From Halichondria panicea (lineage: Eukaryota > Porifera > Demospongiae > Suberitida > Halichondriidae), in contig NC_087379.1 of NCBI RefSeq assembly GCF_963675165.1, forward strand, positions 2,918,201 to 2,982,200: 64,000 nt of DNA. The letters run 5' to 3'. Position numbers and translations under genes: made by a program. Below the pieces are notes generated by a model. It ran no database searches, was not told where the DNA came from, and saw only the letters and a list, made by a program, of their open reading frames with translations. Positions 1 to 64,000 of this stretch are shown piece after piece; within the stretch, counting starts at the first letter, position 1; each line of letters opens with the position of its first letter.

Positions 1-960
1 TGCAACTATATCGAAAGCACTGAGAGAGTGATTATAATTATGTTTACAATGTACTGACACGTTATAGCTGCACTCGGCTTGGATTCATCCTTTTTGATAT
101 ACCAGTATCAGTCTTGTGTTTATACAAGGCCATTCACATGATTATGGTGACAGACTGACATGTTTATTGTGATAATTATTGTATGTCTGAGCTAATAAAC
201 CCACGAGTATACACAATCTCTGTTGCTTGTGTATCAATAAATTAGGCAGCTTCCCGAGTCAGAAGCCATGCATGCACTTTTGATCATTAATGGTACTCCT
301 TCAGGTGTGGGGTAGCTGTGTTGACATACATCAGCATGGAGATACTGCCCTTGATGCATTGGTGGGTTGATGGCTATAATTATATATATATGCACTCACA
401 AAACACTTGGTTACACTAAATCACCATATTTGTACTCACATTTTCAATCTGAGGGCATGACCCATAATATAGTGGTTTCTCCAGCTACTGAATTGTCCCC
501 TACACCATGCAACTATCGAAAGCACTGAGAGAAGTGATTATACAATGTACTGACACGTTATAGCTGCACTCGGCTTGGATTCATCCTTTTTGATATACCG
601 GTATCAGTCTTGTGTTTATATACAAGGCCATTCACATGATTATGGTGACAGACTGACATGTTTATTGTGATAATTATTGTATGTCTGATTTTTTGAGCTA
701 ATAAACCCATGAGTATACACAATCTCTGTTGCTTGTGTATCAGGCAGCTTCCGAGTCAGAAGCCATGCATGCACTTTTGATCGTTAATGGTACTCCTTCA
801 GGTGTGGGTAGCTGTGTTGACATACATCAGCATGGAGATACTGCCCTTGATGCATGGGTGGGTTGATGGCTATAATTATATGCACTCACAAAACACTTGG
901 TTACACTAAATCACCATATTTGTACATTTTCCTCACATTTTCAATCTGAGGGCATGTCAC
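1..960. repeat. ~500-bp direct tandem repeat (two copies)
   Basis: The sequence from position 1 restarts at about 507, with the same TGCAACTAT start, the same AATAAACCCA, GAGATACTGCCC and CACAAAACACTTGG segments, and small indels. Block B has only one copy (from about 12,784), so copy number differs between the blocks. No gene is visible in 1-1,967 apart from this repeat and a 40-bp foldback element at 1,674-1,713. Confidence 0.85.
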
Positions 961-1673
961 CACATGCTCTAGATTTATTTTGGTGTAGAGTTGAAATTGT
1001 GTGATACACACATAATTATGGCCTAATAGTATCGACCTATAGTATTATACTATAGCTATCCTGCAGGCGAACATAACCATGCATGCAGGGCTATGTAAAC
1101 AGAAGTCTTTATGTGCCTCTGCATGTCAGATTTATGGGATGTTATGACACGGCTGACTGTACATGCTCAGCTGTATGAGTTACTGTGCATGTATACACAA
1201 AATTGTACTGATTATGTAGTGTACATGTTGGGAGCATCCCATGGAAGGCTGCTGGATCTCCCTGAGATGTTTGAAGTTGCATTTGTTGTATGTTTTCCAA
1301 CCTTATTAAGTTAATGACTCCTTCCTTTCAAGGATATCACATTCAATGCATGAATCAGTGTTACTACAGTACATTACTACTATACATGCCTGTAGACATG
1401 TGATTGCAAACTATAGGGTGTAGTCATCATTTGTATCGTATATAATGTCAGAAATTAATGCTGTTTATGTGAGCGGCATCATGTCCCAAATACTTGTAAT
1501 CATAATATTTTAGGATTATTCTAGCACTACATTGTACGGTACCGAATAATAACATCATGGCCATTCTAATTCGTAGCCCATTTAGATATTATGGTAGCCA
1601 CTGTTAAAATTGAGAAATGACTCCAGCAACATAAATAAGCCACTGTATACATGTTAATGCGTGTGTCTTAGAC

Positions 1674-1713
1674 TAGCCTCAACTCCAGCCCCTTCAGCCT
1701 GGAATCAAGGCTA
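1674..1713. mobile_element. 40-bp foldback element with near-perfect 9-bp flanking repeat
   Basis: The arms TAGCCTCAACTCCAG and CTGGAATCAAGGCTA are near-complementary around a short loop. The flanks GTCTTAGAC (1,665-1,673) and GTCTTAGAT (1,714-1,722) match at 8 of 9 bases, like a target-site duplication. The same insertion is in block B near 14,150, so it predates the block duplication. It belongs with the elements at 12,857 and 20,136. Confidence 0.65.
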
Positions 1714-1967
1714 GTCTTAGATCTACCCTAAATAAGCTTCCCTAACCCTAATTTAATAAATCTTGGCAATAGGATCTATTATGAGGCCACAAATCAGATG
1801 AACTTGGTAGGCTTTGTTGTGTAGCACATGCACGTACACAATTAAGGTGTATAGATCTAATGCCCCTCAATCAGTTTGATAGATAACTGTATTTAGTTTA
1901 AGAAGTAATAGGAAATAACTCAGTAGATACTATAGCCTGTGTAAATTCTGCTACAAATTCTGCTACA

Positions 1968-2960
1968 ATGAATGTCTCTGTAGACAACATGTCTTCCTTG
2001 ACTTGTGAGGAGAGACGTTATATTGGTAGAACAACTGTGGACTTTGATACAGAGGCCATCTTACGCTACCTTCTCGTGGGATACCTCATACTCCTATTCC
2101 CATTTTCAGTATGTCTCAACGGATTTCTCATTATTCTTATGGCAACGATCAAGTCACTACACCAGACTGTGTACTTTCTAGCTCTTCAAGTAGTTGTGGT
2201 TGATTTCGGATTATCAATATTTGTACTACCAATCACAATTGCAAATGCAATTGCTGGAAAATGGGCATTTGACCCTACATTTTGTTCACTGTCGATCTTT
2301 GTTATCCATTTAATCAGAATGGCACGGTATTGGTTGATGTTTGTATTTGTGAGCGATAGATTTGCCTCGGTATTTTTCCCATTCTCGTATTTACAATACC
2401 AAAAAAAGTTTGTGATCATCCTGTCCATAATGGCTTGGGCTATTTCACTCTCTTTTGCTATTTTGCCTGTGGCTCTTGACTGTGCAATGTTTAGCCGTAC
2501 CGCTTTTTATTGCACTGGTGGCAATGGTTGCACGAACACCAATGCCTGTCAATCTTCCAGACTCTTAACAATCACCTTGACCAATATCATGGGAAGCTTT
2601 GTACCACTTGTGCTCTATATAATCCTATTCCTAAAAGCAAAAATGTTACAGAAATCTATTATCGTACCTAATTGTGACGGTGATGATTCAAATCACAGAA
2701 ACAATGCTCGCCACAATACTACATTCTTTTTCCTTTTTCTCGCACTGTTTGGAGTGAACATAATCCCATTCTTCTTCTTTATAGTTGGAAATTCCATCCT
2801 CTCCACCCTTTCGATCCCTCCTCCTTCACAGTATGTCATTACAACCATCATTTTTAGATCGTTGTACAATATTCTGCCGCTAATCGATGCCATCGCCATA
2901 ATAAGAAACAGAGATTTTCGACAGGCTATCAGTTTATTCAAATCGAAACTTTTTGGTTAG
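1968..2960 (+). CDS. Rhodopsin-like (class A) 7TM receptor, copy A1, intact
   Basis: An uninterrupted single-exon frame of 330 codons starting at an ATG. It has a short extracellular N-terminus with NVS and NMS glycosylation sequons and seven hydrophobic segments (about residues 32-58, 66-90, 104-128, 147-170, 198-223, 251-274, 288-312). Class A landmarks are N51 in TM1, D79 in TM2, C106 before TM3, DRF at 130-132 in place of DRY, W157 in TM4, P213 in TM5 and P267 in TM6. TM7 carries N-I-L-P-L-I-D rather than NPxxY, so the usual tyrosine is missing. It is predicted to sit in the plasma membrane and couple to G proteins; the ligand is unknown. This copy and its block-B counterpart at 14,450 are the only intact ones among eight. 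The family cannot be named more finely from sequence alone. Confidence 0.92.
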   Translation: MNVSVDNMSSLTCEERRYIGRTTVDFDTEAILRYLLVGYLILLFPFSVCLNGFLIILMATIKSLHQTVYFLALQVVVVDFGLSIFVLPITIANAIAGKWAFDPTFCSLSIFVIHLIRMARYWLMFVFVSDRFASVFFPFSYLQYQKKFVIILSIMAWAISLSFAILPVALDCAMFSRTAFYCTGGNGCTNTNACQSSRLLTITLTNIMGSFVPLVLYIILFLKAKMLQKSIIVPNCDGDDSNHRNNARHNTTFFFLFLALFGVNIIPFFFFIVGNSILSTLSIPPPSQYVITTIIFRSLYNILPLIDAIAIIRNRDFRQAISLFKSKLFG

Positions 2961-3139
2961 GACTTCGTTCGATTCCGATTCAGCTTTATGCTTATACTTA
3001 GTAGTCGGTTTATAAACGAAGCAGATTTGTTACTCTGCTAAGAAGAATGGACTCAATTTAACATTAGTAGCTGGCAGTGCATGTAGATCTCATTGATGAT
3101 ATTGTGATTTGTAAGTAGTGTATCCAGCTGCATTGTATA

Positions 3140-3286
3140 TACCGTATAATTATAATTATATCGGGTATATTATTTTGAGTGTATAAATGTTCGTGGTTTT
3201 CGCTGATTAAGCATAATGCATGCTGCAAAAAGGCTGCTATTCCGCAAAAGTTTATCCTGAGAAATATTATACTAATTATGGTATAC
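3140..3286. mobile_element. MITE-like repeat, TACCGTAT family (block A copy)
   Basis: It starts TACCGTATAA and carries GTTCGTGGTTTTCGC, GATTAAGCAT and GCTGCAAAAAGGCTGC. The same pieces occur in inverse orientation in the 36,949-37,156 element, and the orthologous copy is at 15,566. It lies in the 1.1 kb spacer behind receptor A1. The rest of 2,961-4,101 is receptor-unit spacer without a recognisable gene. Confidence 0.55.
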
Positions 3287-4101
3287 ATAAAGTCATGTAT
3301 GAGACCTACAGGGGAGAGCCTTTTATTGGCCTGTACGTCAATCCGTCACAACGTTATTCACACATAATAATTATGATCTAGTACTATAACAAGTAAGTCA
3401 TGACAAGCTGCATGCAATCAAGAGTCCATAATAATTACATGGACTCTTCATGAAACATTATCGACGGGAATGCAAATGAGCAGTGTTTTAGTTCTTGTTG
3501 TAGGTGAAAATGATGTTCGACATAATTATATATGGTGCAGTACATGTACATCTTTGTACGTATACAAGCGGTACATGTATTAATGAATTTTATGGTGTGT
3601 ACTGGCCCATTTAACCATAATTAGTTATAGCTAGATGCAGTGTTGAATTATTGTCTGATGAGGTTTGGGGTGGCCCATGGCAGGGGAAACATTATCAACC
3701 TTACAACAGATTGTGTACTTATCTAACTCTATACAAGCACATGTGTGTACTATTCATGACATTGACGTATATACGGGCCAGTATGTCTCTCCCCCTTTGC
3801 TTGTTTCGATGATTTTGGGGGTTATTCCCTGGCCATCGCATAATGTGTATTTCACCTTTGGTCAACCTAGCTTCCCTGGTCATAAATAAAGTCTAGCACT
3901 ATACTTAATTACTCTAAAACTATGAACCCACAAATCATGCAGTGATACAGTTTGTACGAATTGTATACTGTAGCACCGTAGCAAAGGTGATGCTGGCCCT
4001 TATTAGTTTCAGGCCGGGTGCAGCATTGATTATCGATGCTGTATTAGTTCAAGAAGTAGACACTCAGTAGATGCCAGCACTCACTGTGTAGACTTGCTAC
4101 A

Positions 4102-4969
4102 ATGAATGTCTCGGTGGACAATTAACATGTCTTTCTTGACCTGTGAGGAGAGATGTTACATCGGGGGAACAACTGTGCATGGACTTTAATACATGCAGAG
4201 GCCATCTTACACCTTCTCGTGGGATACCTCCTATTCAGTATGTCTCAACAGATTTCTCATCATTCTCATGGTAACGATTAAGCCACTCACTACACCAGAC
4301 TGTATACTTTCTCTTCAAGTTGTTGTGCTTGATTTCGGATTATCAGCTTTGTACTACCAATCACAATTACAAATACAAATGCAAATGCAAATTTGACCCA
4401 CATTTTTGTTTTCTGTCGATTTTGTCATCAGAATGACACAGTATTGATTAATGTTTGTGTTCGTGAGCAATCGATTTGCCTCAATATTTTCCCTATTTAA
4501 AACCAGAAAAGGTTTGTGATCATCCTCCTGTCCATAATGGCTTGGGCTACTTCACTCTCTTTTGCATGTGACTGTGAAGTGTTTAGTCGTTTCGCTTTTT
4601 ATTACACCGGTGGCAATAGTTGCACAAAATTTAATACCTATGTCTACCATGCAGATTGTTAACAGTTCTGTTGACAAATAAAATCATGGGAAGCTAGCCT
4701 TGTACGCTTGTGCTCAATGTAAAAAGCAAAAATATTACAGAAATCTTATTGTACCTAACTGTGACGGTGATGATTCAAATCGCAAAAAAAAAACAATGCT
4801 TGTCACAATACCACCTTCTTTTGCCTTTTTTCTTGCACTATTTGGGGTCAACACAATTACATTCTTCTTTAAGCTTATATAATTATAGTTGGAAATTCAT
4901 CTTTTTACTCTTTCGATCCCTCCTCCTTCACAGTACGCCACTGCCACGAATCTAAAACTTTTTGGTTAG
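4102..4969 (+). pseudogene. 7TM receptor pseudogene, copy A2
   Basis: The sequence is alignable to receptor A1 over its whole length, from the same MNVSVDN start to the KLFG-stop end, but is badly decayed. A stop follows seven codons. There are deletions in TM1-TM2, TM3 and TM4, an A-run insertion near 4,789, and loss of most of TM6-TM7. It is clearly non-coding as a receptor. It is the most degraded of the four types and shares most lesions with B2 at 16,561, so it was already dead before the block duplication. Confidence 0.9.
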
Positions 4970-5842
4970 GTATATACCTTCAATTCCGATTCCGATTCTG
5001 ATTCCAATTTACTCATTCCCGCTTTATATACACCTATCTAGTATCACTTTATGAACAAAATGGAATTGCAGACCAGTTTTTCTTAAGGAGAATGGACTCA
5101 TTTTAACATTATATCTGACACAGCCTGACAGTGCATGTAGATCTCATGTTGTAATCGCAATTTGTAAGTAGTATGTCTGTAGCAAAGTCCCACAAAAACA
5201 TTTGCAATGTGCTATAGGATAAAACCAAGAAGTATCGAAACAAGCGAGAGGGGAGAGACTGAGTCACATATCGGCCTGCACGTCAATCCGTCACAACGTT
5301 ATTACTCACACGTCTATTACCGTTTAATTATAATAATTATAGTACATGACAAGTACATGCAATGATAATATTGGTGCCAATGTTTTTAGCCGGGAATGCA
5401 ATTGACACACTGTAGTTTTTGTTGGAGGAGTTGACATACTAACAGTACTTAAAGTGTTGTCAAATGTAATGTAGTGATACATTGTCAAGTGTGTGTACAT
5501 GTGAGATTGATACGGGCCGGTATGTCTCTCCCCCATGCATTGCTTGTTTTGATGTACATGTGAGATTAATACAGGCCGATATGGCTCTCCTCCATTGCTT
5601 GTTTTGATAATTATTTGGCTTTGGCCAACCTAAATGAGCTTCCTGACCATGGAGTCTAGAGTCAATGTGTATGAAGCCACAAATCAGTAATACAGTTTGC
5701 AGGCTTTGCTGCGAAATGTGCTGTAGCACAGTGATGTACACAAAGGTGATGTTGGCATGTTTTAGGTGCAATGATTCTATTGAAATGGTTGAAGACGTAA
5801 ACACCGATATGATGCCAGCACTGTGTAGACTTGCATGCTACA

Positions 5843-6840
5843 ATGAATGTCTCTGTGGACAACATGTCTTCCTTAATCTTGACCTGTGAGGAGAGACGTT
5901 ACATTGGTAGAACAACTCTGGACTTTGATACAGAGGCCATCTTACGCTACTTTCTCGTGGGATCTCATACTCCTGGTCCCATTCTCAACATGTCTCAACG
6001 GATTTCTCATTATTCTCATGGTAACGATCAAGTCACTACACCAGACTGTGTACTTTCTAACTCTTCAAGTAGTTGTGCTTGATTTCGGATTATCAATCTT
6101 TGCATTATCAATCACAATTGCAAATGCAATTGCTGGAAAATGGACATTTGACCCTACATTTTGTTCGCTGTCGATCTTTGTTATCCATTTGATAAGAATG
6201 ACATGGTATTGATTAATGTTTGTGTTTGTGAGCGATCAATTTGCCTCAGTTTTTTCCTATTCTCATACTTGAAATACCAGAAAAAGTTTGCAGTCATCCT
6301 GTCCATTATGGCTTGGGCTATTTCACTCTCTTTTGCTATTTTGCCTGTGGCTCTTGACTGCATGTGCAATTTAGTCGTATCGCTTTTTATTGCACTGGTG
6401 GCAATGGTTGCACAAACACCAATGTCTGTCAGTCTTCCAGACTGCTAACAATCACCTTGACCAATATCATGGGAAGCTTTGTACCACTTGTGCTCTATAT
6501 AATCCTATTCCTAAAAGCAAAAATGTTACAGAAATCTATTATCGTACCTAATTGTGACGGTGATGATTTAAATCGCAGAAACAATGCTCGCCACAATATC
6601 ACATTCTTTTTCCTTTTTCTTTCACTATTTGGGGTCAACATAATTCCATTCTCTTTCTTTATAGTTGGAAATTCCATCCTCGACACCCTTTCGATCCCTC
6701 CTCCTTCACAGTACGTCATTGCCACCACCATTTTTAGATCGTTGTACAATATTCTGCCGCTAATCGATGCCATAGCCATATTAAGAAACAGTGATTTTCG
6801 ACAGGCTATTCGTTCATTCAAATCGAAACTTCTTGGTTAG
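5843..6840 (+). pseudogene. 7TM receptor pseudogene, copy A3
   Basis: A near full-length receptor copy with several small lesions. There is an in-frame insertion of two codons after the NMSS sequon, a 2-base deletion after CTCGTGGGAT near 5,963 that shifts the frame in TM1, a TGG-to-TGA change in TM3 near 6,210, and further indels around the DRF region and after TM4. The 3' half from about 6,364 remains open (TM5-TM7, ending KSKLLG). B3 at 18,646 lacks the 2-base deletion and the TGA but has lesions of its own. Hence the two were inactivated partly independently. Confidence 0.88.
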
Positions 6841-8048
6841 ATTTACCTTCAACCGATTTACCAGTTCCCGATTTACACCCATGTATGAATAGCAGACTAT
6901 AGATTTAATTGTTACTCTGTATGCATGCAAAGTAGCAGTTTAACATTAGATCTAGCTGAGTGTGCATGTAGATCTTATTATTGTGATTTGTATAATTATG
7001 AGTTAGTATGTCTATAGCTATTATGTACAATGCAATGTGCTATAGGATAAAGTATCGATAAGCGACAAGAGAGTACCATAATTATATCGGAAATCTGTCT
7101 CACAACGTTATTCACATGTATTAGTATTATCATGACAAGTGCATTGCGGTGTCATACTTTGTGCCGGGAATGCAACAGACTGAACTGACAAGTGTTTTAC
7201 ATAATTATGTTGTAACATGCAGTTGTTGGAGGTGAAAATGATTTGACATACATACTACGGTACAGTATACATGCATGTACCAAAAGTATTGTACAATAAT
7301 TTGAAGTGGTATATACATGTATATATTTCCTCAAAGACATGTGTATATAGGGCCATTAATTTATCACGTGCACTATAATAATAGTTAGCTTGAATCCAGA
7401 TATGAGCCTCAGGAGTCTCTGGTTTTATATTGTCACTGAAGTCTGGTGGTCCAGGAGGATCGAACATAATTAGCATACTCTTAAAGAAAAAAAGAACTAT
7501 ACTTATAATTATAAAACGTATAACTATTTCTATAGCGCGGACATGTTAATTTGCTAAAGTATACATAACACCAAGTTAAGAACACTAACTAGCGAAGCTT
7601 AAGTACAGAACACCAAGTTGAGAACACATGCAGTTACTCACTTTCCCCTACTGACCTCCCCTCCTTTTAACTCGGCCAGTGTTGACTGAGTACGATGGAG
7701 GAACTCTGACAAAGAATAGCGGGACCAGATTTCTCTGCTACTGAAATTAATTTGTGAGCGACCAGATCTGGAAACCATGCACACACCATCTTACATCTCT
7801 AGATCTAGTCACCTTTGGTCAGCCTGAATGAGCTTACTCCGATTGATGCCTGTGAGGACAGAGACACACACATGCACCGTTCAGTGCTCAGCATTCCCTG
7901 GCCATGTTGATGGCACCTATGTTATAATTGTGTTTATTAGGTGCAATGAAGCGTTTCAGGGGTGCGCAGTGATAGTTGCATTAGACTATCAAGTTCATTG
8001 TTCAATTAGTTCAAGTTAGGGAACTCATTAGATGCCAGCACTGCAAAA
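6841..8048. other. Receptor-unit spacer, no gene recognised
   Basis: This is the 1.2 kb between receptors A3 and A4. It contains the recurring spacer motif GCCGGGAATGCAA (also behind the other receptor copies) and, on the minus strand at about 7,380-7,465, a short coding-like patch reading FDPPGPPDFSDNIKPE. A related patch is at 18,196-18,258 and the block-B copy is at about 20,188-20,270. I see no complete gene. Confidence 0.6.
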
Positions 8049-9074
8049 ATGAATGTCTCTGTGAACAACATGTCTTCCTTGACTTGTGAGGAGAGACGTT
8101 ACATTGGTAGAACAACTGTGGACTTTGATACATGCAGAGGCCGTTTTACGCTACCTTCTCGTGGGATACCTCATACTCCTATTTCCATTCTCAGCATGTC
8201 TCAACGGATTTCTCATTATTCTCATGGCAACGATCAAGTTACTACACCAGACTGTGTACTTTCTAGCGCTTCAAGTAGTAATGGTTGATTTCGGATTAAT
8301 AATCTTCGTAACACCTATCACAATCGCAAATGCAATTGCTGGAAAATGCACATTTGACCCTACATTTTGTTCGCTGTCGATCTTTGTTATCCATTTAATC
8401 AGAATGACACGGTATTGGTTGATGTTTGTATTTGTGAGCGACCTCGGTATTTTTCCCATTCTCGTATTTACAATACCAGAAAAAGTTTGTGATCATCCTG
8501 TCCATAATGGCTTGGGCTATTTCACTCTCTTTTGCTATTATTTTTGCCTGTGGCTCTTGACTGTGAAGTCTTTAGTCGTGTTGCTTTTTATTGTACTGGC
8601 GGCAATGGTTGCACGAACACCAATGTCTGTCAGTCTTCCAGACTCTTAACAGTCACTTTGACCAATATCATGGGAAGCTTTGTACCACTTGTGCTCTATA
8701 TAATCCTATTCCTAAAAGCAAAAATGTTACAGAAATCTATCATCTGTGACAGTGATGATTCAATTCGCAGACAGAATACTCGACACAATACCACATTCTT
8801 TTTCCTTTTTCTCGCATTATTTGGAGTGAACATAATTCCATTCTTCTTCTTTATAGTTGGAAATTCCATTCTCTCCATTCTTTCGATCCCACCTACTTCA
8901 CAGTATGTCATTGCCACCATCATTTTTAGATCGTTGTACAATATTCTGCCATTAATCGATGCCATCGCCATAATAATAAGCAGTGATTTTCGACAAGCTG
9001 TCCGTTTATTCAAATCGAAGCTGGTTAGGTCTACCTCCAATTCCGATTCATCCATTCCCGCTTTACACCTATAG
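8049..9074 (+). pseudogene. 7TM receptor pseudogene, copy A4
   Basis: Full-length receptor similarity starting MNVSVNNMSS. A 4-base insertion near 8,131 (GATACATGCAGAGG versus GATACAGAGG) breaks the frame early and is absent from B4. An 8-base deletion removes the DRF motif near 8,441, and a 4-base insertion follows near 8,536; both are shared with B4. The last part (TM5-TM7) is open, and the usual stop is lost, so the frame runs on for about 14 codons. The 9,075-9,622 stretch after it shows no gene. Confidence 0.87.
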
Positions 9075-9622
9075 AACTCATGTTTAGCCGTCACTTTATG
9101 AACTAAAGTGAATAGCAAACTATTACTCAAGTTAATGACTCAGTTTTAACATAATACACATTACGTAGATAGATCTAGCTGTCGTAGTTTTTGCATATAA
9201 ATTATTTTCACTGTGTTCAAAGTGTGAATAATACGATCTCCTTATCTCAATTGTCAGTATACATGTAGAGGTTACTTAGAGCCTCTAACATGTGCATGTT
9301 AAGTCATGTTACAAGCTCTGTATATTAAACTGTTTAGCGGAATTTTTTCTGGTGCAAATTTTCGCTCATTTGGCTCCAGCAGAAACTTTTGTGGATTCTA
9401 TAATAGGTATCGAATCCATTTATAGGTTGTGCTCCATTGTCACTTATAAACTGAATTGTGTTCATTATTCACATTTTGTGCAAATTCTGTGGTTCAAATA
9501 ATGTATACTGATAATAATTCAAGTATACATAGCATTGTAATAACAGTGCACATTATTTTAGTAAGAGTGCATGCTTGTTAGTAAAAGAGGTCCTTTTTAT
9601 AAACTTGGCAAATCAATTATAG

Positions 9623-11623
9623 TCAGTTCTTTTGGGCAACAGTGAACTGATAATACTTCGAGTTACTGGTGGCGTTGACTGCAGAAGCATCTTGTACAAT
9701 GTGTTTTTTCAGCACGGTCAAACCTTCGGTAAAAGAGAGTATGTTAATTTGCTATAATTTATAAGCACAATGGCAATATTATACAGACAATACAAATGTA
9801 GCTGTACCAGCTGTCTTGCAAGCCATGTCAAGGTCCTCAGACTCAAGGTAAAGGGCGTGCAGATTATCTTCCCCCTTCCAACATTGGTACGAATGACATT
9901 CACAGGCAGTGACAATAAGCATACATCCTTTAGGCTTCAAATATTGACACACATTCTTAAGATAACGATAGAAAGTTTCCTTATCATCACATACTGCCTC
10001 CAGACAAAGATTAGTGTGGATGATGTCAAACTCCTCTTGGATATTATCACCAAGGGGCTTGTCAGCTCTAGCATCACAGGGGGCCAATTGATGAATCTTG
10101 TCCCGGATTTCTTGCTCACGGAGGTTAACAGCATTAGGGTCATTATTGTCTTCGAGTGTTCTCACCACATACTCAATATATGGTTTCCAGTTGTGACCTT
10201 TTCAAATAAGGTCAAATAAAAGACAAAGCAGTATACACAACGTATTTATAGCTAGCCTACGCTTTTCTTTTAATTACAGCGCCACTCTAATAGAAGCACC
10301 AATTGCAAGTCCTGCTTATTTTACAGTAACAGAGTGCCAAGTAAATTATATATGTTTTGCTGGTGCTTAGGTAATTATTATAGCGCAGCCTGAAATCGAG
10401 GCTACATTATCTCTATTATACAGCCTCGTGGAGCAGCTAACTATTACATTGCCACTCTAAATAATAGTTATAGACTGAGTCCAAGGTCTCTATGGGGTTT
10501 TGAGACCTGAAGGCCCGAGGCTGTAGCATCTCGAGCGTAGCGAGGGTGCTACTAAGGGCCTGAGGGTCTCAAAACTCCATAGTGACCGTTGACGAGGCCT
10601 ATAACTGGTTTAGAATAGTGCTAAGCAAGCTAGGCTATATTAACACAAAGAAGACTCTGAAACCAAGAGTTTCTACAAGCCTCAAGCAACGTTAAAGCTT
10701 TGCTCTGGCTAGTCTACATAAAAAAACTCACATTGATGAAGGCAGTTTCTGTTTCTTGAGAATCACGCATTGCAAATAAAAAGTTGCTATTGTCATAGTA
10801 GTTAGCTCTGCACTAGAGCACTAGCTATTGTAGCTGCAAGAGAGAGATAAAAGCTGCAAAGCGGCACTGCAGAACACAAAACTTTAAAAAAAATTAATTT
10901 TTTATGATGCACTGTATCATCGTTACTATGACTTCAACATAAACTGTGTGATGTTGCCATGTTCCATACAAGTTAATCTTGACATCATCTTGCCTGTAGG
11001 CATAATCAGTATAATAGACCTACTTAGAAGACCTCAGGTCCATAAGTGAAATAATGGACCTCTCAGTGACCTATCAGATTGCAGTATTACTACAAGCATT
11101 TTCTAAATAATTATATATGATGCGCAGTAGGCATGGATGCTCAGCACAGGACTAAGAATCCCAGTGGGACGCTTTCCTGCTGGGTTAATTGGCGGGGTGT
11201 CTGGGGCGAAACACGGATCAACTTCTGGCATTACACAGACGTGATTTTGTGTGCACGTGCTCCGTTTCCAATCCCCTTCCTTCTTATATCCATTACCTTA
11301 CTCTGCTCACCATCAGGATTCTTGCTTTTCCACAATTGTATTTCTGTCCTGCTGGTGTCCGCAAAGTCAGTGAAGGTGATGCTGCTAACGAATGGTGTAA
11401 CACTGATCAGATCCCACACTGTTGGGCCCCCACCAAATTCAAGCATTGATGTTTTTGTGGGGTCAAACTCCTTGCCATGCTCCTGATAGAATGTGTGCCA
11501 ACATTTGAGAATTGCAGCATGATACCACAGGTCATGCGGATCGGTGAATCGCTGAAGATAAGCCTTACTATTGAAGTGGAGGTTAGTCTCCTCTCTGTAC
11601 GACAGTACTTCTTGATCCTCCAT
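9623..11623 (-). CDS. NNMT/PNMT/TEMT-family N-methyltransferase, block A copy
   Basis: A small SAM-dependent amine N-methyltransferase. Exon 1 (11,623-11,311) starts MEDQEVLSYREE and contains YLQRFTDP and the SAM-binding motif LEFGGGPTVWDL. A GT donor at 11,310 and an acceptor before 10,197 join in phase to give PDG-HNWKPYIEYV, as expected for the family. Exon 2 carries FDIIHTNLCLEAVC and YLKPKGCMLIV. The frame of exon 2 closes at 9,779. A plausible C-terminus (LSFTEGLTVLKKHIVQD to VAQKN-stop, ending at 9,623) follows in a different frame, so there is either a tiny unrecognised intron or a frameshift. The substrate cannot be told; family members methylate nicotinamide, amines or thioethers. 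It faces the receptor array tail to tail. The copy at 24,475 is more damaged. Confidence 0.75.
10466..10606. mobile_element. Foldback element in methyltransferase intron (block A only)
   Basis: About 68-bp imperfect inverted arms begin AGTTATAGACTGAG and end CCTCGTC...CTATAACT, with inner arms GGGTTTTGAGACC and GGTCTCAAAACTCC and a short TCGAGCGTAGCGAG centre. Block B lacks it at the corresponding place, so it is either a post-duplication insertion or was lost from B. Confidence 0.7.
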
Positions 11624-11769
11624 ATCCCACAGCTTCAATGTCAGACCCAGTATAGTATAGTACTTATGAGAGGTGAATAGCACTCTTTTTTCTGTTCTTT
11701 GACAATAATTCAATAAGATAAAATACGGGACAAATTGGAAGAACAAAGAAAGAAAGAAGGAAGCTCTTC

Positions 11770-12276
11770 TTTCTTGTCAGCCTAGCCCAGATCGAAGGTA
11801 CTGTTAGTGATCGATCTGATGAAAACAATGTCACTAACGAAAGTCAAGACATGAGCACTGAAAGTATTCAAACGGCCGAAATTAATAGTACTGAAACTAC
11901 TCCACAGTGCATACCCACTATCACTCTGACTCTGAGTCAACCGAGCTCAAGTGGAATTGAATTACCCACCCGGCGCCAGTCAGCCTCTTGAAATAACAAC
12001 ACCAGATGAACAGATTGAGAATGAAAGGAGAGAAACAAGAAGATCAAGACATAGTAAAAGAAAAAGTTCTTCTAAGACTATTGGAACCCAAACGACAGAA
12101 CAAGTTGATTCTGCTGTATAAACCGAACCTGATCGAATCAAACCTGTTCCAAAGAAACGACAACCAAAAAAGTGGAGGAATCAAATTTTGAATGATCGGA
12201 GAATTGCAGCTTTAAGGGAGACACCACACACACTAACTGCTATGCAAAATCGAATAACCCGAAAACGAACCATATA
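11770..12276 (+). pseudogene. Coding-like fragment, polar protein tail with one frameshift
   Basis: Plus-strand frames here have protein-like composition but no ATG-led gene. From about 11,777 one frame reads SLAQIEGTVSDRSDE and stays open to a TGA near 11,990. A shifted frame then continues (ITTPDEQIENERRETRR, SRHSKRKSSSKTIGTQ) to a TAA near 12,120, and further patches rich in K and R reach 12,276. It sits exactly between the two duplicated blocks. It could be the decayed 3' end of a gene or retroelement polyprotein. I do not recognise the family. Confidence 0.4.
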
Positions 12277-12856
12277 GCTCTAGTCATTCACTGTGCTTTT
12301 TATGTATACTTTGTTCCCATTTGTATTGTATAATTGTGCACATCATATTCTCATGCACTGCTCACACATGCTGTACTCACTCATATAAACTGTAAACTTA
12401 TCGGAATCCTCCAATGCAATATCTATCACTATGGTAACTGACACTACGATGTGATTCTGATGAAAGACAATGTGTATGATTTTCCCTTACCATAATATCA
12501 CATGTCTAAAAACATGCAATAAAAGTTAAGAGGTCCAACAAAGTTTGACAACATAGACCCACAATGTACACATGGACACCTTTGTGAGGCTTTTCTATTA
12601 CCTAACTTTATCATTGCTGCTGTATGTACACTTGTGCACTCAATAGGATTGACCCTTTCCCAAACAAAATTAATGATGCAAGTAGATGCAGTGCATGTGT
12701 TCCAACAAGGGCGTATGCCCTTGGTTCCAATGAACCATAATAATTATAGTGGTTTCTTCAGCTACTGAATTGTCCCCTACACCATGCAACTATCGAAAGC
12801 ACTGAGAGAGTGATTATAATTATGTTTACAATGTACTGACACGTTATAGCTGCACT

Positions 12857-12903
12857 TAGCCTCGAATCCAGGCCGATTAAAATACGGCCTGATCTCGAGG
12901 CTA
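12857..12903. mobile_element. 47-bp foldback element with perfect 9-bp target duplication
   Basis: Arms TAGCCTCGAATCCAGGCC and GGCCTGATCTCGAGGCTA surround a loop of about 11 bases. It is flanked on both sides by AGCTGCACT (12,848-12,856 and 12,904-12,912). Block A has the empty site with a single AGCTGCACT in both copies of its 5' repeat (near 67 and 553). This shows directly that a 47-bp unit inserted with duplication of 9 bases. Confidence 0.85.
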
Positions 12904-14449
12904 AGCTGCACTCGGCTTGGATTCATCCTTTTTGATATACCAGTATCAGTCTTGTTTATATACAAGGCCATTCACATGATTATGGTGACAGACTGACATG
13001 TTTATTGTGATAATTATTGTATGTCTGATTTTTTGAGCTAATAAACCCACGAGTATACACAATCTCTGTTGCTTGTGTATCAGGCAGCTTCCCGAGTCAG
13101 AAGCCATGCATGCACTTTTGATCGTTAATGGTACTCCTTCAGGTGTGGGGTAGCTGTGTTGACATACATCAGCATGGAGATACTGCCCTTGATGCATGGG
13201 TGGGTTGATGGCTATAATTATATATATGCACTCACAAAACACTTGGTTACACTAAATCACCATATTTGTACATTTTCCTCACATTTTCAATCTGAGGGCA
13301 TGCACAAAACACTTGGTTACACTAAATCACCATATTTGCACATTTTCCTCACATTTTCAATCTGAGGGCATGTCACCACATGCTCTAGATTTATTTTGGT
13401 GTAGAGTTGAAATTGTGTGATACACACATAATTATGTATCGAGCTATAGTATTATACTATAGCTATCCTGCAGGCGAACATAACCATGCAGGGCTATATG
13501 TAAACAGAAGTCTTTATGTGCCTCTGCATGTCAGATGTATGGGATGTTATGACACGACTGACTGTACATGCTCAGCTGTATGAGTTACTGCATGTATATG
13601 TATACACAAAATTATACTGATTATGTAGTATACATGTTGGGAGCATCCCATGGAAGGCTGCTGGATCTCCCTGAGATGTTTGAAGTTGCATTTGTTGTAT
13701 GTTTTCCAACACTTATTAAGTTAATGACTCCTTCCTTTCAAGGATATCACATTCAATGCATGAATCCGTGTTATTACAGTACATTACTACTACACATGCC
13801 TGTAGGCATGCATCTAATTGATTGCAAACTACATAGGGTGTTACAGTAGTCATCATTTGTATCGTATATAATGTCAGAAATTAATGCTGTTTATGTGAGC
13901 CGCTATCATGTCCCAAATACTTGTAATCATAATAATATATAATATTTTCGGAGCCTGAAAATTGCATAAATTTATACTCGCATATTATTCTAGCACTACA
14001 TTGTACGGTACCGAATAATAACATCATGGCCATTCTAATTCGTAGCCCATTTAGCACCAAAATATTATGGTAGCCACTTTTTAATTGACATGACTCCAGC
14101 AAAATGAATAAGCCACTGTATACATGTTAATGCGTGTGTCTTAGACTAGCCTTGACTCCAGCCCCTTCAGTCTGGAATCAAGGCTATGGTCTTAGATCTA
14201 CCTTTTTGGTCAGCCTAAATATTCCCTAACCCTAATTTAATAAATCTTGGCAATAAGATCTATTATGAGGCCACAAATCAGATGAACTTGGTAGGCTTTG
14301 TTGTGTAGCACATGCATGCACGTACACAATTAAGGTGTATAGATCTAATGGCCCCTCAATCTGTTTGATAGATAGCTGTATTTAGTTTAAAGTATATATA
14401 TAGGAAATAACTCAGTAGATACTATAGCCTGTGTGTAAATTCTGCTACA

Positions 14450-15487
14450 ATGAATGTCTCTGTGGACAACATGTCTTCCTTGACTTGTGAGGAGAGACGT
14501 TACATTGGTAGAACAACTGTGGACTTTGATACAGAGGCCATCTTACGCTACCTTCTCGTGGGATACCTCATACTCCTATTCCCATTTTCAGTATGTCTCA
14601 ACGGATTTCTCATTATTCTCATGGCAACGATCAAGTCACTACACCAGACTGTGTACTTTCTAGCTCTTCAAGTAGTTGTGCTTGATTTCGGATTATCAAT
14701 ATTTGTACTACCAATCACAATTGCAAATGCAATTGCTGGAAAATGGACATTTGACCCTACATTTTGTTCGCTGTCAATCTTTGTTATCCATTTAATCAGA
14801 ATGACACGGTATTGGTTGATGTTTGTATTTGTGAGCGATCGATTTGCCTCGGTATTTTTCCCATTCTCGTATTTACAATACCAGAAAAAGTTTGTGATCA
14901 TCCTGTCCATAATGGCTTGGGCTATTTCACTCTCTTTTGCTATTTTGCCTGTGGCTCTTGACTGTGAAGTCTTTAGTCGTGTTGCTTTTTATTGCACTGG
15001 TGGCAATGGTTGCACGAACACCAATGTCTGTCAGTCTTCCAGATTAGTAACAGTCACTTTGACAAATATCATGGGAAGCTTTGTACCACTTGTGCTCTAT
15101 ATAATCCTATTCCTGAAAGCAAAAATGTTACAGAAATCTATTATCGTACCCAACTGTGACGGTGATGATTCAAATCGCAGAAACAATGCTCGCCACAATA
15201 CCACATTCTTTTGCCTTTTTCTCGCATTATTTGGGGTCAACGTAATTCCATTCTCCTTCTTTATACTTGGAAATTCCATCCTCAACACCCTTTCGATCCC
15301 TCCTCCTTCACAGTATGTCATTACAACCATAATTTTTAGATCGTTGTACAATATTCTGCCATTAATTGATGCCATCGCCATAATAAGAAACAGTGATTTT
15401 CGACAGGCTATCCGTTTATTCAAATCGAAACTTTTGGTTAAACGAAACAGATTTGTTACTCTGCTAAGAAGAATGGACTCAGTTTAA
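14450..15487 (+). CDS. Rhodopsin-like 7TM receptor, copy B1, intact with extended C-terminus
   Basis: A 345-codon single-exon frame nearly identical to copy A1, with the same class A landmarks (N in TM1, D in TM2, DRF after TM3, W in TM4, PLID in TM7). After FKSKLL the reading frame does not stop. A deletion of about 63 bases relative to A1 removed the stop and joined former 3' UTR, adding VKRNRFVTLLRRMDSV. The added tail is basic and could alter the cytoplasmic end. Glycosylation sequons NVS and NMS are kept. Localisation is plasma membrane by inference; ligand unknown. Confidence 0.92.
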   Translation: MNVSVDNMSSLTCEERRYIGRTTVDFDTEAILRYLLVGYLILLFPFSVCLNGFLIILMATIKSLHQTVYFLALQVVVLDFGLSIFVLPITIANAIAGKWTFDPTFCSLSIFVIHLIRMTRYWLMFVFVSDRFASVFFPFSYLQYQKKFVIILSIMAWAISLSFAILPVALDCEVFSRVAFYCTGGNGCTNTNVCQSSRLVTVTLTNIMGSFVPLVLYIILFLKAKMLQKSIIVPNCDGDDSNRRNNARHNTTFFCLFLALFGVNVIPFSFFILGNSILNTLSIPPPSQYVITTIIFRSLYNILPLIDAIAIIRNSDFRQAIRLFKSKLLVKRNRFVTLLRRMDSV

Positions 15488-15565
15488 CATTAGTAGCTGG
15501 CAGTGCATGTAGATCTCATTGATGTTAGTGTGATTTGCAAGTAGTGTATCCAGCTGCATTGTATA

Positions 15566-15712
15566 TACCGTATAATTATATATCGGGTATATATTTTGAG
15601 TGTATAAATGTTCGTGGTTTTCGCTGATTAAGCATAATGCATGCTGCAAAAAGGCTGCTATTCCGCGAAAGTTTATCCTGGGAAATATACCGGCTATTAT
15701 AATTATGGTATA
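15566..15712. mobile_element. MITE-like repeat, TACCGTAT family (block B copy)
   Basis: Orthologue of the 3,140-3,286 element, with TACCGTATAA at the left and ATTATGGTATA at the right. It lies behind receptor B1. Confidence 0.55.
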
Positions 15713-16560
15713 TATAAAGTCATGCATGAGACCTACAGGGGAGAGCCTTTTATCGGCCTGCATGTATATACGTCAATCCAACGTTATTCACACATAATAA
15801 TTATGATCTAGTACTATAACAAGTAAGTCATGACAAGCTGCATGCAATCAAGAGTCCATAATAATTATATGAACTCTTAATGAAAAATTATCGACGGGAA
15901 TGCAAATGAGCAGTGTTTTAGTTCTTGTTGTAGATGAAAATGATGTTCGGCATAATAGGGCGTATGCATTACTACAATTCCTATTATATATGGTGCAGTA
16001 CATGTACATCTTTGTACGTATACAAGCGGTACATGTATTAATGAGGTGTGCACTGGCCCATTTAACCATAATTAGTTATAGCTAGATGCAGTGTTGAATT
16101 ATTGTCTGATGAGGTTTGGTGGCCCATGGCAGGGGAACATTATCAACCTTACACCAGATTGTGCATGTACTTTTCTAACTCTACAAGCGCATGTGTGTAC
16201 TATTCATGACATTGACGTATATACAGGCCAGTATGTCTCTCCCCCTTTGCTTGTTTCGATGATTTTTAGGGTTATTCCCTGGCCATCGCATAATGTGTAT
16301 TTCACCTTTGGTAAACCTTCCCTGGTCATAAATAAAGTCTAGCACTATACTAAATTACTCTAAAACTATGAACCCACAAATCAGTGATACAGTTTGTACG
16401 AATTGTATACTGTAGCACCGTAGCAAAGGTGATGCTGGCCCTTATTAGTTTCAGGCTGGGTGCATTGATTATCGATGCTGAAATCTGTTGAGACATGCTG
16501 CATTAGTTCAAGAAGTAGACACTCAGTAGATGCCAGCACTCACTGTGTATACTTGCTACA

Positions 16561-17584
16561 ATGAATGTCTCTGTGGACAACACGTCTTTCTTGACCTGTG
16601 AGGAGAGATGTTACATCGGTGGAACAACTGCGCATGGACTTTAATACATGCAGAGGCCATCTTACGCCGGGATACCTCCTATTCCTGTTCCCATTTTCAG
16701 TATGTCTCAACAGATTTCTCATCATTCTCATGGTAATGATTAAGTCACTCACTACACTAGACTGTATACTTTCTCAGTTGTGCTTGATTTCGGATTATCA
16801 ACTTTGTACTACCAATCACAATTGCAAATGCAAATGCAAATGCAAATTTGACCCCACATTTTTGTTTGCTGTCGATTTTGTCACCTATTTAATCAGAATG
16901 ACAGGGTATTGGTTAATGTTTGTGTTTGTGAGCAATCGATTTGCCTCAATATTTTCCCCATTTAAAACCAGAAAAGGTTTGTGATCATCCTGTCCATAAT
17001 GGCTTGGGCTACTTCACTCTCTTTTGCATGTGACTGTGAAGTGTTTAGTCGTTTCGTTTTTTATTTAATACACCGGTGGCAATAGTTGCACAAAATTTAA
17101 TACCTATGTCTACCATGCAGATTGTTAACAGTTCTGTTGACAAATAAAATCATGGGAAGCCTTGTATGCTTGTGCTCAATGTAAAAAGCAAAAATATTAC
17201 AGAAATCTTATTCTACCTAACTGTGACGGTGATGATTCAAAAACAATGCTCGCCACAATACCACCTTCTTTTGCCTTTTTTCTTGCACTATTTGGGGTCA
17301 ACACAATTACATTCTTCTTTATTCAGTGGAACCCCTCTATAACGGACACCTTTGGGGAACAATGTTTTGGCCTTTATACAGAGGTGGCCTTTGTTGAGGG
17401 GTTGTTTTGTACGCAAACTGTTCATTTGGTATCTGGGTGCCTGGCCGTTATATAGCAACTGGCCTTTATTCGGAGGTGCAGAGGTTCCACTGTATAATTA
17501 TAGTTGGAAATTCATCTTTCCACTCTTTTGATCCCTCCTCCTTCACAGTACGCCACTGCCACGAATCTAAAACTTTTTGGTTAG
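16561..17584 (+). pseudogene. 7TM receptor pseudogene, copy B2 (carries a MITE)
   Basis: Counterpart of A2, recognisable from MNVSVDNTSF to the ACTTTTTGGTTAG end. It has multiple deletions across TM1-TM4 and a CAAATG repeat expansion near 16,826. It is interrupted within the TM6 region by a 169-bp element at 17,324-17,492 that is absent from A2. It is not functional as a receptor. Confidence 0.9.
17324..17492. mobile_element. 169-bp TIR element inside receptor pseudogene B2
   Basis: Ends CAGTGGAACCCCTCTATAACGG and (reverse) CAGTGGAACCTCTGCACC form terminal inverted repeats of the pogo/Tigger style. A2 has uninterrupted receptor sequence here. The element continues with ACACCTTTGGGGAAC and AATGTTTTGGCC, which recur in inverse orientation at 45,975-46,122. 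The right flank is TA; the left flank is TT, so the duplication is not clean. Confidence 0.75.
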
Positions 17585-18645
17585 GTATACCTTCGATTCC
17601 GATTCCGATTCCAATTTACCCATTCCCGCTTTACACCTATCTAGTATCACTTTATGAACAAAATGGAATTGCAGACCAGTTTTTCTTAAGAAGAATGGAC
17701 TCATTTTAACATTATCTAGCTGACACTGACACAGCCTGACAGTGCATGTAGATCTCATGTTGTAATCGCAATTGTAAGTAGTATGTCTGTAGCAAAGTCC
17801 CACAAAAACATTTGCAATGTGAAAATGTCTATAGGATAAAACCAAGAAGTATCGAAACAAGCGAGAGGGGAGAGACTGAGTCACATATCAACTGCACGTC
17901 AATCCGTCACAACGTTATTACTCACACATCTATTACCGTAGTTATAATAATTATAGTACATGACAAGTACATGCAATGATATCGGTGCCAATGTTTTTAG
18001 CCGGGAATGCAATTGACACATAATTAAATCTGTAGTTGTTGTTGGAGGAGAAAATGATTGACATACTAACAGTACAAACGATACATGTATACATCTTTGT
18101 ACCAAACGTTAGGAAAGTGTACATGTATAAATTTCATCATGCACTGCCACCTATAGCTATATAGCTAGCTATAATATATAGATGTAGTACATTTGAATTC
18201 AGGTCCAAGGAGTCTCTTCATGCTTTGATATTGCACTGAGTCTGGTGGTCCAGGGAATATTAAAGTGTTGTCAAATGTAATGTAGTGATACATTGTCAAG
18301 TGTGTGTACATGTGAGATTGATACGGGCCGGTATGTCTCTCCCCCATTGCTTGTTTTGATGTACATATGAGATTGATACAGGCCGATATGGCTCTCCTCC
18401 ATTGCTTGTTTTGGGCTTTGGCCAACCTAAATGAGCTTCCTGACCATGGAGTCTAGTACTAGAGTCAATGTGTATGAAGCCACAAATCAGTAATACAGTT
18501 TGCAGGCTTTGCTGCGAAATGTGCTGTAGCACAGTAATGTACACAAAGGTGATGTTGGCATGTTTTAGGTGCAATGATTCTATTGAAATGGTTGAAGACG
18601 TAAACACCGATATGATGCCAGCACTGTGTAGACTTGCATGCTACA

Positions 18646-19602
18646 ATGAATGTCTCTGTGGACAACATGTCTTCCTTAATCTTGACCTGTGAGGAGAGAC
18701 GTTACATTGGTAGAACAACTCTGGACTTTGATACAGAGGCCATCTTACGCTACTTTCTCGTGGGATACCTCATACTCCTGGTCCCATTCTCAACATGTCT
18801 CAACGGATTTCTCATCATTCTCATGGTAACGATCAAGTCACTACACCAGATTGTGTACTTTCTAACTCTTCAAGTAGTTGTGCTTGATTTCGGATTATCA
18901 ATCTTTGCATTATCAATCACAATTGCAAATGCAATTGACATTTGACCCTACATTTTGTTCGCTGTCGATCTTTGTTATCCATTTGATAAGAATGACACGG
19001 TATTGGTTAATGTTTGTGTTTGTGAGCATTGATTTGCCTCCCATTCTCATACTTGAAATACCAGAAAAAGTTTGCAGTCATCCTGTCCATTATGGCTTGG
19101 GCTATTTCACTCTCTTTTGCTATTTTGCTTGTGGCTCTTGACTGCATGTGCAATGTTTAGTCGTATCGCTTTTTATTGCACTGGTGGCAATGGTTGCACG
19201 AACACCAATGTCTGGCAGTCTTCCAGATTAGTAACAGTCACTTTGACAAATATCATGGGAAGCTTTGTACCACTTGTGTTCTGTTGTTACAGAAATCTAT
19301 TATCGTACCTAATTGTGACGGTGATGATTTAAATCGCAGAAACAATGCTCGCCACAATATCACATTCTTTTTCCTTTTTCTTTCACTATTTGGGGTCAAC
19401 ATAATTCCATTCTCCTTCTTTATAGTTGGAAATTCCATCCTCGACACCCTTTCGATCCCTCCTCCTTCACAGTACGTCATTGCCACCACCATTTTTAGAT
19501 CGTTGTACAATATTCTGCCGCTAATCGATGCCATAGCCATATTAAAGAAACAGTGATTTTCGACAGGCTGTTCGTTCATTCAAATCGAAACTTCTTGGTT
19601 AG
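18646..19602 (+). pseudogene. 7TM receptor pseudogene, copy B3
   Basis: Counterpart of A3. The first ~95 codons are open through TM2. An 11-base deletion (loss of GCTGGAAAATG after GCAATT near 18,934) then shifts the frame before TM3. Other indels follow in the DRF region (19,027-19,045), after TM4, in TM5 (loss of the CTCTATATAATCC segment near 19,279) and near 19,545 (one extra A). Confidence 0.88.
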
Positions 19603-20135
19603 ATTTACCTTCGACCGATTTACCAGTTCCCGCTTTACACCCATGTATGAATAGCAGACTATAGATTTAATTGTTACTCTGTATGCATGCAAAGTAGCAG
19701 TTTAATATTAGATCTAGCTGAGTGTGCATGTAGATCTTATTATTGTGATTTGTCTATAGCTATTATGTACAATGCAATGTGCTATAGGATAAAGTATCGA
19801 CAAGCGACAAGAGAGTACCATAATTATATCGGAAATCTGTCTCACATCGTTATTCACATTTATTAGTATTATCATGACAAGTGCATTGCGGTGTCATACT
19901 TTGTGCCGGGAATGCAACAGACTGAACTGACAAGTGTTTTACATAATTATGTTGTAACATGCAGTTGTTGGAGGTGAAAATGATTTGACATACATACTAC
20001 GGTACAGTATACACGCATGTACCAAAAGTATTGTACAACAATTTAAAGTGGTATATACATGTATATATTTCCTCAAAGACATGTGTATATAGGGCCATTA
20101 ATTTATCACGTGCACTATAATCATTAGCTTGAATC

Positions 20136-20187
20136 TAGCCTCGATTCCAAGCCGCTGAGGCTATTCAAGGGGCTGGAGTCGAGGCTA
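20136..20187. mobile_element. 52-bp foldback element with perfect 9-bp target duplication
   Basis: Arms TAGCCTCGATTCCAAGCC and GGCTGGAGTCGAGGCTA flank a short centre. The direct repeats GCTTGAATC are at 20,127-20,135 and 20,188-20,196. Block A shows the unoccupied site TTAGCTTGAATCCAG near 7,385. Same family as 12,857-12,903. Confidence 0.85.
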
Positions 20188-20854
20188 GCTTGAATCCAGA
20201 TATGAGCCTCAGGAGTCTCTGGTTTTATATTGTCACTGAAGTCTGGTGGTTCAGGAGGATCGAACATAATTAGCATACTCTTAAAGAAAAAAAGAACTAT
20301 ACTTATAATTATAAAACGTATAACTATTTCTATAGCGCGGACATGTTAATTTGCTAAAGTATATATACATAACACCAAGTTAAGAACACTAACTAGCGAA
20401 GCTTAAGTACAGAACACCAAGTTGAGAACACATGCAGTTACTCACTTTCCCCTACTGACCTCCCCTCCTCTTAACTCGGCCAGTGTTGACTGAGTACGAT
20501 GGAGAAACTCTGACAAAGAATAGCGGGACCAGATTTCTCTGCTACTGAAATTAATTTGTGAGCGACCAGATCTGGAAACCATGCACACACCATCTTACAT
20601 ATCTAGATCTAGTCACCTTTGGTCAGCCTGAATGAGCTTACTCCGATTGATGCCTGTGAGGACAGAGACACACACATGCACCGTTCAGTGCTCAACATTC
20701 CCTGGCCATGTTGATGGCACCTATGTGTTTATTAGGTGCAATGATAGCGTTTCAGGGGCGCGCAGTGATAGTTGCATTAGTTTAACTATCACTATCAAGT
20801 TCATTGTTCAATTAGTTCAAGTTAGGAAACTCATTAGATGCCAGCACTGCAAAA

Positions 20855-21876
20855 ATGAATGTCTCTGTGAACAACATGTCTTCCTTGACTTGTGAGGAGA
20901 GACGTTACATTGGTAGAACAACTGTGGACTTTGATACAGAGGCCGTTTTACGCTACCTTCTCGTGGGATACCTCATACTCCTATTTCCATTCTCAGCATG
21001 TCTCAACGGATTTCTCATTATTCTCATGGCAACGATCAAGTTACTACACCAGACTGTGTACTTTCTAGCGCTTCAAGTAGTAATGGTTGATTTCGGATTA
21101 ATAATCTTCGTAACACCTATCACAATCGCAAATGCAATTGCTGGAAAATGCACATTTGACCCTATATTTTGTTCGCTGTCGATCTTTGTTATCCATTTAA
21201 TCAGAATGACACGGTATTGGTTGATGTTTGTATTTGTGAGCGACCTCGGTATTTTTCCCATTCTCGTATTTACAATACCAGAAAAAGTTTGTGATCATCC
21301 TGTCCATAATGGCTTGGGCTATTTCACTCTCTTTTGCTATTATTTTTGCCTGTGGCTCTTGACTGTGAAGTCTTTAGTCGTGTTGCTTTTTATTGCACTG
21401 GCGGCAATGGTTGCACGAACACCAATGTCTGTCAGTCTTCCAGATTAGTAACAGTCACTTTGACCAATATCATGGGAAGCTTTGTACCACTTGTGCTCTA
21501 TATAATCCTATTCCTAAAAGCAAAAATGTTACAGAAATCTATCATCTGTGACAGTGATGATTCAATTCGCAGACAGAATACTCGACACAATACCACATTC
21601 TTTTTCCTTTTTCTCGCATTATTTGGAGTGAACATAATTCCATTCTTCTTCTTTATAGTTGGAAATTCCATTCTCTCCATTCTTTCGATCCCACCTACTT
21701 CACAGTATGTCATTGCCACCATCATTTTTAGATCGTTGTACAATATTCTGCCATTAATCGATGCCATCGCCATAATAATAAGCAGTGATTTTCGACAAGC
21801 TGTCCGTTTATTCAAATCGAAGCTGGTTAGGTCTACCTCCAATTCCGATTCATCCATTCCCGCTTTACACCTATAG
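20855..21876 (+). pseudogene. 7TM receptor pseudogene, copy B4
   Basis: Counterpart of A4. It is open for 197 codons but loses the receptor frame at an 8-base deletion that removes the DRF motif near 21,242 (GAGCGACCTCGG). The frame is shifted again by a 4-base insertion near 21,341. The C-terminal half is open in another frame to 21,876, again without the normal stop. The two shared lesions with A4 show that this copy was broken before the block duplicated. Confidence 0.87.
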
Positions 21877-22313
21877 AACTCATGTTTAGCCGTCACTTTA
21901 TGAACTAAAGTGAATAGCAAACTATTACTCAAGTTAATGACTCAGTTTTAACATAATACACATTACGTAGATAGATCTAGCTGTCGTAGTTTTTGCACAT
22001 AAAGTATTTTCACTGTGTTCAAAGTGTGAATAATACGATCTCCTTATCTCAATTGTCAGTATACATGTAGAGGTTACTTAGAGCCTCTAACATGTGCATG
22101 TTAAGTCATGTTACAAGCTCTGTATAATAATCTGCATGTTTAACGGGAAATTTTTGCTGGTGCAAATTTTCGCTCATTTGGCTCCAGCAGAACTTTTTGT
22201 GGATTCTACAATAGGTATCGAATCCGTTTATAGGTTGTGCTCCATTGTCACTTATAAACTGAATTGTGTTCATTATTCACATTTTGTGCAAATTCTGTGG
22301 TTCAAATAATGTA

Positions 22314-22597
22314 CAGTAGAACCTCGATTATCCGGAACCTCGATTATCCGGCTTGGCAGTTTTCTGATTACATAATTCAGAAAATGGGCGTGTCCCTCAA
22401 ATGCGCATGCGCGTTGCAGCAGTTACCATGGAGACATGCCTGCTTTTCTTTTGCGCATGCGCAGACAACATGTGGCACTGCTGTTCATCAATAAAGTGGG
22501 TGGATCAAGGCGTGGTTTATCTATTCGATTATCCGGCATATTCACTTATCCGGCCTGCTTCTGGAACCAAGGTGTCCGGATAATCGAGGTTCTACTG
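22314..22597. mobile_element. 284-bp pogo/Tigger-type MITE with TA duplication (block B only)
   Basis: Perfect 22-bp terminal inverted repeats begin CAGTAGAACCTCGATTATCC, the terminus typical of pogo-like Tc1/mariner elements. TA lies on both sides (22,312-22,313 and 22,598-22,599). Block A at about 9,498 reads AATAATGTATACTGATAAT without the element. It has no coding capacity, so it is non-autonomous. Confidence 0.93.
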
Positions 22598-22715
22598 TAT
22601 ACTGATAATAATTCAAGTATACATAGCATTGTAATAACAGTGCACATTTAGTAAGAGTGCATGCTTAATTGTTAGTAAAAGAGGTCCTTTTATAAACTTG
22701 GCAAATCAATTATAG

Positions 22716-24475
22716 TCAGTTCTTTTGGGCAACAGTGAACTGATAATACTTCGAGTTACTGGTGGCGTTGACTGCAGAAGCATCTTGTACAATGTGTTTT
22801 TTCAGCACGGTCAAACCTTCAGTAAAAGAGAGTATGTTAATTTGCTATAATTTATAAGCGCTATGGCAGACAATACAAATGTAGCTGTACCAGCTGTCTT
22901 GCAAGCCATGTCAAGATCCTCAGACTCAAGGTAAAGGGGGTGCAGATTCTATTCCCCCTTCATTCACAGGCAGTGACAATAAGTATGCATCCTTTAGGCT
23001 TCAAATACCGACACACATTCTTAAAATAACGATAGAAAGTTTCCTTATCATCACATACTGCCTCCAGACAAAGATTAGTGTGGATAATGTCAAACTTCTC
23101 TTGGATATTATCGCCAAGGGGCTTGTCAGCTCTAGCATCACAGGGGGCCAATTGATGAATCTTGTCCCGGATTTCTTGCTCACGGAGGTCAACAGCATTA
23201 GGGTCACTATTGTCTTCGAGTGTTCTCACCACATACTCAATATATGGTTTCCAGTTGTGACCTTTTCAAATAAGGTCAAATAAAAGTATACACAACGCAT
23301 TTATAGCTAGCCTACGCCTTTCTTTTAATTACAGCGCCACTCTAATAGAAGCACCAATTGCAAGTCCTGCTTATTTTACAGTATTAGAGTGCCAAGTAAA
23401 TTATATATGTTTTGCTGGCGCTTAGGTAATTATTATAGCGCAGCCTGAAATCGAGGCTACATTATCTCTATTATACAGCCTCGTGGAACAGCTAACTATT
23501 ACGTTGCCACTCTAATGTAAGTGCCAACATTTTTTTGTGGCACTGTAGTCTATGAAGCACACCCCTCATTTATAATAGCGTGTCAACAACAATTTCTGTG
23601 CACTTCATAGTCTCACGAGCAGACGTGGGAGGGAGGGAATGTCTGGTCACTATTGCAGCAATTCCGTGGACCCCTGCCAGAATGTTGGCAATGCCAATCA
23701 GATTTGTCTACATTCCTCAGTGCCATGGAATTGCTGCAATAGTTACCAGACGTTCCATCTAGGACAAGTCCTGCTCGCGAGACTATGCACTTCACTGCTT
23801 TAATAGCTAGTTTCAGTCAACATTTTCTTCCTCCACCCCATGTTTCTAGCAAGACCCTTGGCAGTAAAAAGCGCAGTAATACAACACACTAAAAAAACTG
23901 CCTTTGAAAGCTTCCAAGCTCCTGGTGACATACAAAACGCTTCTATATAATTATATATGATGCGCAGTAGGCGTGAATGCTCAGCACAGGACTAAAAATC
24001 TCAGTGGGACGCTTTCCAGTGCTGGGTTAATTGCGGGGTGTCTGGGGCGAAACACGGATCAACTTGTGGCATAACATGTACACAGAATCGAAGTGATTTT
24101 GTGTGCACATGCTCCGTTTCCAATCCCCTTCCTTCTTATATCCATTACTTTACTCTACTCACCATCAGGATTCTTGCTTTTCCACAATTCTATTTCTGCC
24201 CTGCTGGTGTCTGCAAAGTCAGTGAAGGTGATGCTGCTAACGAATGGTGTAACACTGATCAGATCCCACACTGTTGGGCCCCCACCAAACTCAAGCATTG
24301 ATGTTTTTGTGGGGTCAAACTCCTTGCCATGCTCCTGGTAGAATGTGTGCCAACATTTGAGAATTGCAGCATGATACCACAGGTCATGCGGATCGGTGAA
24401 TCGCTGAAGATAAGCCTTACTATTGAAGTGGAGGTTAGTCTCCTCTCTGTATGACAGTACTTCTTGATCCTCCAT
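22716..24475 (-). pseudogene. NNMT/PNMT-family N-methyltransferase, block B copy (frameshifted)
   Basis: Exon 1 (24,475-24,163) is intact and nearly identical to the block-A copy, including FGGGPTVWDL. Exon 2 starts at 23,261 in the right phase and carries NLCLEAVC and YLKPKGCILIV. A deletion of about 19 bases after the TACE codons (near 22,960) then closes the frame, so the protein is truncated relative to copy A. The conserved C-terminal frame (LSFTEGLTVLKK to VAQKN-stop at 22,716) is still present downstream but out of register. It is probably a recent pseudogene, or makes a shortened enzyme lacking the last ~80 residues. Confidence 0.72.
23608..23785. mobile_element. 178-bp foldback element with perfect 9-bp target duplication
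   Basis: Termini TAGTCTCACGAGCAG and CTGCTCGCGAGACTA are inverted repeats extended by inner arms CTATTGCAGCAATTCC and GGAATTGCTGCAATAG. The flanks are TGCACTTCA at 23,599-23,607 and 23,786-23,794. It lies in the methyltransferase intron. The TAGYCTCR end and 9-bp duplication resemble the 47-52 bp foldbacks, suggesting one mobilising system. Confidence 0.8.
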
Positions 24476-24897
24476 ATCCCACAGCTTCAATGTCAGACCC
24501 AGTACTTTAATACAAGAGCTAGAGGTGAATAGCACTCCTTTTTCTGTTCTTTGTCACAATAGTTCAATAAGATAAAATAAGGAATAAATTGGAGGAACAA
24601 AGAAAGAAAGAAGGAAGAGACAGGAGAGCTTCCTTCTTTGTTCCTTCAATTTTCGCTTCTTAAGAACAGAAAAAGGAGAGGCTGCAAAGGAGGCTACATT
24701 AGTGGTTGAGCCACTTCATTCGTGGATAATATTTCGTGGTTGCTGCTTGCAAAGGTAGGCAAGATCACTTCATTTGTGGGTAAAATATTTGTGGTCAGAG
24801 CTTCAACTACGAAATTACCAGCTATACAGTAATTATAGTACTGAACATTTTCTTATACACTATGGCACAACAAAATTAATGCAGTTAACAACACAGA

Positions 24898-27800
24898 CTA
24901 TAGTGATTGATTGACGGTAGTAGCAGTCAATAGATACCCGCTGTGTCCACTCATGTTCATCAGGGGGTGGGTACGCTCCTCAAGAACCTAGGGTGAGAGA
25001 AAGCATCAAAAGTAAAAGTAAGTATAATTATTATGGGACTACCGTATAGCAGGAAATGTTCGTAAGGTGCAAAATTTCGCATTTTTAAGGGCAGAGCAGT
25101 TAACGTGAAAATTAAAAACTGGGGTAAACTCCCAAGCACCGGTATTTCACATACAAAAGCTATTGGCCGGTGTGGTTTCCTGGCATTGAACCGCGAATAT
25201 TAGAAACCCACAAACATTTCTGCTGAGGGCTCTTGAGACAAATAGCGAAAATGTGTACCTGCAAAAATTTCCTGCTATAACTGCATTTTTACCGAGGATA
25301 GCCAAATTTAAAACCGTCAAATTAAAGTATTCCAGTGGACACGTCATTGCAGCAGTAGCCATGCCTGAGACACCAAATTTAAAAACGCCAAGTCAGTTCA
25401 AACGGCTTATTCGCCAAATACAATACCCGCTAAATTTTCCACTTATAAAGTATTTCCCTAGGGGTGTTTCAAAATGTGGTATTGTAGTAGTTGATACAGT
25501 GTATATTTATTATTATTATTATATAAAAGAAACCCTTTTTAAGCCTTCTATACACCTAGTCTGCTGGATTGCACACCTATATTAAAATGCTCGACTACAC
25601 TACACTGTACAACCCTCCCACACACAATGTTGCTGACACACACCTGATAATGTCTCATCCAGCTCTCAGAGATCTGGATGTTGAACGCCAGGCCGGATTC
25701 TTTTAGGTTCTTGTAGCACTGGATCAGAGGCTGTGGGGAGGATAGACTATTGATCATGAGATAGCATTCATTCTATTATTGGTCGTGGACCAGGAAGCCA
25801 AATATCGTATATTATGCTTGATCAGAGACCGCGACTAAATGTTTCATTTTTCTGGCAGAGGAGGCACAATTCGAGAGAGGCGTTTAATACTTAGGCCTAC
25901 TAACACCCCAGCTAATTAGCACCACGGGTGCTGATGCCTCGGTGGATGTGTCAAAGCTACATAATAAACATGCAGCTACTAAGTTTTGCTGTGTGCTGGC
26001 TATAAATATTTATTCTGTAATCTGTAATCAATCACAGGGCCAGGGAAAGTCAAAGAGTGGGAAATGATCTACCCATGATTGAGGATGCCAAAAGTAAAAT
26101 TAATGGCTGTTGTAGTACAGTAGAGCCTTGCAGCTCTCTTCTCACTCTTGCAGCTACCAATAGCTATAGCGTTCTAGTGCAGAGCTAACTACTAAGTAGA
26201 GTAGCAACACTCGATCCATGGACAAGTTTTGCTACGCACTTTTCTGAAAAAGCTGCAATAACATTCCAAGTAGGCATTATTTTGCAAATCCATGAATTAA
26301 AATCCAAGAAAACATGACTAGAAGTCTATAGAAACTCTTATTTACACTTCATTGCCTTGAGCAGCTGTAGTAATCTACACACACACAAACACATTACCGT
26401 ATGCCTTGCTTGCGCATGCGCACCAAGGCATAACAACCTTTAATTTGTTATCACAAGTTTTTTTCACCTGTACAAACTCGAACTCTGCCATGAGAAGTCT
26501 TCTAACAAGCTGCTACCTAGCTAGCTGCTATCGTATAGATACCAGTATAATATGGCTGCCAAGTGCAGAGACATAGCCTTAAATTCCACTAAAGCTGCTA
26601 TTTGAGACGGCTTCTATTGCACTGAAGATAGAGAAGATAGACTGTAGGGAGGCTACTATTTCAGTATGGCCTTTACACAAGAGCCTTCCCTCCATATACG
26701 GTACACTACAATATTAACAAGAGTACATAAGTAAAAATAAGAATTCCGACGATCAAAGACAATTTGATCAAGTATTGTCTTTGATTGTTAGCACCATTAG
26801 TTTCATAATTAATGCTTATAATAATTATTAGTAACGCCCACTGACCTCTAGTATGTGGTAGTAGACGACAATAGGCCGTGATGGAGCAAGGAGGTGAACC
26901 AGTGACATGAGTACTGGCTCGGGGTGGAACCGAGATGCTATCACTAACCTGGAATGGGGTGTACCCTGTCAACAAGCACACACATTTCATGAAGAATGGC
27001 ATCATTATATGCAAGTGAAAAACTTTTGCGAATGACCTCACAATGAGAGTTACTTTTGCGTTCTGGCAAGGATCGTGATGTCATACACGTTACATGTACA
27101 ACTACTGGTATGGGCGGGTTTTTGCGATGCGAAAATTAATGATTAACAATCGCAACATTTGCATTTTTTGTTGTTGTTTGCAAAACATTCTAGTAATACG
27201 GTCAGTCAAAATTTACCCGTCCATTTTCTTCTGAGACAAGAGTTCAGCTGCCTCTCTGTAAGCATCTTCTTTCTTTTGCCTCTTTTCCTGTTTATCCTAT
27301 ATACAGAATATCATTATAATTTATATGATAAGTCGTTGTGTTTCATAACCAACCATTCTTTGAGGTGTCTTTGTACCAGTTTCATCCAACCGGTGGTCAG
27401 CTAGCTTAGGACGCTTGCAAGCAGGTTGCTGGTTGTGGTCGTGGTCTTCACTTGGCTGAAAAGAGAACACAAAACATTATAACTATACGCAAATTGGGCA
27501 AAAAAATTGCCACAAGAAAATCAAGCAAAAATTCTAGTTACAGTATAGAGTACTTTAGCAAAATGAATATGAAAGTCGGATACGTATAGTAAGTTGTGTC
27601 ATACTAGGGCAACCTTTTCATTTTTCTGCTCACTCCCAGTTTCACTAACTTCAACATCCATCGACATTCTTTCACTTTCAGTATTAACCGGTTTTTCCTC
27701 AACACCCTCCCCATCCTTGGACCCCTCTCGGACGCAACACTCGTCACCTCTCACTTTGTCCCCATTGACATCTATTTTTAACTCGGCCAGTGTTTGACTG

Positions 27801-30800
27801 AGTACGATGGAGGAGCTCTGTTGCTCTGGGCTCAACAGGGAACCTATTCGGTGTATAGGGTACATCTTTAGAATGGAGAGGTCTTGCTCTGAGAGGTGGC
27901 CAAAATTGTTCAGAATCAATCTGTAAGGACCATGAAAATAATAAATAGCTAATAATCTGGAGCTATGTCAATAAATTTCGCAATAAACTGTTCAAGAGAT
28001 AACTGCCCCAGATTAGAAAACTCTATAATAATTATTATAGTCAAGATACCTGCTTTTTCTATAGAATATAAAATCCGGATTCACCTGACAGGAAAATCTC
28101 CAAAGAAAATTTGGACAAGATTTCCATACCCTGCATGCATAAAGAAATACAGTTAATGGAGTTTACTGTACCAAGATACAATGGCATGATGTTTCTTACC
28201 TCCCATTCTCTCTAGCAGGGCACCAGTGAGGAAGCCTTGGGTAGTCTCCATGACAATCACATTAGAGTTTGCCTGTACATTGCTCATGGTGAGCATCTGA
28301 GCGAGAGAATCCTCTCGGAGAAAGCTGAGGGGAGGGGTAGACTTTGGTACATGTAACACTGATACCATAACTAGTGATTAAGGCATTAGTTTTCCACTAA
28401 CTAGTACAAGTGCAACATTAACAAACAAGCCCTAGCGCAATCACTGAGAAAAATACAACAACAGCCAAGCACCCTACGTACAATCAAATGTAGGAATCCA
28501 CGCTACATGTACGTACAGTCAGCAACAAATGCGAAATTTCATTGCATGAACAACAGGAATGTAGACAATGGAACGTTCATCTGATACACTCACCATATCT
28601 TGGAGGGTGCTACATCTCGATACATTTCACACAGGAGTCGAGTCGAGGGTCTAATGATGCGGAACACTGGGTTGTGCCTGTTATGTGTGGAGGGGGTGGG
28701 CATGAGACACACAATATCAATATGCAGATTATGCGCTTTGGTTCAGACTTACTTCCTTTCTTTCTTGCGAATGTACTTTTCTTGAGAGAATTTTGTCTTC
28801 TCCTTGAATGAGCTGCTATGCTCAACGATGGTCTCAACAATAGCCTGTGGAACAAGTTCTTTCACACATCACGTTTTGCTGGTTGGCTTTCTACTGGTTA
28901 AAATTAACTGCTGCTACCAACTGTTACTAATAGTAGGAGTAGTGTATCTAATATGTCCGCCACAAAACTAAAATAGGCTTATGCATGCTATGTTACACAT
29001 ATACAGAATGGACAGATGTAAAAGCAATAATACTAGAAGGCGTACCTGACCTTTGACACCCTGTCCTTTCATTGTCACCACATCTTCCTCCGTGAGCCCT
29101 TGTGCCGCTCCGTCGTCAAATACTCCTCTGTTGTCAGCTGCACTGCTTGTCTCCCCTGTATGGAGTGAGTGTAGGGATGTGAGATGTATGTGGGGTGGGG
29201 GGAGTGGCGTTGGCTTGTTGCTAGCTTTATTGGGTATATATATACAGACATACAAAGTGGCAAATACAATATAGGTACATGTATGTTATGGCTTAAGGAT
29301 CAGTATGTCCATCCACCTTTTAGTTTGTCAGCCAGTTCTTCTGTATTGTCGCTCACAAGGACCAACTGTTTCATGTCAACCTTGAAACTGCTCCCATAGT
29401 AACATCCAAGCGCTCCATCGGGGTAGAAACCAACTTTGTCAAAGTTCAATTTCCTGTCAATGAAAGCTATTATAATTAAGGACTTTGATATGAGCATTAA
29501 CTTTTAAAGCTCGAAACTAGGACATTTTTCAACTATAGATAAGCTACTGCAAGAGATCTCATCTCTGATTCTGAGAATAAGTAGCCTAGTACCAAGAGCA
29601 GATAAGAAGAGAAGAGTGTCGAACTACCGATAATTCTACGCAACAACTATGCACAAAGTAACATGACTCGTACTAGCCTCCTTCACAAGGCCTAATTGTT
29701 AGGCCTGCTACTGACTGCTTGCGCATGCGCAAAATTATTGGATAATATTCCCGTAATGTTTCCCATTAAACTGAATTTTTACCCGAATTATATCCTGAAT
29801 AACATAATTATACAGACAAAGAATACTCTTCATAAAGTCAGACACAGAGCTATATAGCTAGCTAGCTAGAGACAGAGCTGTATTGGTTACAGCAGCAATT
29901 TCTTTCTGATAGAGTCGACTTTCACCAAGGTTAGTGTCAGATGGGCGTGGCCTATCCATGTAGCTATATAGGCTATTGTCAGCCTTCCCCTCCGTTCAGA
30001 GGATTGTTATCCACACTGTTGCAGGCTGTGAGTCCTTTGTTAACATAGTAGGCTAAGGGTAGCTATTAGAATGCTATCACACGGGCTACAATCACACCTC
30101 TATCCACTTTCTTCAATCCACTTCCGTTCGTTTTGACGTCATTGTTTTACTGAGCAAAATACAATGGTATCCGAATTACCCACTTTCTGGGTAATAGGTG
30201 GCGCATGCGCAAACAGTCGATACCAGGCCCTCTCTTAGCGGCCTGGAATCGAGGCTAGACTCGTACGTGATGAAGTATTGTGAAATTACTAGTAATCTCC
30301 TAGTAAATGTTAAACATTATGTTTTTAGGGGTGTGGTAATTGAACATGACATGATTCTAACTAGTCGTTCGCATTCAAGGTTCAGATTCTGCTCACTGCA
30401 CACTAATAGAAGTTAAATCACTTGCAATCTTTACTTACTGCTAACAATTTGTGTGTTGCGTAATGGATGCCCAAGCTTAATCAATTTGTGCGTTGCTCAC
30501 GTGTCATTGACTTTGTGCACAGTTGTCGTGTAGATCATCAGTAGTTCGACACTCTTCTTCTTACCGTCTTTCTTCTAATTACAGAACCACTCCAATAGGA
30601 AAACCAACTCACAGTTTTTTTTATTCTATTTATGAACCATTTCCATTTCGTAATTATTTTATTGTGGTGCTTAGTTAATTAGAACAGACGAACGTATTAG
30701 TTAGCACGAGCATAACCGGTTATAAAATACAGTTAGCATAGCTTCAAGCACATATTCTGCAAGCAGTTAAATGCTGCTGTTGATGATATACATTCAATAG

Positions 30801-32137
30801 AACTACTTTGAGTGCAGATATAGCTGAATCACAAACGTGTGAGGTCTTGAAACTTTTGTAATCGAATATTTTGTTCTTTTTGTTAGCTCCACCCTAGATA
30901 GTAGAGGAAGGGGATTGGAAACGGGATCACGTGAGCTTATGCTTGCAATGTAAGGCATCTGGGACCGTGCGCGTTGCAACCTATGACACCTTGAGGTGTG
31001 ATTTTACTGGTTTTGAGGTCAAGAGAAGCTTTTGAAAAGAAGCAAACGAGAGGATACTAGGTAAGTAAATGTATGAATAGCCCTATAATTTGTCTTGAGG
31101 CATGGCTAGGTACAAAATGAAACATTATTACTAGCTAGAAGTCATGTTCACTCTTGGTAGCACACAAAATTTGAAGATTTTACAACACTTAGCTTCTTCT
31201 TTTTATTTGTGGGGTAAGAACTGACATATGAATTGCATCTATTGTAAATGAATGGTTACAGTAGTAGTACATGATGTTATTTTATTGCTTCAGCTACATA
31301 TATTGGAAGTGGGGATATCATACTTCTTGAGTTATTGACCGATTTGTTGATTTTCACTAGCCATCTTTGCGGGGTAGCATCTCCATAACTAAGCTGAGTT
31401 TATATTCGAGACTCGGCAATATTAAAGATCAATGTCCATATTATTGCTTCCAATGCATTAGATTTTGAAAATCACTATTCATGCTCTGATTTTGTCACCG
31501 CAGTGTCGATGTGTGGCAAGAACTTGGACTGAGAAATCACTGGAAGAACATTGATAATTCATGTATAATTATGTTTAGACCATGCTTATACCTTATATTG
31601 ATTGTTCATTGTTGTCTATGCATGACCATAAGCTTGCTTTAAGCTTTTAGTTTAGCATAAACTGCCATTAGTGCACAAAAAGTTTATTGCAAGCTCAGCA
31701 CTTCAAGTTGCATCCATGGTCGCGGCTATAATTGAGGTTGTAGCAAGGACGGTCCGTGTGAAATAGTGCTAATTGCCTGTGTTTCCAATCCCCTTCCTCT
31801 ACTATCTATGGCTCCATCCTATTTGATCTAAGAACCGTTCCTCAAAAATAATTCTTTCGTCGTTCCAAATGTGGACCATTTCCATTACTTTTTTTGGTGC
31901 TGTAATTAGAACAAAGACGTACCTGTACCTATACTCTCTTCTGACATACTCTTGTTATAATTATAGTTACCTAATCACAGAGACTCATTCTTTAATTTTA
32001 ATACTATAGACTTACTTTCCTTTCTTGTAGACTTACTTTCCTTTCTTGAGCTTGAAGAGTCTGTAGGTTTTGTCCCTCTGAGCAAGAACTATTGCACCCT
32101 CTGCTATTACTATACTGTCTGAGCGTTGAACAGCCAT
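24898..32137 (-). CDS. TRMT6: TRM6, non-catalytic subunit of tRNA m1A58 methyltransferase
   Basis: Partner of the catalytic subunit TRM61 in the complex that makes 1-methyladenosine at tRNA position 58, nuclear in other eukaryotes. Thirteen exons, all joining in phase to 487 codons (human about 497): 32137-32037, 29453-29317, 29155-29046, 28844-28753, 28677-28594, 28324-28200, 28130-28085, 27920-27614, 27455-27354, 27296-27217, 26948-26846, 25730-25644, 24987-24898. Family landmarks are AEGAIVLAQRDK near the start, the KEKTKFSQEKYIRKKERK stretch, SLAQMLTMSNVQ, GFLTGALLERMGG, a polar acidic insert, DGLVIASRFHPEPVLMSL, LAPSRPIVVYY, and the C-terminal SESWMRHYQVLEERTHP with GHSGYLLTATTV. Intron 1 is 2.6 kb and full of repeats; the others are short. 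It is divergent from the death-fold gene, 284 bp away. Confidence 0.93.
25040..25280. mobile_element. MITE-like repeat in TRM6 intron 12
   Basis: It begins TACCGTATAGCAGGAAATGTTCG and ends in the near-complement AAAATTTCCTGCTATA. This is a TACCGTAT-family miniature element inside a TRM6 intron. The remaining intron sequence to 25,643 shows no gene. Confidence 0.55.
27010..27202. mobile_element. 5'-truncated MITE next to TRM6 exon 10
   Basis: It shares GTGAAAAACTTTTGCGAATGA, GCGTTCTGGCAAGGATCGTG and the terminal CAAAACATTCTAGTAATACGG with the complete elements at 39,420-39,639 and 52,010-52,229. The left terminus is missing. The right terminus lies 15 bases from the exon 10 splice donor (27,217). 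Confidence 0.65.
29454..32036. other. TRM6 intron 1 with repeats
   Basis: No exon is visible in this 2.6 kb. It contains a foldback related to the 47-52 bp family (about 30,217-30,255, arms ATACCAGGCC and GGCCTGGAATCGAGGCTA). A repeat TTCTAATTACAG..CCACTC..AATAG at about 30,570-30,690 is shared with the methyltransferase introns (10,270-10,390; 23,312-23,440). Two inverted 28-bp arms (30,892-30,919 and 31,780-31,808) carry GGAAGGGGATTGGAAAC. TGCGCATGCGCA-type palindromes are at 29,718 and 30,192. Confidence 0.6.
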
Positions 32138-32421
32138 CCTCGACAGTCTATATACTCGATCGCAAGTACAAGTCTCCTGTTCACCTATTTGCCACGTGGT
32201 TAATTTATAGAGGGCGGTTGAAGCTTGAAGCCGTAAACATGACAGTGGGAAGTTCCCCCCCTTGATTGCCTGTATCGTTGGGATATCCACACGACTTTTC
32301 TCCCCTTCTTCTCCCATATATACCCCCGGCCCCCCCATACTACATTACTTAAAATTGGATGAAGGTATGATTTGCGAGTAACATAACATATCATGAACGT
32401 GTGTCCTCTATCAGAATCAGA
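32138..32421. promoter_or_regulatory. Putative bidirectional promoter between TRM6 and the death-fold gene
   Basis: The two start codons are head-to-head and 284 bp apart, so both promoters must lie here or overlap the first exons. I see no convincing TATA box. The call rests on gene arrangement only. Confidence 0.45.
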
Positions 32422-33871
32422 ATGAGCACACCTGAGTATAGGACAATGGTTCGTTGTACCGTCAGCCTTACAAACACACTGGCAGGCGACATAAAAAATA
32501 TGGGGGACTTGTTTTTTCAAGAAGGTTTCATCTCGCCTGGTGTTCACGAAATCACAAGGTCACATATTAAAGAGCCAGCGGAGAAAGCTCGCGAGCTTGT
32601 TGGAGCTCTAACGAGTAAGGTGAAGACGTCGAGATGTTTCCATGATATTGTGCGCATACTGATGAAGCAAGGAGACTGGATCAATGATCTTATTGAAAAA
32701 CTGAGAATAGAGTATAAAGGTAAGTAAGACTATGTAAGACTATGTTCAGTGAATTCCACATTTTTTTCAGAAAATGATGGGAAGAACTTTCCAGTAATAG
32801 GTCGAAAGAGTGTTCAAAGTGCTAGCCCTCCTCACAGTGGTGAGTGTCTTTCCTCCTGGGCAGCCATTTCCATCTGAAGCCCCCCCCTCCCAGTGTGTGT
32901 ATGCCATTTCAATTGAGGTAGACTTTTCTTTACCAGCTTTTGTCGAGTTCTTGGAAAACCTAGCTGTTACTAGTAGTAAAAAGCTCTCGTAAACTACTGT
33001 AAAATGTATCAGCTTGTAAATGCTTGTATATCAGCTTGTAAGAAGCTTGTAAAATGCTTTTGTATCAGCTTGGCTGAAAATGCAGGTAAGCAACTTTTGT
33101 TGTGCTATGTTCTCTTATAAGTCATACATATCTCTTGTGACACAGGCTCACGGGAAAACAACAGTTATAGGAATGGTGCCAACAACAGGAAAAAAACTCA
33201 AAAGACCTTTCCTCAGAAAGATAGAGAAGGGCATTCATGTAACTCAACAATTTCAGATAATCGTGGAGGTATTTTAATTTTTTATTTCAAATCAATGACT
33301 CTGGTGTTTTGCAGGTTTCTTGACATACTGTGTTCTTCCGATCATGACCATATCATTCATTACGGCAGTTATATATATCGGCTATATGGTATTTTGCGTG
33401 TGGTCTACGAATGCAATTTGCCCAGGCAATCAGAGTGCAGGTTTCTTGACCAACAAAAACAATGCTAGACAACATTCAAAGGAAGGAACAGGTAAGCTTG
33501 CCATTAACCAGTTTGTGTTATTGCATTGCATGCTGCCATGCTGTATGTGTATTACAGACATCTGCCATCGTATTGTCACCCAAGAAGACAAGAAGCTCGT
33601 TCACATGTCGCTTAGTATAGTCGGCGACTGGTCAGATCTGTGTTTGTATCTCGATGTCAAAGATAAGATTCGGAATGCATTAAAATATGCTGCTAAGCAA
33701 GTGCAACAAAAGAGAACTGAATGCGTGGATGCTTATTTGGAGGACACAGTGCCACTGTGCTTTGAGAAGGTGGTGAAAGTGCTGTGTGTGCTAAACCAGT
33801 CCAACCGTGCTAAAGAGTTGGCAGAAAAGAAAGACGTGGACTTTTTGACCGTTTGTGAACCGGCACTATGA
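32422..33871 (+). CDS. Death-fold / transmembrane / death-domain protein
   Basis: Five exons joining in phase to 326 codons: 32422-32719, 32771-32839, 33146-33268, 33315-33491, 33558-33871. Residues ~1-99 form a helical death-fold (CARD-like) module with the pattern DLFFQEGFISPGVHEITR and HDIVRILMKQGDW. A polar linker follows, then one strong hydrophobic segment in exon 4 (YCVLPIMTISFITAVIYIG, then YMVFCVW). The C-terminal ~100 residues look like a death domain: SLSIVGDWSDLCLYLDV, then YAAKQVQQKRTEC and NRAKELAEKKDV. It would be a membrane adaptor or receptor in cell-death or immune signalling, by domain logic only. There is no signal peptide and no extracellular ligand domain. The last intron (66 nt, GTAAGC...TTACAG) is a multiple of three without a stop, so retention would add about 22 hydrophobic residues. 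Confidence 0.72.
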
Positions 33872-34072
33872 AACAATTTGTATAGTTATTTTTTACATTT
33901 TGTACTGATTAGATCTATAATATTTTGTATTTTGTAACTTACTTGGTGCAGCTTAATTGTGGTTTTTTGTGGGCTGCAAGTTTCCTCATTGAGGAGGAAG
34001 CCGGAAGGTCATTTTAGTATACGCCCTTGGTAGTACATGTACAGCTAGACAGTGTCAGAGTAAGCAGAATTC

Positions 34073-34420
34073 ATGCTGAGGGAGTTGATAGTAGTGTTGG
34101 TCTTGGCCCTGAGCCTCTATTTTGAGGTGGCCCAAAGTGCCCCTGCAAGACAAGATCTCCTGACCAGAAGATTGCAGTTGTTAAAAATGAGAGAGAAAGC
34201 AAGGGAGCAAAAAGATACATCAAATGATATCGATCATCATTAATTTGTTCAGAAAGCCAGACAAACAAATATCTCCAATAAGCCGCTTGCAGAAGTTATC
34301 CATTACTTGTTAAATCCGTCTGCAGGCCCAATCCTGAACCACCCTGTTGATATTGGTGTTCTCAGAAAATTATTGGCTGGGAATAAAAGTTTCGACTTAT
34401 CCTCTCGTCAGAAGAGCTGA
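34073..34420 (+). pseudogene. Small secreted-protein frame interrupted by one in-frame TAA
   Basis: An ATG at 34,073 opens a 56-codon frame with a clear signal peptide (MLRELIVVLVLALSLYFEVA, likely cleaved near AQSAPA), then basic residues (RRLQLLKMREKAREQKD) and TAA at 34,241. The same frame continues after the stop for 58 codons (FVQKARQTNISNKPLAEV, then IHYLLNPSAGPILNHPVD, LLAGNKSF) to TGA at 34,418, with protein-like composition throughout. I found no GT-AG intron that would skip the TAA. It may be a recently dead gene, a readthrough product, or a genuine 56-residue secreted peptide with a decayed tail. I do not recognise the family. Confidence 0.5.
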
Positions 34421-34773
34421 GCTTCAAGTATAGTGAATAGTGAATTATACTGAACAGTAACTTCAATCCAACTGTATAGATAGATAGAGCTTAGAGCTGA
34501 GTGTTTGATTGATATATATAATCACGTGTGAAGTTTCTATATCATCAAGTGTAACAGTATATATACGCCCTTGAATGCTTGATAGTCTACAGACATTTGC
34601 CATGACATTGTATATATTATTAATTAATCTACTCCATCTTGGGAATTGACATTCCTGAATTGTATGCATAATAATGTGATTGCAAGATATACCAATCACA
34701 ACTGTATAAATAAAATACCAGGTCCTGTAGTATATCAGGAGTGCTTGGTATAATAATACATAGGGAAATATTA

Positions 34774-37290
34774 TCAAAGTTTTGATTTTTTAGTCCTGAA
34801 CGATGTGAGATCAAAGGACAGTGGTTTGTTGAGTGTTAGTTCAGTCAGCAATAGTCCAACAACTGGAGCAATCATGGCTCCGTTTCCTAAATGCATGAAG
34901 GACATTTATGGTAGCTGTGGGACATGCACTGATATACAAGAGATAAATTGATACTACGTATAATTAAAACAATAGGCTACAGTACAACCCGGTAGTATAT
35001 AAGGAAATCACCTGACATGCCAGCTGCAAACACAATGTTTGGATATAAAGGTACATGGTCGATAATGGGAATTCTGCCATCAGTCATCTGCGCAAAAAAA
35101 AGTAATTGACCCACTGACCAAATAGAATATACATTTTACAGAGTAAATTTTTTTACTGCAACAAATCTTACAGAGTAGACACAAGGCTCAAAGATGGCTG
35201 GTGTTGTAGCGACTCCTCTGAGGTAAGTTTTGATGAACTGGACCACCTTCTCCACTGACTCTGGTCCAGCCCCTCCCTCATCACGATTATCAACCTCTAT
35301 ATCACGATACGTGCGATGGTATACCTGCATGGCAATTAACTATATAACCGTCAGGGTGATGGAAAGTCTAGTTACCTTTAACAAGCCAGGGTATTCAATT
35401 TCAGGAAAAATGTAAAAGTGCTCTTTGCCATCCTCAAATGCCACACAAGGAAACACCTCAGGCTTAAAATGTTTAGGATTCTCCACCTTCCAGTAGAACA
35501 CCTCAGCTCTTAATGTCTGCAAAACCATAAGTACACGTAAATTTAAAGAGGGTAATTTGGTAAAAATTGGCAACATGTATGTGTTGAGCTCTTATCTTGG
35601 TGTAGAGGGATTCTAGACAGGCTAGACAAATTAGCTAGAGACAGGCTCCTAGCTATAGGCAACAATAACTAGTTACAGACCATTTGACTTCACAGTGTAG
35701 CTTAACCAAATTCTTAGATTGAGAAGCATAACATCAACTGACAATACAGGGTAAAACGAAGTTAAAGTGAAGTGAGGCAAAAAAGGTAAACAAAACCTTA
35801 AATACGTGGAGCGGGGGGGGGGGGGCAGAGGCTCGTACAACAACAAAGGGAGGAAGTGGAGCATTTAACAATGAGAATTGCGTGATATCAACATCAACAT
35901 AAATCATGGTTAAGGTAGTAGTAAATATTATGTAACATAAGGTGTTAAGGTACATTGAGCGTGAACAATATGAGAGCTTTTGGAGAAACAAGCCCTGTGA
36001 GCACCTTGATAGGCAATTGCACCCCGAGCTTGCTGATGAGTTTGGGGGCCCAGGCCCCTGCAGTGATGACCACCTTCCGTGAGATGAAGTCACCCTTGTT
36101 AGTTCTCACAATCACCCTGTCTCCAGGAACAATGTCCGTCACACAGTGGTTGTCAAGCAGCACACCACCTCCGCGCATAAACAGTTTCTACAACAGTAAT
36201 TCTACAACAGTAACACACTAGGTTAACCTTATAGGGTACTGTTTAAGTATTTTGTTGTAATATACATTTACCTGATATTGAGTCACAACCTTAACAATGT
36301 TAATGATCATCATGTCTGGTTCCAAAACCCCAATAAAATCATCAGGCAGACACAGTTGTGAATTGTAGCGTTGGTTGACCTGCAAAGAGAATGAAGGCTT
36401 AGCTAAGTAACAGACAAACGTACCTGTTTGGCTGACAAGATGGGTTTAGTGATGCCATTTCTCAGCAGATTACTGGCCGCAATTTTTAATTCCGTGTTAG
36501 TCTTAGACCCAATATACAAGTGATCTGATGGGCTGGAGCAAACTTCTTAATGCAATAAGTTTAGCAATGGCAACTGCCAATAGGCTATTAGTAAGTTAGT
36601 CATCAATACACTGAATTGTTAGTGTACCAGTATATTTCTTTTCCACTCTCACTCTGTAACTCGTCAAACATGCCAAGTGAGACGGTAACCATTTTAGAGA
36701 ATACCCTCAGATTATTTGGAGCCAATGCTTTTCTGAGCAGTCTTGATTCGCCGTGAGAGCTACCTCTAGTGTGCAGAGCATGGAACTGCAGCAGCAAACA
36801 CATACAAATATTTTAGAGAATTGGAGATCATGAACTGCCTCCCCAATACACTACAAAAGTCATGTGGTGTATGATAATGCTCATAATAATCATTATGGAT
36901 AGACTGTGGGATTCAGCACCAGGTCCGCGTCTAGGTTCTAGGTCTGAATACCGTATAGAGGGTATATTTCGAGGGTATAAATTTTCGCGGAAATGCCATG
37001 CTTTTAATTTTCATGGAATAGCAGCCTTTTTTGCAGCATGCATGCGATATTAAATTTGCAGTTATAAATGTTCGCGGTACATGCTTAATCCGCGAAAACC
37101 ACGAATATTTATATACCCTCGAAATAAATTATACTACCCTCTAGATCTATACGGTATGCATTGATTTAAAATGTGAAATGTGGTCTACCTGCTCCAGAAG
37201 CAGCACTCTCCTGATTCCATTCTTGATGAGCTGGTATGCAGTAGAGCTTCCCTCCACTCCTGCTCCCACTACTATCACATCATAGTCCAT
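34774..37290 (-). CDS. PIPOX: Peroxisomal sarcosine oxidase / pipecolate oxidase (PIPOX)
   Basis: A monomeric FAD-dependent amine oxidase that oxidises sarcosine or pipecolate, releasing H2O2 in peroxisomes. Exons: 37290-37189, 36785 to about 36622, about 36542-36424, 36379-36272, 36187-36005, 35516-35376, 35324-35172, 35087-35012, 34886-34774. The N-terminal Rossmann motif is [20 protein letters not shown], followed by [16 protein letters not shown], the FAD-binding [51 protein letters not shown] and [16 protein letters not shown]. The protein ends KKSKL-stop, a canonical peroxisomal type 1 signal. All junctions are in phase except exon 2 to exon 3, where no GT donor in the right phase was found. 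A tiny exon, a non-canonical donor or a lesion is possible there. Length and order otherwise match the family (~390 residues). Confidence 0.9.
36949..37156. mobile_element. 208-bp MITE in PIPOX intron 1
   Basis: It starts TACCGTATAGAGGGTATATT and ends with the inverted CTCTAGATCTATACGGTA. The interior has TTTTTTGCAGCATGCATGC and CGCGAAAACCACGAATATT, shared in inverse orientation with 3,140-3,286 and 15,566-15,712. Confidence 0.75.
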
Positions 37291-37554
37291 GCCACCTAGT
37301 TTCTTTGCCTATAGCTAGCCTGTATAATTATATAGGCAATGTTGATATTTGAGACATAATTAATGGCTATAACTAAGCCCCACCCACCATTCATAATGTG
37401 CTAAGCAAAATTAATTACAAATTATAGTGCATGCATCACTTCACACTTCGTTGAGAGCAAAAATGTCATTTCTGTTCCTATATACCAAGACAACATCTTT
37501 TGAATGTGATTAGCATACTCATGATAGTTATACATGTGTACACCATAAAGTATT

Positions 37555-40340
37555 TCAGTTTGAGGCACTTTCTATAGTCTTGACCGCCATTTCCAAAGCT
37601 CCCTCGTACGTGAGGTTGCCCCCAATGAACCCACTGGAGTGAACGAATACACAGCCTGGGATACCACTCACACTAGACAGCTCCTCGTCTCGCAGACCAC
37701 GCCAGGCAGTGTGAAGAGAAAGTCTGGGAAAATTATAAGCAGTGGTTAAATGCTAATTTAAAGCATGTATATACTGTAAACAGTATTGTAGTTAGATCCT
37801 CCTCACCTATTTTCAAATCCAGATTCATGTAGAGGTACTGCCTATGAGGGGTGAGAGATCAACGAATGACATGTGACCTTCTAGCAGCAATTCATGCAAC
37901 AAGGAAAGAAGGTAGTTGCTGGTATAATAAATGTCAGGTCCTGTAGAAGTACAGATGCCTAGATTATGATCGGAAGAATTACAATCAACTTATGCTGTTT
38001 TTATTTCTATATACATATTCAGCGCTCAACATCTTCATCATACACCCTCCACTACATGTGCTGTACACGTGCTCGATCCTGTTAGCTAATTAATCAATGG
38101 AAAGGTGATCAGTTAAAGTCTATTTACGTTGAGTTCGGCCCCGGAAGTTATGCGGTCTTTTAGCTGGTTGGAGCCTATCAGCTCTACAGCATAATCATAG
38201 ATAGAAGCGCGCTTTTGAAACTTTGTGAAGTATAACAAGTTATGACAACTTTATGAAGTCGAACTCAACACACACGGACTTTAGATAGCCTAGCTAAATC
38301 TAAGTATCACGTACAGCAGACTAACATCACAAACCCCACAGCCTATGCTGATTGTGCACCACAAGTCTCTACACGAAGTTTGACCAGCCTATTTTCGCCA
38401 TACAAAAGTAACTGCCCGCGAGTCTATCTAAAAAGTATTCAGAGCACCCCCTGGCTCACCTGTACCCTCCATTTGTCCGAGTCTCCCTCCTTGTAGAGCA
38501 TAAACTTTGCACTCTCCGAGAGGCCGAGAGTTCTCTCCAGCTCAAACAGGTGCTCCTTCCAGGGACATGCCTCTTCCAGTTTCAACACTGCACCACTCGA
38601 GTGTACCTGCAGACAGGAGCATGCAGTGCAAAATAACGAATAATCCATAGTCAGGGTAAAAGGTCTTAATCAAAATCTGCTTCCAGAGGACTCTACCTCC
38701 AATCCTGTGAATGTTCATTCCGGTTGGAGGCACCAAAGGAAGCTAGTAGATAAGTCGTCTTTAACCGTAAGACCTTTGACCCTGACTATACTCCTCCGTT
38801 TACAATCATAAATTGAATTGCTCCTTTAATTACCACTATTGGATGCATGAGTTAGGATTCCGTACCTCTAATCGTTTCTCGATGGCGCTCCTGACGTTTA
38901 TCCGGGCAGGTAGCCACACATTCTGCAGTCCCTTCACACACTGCTCAAACTCTCCTCCCACCAGCTTCATGGCACACTGGAACCTAGCCTGTGAAAGGGG
39001 GAGGGGTTAAGTACACCACTCGTTACGACATTGCGCTGAAACGAAGGAACACATCCAAACAGCTAGCAATGGAACCACCTCAGATAAATTTAGGACTGCA
39101 TTAAGAAAGGACACTGCATCTTACAACAGATACTGGTGCATTCACGTATTAAAAGCATTGGAGCAACATAGATAAAGTGAAAAAGCGCAAATACTCACAC
39201 ATTACCGGGGAGCCCGGGGGGGAGGGGCGTACGTGCTTCACTAAACACTACAATACACCTACTGGTAGCCTCTAAACATGCTCTACCATGCTCCCAGTTT
39301 ACATACATCAGCGTCTTTGTTTGTATCATTCCAGGCTGGATTGAGACGTCCCACTCTGCTACCAATGGTACTGGTCACTTTGTACCTGTAAGGAAAATAC
39401 AACGATAATTATGATAAAGTACCGTATTACTAGAATATTTTGCGGGTGAAAAACCTTTGCGAATGAGCTAAATCAGCAGAAAATTTGATCCTTTGGGATC
39501 TAACTATTGCGTTCTGGCAAGGATCGTGTGTATTTACTAGTAATAATTTGGGTTTTACGGATTTTATTGTTGCGAATTGATCAACCTTCGCAAAATTCGC
39601 AAATGTTTGATTCTCGCAAAACATTCTAGTAATACGGTACATACAATACAGTGATGAAAGAAATGATGAGGAGCCTTGCACACTAGTAGCTAGTCTGCCT
39701 GTAAAACGTTGACAATTAAGCCTAAGCCTTGCAAAAATGGTGTGAAGAAATCTCAAAGGGATCTGCCTGCCTACACTGGTCGAACCACCCCAAGATACAT
39801 TGATTTAAACTGGCAGAACCCTGATCATCCATCCCGTGTGGCCCCATAAGAAAACCTGTAAGCCACACTAGCAGCCACGTCCAGGGTGTCATACAGGATT
39901 TTGAAGTAGAGGGGGGAAATAGAAAAGTAACCAGAACATTTTGCTAAAAAAAAGGTCAACTGTTATTTCAATACCCTGTTATAGTATGTAAAATTGCCAG
40001 CTATGGACACTCAGTCATACAACTAGAACCTGAATGCAAAAAAAGGGTGGATATCCCCCTTTCCCCCTGACGTCAATAGTCGTATATAAAACGGGTGTTA
40101 CATGTGTATAGCCACAACACAGCGGAAGTACATTACTGTAAGACATGACCAGTGTTTTTGCAACCTAAAAAATGTCTGTATTTTTCTCACTTCGTTACCT
40201 CGGTGCTCCGTCTCTATCGCTGATACGTTGTCCACGGCATCCACCTCCTCTACATTACAAAGCTGGAGTATGCATTATTGTAGAGTTCCTCTATCAGCTG
40301 ATTGTCCGACTGAAGGCCTGGGCCTGGGGAGGGTAAAGGT
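37555..40340 (-). pseudogene. MYG1: MYG1 partial pseudogene (exons 4-9)
   Basis: Exons equivalent to 4-9 of the complete gene are present, including [41 protein letters not shown] and [18 protein letters not shown] to the SASN-stop at 37,555. Exons 1-3, with the metal-binding HNGAFHCDE and DHHQR motifs, are absent. The exon 4 equivalent (about 40,190-40,335) has a 5-base insertion (ATTAC near 40,254) and a 1-base loss near 40,226, so it is frameshifted. The upstream sequence to 41,318 shows no replacement first exon. It is therefore most likely a dead 5'-truncated duplicate, although exons 5-9 still look intact. Confidence 0.85.
39420..39639. mobile_element. 220-bp MITE in MYG1 intron (copy 1)
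   Basis: Terminal inverted repeats start TACCGTATTACTAGAATATT and end ACATTCTAGTAATACGGTA. The interior GCGTTCTGGCAAGGATCGTG is shared with 27,010-27,202. The duplicate is at 52,010-52,229, so insertion predates the MYG1 duplication. Confidence 0.8.
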
Positions 40341-40395
40341 CATCAATATCTCTGATAGGCCAAAACAAAATTAATGCTAGTGTGCCTGTAGGCAG

Positions 40396-41318
40396 TGAAA
40401 CAAAATAGAGGGTACATGTTGTTACACACTGTCAGTTTCCATCAAACATTTTCTTGTCGCGAATTGTACATTTGAGAGTTTAATACCGCTCAACTTTGTA
40501 CTCGAAGTGCATTTTTTGATTGTAATGTGTGCATAGCATGCTACTACCATTGACTAATATTTGTTCTTTGTAGTATAATTATAACCAAACTGACAATTCA
40601 AGTGCCGAGTTTCAGCGATGCATAATAGTGATGTTATTCTGTTCCATCTGTCCACGATTCCAGAAGAGTCAGTGGGCGACTGTCATCTGTATTTGTAGAA
40701 TTGTGCACACAAAAAACTAACTTCCTTCACCCCCTTTCTAATGTTCTGTTTGATTTTTATAGTGCTTATATTTTCTTGCTGCATTAATTATCAGAAGCTT
40801 TTGAATATCTACGTGTACCAAGTATAGATGCCATGGCCTTTGGATTTGGTTGAGATGAGATGATAGGAGACTAACAAGGTCTTCAACCTATCCCTCAAGT
40901 CATAGTAGATTAGGCCTTGTGCTTGTGCTATAATCCCTTTGTCCACTGCCCGGCCATGCATGCAGCTCGGATGCAGAGTAAATTAAGCACATGGTAAAAC
41001 AATGGTGTGTCAGCAAAAAGAAGGACTTTGACCTCAAATAATGGCAGCAATGCGGAGGGCTAGGGAGCCGGAGGTTGATCTGAAACAAGTATGCAATTAA
41101 CAGTGGCCTTATTTCTCGAGATATTACAACAAGTTTGGGAGTATGTATAATTATATAGCAATCAATAATCGGTGAGTATTAGTGTGCACATGCACAAACC
41201 CTGTAATTGCCGTAAAATTCCCTAAAAACAATAGCTGTGGGGTTTCTATAGTAATGGATATTAATTACGCATATTTATTGTCACCCCAGAAAATTATAAA
41301 GTTTAGGTATATAAACAC
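40396..41318. other. No gene recognised
   Basis: This is sequence between the MYG1 pseudogene and the Kelch exon. I see no frame with family motifs and no clear repeat with a partner elsewhere in the window. Confidence 0.5.
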
Positions 41319-44300
41319 TCAAGAAACAGTTGTTGTGATACTTATTCTATACACAGTTGATAGTTTAGTTTTGTTCCATCCTCCAATCACAAGGCACTCC
41401 GTGGTTGACAGTGACACAGTTGTAGCAAAGGCTACAGGATATGGTAGATCACCAACGTAGAGCCAGGAGTCCATCGAGGATGAGTAGGCGTACATCCTTT
41501 GAGTGGCTTTATTAGTAATCAGTCCACCAGCAGCAAAGATGGTGTTAGATATCGTTACAGGGGAGGGCCGGTAAAACGGTGTGTCGGATATTGTATTCCA
41601 GATGGAGTCGGCTTTGTTGGCACTCCCATCATCCTGTCGGTCTGCTGAGGTCAGCTTGTTGATTTGAGCAGCAAACACCTTGTTTAGATTCTTGCCGTCA
41701 TATCCCCCAACTAGGTACACTGTGTTGTTGTTCATGTAGACTATTCCTATTTGGTAACAACAAGCATATGGTAGTCTGTCTGTCTCGCTCCACTGGAAGG
41801 TGCCGATGTTGTAGATTTCAACATTATCAGTGTAGTAACCATAGCCCACTTCACCTCCTGCTACGATCAGATGTGTTGGGAGACTAACGACTGTCAATGA
41901 ACTCCTCGCTGTGGGCATGGGTGGGATCGTTCGTTTCCAGTTCCTTCCTTTGTTAAACACACGTACCACGTTGGATTTAGAGCGGGATGAATCTCTACCG
42001 CCAACTGCTACCAATTCACCGTTTACCTCTCCTAGACCAAACCATCGTACAGGAAGTCTGGGAAGAGTTGACCAGACGTTTTGTGGCGGATCATAACAGT
42101 GGACAGAGTAATTGCCATCATCGTCATCACAGTCTCCTCCACCATAGTAGACCTTGCCATTGATGGTTACCGCTAATCCACCAGACATTGCCACTGGAGT
42201 ACCAGAGCACTGACTGTAGGACACCCGAACCTGTAGGGACTGAAAAATACGGATAATCAATTTCTCGTGTGTTGCAGTTTGGAATGTAATGCTAATCTCA
42301 TGCATGTTGACAAGTATATTCCCAAAAAATTTGAGTATTCAGTCGCACACAAATAGAAATTATCATTCCAGTTTTTGTATTGGATTGGTGCTTGCATACT
42401 GTAAAAACGTAAAGCTATCAAGCCTCGAGGCCATCCCCTTTGGGACAACTTTCATTCTCAATACCGCAGCGTGAAATTTTCGATGAGCTTATTTTCACTG
42501 TTTTCGTGGGTTAGCAATAATCCTACACGAAAATTAACAAAAATAATTCTTTAAATTATCTGCTAATAACGTGCAAAGATTGTAGGCGTGGCTTCCGGTA
42601 AACAGTCAATGAAATGCTTTTAGAGGCCATTCCAAAAAATTTAACAGTCTCGAAAATTTCGCACTATATAATACCATAGATTGAAGAGTTAGAGGGATTG
42701 GAAACGGTTGGTACCCTCGAGTAATATCCGCGCTACACTGCGGTTTAATTGAGGCCATCACAACAATACCTATATTACACACAGTGCATAATCAACTGCT
42801 GTCCGTGCAACTCACTTATATTTCAAGGTGTATACCTAAGTGTAGTAGTTATACCTCGGTGCGCATGTGCAAGCGAGGTATACGGTAATGTGTTTGTGCA
42901 TGTGTGCAGGGGCGAATCTAGCAAATAGCAGAGGGTACTCAGCACCCCTCTGACCTTACAGTGGTTGATCCATAGACATGCATAACTGAATGGGAGGCTG
43001 AAGCAGCTACCTTGCAAGTTTTTCCTTTCGCTTTCATATTCACTTATCACTTATTTATACTTTTAGCTCTACTAATTCTACAGTAGTCTCTCGTTAATCC
43101 GGTCACCCTTTGGGCAAGCCAGAATAGCGAGGTGGCTGTATTTCGGGAAATAGCCGCGGCTTAAAAACGACATTACCTCAAATCTAATTACTACTTTTGC
43201 GGTTTTTGTCTCAAGGATAATGAAGCATAATGAATCATCCCCTGATCTCTATTTAAGTGTAATCCTGCCAAACCACACCCAAAACGTCAGATCCAGCTGT
43301 AATAAACGTTGAAAACCTAGTTTGAGACAGCCAGCACTGGCCAGTATATACGGAATAGTGAGTGGCCGTACTTTAGGGTGAGTTTTGTGCAGTAAACATA
43401 TAGCTAACAATCTGTGCCAAACCAAATGGCCGGTATATCGAGGTGGCCGTATTTCAGAGAGCCGAAATAGCGAGAGTCTACTGTATTCACTAAAAGGCTC
43501 TAAACCTCAGGCAAAATCTAATGTTCCAATGCGCATGCTGACTGTTTCACTGAAGTGACGACCTTTTTTTAAGGTAAAATGCAGAGTCCGTCCCGCTTGA
43601 GCCCTGCCTTGCCACTGGAACCCACCTGACAAGAATCTTAGATCCGCCACTGGTGTGTCGATGCAGCCATTACTTGAACTCGTTTTTAACAACAATCATG
43701 GTTGATCATTACCCACTCTTCAAGTTTGCATGCAGTAAAACAGTAAAAAAAGTAGCAGTAAATTAATGATAATTATAACGTGCGTAGCTTTACACCTCCA
43801 CCGAGGCATCAGCAATTTCATTATAACCAGCACGCTTACACGCTACATGTTCCATTAACTCTTGGGAACTTGTCTCTTTTTACTGGGTGTGGTCAAGAAC
43901 TACACGTGTTATAAATTGTTGAAAGAGATGACGTCTTGAGGAAACACAATTTTCTTATATTGAGAGAGTTCACAAGCAATCTGTAGCATGCCCTCTTTTC
44001 TCTTTGAAGGCCGGTGAAGGAGGCTAGGGAGGTCTTGGAAATGATGATTTATATGGATAGCAGGAGAGTAGTTAGAATATAGAATGCGAAAGGTAAGAGA
44101 GCAGCACTATGGTTTACAGGACTCGGTTTTGGACTAGAAATCAGAGTGGTCTTGACTGGCAAAGGGTGTCAAAAATATAAATAAGGTGGCACATTCCCAG
44201 AGACATGCACAAATCCTAAAATTCCTAAAAACAAGTTATGGTCAAGTTTTGGGAATTATACCATGGCTTCTGGTGAAGATTGATAGGTGCACATGCAATG

Positions 44301-47300
44301 CATGTGCATGTGTCTCCTGATTTGTGTGAAGGTCAGGTGAAGATTATAGGCCCTGATAAATTATGCTTGGAATAAAGTTTAGTGTAAATTGGCTAATCAA
44401 TAGGTGTATCGTAACAGAAATTCTTATGCTGCAACATTAGTTTTATGCTACATAGATACACTGTTCATAGTATATACAAGCTACTGGTACCAAGCATATC
44501 TGCGTGTGTATTGTTTATCCAATACACACGCAGATATCCTTGGTACAACTATTACATACCTGGTAAAAATGTTGCTTTTAAGCAACATTTTTACCAGGTT
44601 ACGCCCTATGAACGAGGCTATTAAAATAGCCTCGTTCATAGGGCGTAACGTGGATAGTTTTCGACGTTGCAGATTTGATGTAAAAGCATCACATGCACCA
44701 CTCCGTTTTCTAATCCCTCTAACTCTTCAATCTATGACGGTATATGTCAAAATTTCCTTGGCACTCAATTGAAACAGTAAACTTTGGACTTGGCACGTGG
44801 CAATAACAAGACAGTATCATACTATTTTGTTCACCCAGTTTTATAAAAGATTTTTAGGTAGGGGGGGAATGATGACGGCCGTAGGCCGCTGAAAATTTGG
44901 GGGGTCCGATATAATTATGTAATCTCCTGTCTGAACTGTATTATATGTGCTAGATAAAAATGGATTTTTTCTCAACTAATACTGACTGATACATGTAATT
45001 ATCCCTTCACTGTAAAAACACCACAATTTGGTATGACATCATTAAAGGGAAGGTACTATTTTTTTGCCTTAAATGTTGTTTGTGGGGTATAAAATAACCC
45101 TGAGACAAATTTGTTTTTCTGAAAATGACTTTTCAGAAAATGACTTTTCAGAGAAACAGGACTGTAGAAACACAATTTCAGGCTTAAAATTTTACTTCCT
45201 GTTGTGGTAAAATATGGACGCGGTCAAACGTGATGTAAGAGTAGGCATTTGTGCTGCATGCAAAATGGTATTCTGAGTTGAGTGTGTCGCAACTGGTTGC
45301 TCCAATAGATCTAGCAGTCATACAGTTCTCTCAGTTGAAATAAGAGTGGTCCTATGTACCAGAGCTCACTGGAAATAGAATCCATTTTGTGTACAGTGAA
45401 CACTCACAGATATATTGACCTCCCTTGCTCAGTTTGGGATCCAAAAGAGGAAGAAGCTAAAGTCTGAGGTCTGGAGCCATTCTAAATGTTTTCTATAAGG
45501 CAGTAATTCAGATATAAAACTGCCATGTTGTCCTGTAAAAAGAGAGGCCCTGAGATCAGAGTCATGGATGAAGAGAGAGCCCAAGAGAAGTGCCATATAG
45601 AAAAGCGAGAACGGAGACAGGTAATAGCTTCTTTTTTTGTTCAATCATATATAATAATAATAATACCTTGCTGCAGTTAGATACTTGATGCTTTACAAGA
45701 GACAACCTCTCTATACCATGACTCCTGCATGTATAGACCCGGCATGCAGCTGAGCCTCCTGATCAGACTACATGCATGCAGTACCTCTCTTACTATTTTC
45801 ATATTGGAACCAACTTCAGCAATGTCATGCAAAGACAAGTAAACTGAACCAAAACTTAGACGTGTTAGTAATGTAAAGATTACCGACAGTAACTCAAATC
45901 CCATCTATAAGGATGTCGATATTCAGTGTGAACTGCTTGGACCCATGCACCCCCCCCTCTGTATGACACCCTGCCTAGTGGTACAGCCACCTCTGAATAA
46001 AGGCCAGGCACCCAGGTCCCCCAAATGAACAGTTTGTGTACAAAACCTCTCAACAAAGACTACCTCTGTATAAAGGCCAAAACATTGTTCCCCAAAGGTG
46101 TCCGTTATAGGGAATTCTACTGTACAACTGTAACATAAATAATTTATGTGTGATGAGCTCACGTGTGGTTTGCTCGTCAGGTAGCCTCTGGTTTTGGTAA
46201 GCTGGTCGTTCAAACTCCTAATGGTGGTTGCATTCTTCTGAAGGTGAGTGTCCTTGGAGGCAATGATCGAATCTTTGTGAGCAATAGTAGAGTTTTTGTT
46301 TGATTGCTCCTGTTCCAGATTTGTTTCCAGTTGATCGATTTTCGTAGTTTTAGATACAAGTTCGTTTTGACTGTAGTTAAAGTTAGCAATATGTTGCTCC
46401 ACCTCTTCAGTGAGTTGCTTACATCTAGTTTCTATCTCGGTAATTCTAGCATCTTTGGAAAGAATAAATGCATCTTTCGTATTATCAGTTGTTTCTTTAT
46501 CTTCAAGCTGACCTTTAAGATCTTCAATCTCCAGTTTGAACTGATCAGTTTCCAATGAGTGCACCAACTGCATACGCTCAGCAGTACTTCCACTTTTTTT
46601 CTCTTGTCGTCTTTTCTCCTCCGCCAGTGCCTCATTCTCTCCTGCTTTCTCCTGGATTGCCGAGTCCTTCCTCACAACCTCCTCCGCCAGTACCTCGATC
46701 TCTCTTGCTTTCTCCTCGATTGCCGAGTCCTTCCTCACAACCTCCTCCGCCAGTACCTCGATCTCTCTTGCTTTCTCCTCGATTGCTGAGTCCTTCCTCA
46801 CAACCTCCTCCGCCAGTACCTCGATCTCTCTTGCTTTCTCCCCGATCTCTTTTGCTTTCTCCCCGATCTCTTTTGCTTTCTCCTCAATTGCCGAGTCCTT
46901 CCTCACAACCTCCTCCTCAAGCTCCCTCTTCTCTGTCAGTAGGGTACTCACTCGCTGGAGCATATCCACTCTGTTCTCAAAGGATGGAGGGTGTTCGAGT
47001 ACCACACCCACCATGCGACTGACTATCTCCGCTGCTGTAGGCCTTTGCTGAGGATTGTTGCTGAGACAGCGCATGATGAGGTCCATCAGAGGGTGGTCTG
47101 GGATGATCATTAGAAGAAACTCTTCACGTCGTTCAGCTTCTGTCACTGGTATCAGACCATTGGGATTAGCAGGATTGATTCTGGTGGGACCAACCTTTGG
47201 TAGTGGCCACTCTGCTGTGAAGGTGTGAATCATCATGACCCCAAAGGAGAACACATCCACACTGGTGTTGTAGTGGGGGTCGGCAACCATCACTTCGGGG

Positions 47301-47865
47301 GGCATGTACGCTGGGGTGCCAGGCGTCTCCGTCATTCGACTAACTTGAAGGGGGGTAAAGTTTAAGTTCGAGCAACCCCCAGATCGGATATCTTGGCTGT
47401 CATGTTGGTGGACAAAAGAACGTTGTTGGCTGAGAGGTCTCTGTGCACAATGACCGGTGTTTGGCCATGGAGGGAGACCAGACCCAGTGAGACGTCATGG
47501 AGGATGGAGAAGTTGATCTCATCAGGGAGAATACCGTAGCGTTCGAGACAGCTGGTCAAGTTGGTGGGGAGGAACTCCATGACTAGGATGGGGAATTGAG
47601 AGCCTTCCTCAAAACAGACTCCCAGAAACTGGACAATGTTGGGGTGCCTAGTTTGACTGAGCAGGTGACACTCCTCCAGATACCTTCGTGCTGCATGCCC
47701 GATTCCAGTCTCGTAGAAAACTCGGTAAAGCTTCTTGCCGGCACATTTCAGTCCTTGATACTCTAGCTCCATGACAACAGCGTAGGAACCGTGTCCCAAC
47801 TCATTCTTGGTGATGTGAATTTGTCTCAAGATAAACTGCTTAAAATCTTGTGGATTTACCGCCAT
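41319..47865 (-). CDS. Protein kinase / coiled-coil / Kelch-repeat protein (one-base frameshift)
   Basis: Two exons. Exon 1 (47,865-46,163) encodes a kinase domain: glycine-loop region LGHGSYAVVMELE, lysine in CAGKKLY, catalytic loop VIVHRDLSANNVLL, DLG in place of DFG, activation segment ending MTETPGTPAYMPPE, and VDVFSFGVMMIH. A long coiled coil follows, with four degenerate 21-residue repeats (EEVVRKDSAIEEKAREIEVLA type). After a 3.9 kb intron, exon 2 (42,239-41,319) encodes six Kelch blades (GG dyads in YYGGGDC, VAVGGRD, IVAGGEV, YLVGGYD, FAAGGLI, LVIGGWN) ending in a stop. The junction is phase 0 on both sides. Between DLGVAR and LNFTPLQVSRMTETPG one base is missing (about 47,356-47,390), creating a TAA. 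It may be a recent lesion or a sequence error. The protein is probably a cytoplasmic signalling kinase of the tyrosine-kinase-like group; its substrate is unknown. Confidence 0.78.
42465..42670. mobile_element. MITE related to the 56,428 element
   Basis: It shares GTGAAATTTTCGATGAGCTT, CGTGGGTTAGCAAT, GGCGTGGCTTCCGGTAAAC and a terminal TCTCGAAAATTTCGCACTAT with 56,428-56,656, mostly in inverse orientation. It lies in the kinase/Kelch gene intron. Confidence 0.65.
43081..43483. mobile_element. 403-bp pogo-type MITE with TA duplication
   Basis: The ends CAGTAGTCTCTCGTTAATCC and (reverse) CAGTAGACTCTCGCTATTTC are imperfect inverted repeats, flanked by TA on both sides. The interior repeats the end motif (GGTGGCTGTATTTCGGG, GGTGGCCGTATTTCAG). 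Non-autonomous. Confidence 0.8.
44488..44648. repeat. Three consecutive near-perfect hairpins
   Basis: Hairpin 1 is at 44,488-44,545 (26-bp arms, one mismatch, loop TTTATC). Hairpin 2 is at 44,559-44,598 (19-bp perfect arms, 2-base loop; arm CCTGGTAAAAATGTTGCTT). Hairpin 3 is at 44,599-44,648 (24-bp perfect arms, 2-base loop; arm starts TTACGCCCTATGAACG). Hairpins 2 and 3 abut without a spacer. The arms are unrelated to one another in sequence. Confidence 0.9.
45975..46122. mobile_element. Inverse-orientation copy of the 17,324 TIR element
   Basis: Its reverse complement runs CAGTAGAATTCCCTATAACG, ACACCTTTGGGGAAC, AATGTTTTGGCC, matching 17,324-17,492. It lies just downstream of the coiled-coil exon donor, inside the kinase/Kelch intron. 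Confidence 0.75.
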
Positions 47866-48239
47866 TGTTCAGACTCCTTGTCGCTGTATGAACAACCACG
47901 CAACATTAAATACGCAATCTAGCTAATTTTATAGCAATGATCTATGTTGCAAGTATAAAAGCATAAGCTTACAGGACTACATTCAGTAGATAGATATCTA
48001 TTGAGTACGTGCATGTACATGTACATACAGTAGATCTATTTACAGTAGAATCTATATACATGTATAAAAAAACTCTTTAATCCATAATCATGCATCTTAC
48101 CTGTAATTTGTAAAGCTTGATCCTGGTGAAGTTAAACGTACGTACCGTGACAGATCTACGTTACAGAGCTAGCTAGCCAGCTAAAGACAAGCATAGATAT
48201 ATACAAGAGCGAGAGGTCTGAGGTATATATATATCGAAC

Positions 48240-48964
48240 TAGAGAGGACGTTGTTACCATTTTAATTATTGCATTCTAATCACGTGCACTGTAAACCGCG
48301 TGAATGTGTCGATCATAGCCGCACACAAATGCTCGGTGACGCGCCTGCGCCGACTCTCCATCACCTTATCTTCTGAACACAGCAAACACAGCACACACAT
48401 TGAACACAGCCAAAACACAGCAGACACAAAAACACAGCAGACACAGTGAACACAGCAGACACATTGAACACAGCAAACACAGCAGACACATGCAGTGAAC
48501 ACAGCAGACACATTGAACACAGCGAACACAGCAGACACAAGGACACAGCAGGCACAGTCAACACAGCAGACACAAAAACACAGCAGACACAGTGGACACA
48601 GTCAACACAGCAGACACAGTGGACACACTGGACACAGCAGACACAGTCAACACAGCAGACACAGTGGACACAGCAGACACAGTGGACACAGTCAACACAG
48701 CAGACACAGTGTTGACAGTCAACACAGCAGACACAGTGGACACAGTGAACACAGCAGACACAATCAACACAGCAGACACAGTGGACACAGTCAACACAGC
48801 AAACACATTGGACACAGCGAACACACTGTCGACGTTGAGCACAGCACCAGAAGATAAGCCGATCGAGAGTCGGCACGTCACAGAGTATTTGATGATCGGC
48901 GCACGTCCACGCGGTTTACAGTGCACGTGATTAGAATGCAATAGGTAACAACGTCCTCTCTCTA
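48240..48964. mobile_element. TIR element packed with a minisatellite
   Basis: Outer inverted arms of about 60-100 bp run TAGAGAGGACGTTGTTACC, ATTGCATTCTAATCACGTGC, ACTGTAAACCGCGTG on the left, with the complement on the right (GCGGTTTACAGTGCACGTGA, TTAGAATGCAATAGG, ending near CTCTCTCTA). Everything between is the minisatellite at 48,376-48,845. No transposase is present. It sits about 375 bp upstream of the kinase/Kelch start codon. Confidence 0.8.
48376..48845. repeat. Minisatellite, CACAGCAGACACAGT/GGACACAGTCAA units
   Basis: Some 470 bp of degenerate tandem units built from CACAGCAGACA, CAGTGGACA, CAGTCAACA and CATTGAACA. The unit is a multiple of 9 bases, so all six frames are long and open. 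These frames (Cys/Val-rich or Thr/Asp-rich) are a consequence of the repeat and not genes. Confidence 0.93.
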
Positions 48965-49019
48965 ACGGTTAGTAGTGTCATTGATGTTCTTCATGTTGGA
49001 GACACTCTGAACCATGTTG

Positions 49020-49250
49020 CAGCTTTATCATAGAGACAGGAGTGCCTGGGGTGCTTCTCACAGGGATCTTGGAGACAGGAGTGCCTGGGGTGCTCCTCAT
49101 AGGGATCCTGTCTCCAGGATCAAGAGTGCTTCTCACAGAGACAAGATCAGAGTGCCTGGGATGCTTCTCACAGGGATCTTAGAGATAGGAGTACTTGAGG
49201 TGCTTCTTATAGGGGTCCTATTACCTTCAGGTCCTGATAACTTGGCCATA
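49020..49250. repeat. Degenerate ~42-bp tandem repeat
   Basis: Repeated GGAGACAGGAGTGCCTGGGG followed by TGCTTCTCACAGGGATCTT, about five imperfect copies, decaying toward 49,250. One plus frame reads repeated VPGVLLTGILE-like units but has no gene context. Confidence 0.7.
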
Positions 49251-49312
49251 GGGGTACCTCCAGTAGGAGAAAAGGCTTACTTTGCTCTAGCTCTTCAAAG
49301 AATGTAATTAAA

Positions 49313-49843
49313 AGGTCGCAATAATTAGCTAATTAGAGCTAAGGTTAATCGTGTCCTCCCTCCTCTGTGAACGCAGAGGCAGAGGAGTTGGGAGGAAGTT
49401 GAGATCACGTGCAAAATATCAATAAATGTGCTGAGTCAGCGCTATTTTTTGTGTCTAGTCAGCAGTTTAGTTGTACACAAGATATCAAGAGCTAGAGATG
49501 AGCAGTAAAAGATCCAGAAGATCACGTACATGCCAGACTCCTGTTCATTCCAGGAAGAGAAGCTTTATCTCCGTAGATGTAGTACTTTGGCTAGGAGAAA
49601 TCATAAGCAGGTGCAGTAATCAATGTTGTACAGCTTGGAGTGAGGAAGAAGTCAGACTGCTCATTTCCTTGATGACCAGAAGCTTCTGTGAAACTGCTGA
49701 CTAGACACAAAAATAGCGCCGACTCAGCACATTTATAGCTTTAGTGATATTTTTGCACGTGTTCTCAACTTCCTCCAACCTCCTCTGACACAGAGGAGGC
49801 TCTGGAACCACTTGACCTTAGCTAATTAATTAAGGTCACTAAT
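49313..49843. mobile_element. Long-TIR element with internal small SANT/Myb-like frame
   Basis: Arms of roughly 150 bp, imperfect: the left has GAGCTAAGGTTAATC, GCAGAGGCAGAGGAGTTGGG, GTGCTGAGTCAGCGCTATTT and TGTGTCTAGTCAGCAGTTT; the right has the complements (AAACTGCTGACTAGACACA to CTTAGCTAATTAATTAAGG). The 230-bp centre holds an ATG frame at 49,498-49,704 (MSSKRSRRSRTCQTP, then TAWSEEEVRLLISL). The WSEEEV..L stretch resembles the first helix of SANT/Myb/MADF domains, as found beside Harbinger transposases. The frame ends inside the right arm. Non-autonomous element. Confidence 0.7.
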
Positions 49844-50004
49844 TGTATTTATCCAAACTTCTCTTGCAGACTACTTTTAATTATTGGACTAAATAAAAGC
49901 TATTACTAAAGCTACATAACATAATAGTATTAGTAGCTTTTTGTTATATAGCTTTGTTATCTCCACCGAGGCATCAGCACATGCAGTGCTTTCAATGTGC
50001 TATA

Positions 50005-52995
50005 TAAGCTTATATATCTAGTGCATGCATCACTTTACACTTTGTTGAGAGCAAAAATGGTATCATTCATTTCTGTTCCTATATACCAAGACAATATCTT
50101 TTTGAATGTGATTAGTATACTCATGATAGCATTATAATTATATATACATTTGTACGCCATAAAGTATTTCAGTTTGAGGCACTTTCTATACTCTTGACGG
50201 CCATTGCCAAAGCTCCCTCGTACGTGAAGTTGCCCCCAATGAACCCACTGGAGTGAACGAACACACAGCCTGGGATACCACTCACACTAGACAGCTCCTC
50301 GTCTCGCAGACCACGCCAGGCAGTGTGAAGAGAAAGTCTAGGGAAATTAAGCAGTGGTTAATGCTAATTTAAAGCATGTACTGTATTGTAGTTAGATCCT
50401 CCTCACCTATTTTCAAATCCAGATTCATGTAGAGGTACTGCCTATGAGGAGCGAGAGATCAACGAATGACATGTGACCTTCTAGCAGCAATTCATGCAAC
50501 AAGGAAAGAAGGTAGTTGCTGGTATAATAAATGTCAGGTCCTGTAGAAGTACAGACGCCTAGATTATGATCGGAAGAAGTACAATCAACTTATGCTGTTT
50601 TTACATATGCAGCGTTCAACATCTTCGTCATACACCCTCCACTACATGTGCTGTTCGATCCTGTTAGCTAATTAATCAATGGAAAGGTGATCAGTTAAAG
50701 TCTATTTACATTGAGTTCGGCCCCGGAAGTTATGTGGTTTTTTAGCTGGTTGGAGCTTATCAGTTCTACAGCATAATTATAGATAGTTTTGAAACTTTGT
50801 GAAGTATAACAAGTTATGACAACTTTATGAAGTCGAACTCAACACAAACGGACTTTAGATAGCCTAGCTAAATCTAAGTATCACGTACAGTAGACTGACG
50901 TCACGAATACCACAGCCACTTAAAACTGATATTCTGACTGTGCACCACAAGTCTCTACACGAAGTTTGACCAGCTTATTTTCGCCATACAAAAGTGACTG
51001 CTCGCGAGTCTATCTAAAAAGTATTCAGAGCACCCCCTGGCTCACCTGTACCCTCCATTTGTCCGAGTCTCCCTCCTTGTAGAGCATAAACTTTGCACTC
51101 TCCGAGAGGCCGAGAGTTCTCTCCAGCTCAAACAGGTGCTCCTTCCAGGGACATGCCTCTTCCAGTCTCAACACTGCACCACTCGAGTGTACCTGCAGAC
51201 GGGAGCATGCAGTGCAAAATAACGAATAATCCAGAGGATAGTCAGGGTAAAAGGTCTTAATCAAAATCTGCTTTCAGAGGACTCTACCTTCAATCACGTG
51301 AATGTTCATTCCGGTTGGAGGCACCAAAGGAAGCTAGTAGATAAGTTGTCTGTAACCGTAAGACCTTTGACCCTGACTATACTCCTCCGTTTACAATCAT
51401 AAATTGAATTGCTCCTTTAATTACCACTATTGGATGCATGAGTTAGGATTCCGTACCTCTAATCGTTTCTCGATGGCGCTCCTGACGTTTATCCGGGCAG
51501 GTAGCCACACATTCTGCAGTCCCTTCACACACTGCTCAAACTCTCCTCCCACCAGCTTCATGGCACACTGGAACCTAGCCTGTGAAAGGGGGAGGGGTTA
51601 AGTACACCACTCGTTACGACATTGCGCTGAAACGAAGGAACACATCCAAACAGCTAGCAATGGAACCACCTCAGATAAATTTAGGACTGCATTAAGAAAG
51701 GACACTGCATCTTACAACAGATACTGGTGCATTCACGTATTAAAAGCATTGGAGCAACATAGATAAAGTGAAAAAGCGCAAATACTCACACATTACCGGG
51801 GAGCCCGGGGGGAGGGGCGTACGTGCTTCACTAAACACTACAATACACCTACTGGTAGCCTCTAAACATGCTCTACCATGCTCCCAGTTTACATACATCA
51901 GCGTCTTTGTTTGTATCATTCCAGGCTGGATTGAGACGTCCCACTCTGCTACCAATGGTACTGGTCACTTTGTACCTGTAAGGAAAATACAACGATAATT
52001 ATGATAAAGTACCGTATTACTAGAATATTTTGCGGGTGAAAAACCTTTGCGAATGAGCTAAATCAGCAGAAAATTTGATCCTTTGGGATCTAACTATTGC
52101 GTTCTGGCAAGGATCGTGTGTATTTACTAGTAATAATTTAGGTTTTACGGATTTTATTGTTGCGAATTGATCAACCCTCGCAAAATTCGCAAATGTTTGA
52201 TTCTCGCAAAACATTCTAGTAATACGGTACATACAATACAGTAATGAAAGAAATGATGAGGAGCCTTGCATACTACGTAGTAGCTAGTCTGCCTGTAAAA
52301 CGTTGACAATTAAGCCTAAGCCTAGCTTGCAAAAATGGTGTGAAGAAATCTCAAAGGGATCTGCCTGCCCACACTGGTCGAACCACCCCAAGATACATTG
52401 ATTTAAACTGGCAGAACCCTGATCATCCATCCCGTGTGGCCCATAAGAAAACCTGTAAGCCACACTAGCAGCCACGTCCAGTGTGTCATACAGGATTTTG
52501 AAGTAGAGGGGGGAAATAGAAAAGTAACCAGAACATTTTGCTAAAAAAAAGGTCAACTGTTATTTCAAAACCCTGTTTTATAGTATGTAAAATTGCTAGC
52601 TATGGACACTCAGTCATACACTAGAACCTGAATGCAAAAAAGGGGGGGGGTTGGAGCTAGGGGGATATCCCCCTTTTCCCCTGTATGACACCCTGACGTC
52701 AATGGTCGTACATAAGACGGGTGTTACATGTGTATACTGTGTAGCCACAACACAGCGGAAGTACATTACTGTAAGACATGACCAGTGTTTTTGCAGCCTA
52801 AAAAATGTCTCACTCCGTTACCTCGGTGCTCCGTCTCTATCGCTGATACCATTGTCCACGGCATCCACCTCCTCTACAAAGCTGGAGTATGCATTATTGT
52901 AGAGTTCCTCTATCAGCTGATTGTCAGACTCAAGGCCTGGGGAGGGTAAAGGTCACCAATATCTCTGATAGGCCAAAAATAAAATTACAAATGAC
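50005..52995. repeat. Segmental duplication, MYG1 3' half (within complete gene)
   Basis: Counterpart of 37,400-40,395 with high identity across exons and introns. Confidence 0.92.
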
Positions 52996-53700
52996 TAGTG
53001 TGCTTAGAAAATAAAAGGCACGCATGCACACCCCACATAAACTAGCTAAAACGGATCAAAAGGTATCTTTGTATCGCTTTCTGATTAAAATCCAGAAACC
53101 ATCACAAAATAGTGTACTACCTGCAATGGTGGCTATGACACTTCGTCCAAAGTGCAAGTAGACCAGTCCGGCGCTGCTCAGTTTGGTGGTCCACGGCTTG
53201 CCTCCACTGCTGAGGCTGCTCATAGAGCCATTGAAAGACCTGGGTTCATAAAGAAAGCATTCATGAAATTAGCTACACAAAGAGATATAGACACTGTTTT
53301 GGAGGTGTCTACGAGATTTAGAAGCTCAAAAGTACGTACTACATGTACCTGAGGGATGCTAAATCACACGGACACTGACAAAACAATGTCTAACTCATTT
53401 AGATACTAGTGCGCATGCCCGTTGTTAAGTAATTGTATTGTAGTCAAGCCTCGAGGGCAAGGTTTGTGCATGGGCACACAAGTATCTGGACCCTGTGTCT
53501 GAAGCCCTCAAGGTACATGTAGTACCCTTGCTACGCTCGGGATACTAAAACAGTGCCGGACTTTTAAATCCCATAGACACCTCCAAAACAGTGATGCTAT
53601 ACAATAGTAAGGCAGTTCAATAAAAATTCGAATAGAGAGCTTATTGTGTTCATACGGAGTGGATATATCAAACTAGCCCTAGCCAATACTCATTACTGAG

Positions 53701-53736
<36 letters not shown>

Positions 53737-54708
53737 CACCGTTGATGGTGGTCGTATCTGTGCTTGCTAGGGTCATAGACTCCACCCACATCCACAACAA
53801 TGTCACACTGCGACAGTTGCTCAGGATCTCGAGTACGGACAATCCTGCATCATGAAATATAAGAATAGTGAGTGGCAAGTTTATTGGCTATGGAATATCA
53901 ACAAAGAAACATACCAACGTAATATAGAAGGATCAGAAACCAATTAAACTGAGACTGTATTTCTTGAGAGAGGAACCTCAGTATGTCAAGGACCCTATAA
54001 CTATCAGGGACAGTGGTGAAAACTTACAATAACACCCCCTGAGATTAGCTATTTACCGTGCTTCTTCTAAAAGAGGTGCCGCTTTTCAATAATTACGATA
54101 TTAGCTAAGGGCTATAATTACAGACAGAAAAATTAGATTTGGTCCTAAGAGGCCAAAGAGGCGTATAATTAGAAGGGCGCCTTATAAAACAAGTGGTATC
54201 CTCGATTCTAGGCCGCCCTAAACATCTTGGAACTCGAGGCTCAGGTCTGAAAGATGACCCTGGAGTGTTTCCTTGGCTTTCCACTGGGCCTTTTTGTGGC
54301 ATCTACAGGTGGAGGACGATGCTTCTTATGTGGACGACGTGTCTCACACATCCTCAAGCTTTCTGAAAAAAGAAGTGATACTGGCCTCCATTTAGCAAGG
54401 CGCCACCAAAAATAATCTCTGTAGCCACATGGAGCTCTACATTAATTATGGATACCTCAAAATTACTTTTCAGTCTAGGTAGCGCATAATTACAACTATA
54501 AAATTATACCCAGCAACTTTCCATCACTTTTGCCCTCATCACTTTTTCCCTCAAAGCATACTATTAGTCACCTAGCATCTTTGTACTCCGGTAAGAGTTT
54601 GAGCATGTAGCAGGCGAGGGCTTCGTCACAATGAAACGCCCCATTGTGTGTGCCAATGAGGACACCTGAGCAGGACTTTTTTGGATTGGGCTCACTGGGT
54701 GCGGCCAT
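50169..54708 (-). CDS. MYG1: MYG1 exonuclease (UPF0160, DHH-like), complete copy
   Basis: A 3'-5' RNA exonuclease of nucleus/nucleolus and mitochondria in other animals. Nine exons, all in phase to 342 codons: 54708-54572, 53844-53740, 53239-53121, 52936-52822, 51975-51897, 51579-51457, 51192-51046, 50441-50407, 50337-50169. Landmarks in order: [15 protein letters not shown] (metal site), [119 protein letters not shown]. There is no obvious N-terminal transit peptide; the start [13 protein letters not shown] is the only ATG giving HNG in frame nearby. Exon 2 ends eight bases from a (TG)n tract. Confidence 0.93.
52010..52229. mobile_element. 220-bp MITE in MYG1 intron 4 (copy 2)
   Basis: Duplicate of 39,420-39,639, with the same TACCGTATTACTAG termini. 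Confidence 0.8.
53702..53734. repeat. (TG)n microsatellite at a splice donor
   Basis: About 16 TG units. On the gene strand this is a CA tract beginning within a few bases of the MYG1 exon 2 donor GTGATAC. Confidence 0.95.
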
Positions 54709-55415
54709 TTTGAGTGGGTGAAGGGTTGCCGCTGAACACTGAACACTTCTATACAGCCAATGGAAAGTCTGGGGAAAAAAGTATTCTTAGTATGTACTCA
54801 TGATATTCTTTTATCACATATTTACAGAGAATGTAACACTAAATATAAGCTAAATTACCTTGGTTAAAGATCTAGTCAGTAGTAAACCTGACATTCATTT
54901 TATAACAGTCTAGTAAAATCACTCAGCCTCCACAGCTCCAGCGATCCTTTACCATGCACATGCAGCATGCGCATGACCGCGCGCCTTGTGCGCATGCCCA
55001 AACACATGATTCGATCTCGGATAATAATTATGAAACTGCTTTAACAATAATTAATGCTTGCAACACATGAAGTGAACGATAAAACTGAGTGATATGCTAA
55101 TATGTTGTTGAATTGATGAGTGGAGTCTATAGGTGATCAAAATGGTGCTATATACAAGACATTGAAACACTGAATTACAGTAAAGTATTAAAAAAATTAT
55201 GACTCCAACATTTGGATAAAAAAATTTGTATCTAATTTACAAGCTATAATTACTTGATATAAAAATGTTGCTCAACAGTACGTGTACATGCGGTACAAAA
55301 AGTAATGGTGATTAGCACCATTATTATGTCTTTGGGAATTGTAGAGATAATTGTTACATCAAGTATACATGGAACTTTATGTCAGTTTTGTTTTCGTCAA
55401 AGAGTAAAGTTGATA
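54709..55415. other. Intergenic between MYG1 and RFX
   Basis: It holds the MYG1 5' flank, including GCATGCGCATGACCGCGCGCC and GTGCGCATGCCC near 54,967-55,000 (NRF-1-like half sites), and the RFX 3' flank. No gene is seen. Confidence 0.55.
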
Positions 55416-58400
55416 TCAATGTATCGGTGTAGTAGCTGGGGTACAGGGGCTGGAGAGTTGGGAGAGAGAAGGTTTTGTTTCTTTGCCGCTAAATGGATCT
55501 GCCAATAACTCATCAGCCTCGGAAGTCATAAAGTTAAGAAGATCGTATTCGTATTGAGCATAGCCAATGCTTTCAGTCCCGAAGCCTCCCATACCACATG
55601 GAGTTGGTAGTTGAGCAGCATAAGGATCAGCAGGGTAGCTAGCAATAAGGTTATCTCTCTCATGTGGTAGGTACTCGTAACTAACTCCAGTAGAGTTGTT
55701 ACCTTGAGCAACGAGTTCAAGAGAAGCTGCGATATTGAGTGTGCACTCTGGGTCGTGTGTGAGTGGACTAGTGCATCCACTACTGGCGGAAGAGTGGGAT
55801 CGAGTGTCAGCCATATGAGGTACATCAGCCATAATGGGACTACCAATACTGTGAGCACTAATCTGTGAGTGGGGACGAGAGAAGTCGATCTCAAGGTTAG
55901 GCTCCGGGGATGATCCTAGAGTGGAATGGGAGAGAGGGGAGCTCAATGAGTGGTGAGAGGATTGAGGTGTGAGGGGGTTGTCCATGTATCCAGCTGTGAA
56001 AGTTTCGTTCTCAAGTGGAAGAGTGGAGGGTACACTGCACGATGGGTGACTATAACTGCCATATTCTTGCTTGAAGAAAGAGTCGCAAAAATTATCAGTG
56101 ATTGGCAGAAAGTTAGGGCTTGTTTGGGGGTGAGTAAGATAGTAGGCATCTGTGGGGTAGTCAGTTATTTGTCTTTGCTGTCCGAACATGTGAAAGTAAC
56201 TGATTGATTTGGAGGGAGTCTGGAGAGGGGAGGGGGGAAGAAAGGATGCTTGAAATCCAGGGGGGCAGTTGTTGAAGTGCCTAGGATCAAAAGGTGGTGG
56301 TGAGCCTGTGGATTGACACAAGAGAAACCATATAATGCCAGCTCAACAATGCATAATACAATACACATGCAATATACAGCATACTGCATGCATGCCTAGC
56401 TCTTTCGATAAAACAAATCTCGGCTTATACCGTATAGCGCGAAATTTTCGAGGCACTTATATTTCGTGGATTGGCCTCTAAAAGCCATTTCGTTGCACAA
56501 TGTTCGCGGAATGACTGCTTACCGGAAGCCACGCCTTTAGATCCTGCACGTTATAGCAGGTAAAGAACGATTTTCGTGGACTTAATTTTCGTGTGGATTG
56601 CTAACCCACGAAATCCACGAAAATTAAGCCCCTCGAAAATTTCGCGCTATACGGTAATTTGGTGCCTATATACATGTAGTTGAAGTACCCCCCCCTAAAT
56701 TACAGCTTTAAGTATGTATTGCACAGTGTGTACGTGCACAAACTTACATCCAGGGATGATGAGTACGTTGCTGTACTGTTTCTCAACAGAACGATATTGC
56801 AGTAGCTCCACGACATAGCTTACGTACTCTTGCAGTACTGCCCCTATCATCCGGAATGACTCTGTACGTGGAGAGACAAACAAAGTGTAATATCACCGCT
56901 TGTGATTGAAACGACATCATGCAGCATGGTGGGGGTGGGGCTTTATCTACAGATTTAAAGCTAGTGTACACAACTCACCGAGGGAGTTTCCATTGTTCAT
57001 CATGAGCTCTTGCTCAATAGAGAGGCTGAAGCAACTCCACACATTCTGAAAGTCCACTGAGAGGTTAGCCAACTGAGATAAACCCTTGTCGGCAGGCTGT
57101 AGAAAAATAGACATATTTAAATAGGTGTATGCATAACTAATTACATGCATACACATAAGACATGGCATTGCAGCATCGGTTTGCCTATAAATTATGACAA
57201 GGAAGAAGCCCTTTGCAGAAGTACACACACTATATTGAATCCCTTTCTAACTAAAATTAAGGTATCAAGTTTAACACGAATCGATATGCAAGCTGGTTTG
57301 ATTTTGAAAAGCGGTTTGAAATTCAAGTAGCCTTTATAAGGCTGCAGTACACGTATAGAGATGAAGCCACAGACACATGCAGTTGCTATAGGAGGAACAG
57401 TTTCATGCTGACTTGCTGTTGTCAAGCAATCATGGCAGCTCTCAATTATCTCATTCTTATTGTTTAACAAAGCTTGAAAGAAGAAGGAACTCGAGCGGTA
57501 ATCCAATCTGGCGAGAAGCCTGATTTGAGGAATGGCAGTTAGATGGTCTGACCTCTTGATGTGGTCAGATAGCTTCAGGAAAATAAAATACTCGGCAGTC
57601 TACGCAATTACTCGAAAACGGAAAATTACAGGCAACTATACGCATACTCTCTCTCTAGTAAACATATCGATTCTGTGTGTTTAAGTTTGCAGACTTTGCA
57701 ATCAGAAATGCTATTGTTATACATGTAGGCAATTAATGCAGGAAGTGTAATGGCATCATCCTTACCTCTTTCACATTTCTCTCAATGACGCTGTCGAGCC
57801 ACTCAAAGTATACTTCCAGTGTTGACTGCTTGATAAACATCTGCTCCAGCTCGCTTGAAACTGTATACAGAAAATAATGCATGTGATCACTTGGAACTAT
57901 AAGAGCGTCATTGCGTGTTTGTTTAAGTGGGATCACCATGCAGCTACTAATATGGAGGGCACATGGCACGTACAGCATTTATGATCTCACACATAAAAAC
58001 ATAGACTGGATACTTAGATGATTGTTTACAACCAATTTTAGTCGTGAGTAATACAGTTCAATTGCATGCATGGATCCAGCTAAGACTTACATTCTCTGAA
58101 TAGAGCCATTGATAGCTCTGAGAGATGTTGTCCGTTACACCTGGCCTGAGCAATAACAGTCTCTGTGTCCAGGACCCTCCAGTCGTTAATGATACACGTC
58201 ATGGTGTCGCTGCTTCGTATCACGGTGCGAGCATTCTGCAGGGGGTAGCAACACGGGACGGGGTTAATGGCATACAGGCAGGCACCAAAGATGCATGTAT
58301 ATATTATAGTGAACTCATGCGCATCCAGAAGTAAAGGAGCAAGCAACTCTCAGCACTAGAATGAAAACCCGCAAACTTTATAGATTGAGAGCAATTGTTG

Positions 58401-61400
58401 TTTGTTGCTAATAAAATTCCATCAACTTCAAATTATCTCAATGATTGTTGTTCAATGTTTTCACAGGCAGTAGCTATAGTGCCTAGGGTGGGGTTGATCA
58501 CGTAAAGCATACACTAAGAAATTACCCAAACGTCAGAAAGTCTACTAACTGAAGCCACCATGATGAAAGTTATAGGGTTTAGCATTACTACAGTCATGCT
58601 TGTTGTTACCTTTGCTATTTGCAGAAGTGATAACTCTTTCCTCAGACATTTGCCAAACATCTCTGCAGCTGCAAGAATAAATTATATTCAATTAATATTA
58701 TTATCGACAAGGCAACATCAAAGGAGTTAGCTATAGGAAGGAAATGGAAACAAGACCACACAAAGTATCGATTAGCATGCACTCAAGATAATTTGTTTGC
58801 ATGCAGAAGCATATACAGTTGAGGACTACACCCATACAAAAAGTATCCATTAACATGCGCCATTACTCAAGTTTTCATGCAACGTACTCTGTACTTTGCG
58901 AATGCCGAGAGGAGCTGGTAGGTCCTGGAGTGCAGTGAACAGCCATTCCACCAGATTGTGAGAGAAATTCTCAATGCTCTCCCTCAAGCTGCACAGACGG
59001 TCAATAAGGAGTTGAATAAAAAGATGCTGTATTATATAGCTATATACACACACATCAAACTATGTGATGCAGTAATGTGCAGTGCAAATATATTCAATGT
59101 GTATACTGTACCTTTCAGAGACTGATTGCAGGGTTGCAGGAATCAGCACTTCACAGATGGCCTGCATGGAGACAAGTATGCATGTAAATCCAGCATGGTA
59201 TAATGAGCATGCAGGAAGCAGTAATACATTCAGCATTACACAACTTACCCTAATTACTATTATGTAATAGACATCTCTATAATCTATAAACAGCATCTAT
59301 TTTTAAGCAACCACCCACATAAACACATTGCAATCTCATTCCAATGAATCAGTTTCAAATCTCACTACAAAGGCCCGGCTGGTGATGGGCTGATAGGTGA
59401 TCTAATGACAGTGCTGCAAAGTGCCTGGTACTACCTTCACTACCTACACATGTGTCACATGTGAGAAATTTGGACGTTAATAGAGACTACAAGAAGCAAG
59501 TATCTATAGCAACAATCCCATTCAGTTAGATTGTGAGAATTAAAGGAAAATTTCCTTGACTTATACTATTAAGGTCGCACGCATGGCTATGTAATTAACT
59601 CCGCATGCAGTAACTAACCACAGACATGCAGCGTGCTGATTGGATAATTAGGCCCTGATGAATGTAAAATTAGCTGCTTGACTTGTCTCCTATTGTGATC
59701 TAACAAACGATATTACTAATTCCGTTAGCATAGCTGTCGGCACAAACATACACTTGAAGATCATGTGTTTTTGCATGCAAATTGGGCCAATAAAGCATTC
59801 CTGTCCGTTAGCTGTGTATAACTGCATGCTTGAGTGATGTGACAAACAAACCAAAAGTGGATTATTGCAAGTCGCTAACCAGAACTAATTATTGATGGCT
59901 TCTTCCAACAATGAGTGATATTTCTATGAGATCGCTCTAAGCTACGATCACCCTGGTGACAGAGAGTTTTCATAGTTAGCGCCTATCAAAGCTGAATGGT
60001 AATTGCAGGCGGTTGTCGAGAAGGTTTTCATCATTATTATTTTTGTTTTCGCCTAATAAACGCCTATTTCTTTCCCATGTTCTTGTGGACATTTTGAGCA
60101 TAGCTTGTCATCAGCAGAACATGACATGGGCTTCACGCAACCATGCTCTAATACTGTGAGACCTACGAACGCACTGCTCATTCTGCACTTGTTGCCACTT
60201 TATAGACAGTTTCATTGAAAAATCTAAATTAACTCAATGGGGATGAGGATGAGAGCATAACTCAATTCAATGACAGGTAGTAAAACTACTTTTCACATTC
60301 CAAAACAATGCACTCAACTAAATTTCCTCAACTTTATAGCTATATACTTGTACGCGGTACTCACAGAATAGAGAATGAAGTCACAGACAACCACCAGGTC
60401 CACTGTAGTTTGGCTGCTGAGAATTGGAAGCATGTGTGCTGGCATGCCCTGCCAGAAGTGGACCAGGAAATCTTGAATCTGAGAAAATTTGATGCAAACA
60501 ATTATTATAAGGCTGCTGAATCGAGACTACACGCAGGAAAAACAACGACGGTTATATGAATGAGATCAAACGCTTTTACAGGAAAACAATGTGTATTTCC
60601 TTGTAAACAATAAATTATCTAAACAGGATTTACTAATACTCACTTCTTGAAAGTTAATCCGCACAATAGCGTCCAGTATTCTCTGACAGTGAGCTCTGTA
60701 CATGAGCAGGAATGTTTCCACCTGTGTAATTGAAGAGGTAGAAGAGTAATGTATGAACTCAGTCTGGTGGTGGTTCTTGTTTGATAACATGGCACAATTG
60801 CACGCACTTGAAGAACAAACAAGCTACTTATTCTCCGTGACAACCAATTGGCATCTATCCCAGTTCATAGCCCATTATGCCAATTTAGTTTTCACTGACC
60901 ACAACTATTTTTAAATGAATTTCAAATAACTATTGGCACGTACTCATGCAAGCTACTACACAAACACAACATAATAATTATCCCCTGGAAGCACAACGCA
61001 AGGCTTCCTTGCAAAGTGCAGTGTGTAACGTACAGGCTAAGCAGCTAGAGAGCAAGAGTGAGGTCACACTGTGGCTAAGTTGCTAAACCACAATCATCCG
61101 AAATAGAAGCATAGGCAGTGCTATGTTAACTGCAATGTCGGTTAAAGTGTGGGCAAATAAGAAAGTTGATATTCATCAGGTAAGAGTACTTCCTTATTTA
61201 GAAGGTTTCAAATTCCAGGGAATGCTTTGTATGAGCGCAGTGCTTCGTTTTCTATCAAAGTATTCGATCGACACTATAGCTTAAAATACACTACTCCAAG
61301 ATGATAAAGATAGCTACAGCATTATTGTGAATGTCCTATCAAAGTGCATTCACTACTTGCTTTATATTTTTAAGTCTCAGGTATTCTCACCTTATCAACG

Positions 61401-63175
61401 GGAAATGGCTCTGTAAATTTGAGGTCTTTGATTTTGGGAAACTCTGGTAAAAGGATACCAGTCTTAGCGCTGGGGTTGTACGTCTGTCCCGACTGTGGAG
61501 GAAATAAACAAAAACAGGATGAATGAGGACTATTAATCGATGATAAGTCGATGTTTCAAAACGTTGTGGTTAAGTTTAATAGTCAAATACATAACTGGCA
61601 TTCCAATAAAACCACCGACAATGAAATATTTATTACACTAGGCTTCTGTGCACGTAAACTGGAACATTTTTCCCAATGTTGTTTGATCGGTAGGAATGTT
61701 CACCCACCATGCAGTGAGTAGTGTACGGCTGAGTATGTGCAGAGTCGAGTAGTGTGTATACACTTTGACTATTATATCACAGCATGTGTGCAATCTTTAT
61801 GTTGTCCGGTACTACCGGTGGTGCCTGGTACAGTTCCAACCAGGATGTGCTCATTGAACTTTAATCGACAAGACTCTAGAGCTCCAAATATGATACCAAA
61901 CCCCAAGTTTGCACATGCATGAACACCATTATATTAATACCCAATCCAATGATTTGTAACGGAATAATTCCATTAGGGTCTAAAATGATGATGATGATCC
62001 CTCTCACCTCTCTCTTAATGCAAGCATTTGAGAAGCGAGTGAGGCCCTTCTTGGAGTAGGTAGAGCGGAAGTAGATGGAGGTCTCCTTGATGGCCAGCCC
62101 GTAGTAATGGTACTTGGACTGTCCACGGGTGCCCAGGCGTCTAGTTCGAAGATTGGGGAACTTGAGACGAATTATCTGCAAAGACGCAGTAAAACCAGGC
62201 AGTAAATAATACCGATCAAGATTCTGGTTTGAAGGTGTTAGTGGTTGATTATACCATATTGACAGTCACACACTACATTGAGAATTAGTAACTCAATAAC
62301 TTATCATCAGTTCACTAAAGGACAACTGCTTTTTTATAATGCTACGACATGATTTAAACGTTATACTTTTGAACAGTTTAAGTAGTAGGTTTCTTCAGGA
62401 TTGAAAGGATTACAATACTATATTCAAAAACCAATTTTTTCTTGAATTACAAATTCCCCTCACCTTTCCAAAGCTGGCGGCAGAGGATGGTTCGAGCTGG
62501 TTCCTTTTGCAAAAGTCCTGGTAGTGAGTATAAAGTACACTGCGTGGCAGACAGCCGCCAGGGGTGTCCTCGTAATTATCACCAAGCCTGAGGGAAGGAG
62601 AGGAAGTGTATCAAATAAAGTATACCGTGCTCATTGACAACTACATGCGTTAATTTTAGCGAATCACACGAGAGAAACTTGTATTTGTATCGCATACTAT
62701 GAGTCAAAAACCATTGAATGTACCATTTCATGATGAGGGGGCTTGAGCATTTTTTATCCTTTGGTGTTCTTGGTCTTGGGCGACCTGAAGAAATGAATAA
62801 TAACAGTGATTAAAAACTACAGGGTAAAGGTGACAGTATCAAACAAACAACTTCAAAACAACTCCGTGTAAACTTCCACAGACACTGCGGACAACATTGA
62901 AAAACAAGGTAGGACCTAAAACAAACTTTACCCTTAGGGTCTGAATGCATGACAAATAGACGGAACAGAAATCAGACCGTACTTTTCTTTGTGACTTTGC
63001 CGGAAGATGATTTTGGAATCCCTGCTCGATCTGTGGCACCCTCAGCAAAAGGGGAGGAAGGTTGCGATCCAGCTGCTGGGGTAGGGGAGACCAGGAGACC
63101 GAAGTGATCAGTCACCACGCATTCCTCATAGCATCCGACCTCTTCAGGTGACAAAGTGGGAGTCTCAGAAGACAT
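55416..63175 (-). CDS. RFX: RFX-family winged-helix transcription factor
   Basis: A nuclear factor that binds X-box DNA; animal relatives control ciliary and other genes. Fifteen exons in phase to 803 codons: 63175-62983, 62784-62724, 62587-62464, 62175-62008, 61492-61391, 60721-60644, 60478-60365, 59161-59112, 58988-58888, 58668-58610, 58235-58091, 57860-57766, 57096-56979, 56861-56748, 56305-55416. The DNA-binding domain is in exons 2-4: [56 protein letters not shown]. Dimerisation-region signatures follow: [64 protein letters not shown] and [13 protein letters not shown]. The last ~297 residues are Ser/Pro/Gln-rich, low complexity, ending [18 protein letters not shown] to [15 protein letters not shown] after the domain recalls RFX4/6-type members; subfamily not decided. 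Confidence 0.94.
56428..56656. mobile_element. 229-bp MITE with perfect 26-bp TIRs in RFX intron 14
   Basis: Termini TACCGTATAGCGCGAAATTT... and the exact inverse ending CGCGCTATACGGTA. The interior has paired CGTGGATTGG and CCACGAAAATTAAG arms. Same family as 42,465-42,670. Confidence 0.88.
59162..60364. other. RFX intron 7, nothing recognised
   Basis: A 1.2 kb intron without a repeat partner or coding-like frame that I could support. Confidence 0.6.
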
Positions 63176-63861
63176 TGTGATGTGTGGGCTATTCGTTGGA
63201 AGAGAATTTGTATGAATTGCTTTGTAAGCGAGGATAATTATTTAGCAGCAGCTGTAAAAACAGTCAAGCTGCAATGGAAAGAGGAGAAGTCAGTGATATG
63301 TAGATAGACATTGTAGTGCCTGCAGGCAAACCGCAGACAGTTTGCAGCTCTATGAATATCATTTAACTACAATCTGATAGTAAACAAACCACGTTCAGCT
63401 AAAAGGCCAGCCAAAGCGGCGCATAGACAATACAAACATATCTCTTCTACGCTACTTAGACTTGGTGCACATAATGCTGCAGCTAACATGCAATGAGAAA
63501 TGAGTACCGTGAAGCAAATTACTAACACTACGTCTAGCTAGCTAGACTAGAGATGTCTAGCTAGGCTTTATTACTGCAACTTACCAACTGCAGTAAAGTG
63601 AGCTGTCGCAGCCAAGGCTTTAAGAGAGACCTGTGCAGAGTTACTACTCCCCTAAGAGAATGAGCTGCTTGGACGACGCAGGGGGTAATTTTATATCAAA
63701 CAGTGAGCCCTGCCTGAGGCAGTAGTGACCATGTGGCTTCAGGAAGTGTAGATTCTAATGCGCATGCTCACAAAACTGCACAGTGTCATGAAAATTACCA
63801 AAGTCATAAAAAGTGAGCATAATTCAATCTCTCTATAGCTGTATATAAGTGATGTACTTTC
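63176..63861. other. RFX 5' flank
   Basis: It likely contains the RFX 5' UTR and promoter. CTAGCTAGCTAGAC-type short repeats are near 63,533 and a TGCGCATGCTCA motif near 63,760. No gene is seen. Confidence 0.4.
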
Positions 63862-64000
63862 CAAAGTGTTCTAGGAAGCTGTAGAGTCCCGAATTTTCTC
63901 AATATCAGATCATGCATGTGGTGAATCAACTTGGAGTATTTCTGCCCATCAGTGGAGGGATAAATCCGTTCAAAACCACCCTTATTGACAAACTCTCGCT
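63862..64000 (-). CDS. Possible exon of a neighbouring gene (partial)
   Basis: A minus-strand frame open from the window edge reads REFVNKGGFERIYPSTDGQK then YSKLIHHMHDLILRKFGTLQ, with protein-like composition and a possible donor (AAA-GTACAT) near 63,853. Direction would be the same as RFX and upstream of it. Family not recognised. It could equally be chance. Confidence 0.25.

What the first reader, a model, noticed from the sequence alone, without database searches (positions are those of the whole stretch)
44488..44648. Three back-to-back long hairpins with unrelated arms
Arms of 26, 19 and 24 bp, two of them perfect with 2-base loops, lie within 161 bp, and hairpins 2 and 3 abut exactly. 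Random decay would quickly spoil such palindromes, so they are either very recent or maintained. They are not copies of one another, which argues against simple tandem duplication. Options include transposon end structures, a structured RNA, or templated-switch repair.
Basis: seen in the sequence. Interest (0 to 1): 0.72.

Follow-up and report, generated by a model that had tools for sequence, protein, structure and literature searches.

The report
Transposon hairpin beside DNA-repair scar
Three tight hairpins in a row turn out to be the old end-hairpin of one jumping element followed by what looks like a one-off repair scar in a second element, where the DNA on both sides of a single point was copied backwards; the process is known, but this double form of it is unusual.

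Summary
The three hairpins are real: arms of 27 (1 mismatch), 20 and 25 nt, loops of 6, 2 and 2; simulated sequence gave none. They have two origins.

H1 is the 3' terminal hairpin of a dispersed transposon family (B). Most measured copies have imperfect arms and longer loops; here the arms have become nearly identical.

H2 and H3 lie in a high-copy, about 516-bp TIR transposon (MITE A). In the 29 other copies examined, their arms X and Y adjoin as plain sequence (X shortened in 3), without a palindrome. The window copy reads X-rcX-rcY-Y. Both hairpin tips sit at the same ancestral point (GCTT^AATAG) with the same tip hexamer (TTTTAA), and the palindromes share two bases, GT. So one templated-repair event probably made both. 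Another MITE A copy (L019) carries its own palindrome.

Best mechanism: fold-back templating at one break, either as two hairpin-sealed ends reopened or as serial template switching. I found no evidence for a structured RNA.

Closest known: short-range template-switch mutations, arm homogenisation, hairpin-capped breaks. The paired footprint at a TTAA, in a genome with many piggyBac matches, is the unusual point.

The parts
42675..42853 (+). MITE A, left end with TIR CATAGATTGAAGAG (consensus 1-192)
   Evidence: BLAST with a typed family consensus, 85%
42854..43822 (.). Sequence inside MITE A that the family consensus lacks, read as later insertion(s); about 43079-43486 belongs to a repeat with dozens of other copies
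   Evidence: gap in A; 40 of 2942 candidates scored
43823..43971 (+). MITE A, middle part, ending GAGAGAGT(T)
   Evidence: 68% with gaps
43972..44556 (+). Composite insertion in MITE A between T and T of GAGT^TACC (site uninterrupted in the 29 other A copies examined); left boundary uncertain by 1-2 nt; carries the B-family 3' end
43973..44026 (+). Fragment resembling a Helitron 3' end (hairpin GGCCTTC..GAAGGCC, 11 nt, then CTA; next base A or G in 7 of 9 copies shown, C in 2)
44402..44461 (.). 60-bp nested insert, one other match in the genome (C5, 98%)
44462..44557 (+). 3' end of dispersed element family B, ending GGTACAACTATTACA(T)
44487..44546 (+). Hairpin H1 (27-nt arms, 1 mismatch, 6-nt loop TTTATC): B-family 3' terminal hairpin with homogenised arms
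44558..44577 (+). X: left arm of H2, original MITE A sequence
44558..44599 (+). Hairpin H2 = X-TT-rcX, perfect
44578..44624 (+). Extra 47 bp absent from the other copies: TT-rcX joined at shared GT to rcY-AA
   Evidence: 29 of 29 A copies lack it; only self matches across the joint among candidates scored
44598..44649 (+). Hairpin H3 = rcY-AA-Y, perfect; shares GT (44598-44599) with H2
44625..44736 (+). Y and the rest of MITE A to its right TIR (..CTCTTCAATCTATG)

Best explanation
H1 is the old 3' terminal hairpin of a mobile element (family B) that landed in MITE A. H2 and H3 are one DNA-repair scar in the MITE sequence next to it. Shown: other copies read X+Y without palindromes, and the window copy reads X-TT-rcX-rcY-AA-Y; both tips map to the same ancestral point, TT^AA; read on the strand that would fold, both tips are the same hexamer TTTTAA; the two palindromes overlap in a 2-nt microhomology (GT; CCAsGT matches 5 of 6). 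Inferred: a break at TTAA; each end was extended by TT and folded back (or was sealed as a hairpin with a TT loop); each was opened or copied 20-25 nt from the tip to give a 3' tail; the tails were joined by microhomology end joining. A two-step template switch at a stalled fork gives the same product. H1's arms were made nearly identical by the related process of arm-to-arm templating. No function is needed to explain the persistence: the scar may simply be young.
For: MITE A: TIR element, about 516 bp, 7-bp target duplication in 19 of 22 TIR pairs tabulated, the 22 rows covering 21 of the 29 copies fetched. Only self matches cross the rcX-rcY joint (1 of 1 candidate, 40 of 229 scored). Arms identical: 20/20 and 25/25. 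MITE A copy L019 has its own palindrome (34/34, loop 4), absent from 6 of 6 copies compared; so 2 of 30 copies carry one inside the element at these limits. H1: the window, L003 and L006 pair 26/27, 27/27 and 26/27 with loops of 6, 9 and 14; 10 other copies with both arms pair 20-23 of 26-27 with loops of 19-101; L046 and L054 lack a full right arm. The window has a complementary change on both sides (family CCATGG; window left CCAAGC, right CCTTGG), and L006 has each arm patched with letters of the other. Published mechanism for creating and correcting hairpins: PMC8794818 (abstract and passages), PMC8604942 (abstract).
Against: The ancestral state is inferred from other copies of the repeat, not from an allele of this locus. 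The window's MITE A copy lacks a recognisable 7-bp duplication and carries other insertions, so its history is not fully resolved. The two mechanisms (hairpin-sealed break, serial switching) are not separated by sequence. Two-nucleotide loops are tight for plain fold-back priming. L019's palindrome is not at TTAA, so a TTAA break is not a general rule here. H2's outer edge coincides within 1 nt with the family B insertion boundary, which neither version predicts. L003, L006 and the window might share part of their arm correction by descent; no tree was made.
Confidence: 0.82

Rival explanations
1. Serial template switching at a replication fork: the polymerase left the template at TT^AA, copied X backwards, jumped by GT microhomology to the end of Y, copied Y backwards, then returned to the exit point.
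For: Short-range template switching is documented, and its majority rearrangement patterns create single inverted repeats (PMC7954356 passages). L019 fits one ordinary four-point event. CCAsGT homeology at the inner joint.
Against: The four-point model has one backward fragment; this needs two, and no contiguous YX donor was found among the candidates scored. It does not by itself explain the identical TTTTAA tips.
Confidence: 0.38
2. Two-ended hairpin-capped break: both ends of one TTAA-centred break were sealed with a TT loop, opened 20-25 nt away to leave 3' tails, and joined by GT.
For: Shared point, identical tips, similar arm lengths, no ancestral base lost, microhomology joint. Hairpin-capped ends after breaks, and their proposed cleavage by Mre11 with Sae2, are described in PMC10622511 (passages). 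Two-base partial fill-in of a 5'-TTAA overhang gives the tip exactly (own reasoning).
Against: Opening so far from the tip on both sides is not usual (recalled). No independent evidence of the break.
Confidence: 0.42
3. Functional structured RNA or microRNA cluster maintained by selection.
For: Very stable predicted RNA fold (z -17.9).
Against: No Rfam match over gathering score. H2-H3 found in one repeat copy only. H1 belongs to a dispersed DNA repeat family. Conservation of H2/H3 in other species could not be tested.
Confidence: 0.04
4. Assembly or library artefact (chimeric inverted reads).
For: Only one assembly is held; reads not seen.
Against: Boundaries fit ancestral TE sequence and a microhomology. 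At least one other palindrome in this genome is shared by its repeat family (L023 type, present in 8 of 8 relatives fetched), so not all such palindromes are artefacts.
Confidence: 0.06

Closest known systems
Short-range template-switch mutations that create and correct hairpins (Monttinen and Loytynoja 2022, PMC8794818, abstract and passages; four-point model as described in PMC7954356, passages)
   Same: Single event makes a perfect stem from a local reverse-complement copy; existing stems are corrected with paired changes
   Different: Here two backward copies flank one point and are joined to each other; a single four-point event has only one
Arm homogenisation of imperfect inverted repeats (PMC8604942, abstract)
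   Same: H1: two arms of an imperfect hairpin become nearly identical
   Different: Here in a transposon terminal hairpin, together with a shorter loop than in the other copies
Hairpin-capped double-strand breaks and fold-back inverted duplication (PMC10622511, passages)
   Same: Ends folded back, mismatches corrected, hairpin opening proposed
   Different: The yeast products are large inverted duplications with terminal deletion from one end; here both ends, 20-25 nt, rejoined locally
Helitron2 / Helentron / DINE-1 elements (PMC5148889 and PMC4067079, passages)
   Same: Family B: no target duplication seen by eye, T^T insertion site in the window, 3' palindrome, short inverted sequence at 5' start and near 3' end
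   Different: 3' inverted copy only about 8 nt from the end (about 38-60 bp in mite HINEs); no autonomous partner linked; the window copy lacks the family's 5' end

Membership tests
Template-switch mutation (four-point) | Derived sequence is a local reverse-complement copy absent in the ancestor | tested here: met
   29 of 29 A copies examined lack it; arms exact
Template-switch mutation (four-point) | One contiguous backward fragment (points 2 to 3) explains the change | tested here: not met
   Insert is rc(YX); ancestor is XY; no contiguous donor among candidates scored. L019 does meet it
Hairpin-capped break repair | Palindromes centred on the break point on both sides | tested here: met
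   Both tips at GCTT^AATAG, same hexamer
Hairpin-capped break repair | A break at that point | not testable with these tools
   History only
piggyBac (TTAA) excision footprint | TTAA at the point and TTAA-specific transposase in the genome | tested here: met
   26 of 29 copies have TTAA there; 122 PF13843 matches, 36 with the same score and a 556-aa frame
piggyBac (TTAA) excision footprint | An element once inserted at this TTAA | not tested
   No allele or relative of the locus available
Non-autonomous TIR transposon (MITE) for A | TIRs and fixed-length target duplication, short and without a transposase gene | tested here: met
   33-nt TIR in the typed consensus; 7-bp duplication in 19 of 22 rows; not visible for the window copy. 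Coding capacity of A was not scanned separately; 516 bp is too short for a transposase
Helitron2/Helentron-like for B | Insertion at T^T without duplication | tested here: inconclusive
   Window junctions fit GAGT^TACC; other copies read by eye only; the window 5' junction is not the family 5' end
Helitron2/Helentron-like for B | 3' palindrome and asymmetric terminal inverted repeat | tested here: met
   Both 3' hairpin arms in 13 of 15 copies; TTGTACCATG / CATGGTACAA read by eye in part of the copies
Helitron2/Helentron-like for B | Rep-helicase partner with the same ends | tested here: inconclusive
   21 Helitron_like_N matches in genome; only one place fetched (L087), where B ends gave one weak match (E 0.22)
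Known structured RNA | Match to an Rfam model | tested here: not met
   0 matches at gathering score

The most novel reading that the evidence does not exclude
H2-H3 is the footprint of a failed 'seamless' excision of a TTAA-specific (piggyBac-type) transposon: the two 5'-TTAA donor ends were each filled in by two bases, which makes them incompatible, then sealed as TT-loop hairpins, reopened 20-25 nt away as 3' tails and joined by microhomology, giving X-rcX-rcY-Y. If so, TTAA excision can leave signature double palindromes that can be counted genome-wide.
Probability: 0.15. Interest if true: 0.65.

Novelty: new variant of a known kind. Interest (0 to 1): 0.4.

Why it matters
Perfect long hairpins are raw material for small RNAs and sources of instability, and how they arise is an active question. 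This locus shows in one place a new hairpin pair that looks made in a single step and an old hairpin kept near-perfect by copying one arm from the other, with the ancestral state readable from many repeat copies. The double footprint around one point gives a specific pattern to look for in other genomes and in break-repair assays.

Tried and rejected
Tandem duplication of one hairpin: rejected, arms unrelated between H1 and H2/H3. Inversion of XY: rejected, order is rcX-rcY, not rcY-rcX. Nested insertion of a palindromic element at X|Y: rejected, the added letters are local X and Y only, and no such element was found elsewhere among candidates scored. L023 as a second case of a new palindrome: rejected, it is a family feature (8 of 8 relatives fetched carry a palindrome there). 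The idea, written in my notebook, that 43972 was the 5' end of the H1 element: rejected, 43973-44026 resembles a Helitron 3' end. Rfam: nothing. A paper search for template switching plus sponge listed 4 papers, none relevant by title ('sponge' was a guess); the organism was not identified. Notebook corrections: the third checkpoint says 18 of 22 duplications and about 37 piggyBac matches; the recounts are 19 of 22 and 36.

Full report
Observation. The stretch holds three near-perfect inverted repeats: H1 44487-44513/44520-44546 (27 nt, 1 mismatch, 6-nt loop), H2 44558-44577/44580-44599 (20/20, loop TT) and H3 44598-44622/44625-44649 (25/25, loop AA) (one search gives slightly different limits). 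H2 and H3 share the two bases 44598-44599 (GT). Five simulated 64-kb sequences gave no such palindrome; the window has four, counting one at 14147. The 122-aa open frame across the site has no Pfam match at E 0.001, and no Rfam family matches the window at its gathering score.

Setting. The window lies in a 131-Mb genome in 39 contigs, taken as eukaryotic from that size and from its Helitron-type elements; the organism was not identified. The hairpins sit in a nest of mobile elements. The outermost is a copy of a high-copy TIR element, here called MITE A: about 516 bp, 33-nt TIR (CATAGATTGAAGAG...), 7-bp target duplication in 19 of 22 TIR pairs tabulated; these rows cover 21 of the 29 copies fetched, the others lacking an exact TIR pair. 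The 29 come from a capped list (40 of 296 candidates scored). The window copy runs from 42675 to 44736, is interrupted at 42854-43822 and at about 43972-44556, and shows no matching 7-bp duplication. The second interruption falls between T and T of GAGT^TACC; that site is uninterrupted in the 29 other copies. It is composite: it starts with a 54-nt fragment resembling a Helitron 3' end (hairpin, 11 nt, then CTA, the next base A or G in 7 of 9 copies shown and C in 2), holds a 60-bp nested piece with one other match in the genome, and ends with the 3' end of a dispersed family, B.

H1. The B family's last 95 bp or so hold this hairpin. In one search I measured 15 copies, the window included. 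In the window, L003 and L006 the arms pair 26/27, 27/27 and 26/27 with loops of 6, 9 and 14. In 10 copies with both arms they pair 20-23 of 26-27 with loops of 19-101. L046 and L054 lack a full right arm. After CAATACAC the usual right arm reads CCTTG where the partner of the left arm would be ACGCAG. In the window that patch matches the left arm, and a further pair differs from the family on both sides (family CCATGG; window left CCAAGC, right CCTTGG, the left G-to-C being the one mismatch). In L006 each arm carries letters of the other. So the arms appear to copy each other. PMC8604942 (abstract read) describes such homogenisation of inverted-repeat arms by template switching, and PMC8794818 (abstract and passages) attributes creation of hairpins, and less certainly their maintenance, to template switching. 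No tree of B copies was made, so part of the correction may be shared by descent. B may be a Helitron2/Helentron-like element (3' palindrome, asymmetric terminal inverted repeat, T^T site, no duplication seen by eye; compare PMC5148889 and PMC4067079, passages). Several defining features are only partly tested, and the window copy lacks the family's 5' end.

H2 and H3. In MITE A the sequence X (ACCYGG...TTGCTT, with small length variation) is followed directly by Y (AATAGCCTCGTTCATAGGGCGTAAC). In the 29 other copies Y follows the X region directly, with TTAA at the point in 26; in 3 (L014, L020, L025) X is shortened. The closest copy, L028, differs by one base from the window's X+Y. A scan found no palindrome at this place in those loci. 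In the window the order is X-TT-rcX-rcY-AA-Y. Searches of the genome find only the window itself across the rcX-rcY joint (1 candidate, 1 scored; 40 of 229 scored). Three facts tie the two hairpins into one event. Both tips fall on the same ancestral bond, TT^AA. Read on the folding strand the tips are GC-TTTTAA-GC and CTA-TTTTAA-TAG, the same hexamer. And the palindromes meet at a GT present in both donor sequences (CCAGGT against CCACGT). No ancestral base is lost.

Mechanism (inferred). A break at TTAA with both ends folded back explains all of this. A 5'-TTAA overhang filled by two bases (TT) and then closed gives exactly the observed tip on each side; opening 20-25 nt from the tip leaves 3' tails that can join by GT. 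Hairpin-capped ends, and their proposed cleavage by Mre11 with Sae2, are described for yeast (PMC10622511, passages). The alternative is a polymerase making two backward copies in succession before returning. The four-point model described in PMC7954356 (passages) has one backward fragment, so this case would need two. I cannot separate the two by sequence and put them near 0.42 and 0.38.

Is TTAA meaningful? TTAA occurs at 312 of 64,000 window positions, so a random point would fall in its centre about 0.5% of the time; any palindromic tetramer would about 6% of the time by simple counting. The genome has 122 matches to the piggyBac transposase domain, 36 of them with the same score and a 556-aa open frame, several in clusters spaced about 4 kb, so recent amplification is likely. 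piggyBac excision leaves complementary TTAA ends at the donor site that allow seamless repair (PMC7351741, passages). A failed rejoining is therefore a specific, testable idea, but nothing here shows that an element sat at this TTAA.

Generality. Among 30 MITE A copies (29 plus the window) two carry a palindrome inside the element at the limits used: this one and L019 (34/34, loop CGCT, absent in 6 of 6 copies compared). L019 fits a single switch and is not at TTAA. In 64 loci (204,229 bp; all brought in by repeat or Helitron matches, so not random; 47 checked for overlap in the script, 17 by their listed places) 9 palindromes met the same limits, one of low complexity; three second-order Markov simulations of that size gave none. 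Not all are new: the L023 palindrome belongs to its repeat family (8 of 8 relatives fetched). The others were not resolved.

Unexplained. The outer edge of H2 lies one base from the insertion boundary of the composite element. Either copying stopped there by the microhomology, or the element inserted at the foot of an existing hairpin. The order of the two events is open.

Verdict. H1 is a transposon end hairpin with corrected arms. H2-H3 is most likely a one-off templated-repair scar of a known kind in an unusual paired form. I found no evidence for a functional RNA.

Noticed in passing
L019:1264-1335: Another MITE A copy with its own perfect 34-bp palindrome (loop CGCT), absent from the 6 copies compared.
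   Followed up: yes
44402-44461: 60-bp piece with one other match (C5:6133774-6133833, 98%), inserted inside family B with a possible 3-bp TGT repeat; could be filler copied during repair.
   Followed up: partly
44557/44558: The outer edge of H2 coincides within 1 nt with the boundary of the composite insertion; order of events unknown.
   Followed up: partly
genome G000: 122 piggyBac-domain matches; 36 share the same score and a 556-aa frame, several in clusters spaced about 4 kb.
   Followed up: no
29674-29722: Second match to the Helitron-like 3' end, minus strand.
   Followed up: no
41319-42305 (-): 328-aa open frame with kelch repeats.
   Followed up: partly
45923-47865 (-): Protein kinase domain spread over two open frames, with a repetitive coiled-coil-like tail (coiled coil by eye).
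   Followed up: partly
48266-48941: Short-period repetitive stretch open in several frames on both strands, probably a minisatellite (by eye).
   Followed up: no
L023:476-526 and relatives L088-L095: Repeat family with an inherited long hairpin; L023 lacks the tip of it.
   Followed up: yes
L033:1249-1296: 23-bp perfect palindrome, loop GA; no other match across it among 40 of 53 candidates scored.
   Followed up: partly
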